From: Acholeplasmataceae bacterium
Lineage (GTDB): Bacteria; Bacillota_I; Bacilli_A; ML615J-28; CAG-698
Direction: 5' to 3'
DNA length: 7,299 nt
NCBI GenBank assembly: GCA_012841765.1
Contig: DUUA01000107.1
Location: 1 to 7,299, forward strand
The notes beneath the pieces were generated by a model. The model had not been told where the DNA came from, did no database searches, and saw nothing but the letters and a program-made list of their open reading frames with translations. Each line of letters begins with the position of its first letter. The first letter of the stretch is position 1. Made by a program: the position numbers and the translations under genes. Shown one piece after another: positions 1-7,299 of this stretch.

Positions 1-19
1 AAAAATAAAATAGTTATTC

Positions 20-48
20 TTGCTTTATTTTTAAAAATATATTATAAT
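20..48 (+). promoter_or_regulatory. SigA-type promoter of the TetR/membrane protein operon
   Basis: The -35 box TTGCTT lies at 20-25 and a perfect -10 box TATAAT at 43-48, with a 17-nt spacer. Transcription would start near 54-56, inside the palindrome at 48-66. This is read directly from the sequence; the start site itself is inferred. Confidence 0.85.
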
Positions 49-66
49 AATGACACGATGTCATTA
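48..66. promoter_or_regulatory. Palindromic operator, probably for the adjacent TetR-family repressor
   Basis: TAATGACACGATGTCATTA is a perfect inverted repeat with 8-bp arms around a 3-bp centre. It begins on the last base of the -10 box and covers the predicted transcription start, so a bound dimer would block RNA polymerase. Size and symmetry suit a TetR-family dimer, and the gene for one begins 17 nt downstream. That this repressor binds this site is inferred. Confidence 0.8.
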
Positions 67-82
67 ACGAAAGGAGACAGAA

Positions 83-694
83 ATGCCTAAAAAAACATTT
101 TATAACATTCCAGAAATTAAACAAAATAAAATAATTAAAGCTGGTGTTCAATTGTTTTCAAAATATCCTTTTGAAAATGTAGATGTACAAATGGCTGTTA
201 ATGAGGTGGGACTGCCTAGGGGCTCATTTTATGCATATTTTGAAGATATGGAAGATTACTATAAGGTGGTTATATCTTCATTTAAATCAGAGCGTATTAA
301 AACTGTAAATAAAATAGCAGAAAACTTTCATGGGAATTTATTTGATTTTTTAATTGAACTTTTTAAGTTTGATATAGCTCAATATGCTCATAAAGAAAAA
401 AAATTGCTTTTAGCTTATTATTTTCGTTTTTTACAAACCAGAAAAATTGGTTCATTAGAAGAAACAATTTACCATCCCTCACAAGTTATAGGGATTTATA
501 AGATTTTAGAATCATTTGATAATGGGGCTGGAAAAGAAGAGCGTAGTAATAAAGATAAAGCTTTCATAATTGATTTTTCAATGAATATTTATTTAGCCAC
601 ATATAATGTTTGTGTTAATGATCAAATGTCAGAAAAAGACAGTATAGATTTATTCACAAAGAGAATTAAGATTATTGAAAGGGGAGTATTATAA
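83..694 (+). CDS. TetR/AcrR-family transcriptional regulator
   Basis: This 203-residue protein is a typical-length TetR-family repressor: an N-terminal DNA-binding helical domain (about residues 12-60) and a C-terminal ligand-binding and dimerisation domain. The signature is clear at residues 44-53, LPRGSFYAYF, matching the family's recognition-helix pattern of G-xx-K/R-GSFYxYF, followed by the usual acidic ED-xx-DYY segment. The ATG has a good AGGAG site at 72-76, 6 nt upstream. The C-terminal half shows no recognisable ligand motif, so the inducer cannot be named. A perfect palindrome over the promoter start suggests autorepression, and the next gene follows its stop by 1 nt, making that membrane protein the likely regulated target. 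Confidence 0.92.
   Translation: MPKKTFYNIPEIKQNKIIKAGVQLFSKYPFENVDVQMAVNEVGLPRGSFYAYFEDMEDYYKVVISSFKSERIKTVNKIAENFHGNLFDFLIELFKFDIAQYAHKEKKLLLAYYFRFLQTRKIGSLEETIYHPSQVIGIYKILESFDNGAGKEERSNKDKAFIIDFSMNIYLATYNVCVNDQMSEKDSIDLFTKRIKIIERGVL
678..686 (+). promoter_or_regulatory. Ribosome binding site fixing the start at 696
   Basis: AAAGGGGAG ends 9 nt before the ATG at 696. A longer reading from TTG at 675 would put this site inside the gene, so the ATG at 696 is preferred. Confidence 0.8.
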
Positions 695-695
695 T

Positions 696-1337
696 ATGAT
701 TTCAATTTTATTTATCGTTTTATTAGGGTTAGCAGGATACTTTTTATCTAAATATATAGTTAGAGTAAAGTACTTACTATATGGTTTATTTTTGATTTTA
801 GGAATTTTGTCTATAATCTTTAGAGATGTAGTAGTTTCTGTTCCTATTAATAGAGGATATCTTGGTTTTGCATTTTTTTATATAGTTATGATTACTGGTT
901 TATTTAAACATGAGACTAAATTTTATAATAATTTAACTGCTGTCCGATCAATTTATTCGATTATTGGTTTTATCATTTTAACTCCTCATATTATTTACTA
1001 TTTCATAGATAAATTTGCAAATAATGGTGTATTTGAAATTGTTGGGTTAATAGCATATATAGTGATGATTCCGTTGTTTATAACATCATTCCAAAAGGTT
1101 GATGATGTGAAAGTAAAAATAAGATGGAAAAAACTCCAAAGGCTGGCTTATATTGTTTATTTGTTGATTTTTATTCACTTAATTTTAATTTCAGAAATAC
1201 CTAATTTAATTATGTATATTGTATTATTTGTCCCATACATTCTTTATAAACCTTTCCATTTTATTAAACATGAAAAACCATATTATGTTGAGATGAAAAA
1301 AAAGATGCTAGAAAATAATAATAAGAACCTATCATAA
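696..1337 (+). CDS. Ferric-reductase-like (MsrQ/YedZ-type) integral membrane protein
   Basis: A 213-residue hydrophobic protein with about six or seven membrane segments (roughly residues 2-20, 26-43, 54-70, 82-104, 112-131, 148-166, 170-184) and a basic C-terminal tail. The core resembles the ferric-reductase-like transmembrane domain, which binds b-type heme and passes electrons across the membrane: R84 followed by a helix with H98, then TS at 130-131, and WKKLQRLAY from W144 followed by H161. In MsrQ-type proteins this last stretch usually reads W-K-x-LHRL-x-Y with a second His 13 residues on. Here Gln148 replaces the first His while H161 is kept, so heme content may be reduced. No flavin or NAD domain is fused. 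It is co-transcribed with the TetR gene and begins 1 nt after its stop. Assignment rests on motif memory, so a generic membrane protein is possible. Confidence 0.62.
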   Translation: MISILFIVLLGLAGYFLSKYIVRVKYLLYGLFLILGILSIIFRDVVVSVPINRGYLGFAFFYIVMITGLFKHETKFYNNLTAVRSIYSIIGFIILTPHIIYYFIDKFANNGVFEIVGLIAYIVMIPLFITSFQKVDDVKVKIRWKKLQRLAYIVYLLIFIHLILISEIPNLIMYIVLFVPYILYKPFHFIKHEKPYYVEMKKKMLENNNKNLS

Positions 1338-1347
1338 AGCACTATTT

Positions 1348-1383
1348 TATTTAAAAGATGAGAATATTCTCATCTTTTAAATA
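1348..1383. terminator. Long palindromic hairpin terminator
   Basis: A 36-bp perfect inverted repeat starts 10 nt after the stop of the membrane protein gene. As RNA it forms a stem of about 15-16 bp closed by a small AT loop. The 3' arm carries UUUU (1375-1378) and the 5' arm AAAA, so it could act in either direction, although the U-tract is short and lies within the stem. Confidence 0.7.
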
Positions 1384-1421
1384 TTTGGTAAATTTTTTAC
1401 TTGATTAATAAAAAAATAATA

Positions 1422-1449
1422 TTGACTTAAATTTAAAAATCGTTATAAT
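1422..1449 (+). promoter_or_regulatory. SigA-type promoter driving the fluoride riboswitch
   Basis: TTGACT at 1422-1427 and TATAAT at 1444-1449 are separated by 16 nt. Transcription would begin near 1455-1457, at the first G residues of the aptamer, which is the arrangement expected for a riboswitch-only leader. The 38 nt between the upstream terminator and this promoter show nothing but A/T-rich sequence. Confidence 0.88.
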
Positions 1450-1452
1450 AAC

Positions 1453-1540
1453 TATAGGGAATGATGTCTCCCCTAGTATTACTAAAACTGCAATTTGCTA
1501 ATGACTTCTACAGCTTTTTTGGTGTAGATTTTTTTTATTT
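1453..1540 (+). ncRNA. Fluoride riboswitch (crcB motif) with terminator-type expression platform
   Basis: The leader carries the conserved crcB-motif blocks in order: TATAGGGAATGATG (1453-1466), CTCCCC (1468-1473), AAACTGC (1485-1491) and GCTAATGACTTCTAC (1497-1511). The last block differs by one base from the Bacillus cereus fluoride aptamer as I remember it. GGGA (1457-1460) can form the pseudoknot with TCCC (1469-1472), GUC (1466-1468) can pair with GAC (1503-1505) for P1, and GCA/UGC (1490-1492, 1496-1498) gives the second stem. A small extra hairpin, TAGT/ACTA, lies at 1474-1484 in the variable linker. The aptamer's 3' end runs into UCUACA (1507-1512), which pairs with UGUAGA (1523-1528) and is followed by eight Us (1529-1536). 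Fluoride binding should stabilise P1, prevent that terminator and switch expression on. The family and its ligand are established knowledge; the switching mechanism here is inferred. Confidence 0.94.
1507..1536 (+). terminator. Riboswitch-controlled intrinsic terminator
   Basis: UCUACA (1507-1512) pairs with UGUAGA (1523-1528) around a U-rich loop, followed by eight Us. The 5' arm includes the final conserved bases of the fluoride aptamer, so aptamer and terminator compete. The 6-bp stem is short, which suits a readily switched terminator. Confidence 0.82.
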
Positions 1541-1551
1541 AGGAGAGAAAA

Positions 1552-2781
1552 ATGTTATTAAGTATTTCATTAATTATTATAATAAGTTTAATTTTAGGCG
1601 AAGGTTTTAAATTCTTAAAATTACCTCCTATTTTAGGTATGCTTGCAACAGGTATCTTGATGGGACCACATTTGTTAGATTTAATAAATATTAATATTTT
1701 AAACATATCAGCAGAGTTAAGACAAATTGCTTTAATTGTGATTTTGATTAGAGCAGGACTTTCTTTAAATCTAAATGATTTAAAAAAAGTTGGAAGACCC
1801 GCAATTTTATTGTCATTTGTTCCAGCAACTATTGAAATCTTAGCCATTACGTTTCTTGCTCCGTTAATTTTGGGGGTAAGTTATACGACTGCGTTAATTA
1901 TGGGGGCAGTAGTTGCTGCGGTATCTCCAGCAGTAGTTGTTCCAAAAATGATTGGTTTAATTAATAATGGATATGGTCAAGACAAAAAAGTTCCTCAAAT
2001 GATTTTAGCTGGAGCTTCAATGGATGATGTTTATGTTATTGTTTTGTTTTATGCGTTTTTAAAACTAGGGCAAGGAGAGAGCTTTTCTTTTTCAACAATC
2101 ATTAATGTACCTATATCTATTATTTTAGGAATTGGAATTGGATTTTTACTTGGGTATTTGATTTCATTATTTTTTAAAAAACTACATATGCGTGATACGG
2201 TTAAGATTTTGATTATATTTGCTTTAGCTTTCTTATTTGTTGCATTAGAGAATTCTTTAAGTAAAATAATCACAATAAGTGGATTGATAGCAGTAATGTC
2301 GTTTGGTATATCTTTAAACAATTTTTATCCAGAATTAACTGAACGAATAGTTAAAAGGTTTGAGAAGATATGGTTTATTTCAGAAATAATGTTATTTGTA
2401 CTTGTAGGCGCTTTAGTTGATGTCAGGGTTTTAATAGATGTGGGACTTTTAGCAATTGCTCTTATAATACTTTCAATGATATTTAGAATGATTGGCGTTT
2501 ATTTGTCTTTAATAAAGACAAAATTTAATAGAAAAGAAAAATTATTTACAGCTATATCTTATATGCCCAAAGCAACAGTGCAGGCAGCAATTGGAGCTAT
2601 TCCTTTATCACTTGGAATTGCTCATGGAGAATTAATATTAATGGTATCCGTTTTAGCTATTATTATTACTGCTCCAGTTGGAGCAGTGCTAATGGATAAA
2701 ACTTATAAAAAGCTTTTAGCAAGCCCACAAATGGGCTTAGAGAATACTAATAAAGTAATTAAGAATTGTGAGGTATCTTGA
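1552..2781 (+). CDS. CPA-family (NhaP/KefB-like) cation:proton antiporter under fluoride riboswitch control
   Basis: A 409-residue polytopic membrane protein, of normal length for a sodium/hydrogen exchanger membrane domain, with about 12 hydrophobic segments and no C-terminal TrkA/RCK domain. Family landmarks are LPPILGMLATGILMGP (24-39), the IRAGLSL segment (66-72) corresponding to the usual F/L-R-x-GL stretch, AAVSPAVVVPKM (122-133) replacing the commoner TDPV motif, and GASMDDV (154-160), whose tandem aspartates D158/D159 occupy the ion-binding position. YMPKATVQAAIG (337-348) is typical of bacterial NhaP-like members. Family knowledge gives exchange of Na+ or K+ for H+ at the cytoplasmic membrane. 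The AGGAGAG site at 1541-1547 supports the ATG. The fluoride riboswitch upstream implies a role in fluoride stress, perhaps by correcting the acidification caused by HF entry or, less conventionally, by moving fluoride. The ion is unknown. Confidence 0.9.
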   Translation: MLLSISLIIIISLILGEGFKFLKLPPILGMLATGILMGPHLLDLININILNISAELRQIALIVILIRAGLSLNLNDLKKVGRPAILLSFVPATIEILAITFLAPLILGVSYTTALIMGAVVAAVSPAVVVPKMIGLINNGYGQDKKVPQMILAGASMDDVYVIVLFYAFLKLGQGESFSFSTIINVPISIILGIGIGFLLGYLISLFFKKLHMRDTVKILIIFALAFLFVALENSLSKIITISGLIAVMSFGISLNNFYPELTERIVKRFEKIWFISEIMLFVLVGALVDVRVLIDVGLLAIALIILSMIFRMIGVYLSLIKTKFNRKEKLFTAISYMPKATVQAAIGAIPLSLGIAHGELILMVSVLAIIITAPVGAVLMDKTYKKLLASPQMGLENTNKVIKNCEVS

Positions 2782-3461
2782 TGAAGTTAAAATATTTAAA
2801 GTTTGAATCATCTCATTATATTTTTCATTATTATAAAAATTCTTGGGCTGAAAAAGAATTAGAGAAAGTAGTTTCTACCCAAGAAGAGAGTTATAATATG
2901 ATCATCGATTTTTTTAAAATAGAAGTTCCTTTTAAAATAAATTATTATTTATTAAATTCTCCAAAAGAAATAGGAATAGCCTATGGCGATAATGAAGATT
3001 CAAATGGATTTGCAAGAAAACCTAATCATATTTACGCAGTATATAATAAAGATATTAAATGTGTTGGTCCTCATGAGGATGCTCATATAATTTCTTATTT
3101 ATTAAATACACCAAAATCTTGTTTTGTTAGAGAAGGTATAGCAATGTTTTTTGATAAAAATTGGTGGAAAAAGCCAAATATAGATTGGGTTTTAGAGTTT
3201 GTTGAAAAAGGGAAATATGAAAGGGTTATAGATTTAATAGCCGATGATTATTTTTATACAATAAATTGTGCTATTAGTTATCCAATTGCTGGTGCATTTA
3301 CCAAATACCTAATTGATATCTACGGAGTTGAAAAATATCTTAATTTTTATAAGAGTCATGAAGATATTAAAGAGGCTATAAAAATGATATATAATAAACA
3401 GCTAAAAGAATTGGAAAATGATTTTTTAGCTAATATTAATAATTTTAGTAAAAAATTTTAA
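2781..3461 (+). CDS. Small cytoplasmic HExxH zinc-metallopeptidase-like protein (peptidase MA-like)
   Basis: This 226-residue protein carries a zincin motif HEDAH (H98, E99, H102) followed 16 residues later by REGIAMFF, where E118 fits the third zinc ligand of gluzincin-type (peptidase MA-like) enzymes. The order, HExxH then an EG-xA-x-FF helix, is the usual layout for small 'peptidase MA family' proteins. There is no signal peptide or membrane segment, so it should be cytoplasmic. Its ATG shares one base with the antiporter's TGA stop (2779-2781), and GAGG at 2770-2773 lies 7 nt upstream. A TTG at 2778 is less well placed. It is therefore translationally coupled to the antiporter and under the same fluoride riboswitch. 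Substrate unknown; peptidase activity is inferred from the motif alone. Confidence 0.75.
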   Translation: MKLKYLKFESSHYIFHYYKNSWAEKELEKVVSTQEESYNMIIDFFKIEVPFKINYYLLNSPKEIGIAYGDNEDSNGFARKPNHIYAVYNKDIKCVGPHEDAHIISYLLNTPKSCFVREGIAMFFDKNWWKKPNIDWVLEFVEKGKYERVIDLIADDYFYTINCAISYPIAGAFTKYLIDIYGVEKYLNFYKSHEDIKEAIKMIYNKQLKELENDFLANINNFSKKF

Positions 3462-3489
3462 AAAAGATCTTAAATTAAGGTCTTTTTTT
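3461..3489 (+). terminator. Intrinsic terminator of the fluoride-switch operon
   Basis: AAAAAGATCTTA (3461-3472) pairs with TAAGGTCTTTTT (3476-3487), with one T-G wobble and a 3-nt loop, and runs into a seven-T tract (3483-3489). It begins on the last base of the metallopeptidase stop codon and closes the operon. Confidence 0.88.
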
Positions 3490-3521
3490 GTTATCATTAA
3501 GATTTTAAAAAAGATGCTTGT

Positions 3522-3550
3522 TTGACAGTAACAAATATACAAGATATAAT
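3522..3550 (+). promoter_or_regulatory. Consensus SigA promoter of the HyuA/deacetylase operon
   Basis: TTGACA at 3522-3527 and TATAAT at 3545-3550 with a 17-nt spacer match the vegetative consensus exactly. No palindrome or leader structure is evident in the short leader (about 3557-3584), so strong, possibly constitutive transcription is inferred. Confidence 0.92.
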
Positions 3551-3570
3551 GAATACAGATAGAGATTGAA

Positions 3571-3577
3571 AAGGAGG
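3571..3577 (+). promoter_or_regulatory. Ribosome binding site supporting a TTG start
   Basis: AAGGAGG is a full Shine-Dalgarno sequence 7 nt before TTG at 3585. The first in-frame ATG lies six codons into the gene, inside the nucleotide-binding loop, so TTG is the real start. Confidence 0.88.
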
Positions 3578-3584
3578 CTGTAAA

Positions 3585-5252
3585 TTGATAATAGGATTAG
3601 ATATGGGAGGTACCCATATAGATGCGGTTATTATAATGAATGGCTATATTATAAAAAGAATTAAAAAACCAATTGATTTTTTAAATATTTTTGAATCTAT
3701 TTGGATGGTATTGAGAGAATTGATTATTGGAATTGACAAGTCTAAAATTAAACGAATACATTTAAGTACAACAGTTTCAACAAATGCGATTGTGGAAAAC
3801 AACATATCACCTGTAGGGATGATTATTCAAAGCGGTCCTGGTTTAGGAAACGAGTTTTTAAAGGTAGGAAAAGAAAGTGTTTTTTTATCTGGATATGTAG
3901 ATCATCGAGGGAAAATCGTTGAACCTCTAAAAATGGATGAATTAGATAGTTCAATAAAGATATTTAAACAAAATGATATTAATTCTATTGCTGTTGTTAC
4001 TAAATTTTCCCCAAGAAATCCTAACAACGAGATAAGAATTAAAGAGCATCTAATAAATGACTTTACATCTATTAGTTTAGGCCATACTCTCTCTGGAAAA
4101 CTAAATTTTCCAAGAAGGGTGTATACAGCTTATTTTAATGCAGCTGTTTATGATACTTTTAATAATTTTTCAGAGAATTTAAAAAAATCTTTAGAAAAAG
4201 AAGATATAATGGCGCCTGTTTATATTTTGAAGGCTGATGGGGGTTTAATGAATTTAGCTGCTGCCAATAAAATTCCGATTGAATCAATTCTTTCTGGTCC
4301 TGCAGCAAGTTTTATGGGAATGCAAGCTATGATGGAAACAAAAGAAGATGCAGTTCTATTAGATATTGGCGGGACAACAACTGATGTTTTCTTTTTAGCT
4401 GATGGAGTTCCTTTGTTTGAACCTTTGGGCATTAGAATAGGAAATTATAAAACATTAGTTAGAGCAATTTATAGTTTCTCAATCGGTTTAGGTGGTGATA
4501 GTAGTATTAATATAATAAATGGAAACATTTCAATCGGGCCTAAAAGAGAAGGATATCCTTGTGGTTTTGGAGGAATTAATCCAACTCCAACTGATGCTAT
4601 GATTGTTTTGGGATTAATGAAAGGAAATTTTAAAGGTAGAGCAGATTCTTCAATGGAAATTTTAGGCAGAGAATTAAATTTGTCAAAAGAAGAAGTTTCA
4701 AAGCATATTTTAGATAAAATGGGTGAAATGATTAAAAGTAAAGTGAAAGAGCTTTTGTTAGAAATTAATAGTCAGCCAGTATATACCATTAAGGAGTTAT
4801 TACACGGAAAAAAAATAGAACCAAAAAGGATTAATATTATTGGCGGGCCTGCAAAAATAATGAGTGCAATTTTAGAAGATAAATTTAATATTCCTTGTTT
4901 TTATCCGAAAAATTATGATGTGGCTAATGCTATAGGTGCAGCATTTGCTAAAACAACAGCAGAGATTACTTTAATAGCTGATACATCTCAAGGGATATTA
5001 TCTGTACCTGAAGCTGGTATTTTTGAAAAGATTAATAAAAGTTATTCGCTTTTCAATGCTCGTGAAAGAGCATTAAAATTAGTTGAAGAAAAGGCTATAT
5101 CTTTAGGTGCAAATTATGAAAATATCGAATCAGAGGTAACTGAAGAAAGTAGCTTTAATATGGTTAAAGGTTTTTATACAACTGGTAAAAATATTAGAAT
5201 TAAAGCGCAAATAAAGCCAGGTCTTAGTGATCAGTTTAGAGGTGAAAAATAA
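3585..5252 (+). CDS. Hydantoinase/oxoprolinase family protein (HyuA-like, ASKHA fold)
   Basis: A 555-residue cytoplasmic protein of the HyuA/N-methylhydantoinase A/acetone carboxylase-beta superfamily, whose members use ATP in opening or carboxylating amide and carbonyl substrates. The N-terminal domain (about 1-175) has the phosphate loop GLDMGGTHIDAV (4-15) and STTVSTNAIVE (61-71). The main domain (about 178-460) has KADGGL (216-221), SGPAAS (237-242), the second phosphate motif LLDIGGTTTDV (258-268), GLGGDSS (301-307) and IGGPAK (419-424). The last 90 residues are variable. Full-length HyuA/HyuB systems need HyuB, which is absent here. GGDS at 303-306 and ADGG at 217-220 differ from the more usual GGGS and SNGG. 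It starts with TTG behind a strong AAGGAGG. The deacetylase-family gene overlaps its stop by one base, implying coupled synthesis and a shared pathway. The substrate cannot be read from sequence. Confidence 0.9.
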   Translation: MIIGLDMGGTHIDAVIIMNGYIIKRIKKPIDFLNIFESIWMVLRELIIGIDKSKIKRIHLSTTVSTNAIVENNISPVGMIIQSGPGLGNEFLKVGKESVFLSGYVDHRGKIVEPLKMDELDSSIKIFKQNDINSIAVVTKFSPRNPNNEIRIKEHLINDFTSISLGHTLSGKLNFPRRVYTAYFNAAVYDTFNNFSENLKKSLEKEDIMAPVYILKADGGLMNLAAANKIPIESILSGPAASFMGMQAMMETKEDAVLLDIGGTTTDVFFLADGVPLFEPLGIRIGNYKTLVRAIYSFSIGLGGDSSINIINGNISIGPKREGYPCGFGGINPTPTDAMIVLGLMKGNFKGRADSSMEILGRELNLSKEEVSKHILDKMGEMIKSKVKELLLEINSQPVYTIKELLHGKKIEPKRINIIGGPAKIMSAILEDKFNIPCFYPKNYDVANAIGAAFAKTTAEITLIADTSQGILSVPEAGIFEKINKSYSLFNARERALKLVEEKAISLGANYENIESEVTEESSFNMVKGFYTTGKNIRIKAQIKPGLSDQFRGEK

Positions 5253-6562
5253 TGTTAAAAGCAAAAAATAAATTAGGTCTTGTTTTCTTTCCTGCATTTG
5301 ATTGGGCAATAAGTCCTACTCATCCCGAAAGAGAAGAAAGACTTCTTTATACTCAAGATCAAATTTTTGAAGAAGGAATAGAAGATATCGAGGGAATTAA
5401 ATTTTATAATCCATCTTTAGCTGAACAAAAAGATATACAAAGAGTACATTTTTGTATTCCAAGTGTAAGAGCCAGATTGACAGAATCTCATTTTATTTCT
5501 TCTGGGGGGGCTATTAGAGCATTTAAAGCAGTTATGGATAAGGAAGTTGATAAAGCATTTGCTTTAGTTAGGCCTCCTGGACATCACGCACATAGAGTTG
5601 TTTATGGAGATAGAGGGTTTTGTGTAATTAATATAGAAGCTATAATGATAGAAAAGATTAGACAAGAATATGGGCCTCTAAAAGTAGCTATAATTGATAC
5701 AGATTGTCACCATGGAGACGGAACACAAGATATATATTGGAATGATAAAGAAACTTTGTTTATATCTTTTCACCAAGATGGAAAAACTCTTTATCCAGGT
5801 ACAGGGTCAATCGATGAATTTGGAGGACCAGCTGCATATGGATACAATATTAATATCCCTCTTCCTCCAGAAACAGGGGACGAAGGGTTTTTATATGTTT
5901 TAGAAAATGTGGTTTTACCAATTTTAGATGAATTTAAACCTGATATTATTATAAATTCTGCCGGACAAGATAATCACTATAGTGATCCTCTTACTAATAT
6001 GAACTTTTCAGCTCAAGGATATGCAGAATTAAATCACCGCTTAAATCCTGATATTGCTGTTTTAGAGGGTGGATACTCCATTGAAGGGGCTCTTCCATAT
6101 ATAAATCTAGGTATCATACTTGCTATGGCTGGACTTGATTACTCGAATGTAAAAGAACCAGATTTTGATAGGAGCAAATTAGTTCAATCTCAAAAAATTA
6201 CAGATCATATAAAAAAACTATCAGAAATAGTTTATGAAAATTGGAAAAATAAAGAGGTATTAAAAAAAGAAAAATTTAAGAATTTAAAAGCTGTAGAAAG
6301 AAATAGAAGAATCTATTATGATACAGATGGGATTATGGAAAACCAGACACAAAAATATAAAATTTGCAAGAAATGTTCTGGGGTCAATACAATACATTCA
6401 AATAGTGATAGAGGAGATAATATACTTGCCATAACTATTCCTAGAGATAGTTGTATAGAGTGTATAAAGGAAGGACATGAGTTATTTAAGGTTAGTTCTA
6501 AAAAAACATTTACCCAAATTATTCTTCAAGATAGAATTAATGATCAATATTATTCTAAGTAG
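5252..6562 (+). CDS. Histone deacetylase-superfamily amidohydrolase with C-terminal four-Cys domain
   Basis: A 436-residue zinc amidohydrolase of the HDAC/acetylpolyamine amidohydrolase/AcuC superfamily. The catalytic domain (about 6-320) is complete: HPEREERL (24-31), RPPGHHA with the catalytic His pair H111/H112, zinc ligands D151 and H153 in DTDCHHGDG, FHQDGKTLYPGTG (173-185), the third ligand D240 in SAGQDNHYSDPL, and transition-state Tyr275 in LEGGY. The position before D240 is Gln239 where most relatives have Phe. Beyond the usual roughly 310-370 residues lies a lysine-rich linker and a tail with C372-xx-C375 and C401-xx-C404, suggesting a small zinc ribbon. The ATG overlaps the HyuA-like stop by one base, with GAGGTG 7 nt upstream. 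Substrates could be an acetylated polyamine, a protein lysine or another amide. It ends in tandem stops TAG-TAA. Hydrolase class is firm, substrate unknown. Confidence 0.92.
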   Translation: MLKAKNKLGLVFFPAFDWAISPTHPEREERLLYTQDQIFEEGIEDIEGIKFYNPSLAEQKDIQRVHFCIPSVRARLTESHFISSGGAIRAFKAVMDKEVDKAFALVRPPGHHAHRVVYGDRGFCVINIEAIMIEKIRQEYGPLKVAIIDTDCHHGDGTQDIYWNDKETLFISFHQDGKTLYPGTGSIDEFGGPAAYGYNINIPLPPETGDEGFLYVLENVVLPILDEFKPDIIINSAGQDNHYSDPLTNMNFSAQGYAELNHRLNPDIAVLEGGYSIEGALPYINLGIILAMAGLDYSNVKEPDFDRSKLVQSQKITDHIKKLSEIVYENWKNKEVLKKEKFKNLKAVERNRRIYYDTDGIMENQTQKYKICKKCSGVNTIHSNSDRGDNILAITIPRDSCIECIKEGHELFKVSSKKTFTQIILQDRINDQYYSK

Positions 6563-6574
6563 TAAATTCCAAAT

Positions 6575-6604
6575 AAAAACCAGAATAAAATATTCTGGTT
6601 TTTT
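6575..6604. terminator. Bidirectional terminator between convergent genes
   Basis: AAAAACCAGAATA (6575-6587) pairs perfectly with TATTCTGGTTTTT (6591-6603) around a 3-nt loop. T6599-6604 serves the + strand gene and A6575-6579 gives the U-tract for the - strand gene. The - strand stop codon (6605-6603) overlaps the stem edge. Confidence 0.92.
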
Positions 6605-7079
6605 ATGTTAATAACTTATTAATGTCTTCTTCAGTTAGACGGAAGATTGTCCAATCATTTAGTGGCTTTGCTCCAAGATTTAAATAGAAATCTATTGCAG
6701 GCTTATTCCAATTTAAGCACATCCAGTCTAATCTTGAAGCATTAATTTTTTTAGCTATTTTTACAACTTCTAAAAATAGTTTTTTGCCATATCCTTTTTG
6801 TCTATATTCATTATATACAAAGATATCTTCAAGATAAATATTAGCTTTTCCAAAGAAGGTTGAGTAGTTATAAAAATATAGAGCAAATCCAATGGGAATA
6901 CTGTTTTCTTCTGCTATTAATACTTCAGCTTGTTTTAAATCAAAAATTGATTTTTCAATGCTGCTTTGGGTAGCTACTACTTGTTCTTCCATTTTTTCAT
7001 ATTTAGCAATTCCTAAAATTAAATCTAGTATTAGCTTTGAGTCTATTCTTTTAGCTTTTCTAATTGTAAAATTATTCAT
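6603..7079 (-). CDS. GNAT N-acetyltransferase, SSAT (diamine/thialysine acetyltransferase)-like
   Basis: A 158-residue GNAT enzyme, full length for the SSAT-like branch, transferring acetyl from acetyl-CoA to an amine. Features: the N-terminal IRKAKRIDSKLI segment, YLEDIFVYNEYR (82-93) as strand beta4, the acetyl-CoA pyrophosphate loop RQKGYG (93-98), and WNKPAIDFYLNLGA (124-137) with Tyr132 at the general-acid position. LEDIFV, the WN-x-PAI-x-FY stretch and the final DWTIFRL resemble spermidine/spermine N1-acetyltransferase and its thialysine-acetylating paralogues. The ATG overlaps the upstream ThpR-like stop in an ATGA arrangement, with AAAGGA (7091-7086) 6 nt upstream, so the two are co-transcribed. 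It converges on the deacetylase-superfamily gene. The acceptor may be a polyamine, a lysine analogue or another small amine. Confidence 0.9.
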   Translation of the reverse strand: MNNFTIRKAKRIDSKLILDLILGIAKYEKMEEQVVATQSSIEKSIFDLKQAEVLIAEENSIPIGFALYFYNYSTFFGKANIYLEDIFVYNEYRQKGYGKKLFLEVVKIAKKINASRLDWMCLNWNKPAIDFYLNLGAKPLNDWTIFRLTEEDINKLLT

Positions 7080-7299
7080 AATTTATCCTTTGCAATATTT
7101 ATTATTTTAATTGGAGTATATGTTAACTTGTTTTCAATTATTTCACTTTTATAAATAGCTATTTTTTCAATAAAAATAGGTTTTTGAAAAGGTTTGATTT
7201 TTAGTTCTTGATTAGTATTTATAAAATTAACTTTTCTTGCAAGAGTAATATGTGGAGTAAAATACGAAGAACTATATTGAATGTTATTTATATTTAAAA
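7076..7299 (-). CDS. thpR: RNA 2',3'-cyclic phosphodiesterase / 2'-5' RNA ligase (ThpR/LigT), 3' part only
   Basis: Reading the - strand from the window edge gives an open frame of 73 codons ending in TGA at 7078-7076; the 5' part lies beyond the window. It contains YFTPHITLARK at 7264-7232, the second HxTx motif of the 2H phosphoesterase superfamily in the exact context seen in bacterial ThpR/LigT, followed by the expected end of a C-terminal domain (a FIEKIAIYKSE strand, then YTPI-x-I). These enzymes hydrolyse 2',3'-cyclic phosphate ends of RNA and can join 2'-5' linkages in vitro. The remaining length fits the last 40% of a protein of about 180-190 residues. Its stop overlaps the GNAT start by 4 nt, indicating one operon. 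The first catalytic motif cannot be seen. Confidence 0.87.
   Translation of the reverse strand, partial: LNINNIQYSSSYFTPHITLARKVNFINTNQELKIKPFQKPIFIEKIAIYKSEIIENKLTYTPIKIINIAKDKL

Follow-up and report, generated by a model that had tools for sequence, protein, structure and literature searches.

A fluoride riboswitch leads into the gene for an SLC9B/NHA2-like cation:proton antiporter in the window (the whole 7,299-nucleotide stretch of Acholeplasmataceae DNA analysed here), and related antiporters, likewise SLC9B-like, often lie next to the only fluoride riboswitch found in a genome that has neither CrcB nor CLC. The pairing of riboswitch and antiporter is already known in kind; the breadth of its recurrence is new here. 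A 2024 review accounts for such pairs by pH balance in general. We give about an even chance to a more specific function, the resetting of ion gradients under fluoride, and a clearly smaller one to the export of fluoride by the antiporter itself.

The riboswitch and its expression platform

The RF01734 covariance model matches the window over its full length, at 41.2 bits against a gathering score of 34 (E 6.1e-9; Table 1). The initial annotation had read a crcB motif, or fluoride riboswitch, in this leader, had put it at 1453-1512 and had proposed the RF01734 search as a check; the search bears it out with slightly wider borders. P1, P2 and the long-range pseudoknot of the class are all present, and the expression platform is mutually exclusive with the aptamer, since the 5' arm of the terminator-like hairpin overlaps both the pseudoknot and the conserved 3' end of the aptamer, with U1507 and C1508 used by both structures. 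In all these features the window resembles the known RF01734 class, from which it differs by an extra hairpin between P1 and P2. Of 52 antiporter-linked aptamers that could be parsed, 41 have a hairpin with a stem of at least 3 at this place, and the sequences that pair in it vary widely; the count was made without a shuffle control. That count leaves 28 of 88 riboswitch loci unparsed, and with just two CrcB-linked and one CLC-linked aptamer parsed the extra hairpin cannot be called antiporter-specific.

It is very improbable that the match is non-functional, decayed or due to chance. In favour of a decayed copy, the window has U-U as its central pseudoknot pair and scores lower than many relatives, but the E value, the retention of every column that is invariant in an alignment of 24 aptamers, and the presence of a riboswitch in the same place in the nearest relatives argue against it. 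Counted over those 24 sequences, 90.6% of the cells of four pseudoknot pairs are paired. Three of the pairs show a two-sided change, each in one sequence and apparently in one and the same (L037), and the second pair is A-U in 23 of the sequences, with G-C in the remaining one. Weak Rfam matches elsewhere in the window, at 5853-6012 and 6553-6606, are far below their own gathering scores and were dismissed.

Fluoride ON switches commonly have this layout, with a terminator that is blocked by the ligand-bound aptamer. At 91 of 106 loci a terminator-like hairpin starts inside the aptamer tail, compared with an expectation of 47.8 from shuffled sequences, a modest contrast in AT-rich DNA and one for which the search picked another pairing in the window than RNAfold did; this count supersedes a first one of 89 of 103 against 61 in plain shuffles. 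The window hairpin is absent from the output of a consensus terminator scan of the window. The promoter that had been placed directly before the leader corresponds to a promoter-like site with 11 of 12 consensus bases, and over the whole window such sites show no excess (43 against 45.5 expected from shuffles). Between the upstream genes and the riboswitch lies a palindrome, AAAAGATGAGAATATTCTCATCTTTT (1353-1378), possibly a two-way terminator.

Table 1. Features of the riboswitch-antiporter locus, in window coordinates
Feature	Position	Strand	Basis or remark
Putative sigma-70-type promoter, TTGACT-16 nt-TATAAT	1422-1449	+	11/12 consensus bases
Fluoride riboswitch aptamer, RF01734	1448-1517	+	Rfam covariance match, end to end
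P1, GGGA with UCCC	1457-1460 with 1469-1472	+	sequence and fold
Pseudoknot from P1 loop	1463-1467 with 1504-1508	+	aptamer alignment; U1465 and U1506 unpaired
Extra hairpin between P1 and P2	1474-1477 with 1481-1484	+	also in relatives
P2, GCA with UGC	1490-1492 with 1496-1498	+	sequence and fold
Conserved segment ACUUCUAC	1504-1511	+	sequence and fold
Terminator-like hairpin, UCUACA with UGUAGA	1507-1512 with 1523-1528	+	RNAfold, -8.5 kcal/mol
U tract, eight U	1529-1536	+	directly after terminator-like hairpin
Ribosome-binding site AGGAGA	1541-1546	+	read from sequence; 5 nt before ATG at 1552
SLC9B/NHA2-like cation:proton antiporter, 409 aa	1552-2781	+	PF00999; sequence and structure-model comparison
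226-aa ORF	2781-3461	+	overlaps antiporter stop (ATGA); probable second gene of transcript

The antiporter and its probable ion

The gene behind the leader encodes a PF00999 protein (166.1 bits, cut-off 26.2), in agreement with the antiporter gene of the initial annotation. Its best solved relative by sequence is NHA2/SLC9B2 (PDB 7p1i and 7b4l, 160 and 157 bits), and Foldseek with the antiporter model also places NHA2 first (TMq 0.82, 30% identity). NhaP-type proteins (MjNhaP1, PaNhaP) score low by sequence, reaching 42 bits where NHA2 reaches 160. In the alignment the aspartate pair of NHA2 has its counterparts in D158 and D159, and its Glu, Arg and Lys have theirs in E95, R312 and K340, which together with the PF00999 match places the protein in the SLC9B/NHA (CPA2) family. 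The two also share the PF00999-type fold and the SPAVVVP and PKATVQAA motifs. Identity is only about 30%, and the extra N-terminal helix of mammalian NHA2 is absent from the window protein, with model residues 1-390 aligning to NHA2 113-517; it is therefore better called bacterial SLC9B-like than NHA2 itself. The family models of narrower scope stay below their cut-offs: NhaP/a_cpa1 (TIGR00831, NCBIfam) at 33.1 against 279.6, the CPA2 family TIGR00932 at 46.7 against a curated 238.3, and the potassium/proton antiporter PRK05326 (NCBIfam), with the best of three models, at 100.6 against 355.

Among 131 aligned antiporters no variation is seen at E95, S125-A127, P131 and R312; D159 and K340 are each conserved in 130 and D158 in 128; the short, split ORF of L031 was omitted from this count and from the tree. 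E95, R312 and K340 presumably have the roles of the corresponding residues in NHA2-type exchangers. The initial annotation had pointed out the DD at 158-159 and the SPAVVV (residues 125-130), both of which are there, and had taken them to suggest an ion differing from that of NhaP. That reading was abandoned, as both are found in NHA2, the closest solved relative; by sequence comparison NhaP is the wrong yardstick, and the two motifs are normal for the SLC9B/NHA2-like family. The accessible text of PMC8850199 describes the aligned NHA2 aspartates as the ion-binding DD motif and NHA2/SLC9B2 as a Na+/H+ exchanger for which Na+/Li+ exchange has been proposed. As an SLC9B-like exchanger with a conserved two-aspartate site, the window protein most likely exchanges Na+ (or Li+) for H+.

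None of the seven proteins of the window that were scanned matches PF02537 (CrcB) or PF00654 (CLC), consistent with the earlier view that an antiporter rather than a fluoride channel stands behind this riboswitch. Fluc/CrcB and CLC-F belong to protein families unrelated to the antiporter, and share with it the status of riboswitch targets.

Recurrence of the riboswitch-antiporter pairing

A 2024 review (PMC11139923), in its accessible part, names the exporters Fluc/CrcB and CLC-F as the most common targets of the fluoride riboswitch and Na+/H+ antiporters as the next-most common class, credits Baker 2012 for the control of these antiporters, and ascribes them in general terms to pH homeostasis. 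The initial annotation had counted antiporters among the rarer targets, a view given up in the light of this ranking and of the two class-wide counts below.

Relatives were fetched by protein similarity alone, ignoring the RNA, which gave at least 80 genome loci and four viral-contig loci. In the first two sets of 13 loci scanned with Rfam, an upstream riboswitch above threshold was present in 12 of one set and in 11 of the other, L073 being one of the 11. Over the 84 fetched loci, a riboswitch lies at most 400 nt upstream of the antiporter in 70, and in L073 one more heads the operon; of the 13 without, one has just 33 nt of upstream DNA. The count of 70 uses a covariance model built from the first matches and the window, with weak and missing cases run through Rfam, and includes two loci, L064 and L071, seen by our own model only (26.4 and 24 bits in Rfam, under the gathering score). 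RF01734 is also above threshold upstream of all seven plasmid- or phage-labelled relatives examined. These are six of 798 matching plasmid records, from Clostridia, Fusobacteria and cyanobacteria at 33-52% identity, and one phage-labelled record, with enterobacterial part-matches left out.

Counting from the riboswitch side gives a similar picture. A sample of 296 genomes from the class of G001, an Acholeplasmataceae MAG, has 75 riboswitch places at E <=0.001 (67 over the gathering score), and at 64 of the 75 an antiporter follows within 500 nt on the same strand. In a sample from the class of G008 (Anaerobacterium; 162 genomes, 43 riboswitch places), 30 loci were read, and the riboswitch leads to the antiporter in 17, to CrcB in six, to CLC in two and to other genes in five; leaving out G008, which was picked for its antiporter, the count is 16 of 29. 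Among 45 genomes selected for the antiporter, RF01734 is found in 42, in 38 of these at a single place, and 28 of the 30 riboswitch loci fetched from such genomes contain the antiporter. A stricter RNA filter was used on more than 40 genomes, and weak riboswitches may be missed there.

The pairing is not obligate. Of the 91 antiporter genomes counted in the class of G001 (antiporter hits from about 90 bits upward, leaving out the fragmentary G256 and G102, neither with CrcB), 63 have a linked riboswitch and 28 have none, and a recheck of eight of these 28 with Rfam found no riboswitch. Not every member of the family is thus under fluoride control.

It is improbable that the antiporter is simply a general stress or osmotic gene within a fluoride regulon, with little effect of its own while an unrecognised exporter does the main work. 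Some loci do resemble such a regulon: in L073 the riboswitch is 2.2 kb upstream of the antiporter, and the gene just before the antiporter (within 2720-5001) is one that we take to be UspA-like, with similar first genes after the riboswitches of L113 and L227, and in L256 riboswitch and antiporter are separated by a CBS-domain gene. A published example, as far as the accessible text of PMC5533749 goes, is a riboswitch of Enterobacter cloacae FRM, which drives ppaC, uspA, eno, gpmA and crcB. Yet in 103 of 105 linked loci the distance from the aptamer to the antiporter start is 30-232 nt (median 50), with only the more remote riboswitches of L073 and L256 left out, and the pairing is seen in several phyla.

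Some arrangements of the locus depart from that of the window. L172, the nearest genome relative among the matches listed (79% identity), has tandem fluoride riboswitches (1172-1241 and 1399-1468) before the antiporter. L077 has a second fluoride riboswitch (6634-6694) downstream of the antiporter gene, and in L031 and L136 (isolate G026) the riboswitch-linked antiporter reads as two ORFs.

Fluoride exporters beside the antiporter

Exporter searches covered 45 of the 80 antiporter genome loci, from 45 genomes. CrcB is present in one (G028) and a CLC of any kind in 25, and 20 have neither. The exporter-less 20 consist of 16 MAGs, the complete genome G003 and the isolates G008, G030 and G026, and in one of them, G014, no RF01734 was found. 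By motif, the 25 CLC-bearing genomes divide into nine of chloride type (GSGIP, GREGP), nine of a GREGA type without GEVTP, and seven with none of the searched motifs. A CLC of the GREGA type scores 200 bits to 6d0j, which leaves its role unsure. One genome of that type, G042, has in addition a second CLC with GREGV and GEVTP (L103), the only GEVTP of the CLC-F signature in the 45 genomes; at 426 bits to 6d0j this is a clear CLC-F relative, with the GNNLI/GMGLI block unmatched.

None of the 20 antiporter genomes in the class of G008 has CrcB, compared with 33 of the 142 other genomes (two-sided Fisher p 0.014; leaving out G008, none of 19 and again p 0.014), with all p values here a guide only, as the genomes are related and many are MAGs. 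Counting CrcB or wide-sense CLC (a match to the CLC-F query at about 80 bits or more) gives 4/20 against 57/142 in this class (p 0.09; 0.13 without G008). In the class of G001, where CrcB is rare overall (9 of 296 genomes over cut-off), the exclusion is not significant for CrcB (1/91 against 8/205, p 0.28), for CrcB with riboswitch-linked antiporters only (0/63 against 9/233, p 0.21) or for CrcB or strong CLC-F (2/91 against 10/205, p 0.36). Wide-sense CLC shows no exclusion in either class (4/20 against 33/142 in that of G008, 7/91 against 14/205 in that of G001).

Among the ten top-scoring CLC-F-like hits from the class of G008, three (G378, G406, G483) have the full CLC-F signature, all in genomes without the antiporter. 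The two riboswitch-linked CLCs of this class carry it as well (GNNLI, GREGT, GEVTP), and neither of their genomes belongs to the 20 with the antiporter. Antiporter and exporter occur together in G028 and G062 (CrcB), in G042 (CLC-F) and in G307, whose strong CLC-F hit, like those of G219 and G101, is by score only; the G101 hit has internal stop codons.

These distributions bear on the possibility that the antiporter itself exports fluoride, for example by F-/H+ antiport or with F- coupled to Na+, which we consider tenable though rather unlikely. A fluoride-switched gene in exporter-less genomes favours such a function, as do the predominance of antiporter loci among riboswitches of the selected genomes, the lack of CrcB beside the antiporter in the class of G008, and the confinement of the three full-signature CLC-F genes to antiporter-less genomes; part of PMC11139923 reports that Fluc and CLC-F likewise exclude one another. 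On the other hand, the antiporter has the binding-site residues of a known Na+/H+ exchanger, only one of the samples, which consist of related genomes, gives a significant exclusion of CrcB, wide-sense CLC is not excluded, most of the exporter-less genomes are MAGs and one of them, G014, shows no riboswitch, and four genomes combine the antiporter with an exporter or a strong CLC-F hit. Further, Clostridioides difficile has a CLC and an NhaP-type antiporter in one operon under a fluoride riboswitch (CD0656-7), according to the accessible text of PMC11477304. The window resembles this system in having an antiporter under the riboswitch, a likeness by that paper's description only, and differs from it in that no CLC shares the operon.

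Searches of titles and abstract openings, with most subscription papers and all preprints outside coverage, did not find an SLC9B-like antiporter described as a fluoride exporter, and a 2026 paper (PMC13104614), in its accessible part, still counts two classes of fluoride exporter. If fluoride is exported, a tentative premise, the riboswitch-marked SLC9B/NHA2-like branch would join Fluc and CLC-F as another exporter class, and the antiporter would substitute for these in many anaerobes and mycoplasma relatives thought to be exporter-less. According to parts of PMC11139923, exporters are lacking in reduced-genome groups, for example among Tenericutes, Spirochetes and Fusobacteria. Riboswitch-linked relatives come from members of these phyla (L003; L252 and L253; Brachyspira L064 and L071, the last two at sub-gathering scores), none of them an obligate symbiont to judge by name, and the two from Fusobacteria bear on riboswitch linkage only.

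A proposed fluoride-switched gradient exchanger

The explanation that we rate highest, at roughly even chances, is that the gene is turned on by fluoride and encodes an exchanger of Na+/H+ type, by which the gradients of protons and sodium are reset. The initial annotation had already raised both this countering of acidification and the handling of fluoride itself as possible roles. The above-threshold riboswitch, the overlapping terminator-like hairpin, the likeness to NHA2 and the conserved pairing are consistent with this, and the conserved cation-site residues favour an antiporter that keeps its cation chemistry. The response to fluoride, the ion transported and the direction of transport are what we infer from these parts. 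To judge by the anatomy of the leader, without fluoride RNA 1507-1528 would form a terminator and transcription would end before the gene. With fluoride, if the mechanism of the riboswitch class applies, the pseudoknot would hold 1504-1508, the terminator could not start, and the antiporter and the small downstream gene would be transcribed. Entering HF would acidify the cell and be trapped as F- in proportion to the pH difference, and a fast path for H+/Na+ exchange may restore the balance or lower the trapping. In bacteria without a fluoride exporter, such a reset of the gradients would lessen the harm done by fluoride.

An antiporter that only helped with pH should be found about equally often with and without exporters, and the absence of CrcB from the antiporter genomes of the G008 class, with the 20 of 45 genomes that have neither CrcB nor CLC, argues against so limited a role. 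By reasoning, a Na+/H+ exchanger alone cannot bring the fluoride of the cell below the outside level. The antiporter genomes that lack CrcB and CLC are natural test cases, in which a shift of gradients by this gene can be told from movement of F-.

Other genes of the window

The 226-aa ORF has the look of an HExxH-type metalloprotease, with HEDAH at residue 98 and EGIA at 118, and no Pfam match. It has 56 relatives, of which the few that are named are called hypothetical. Its candidacy as a conserved partner of the antiporter was dropped, as a tblastn search (E 1e-5) of the loci available at that stage gave no match to it. The neighbouring genes encode a TetR-like regulator and hydantoinase-like, deacetylase-like and acetyltransferase proteins, with a ferric-reductase-like match that is weak and under its cut-off; they have no evident link to fluoride. 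Within 3522-6562, a perfect promoter consensus (TTGACA-17-TATAAT) precedes the hydantoinase/oxoprolinase-like and histone-deacetylase-like genes.
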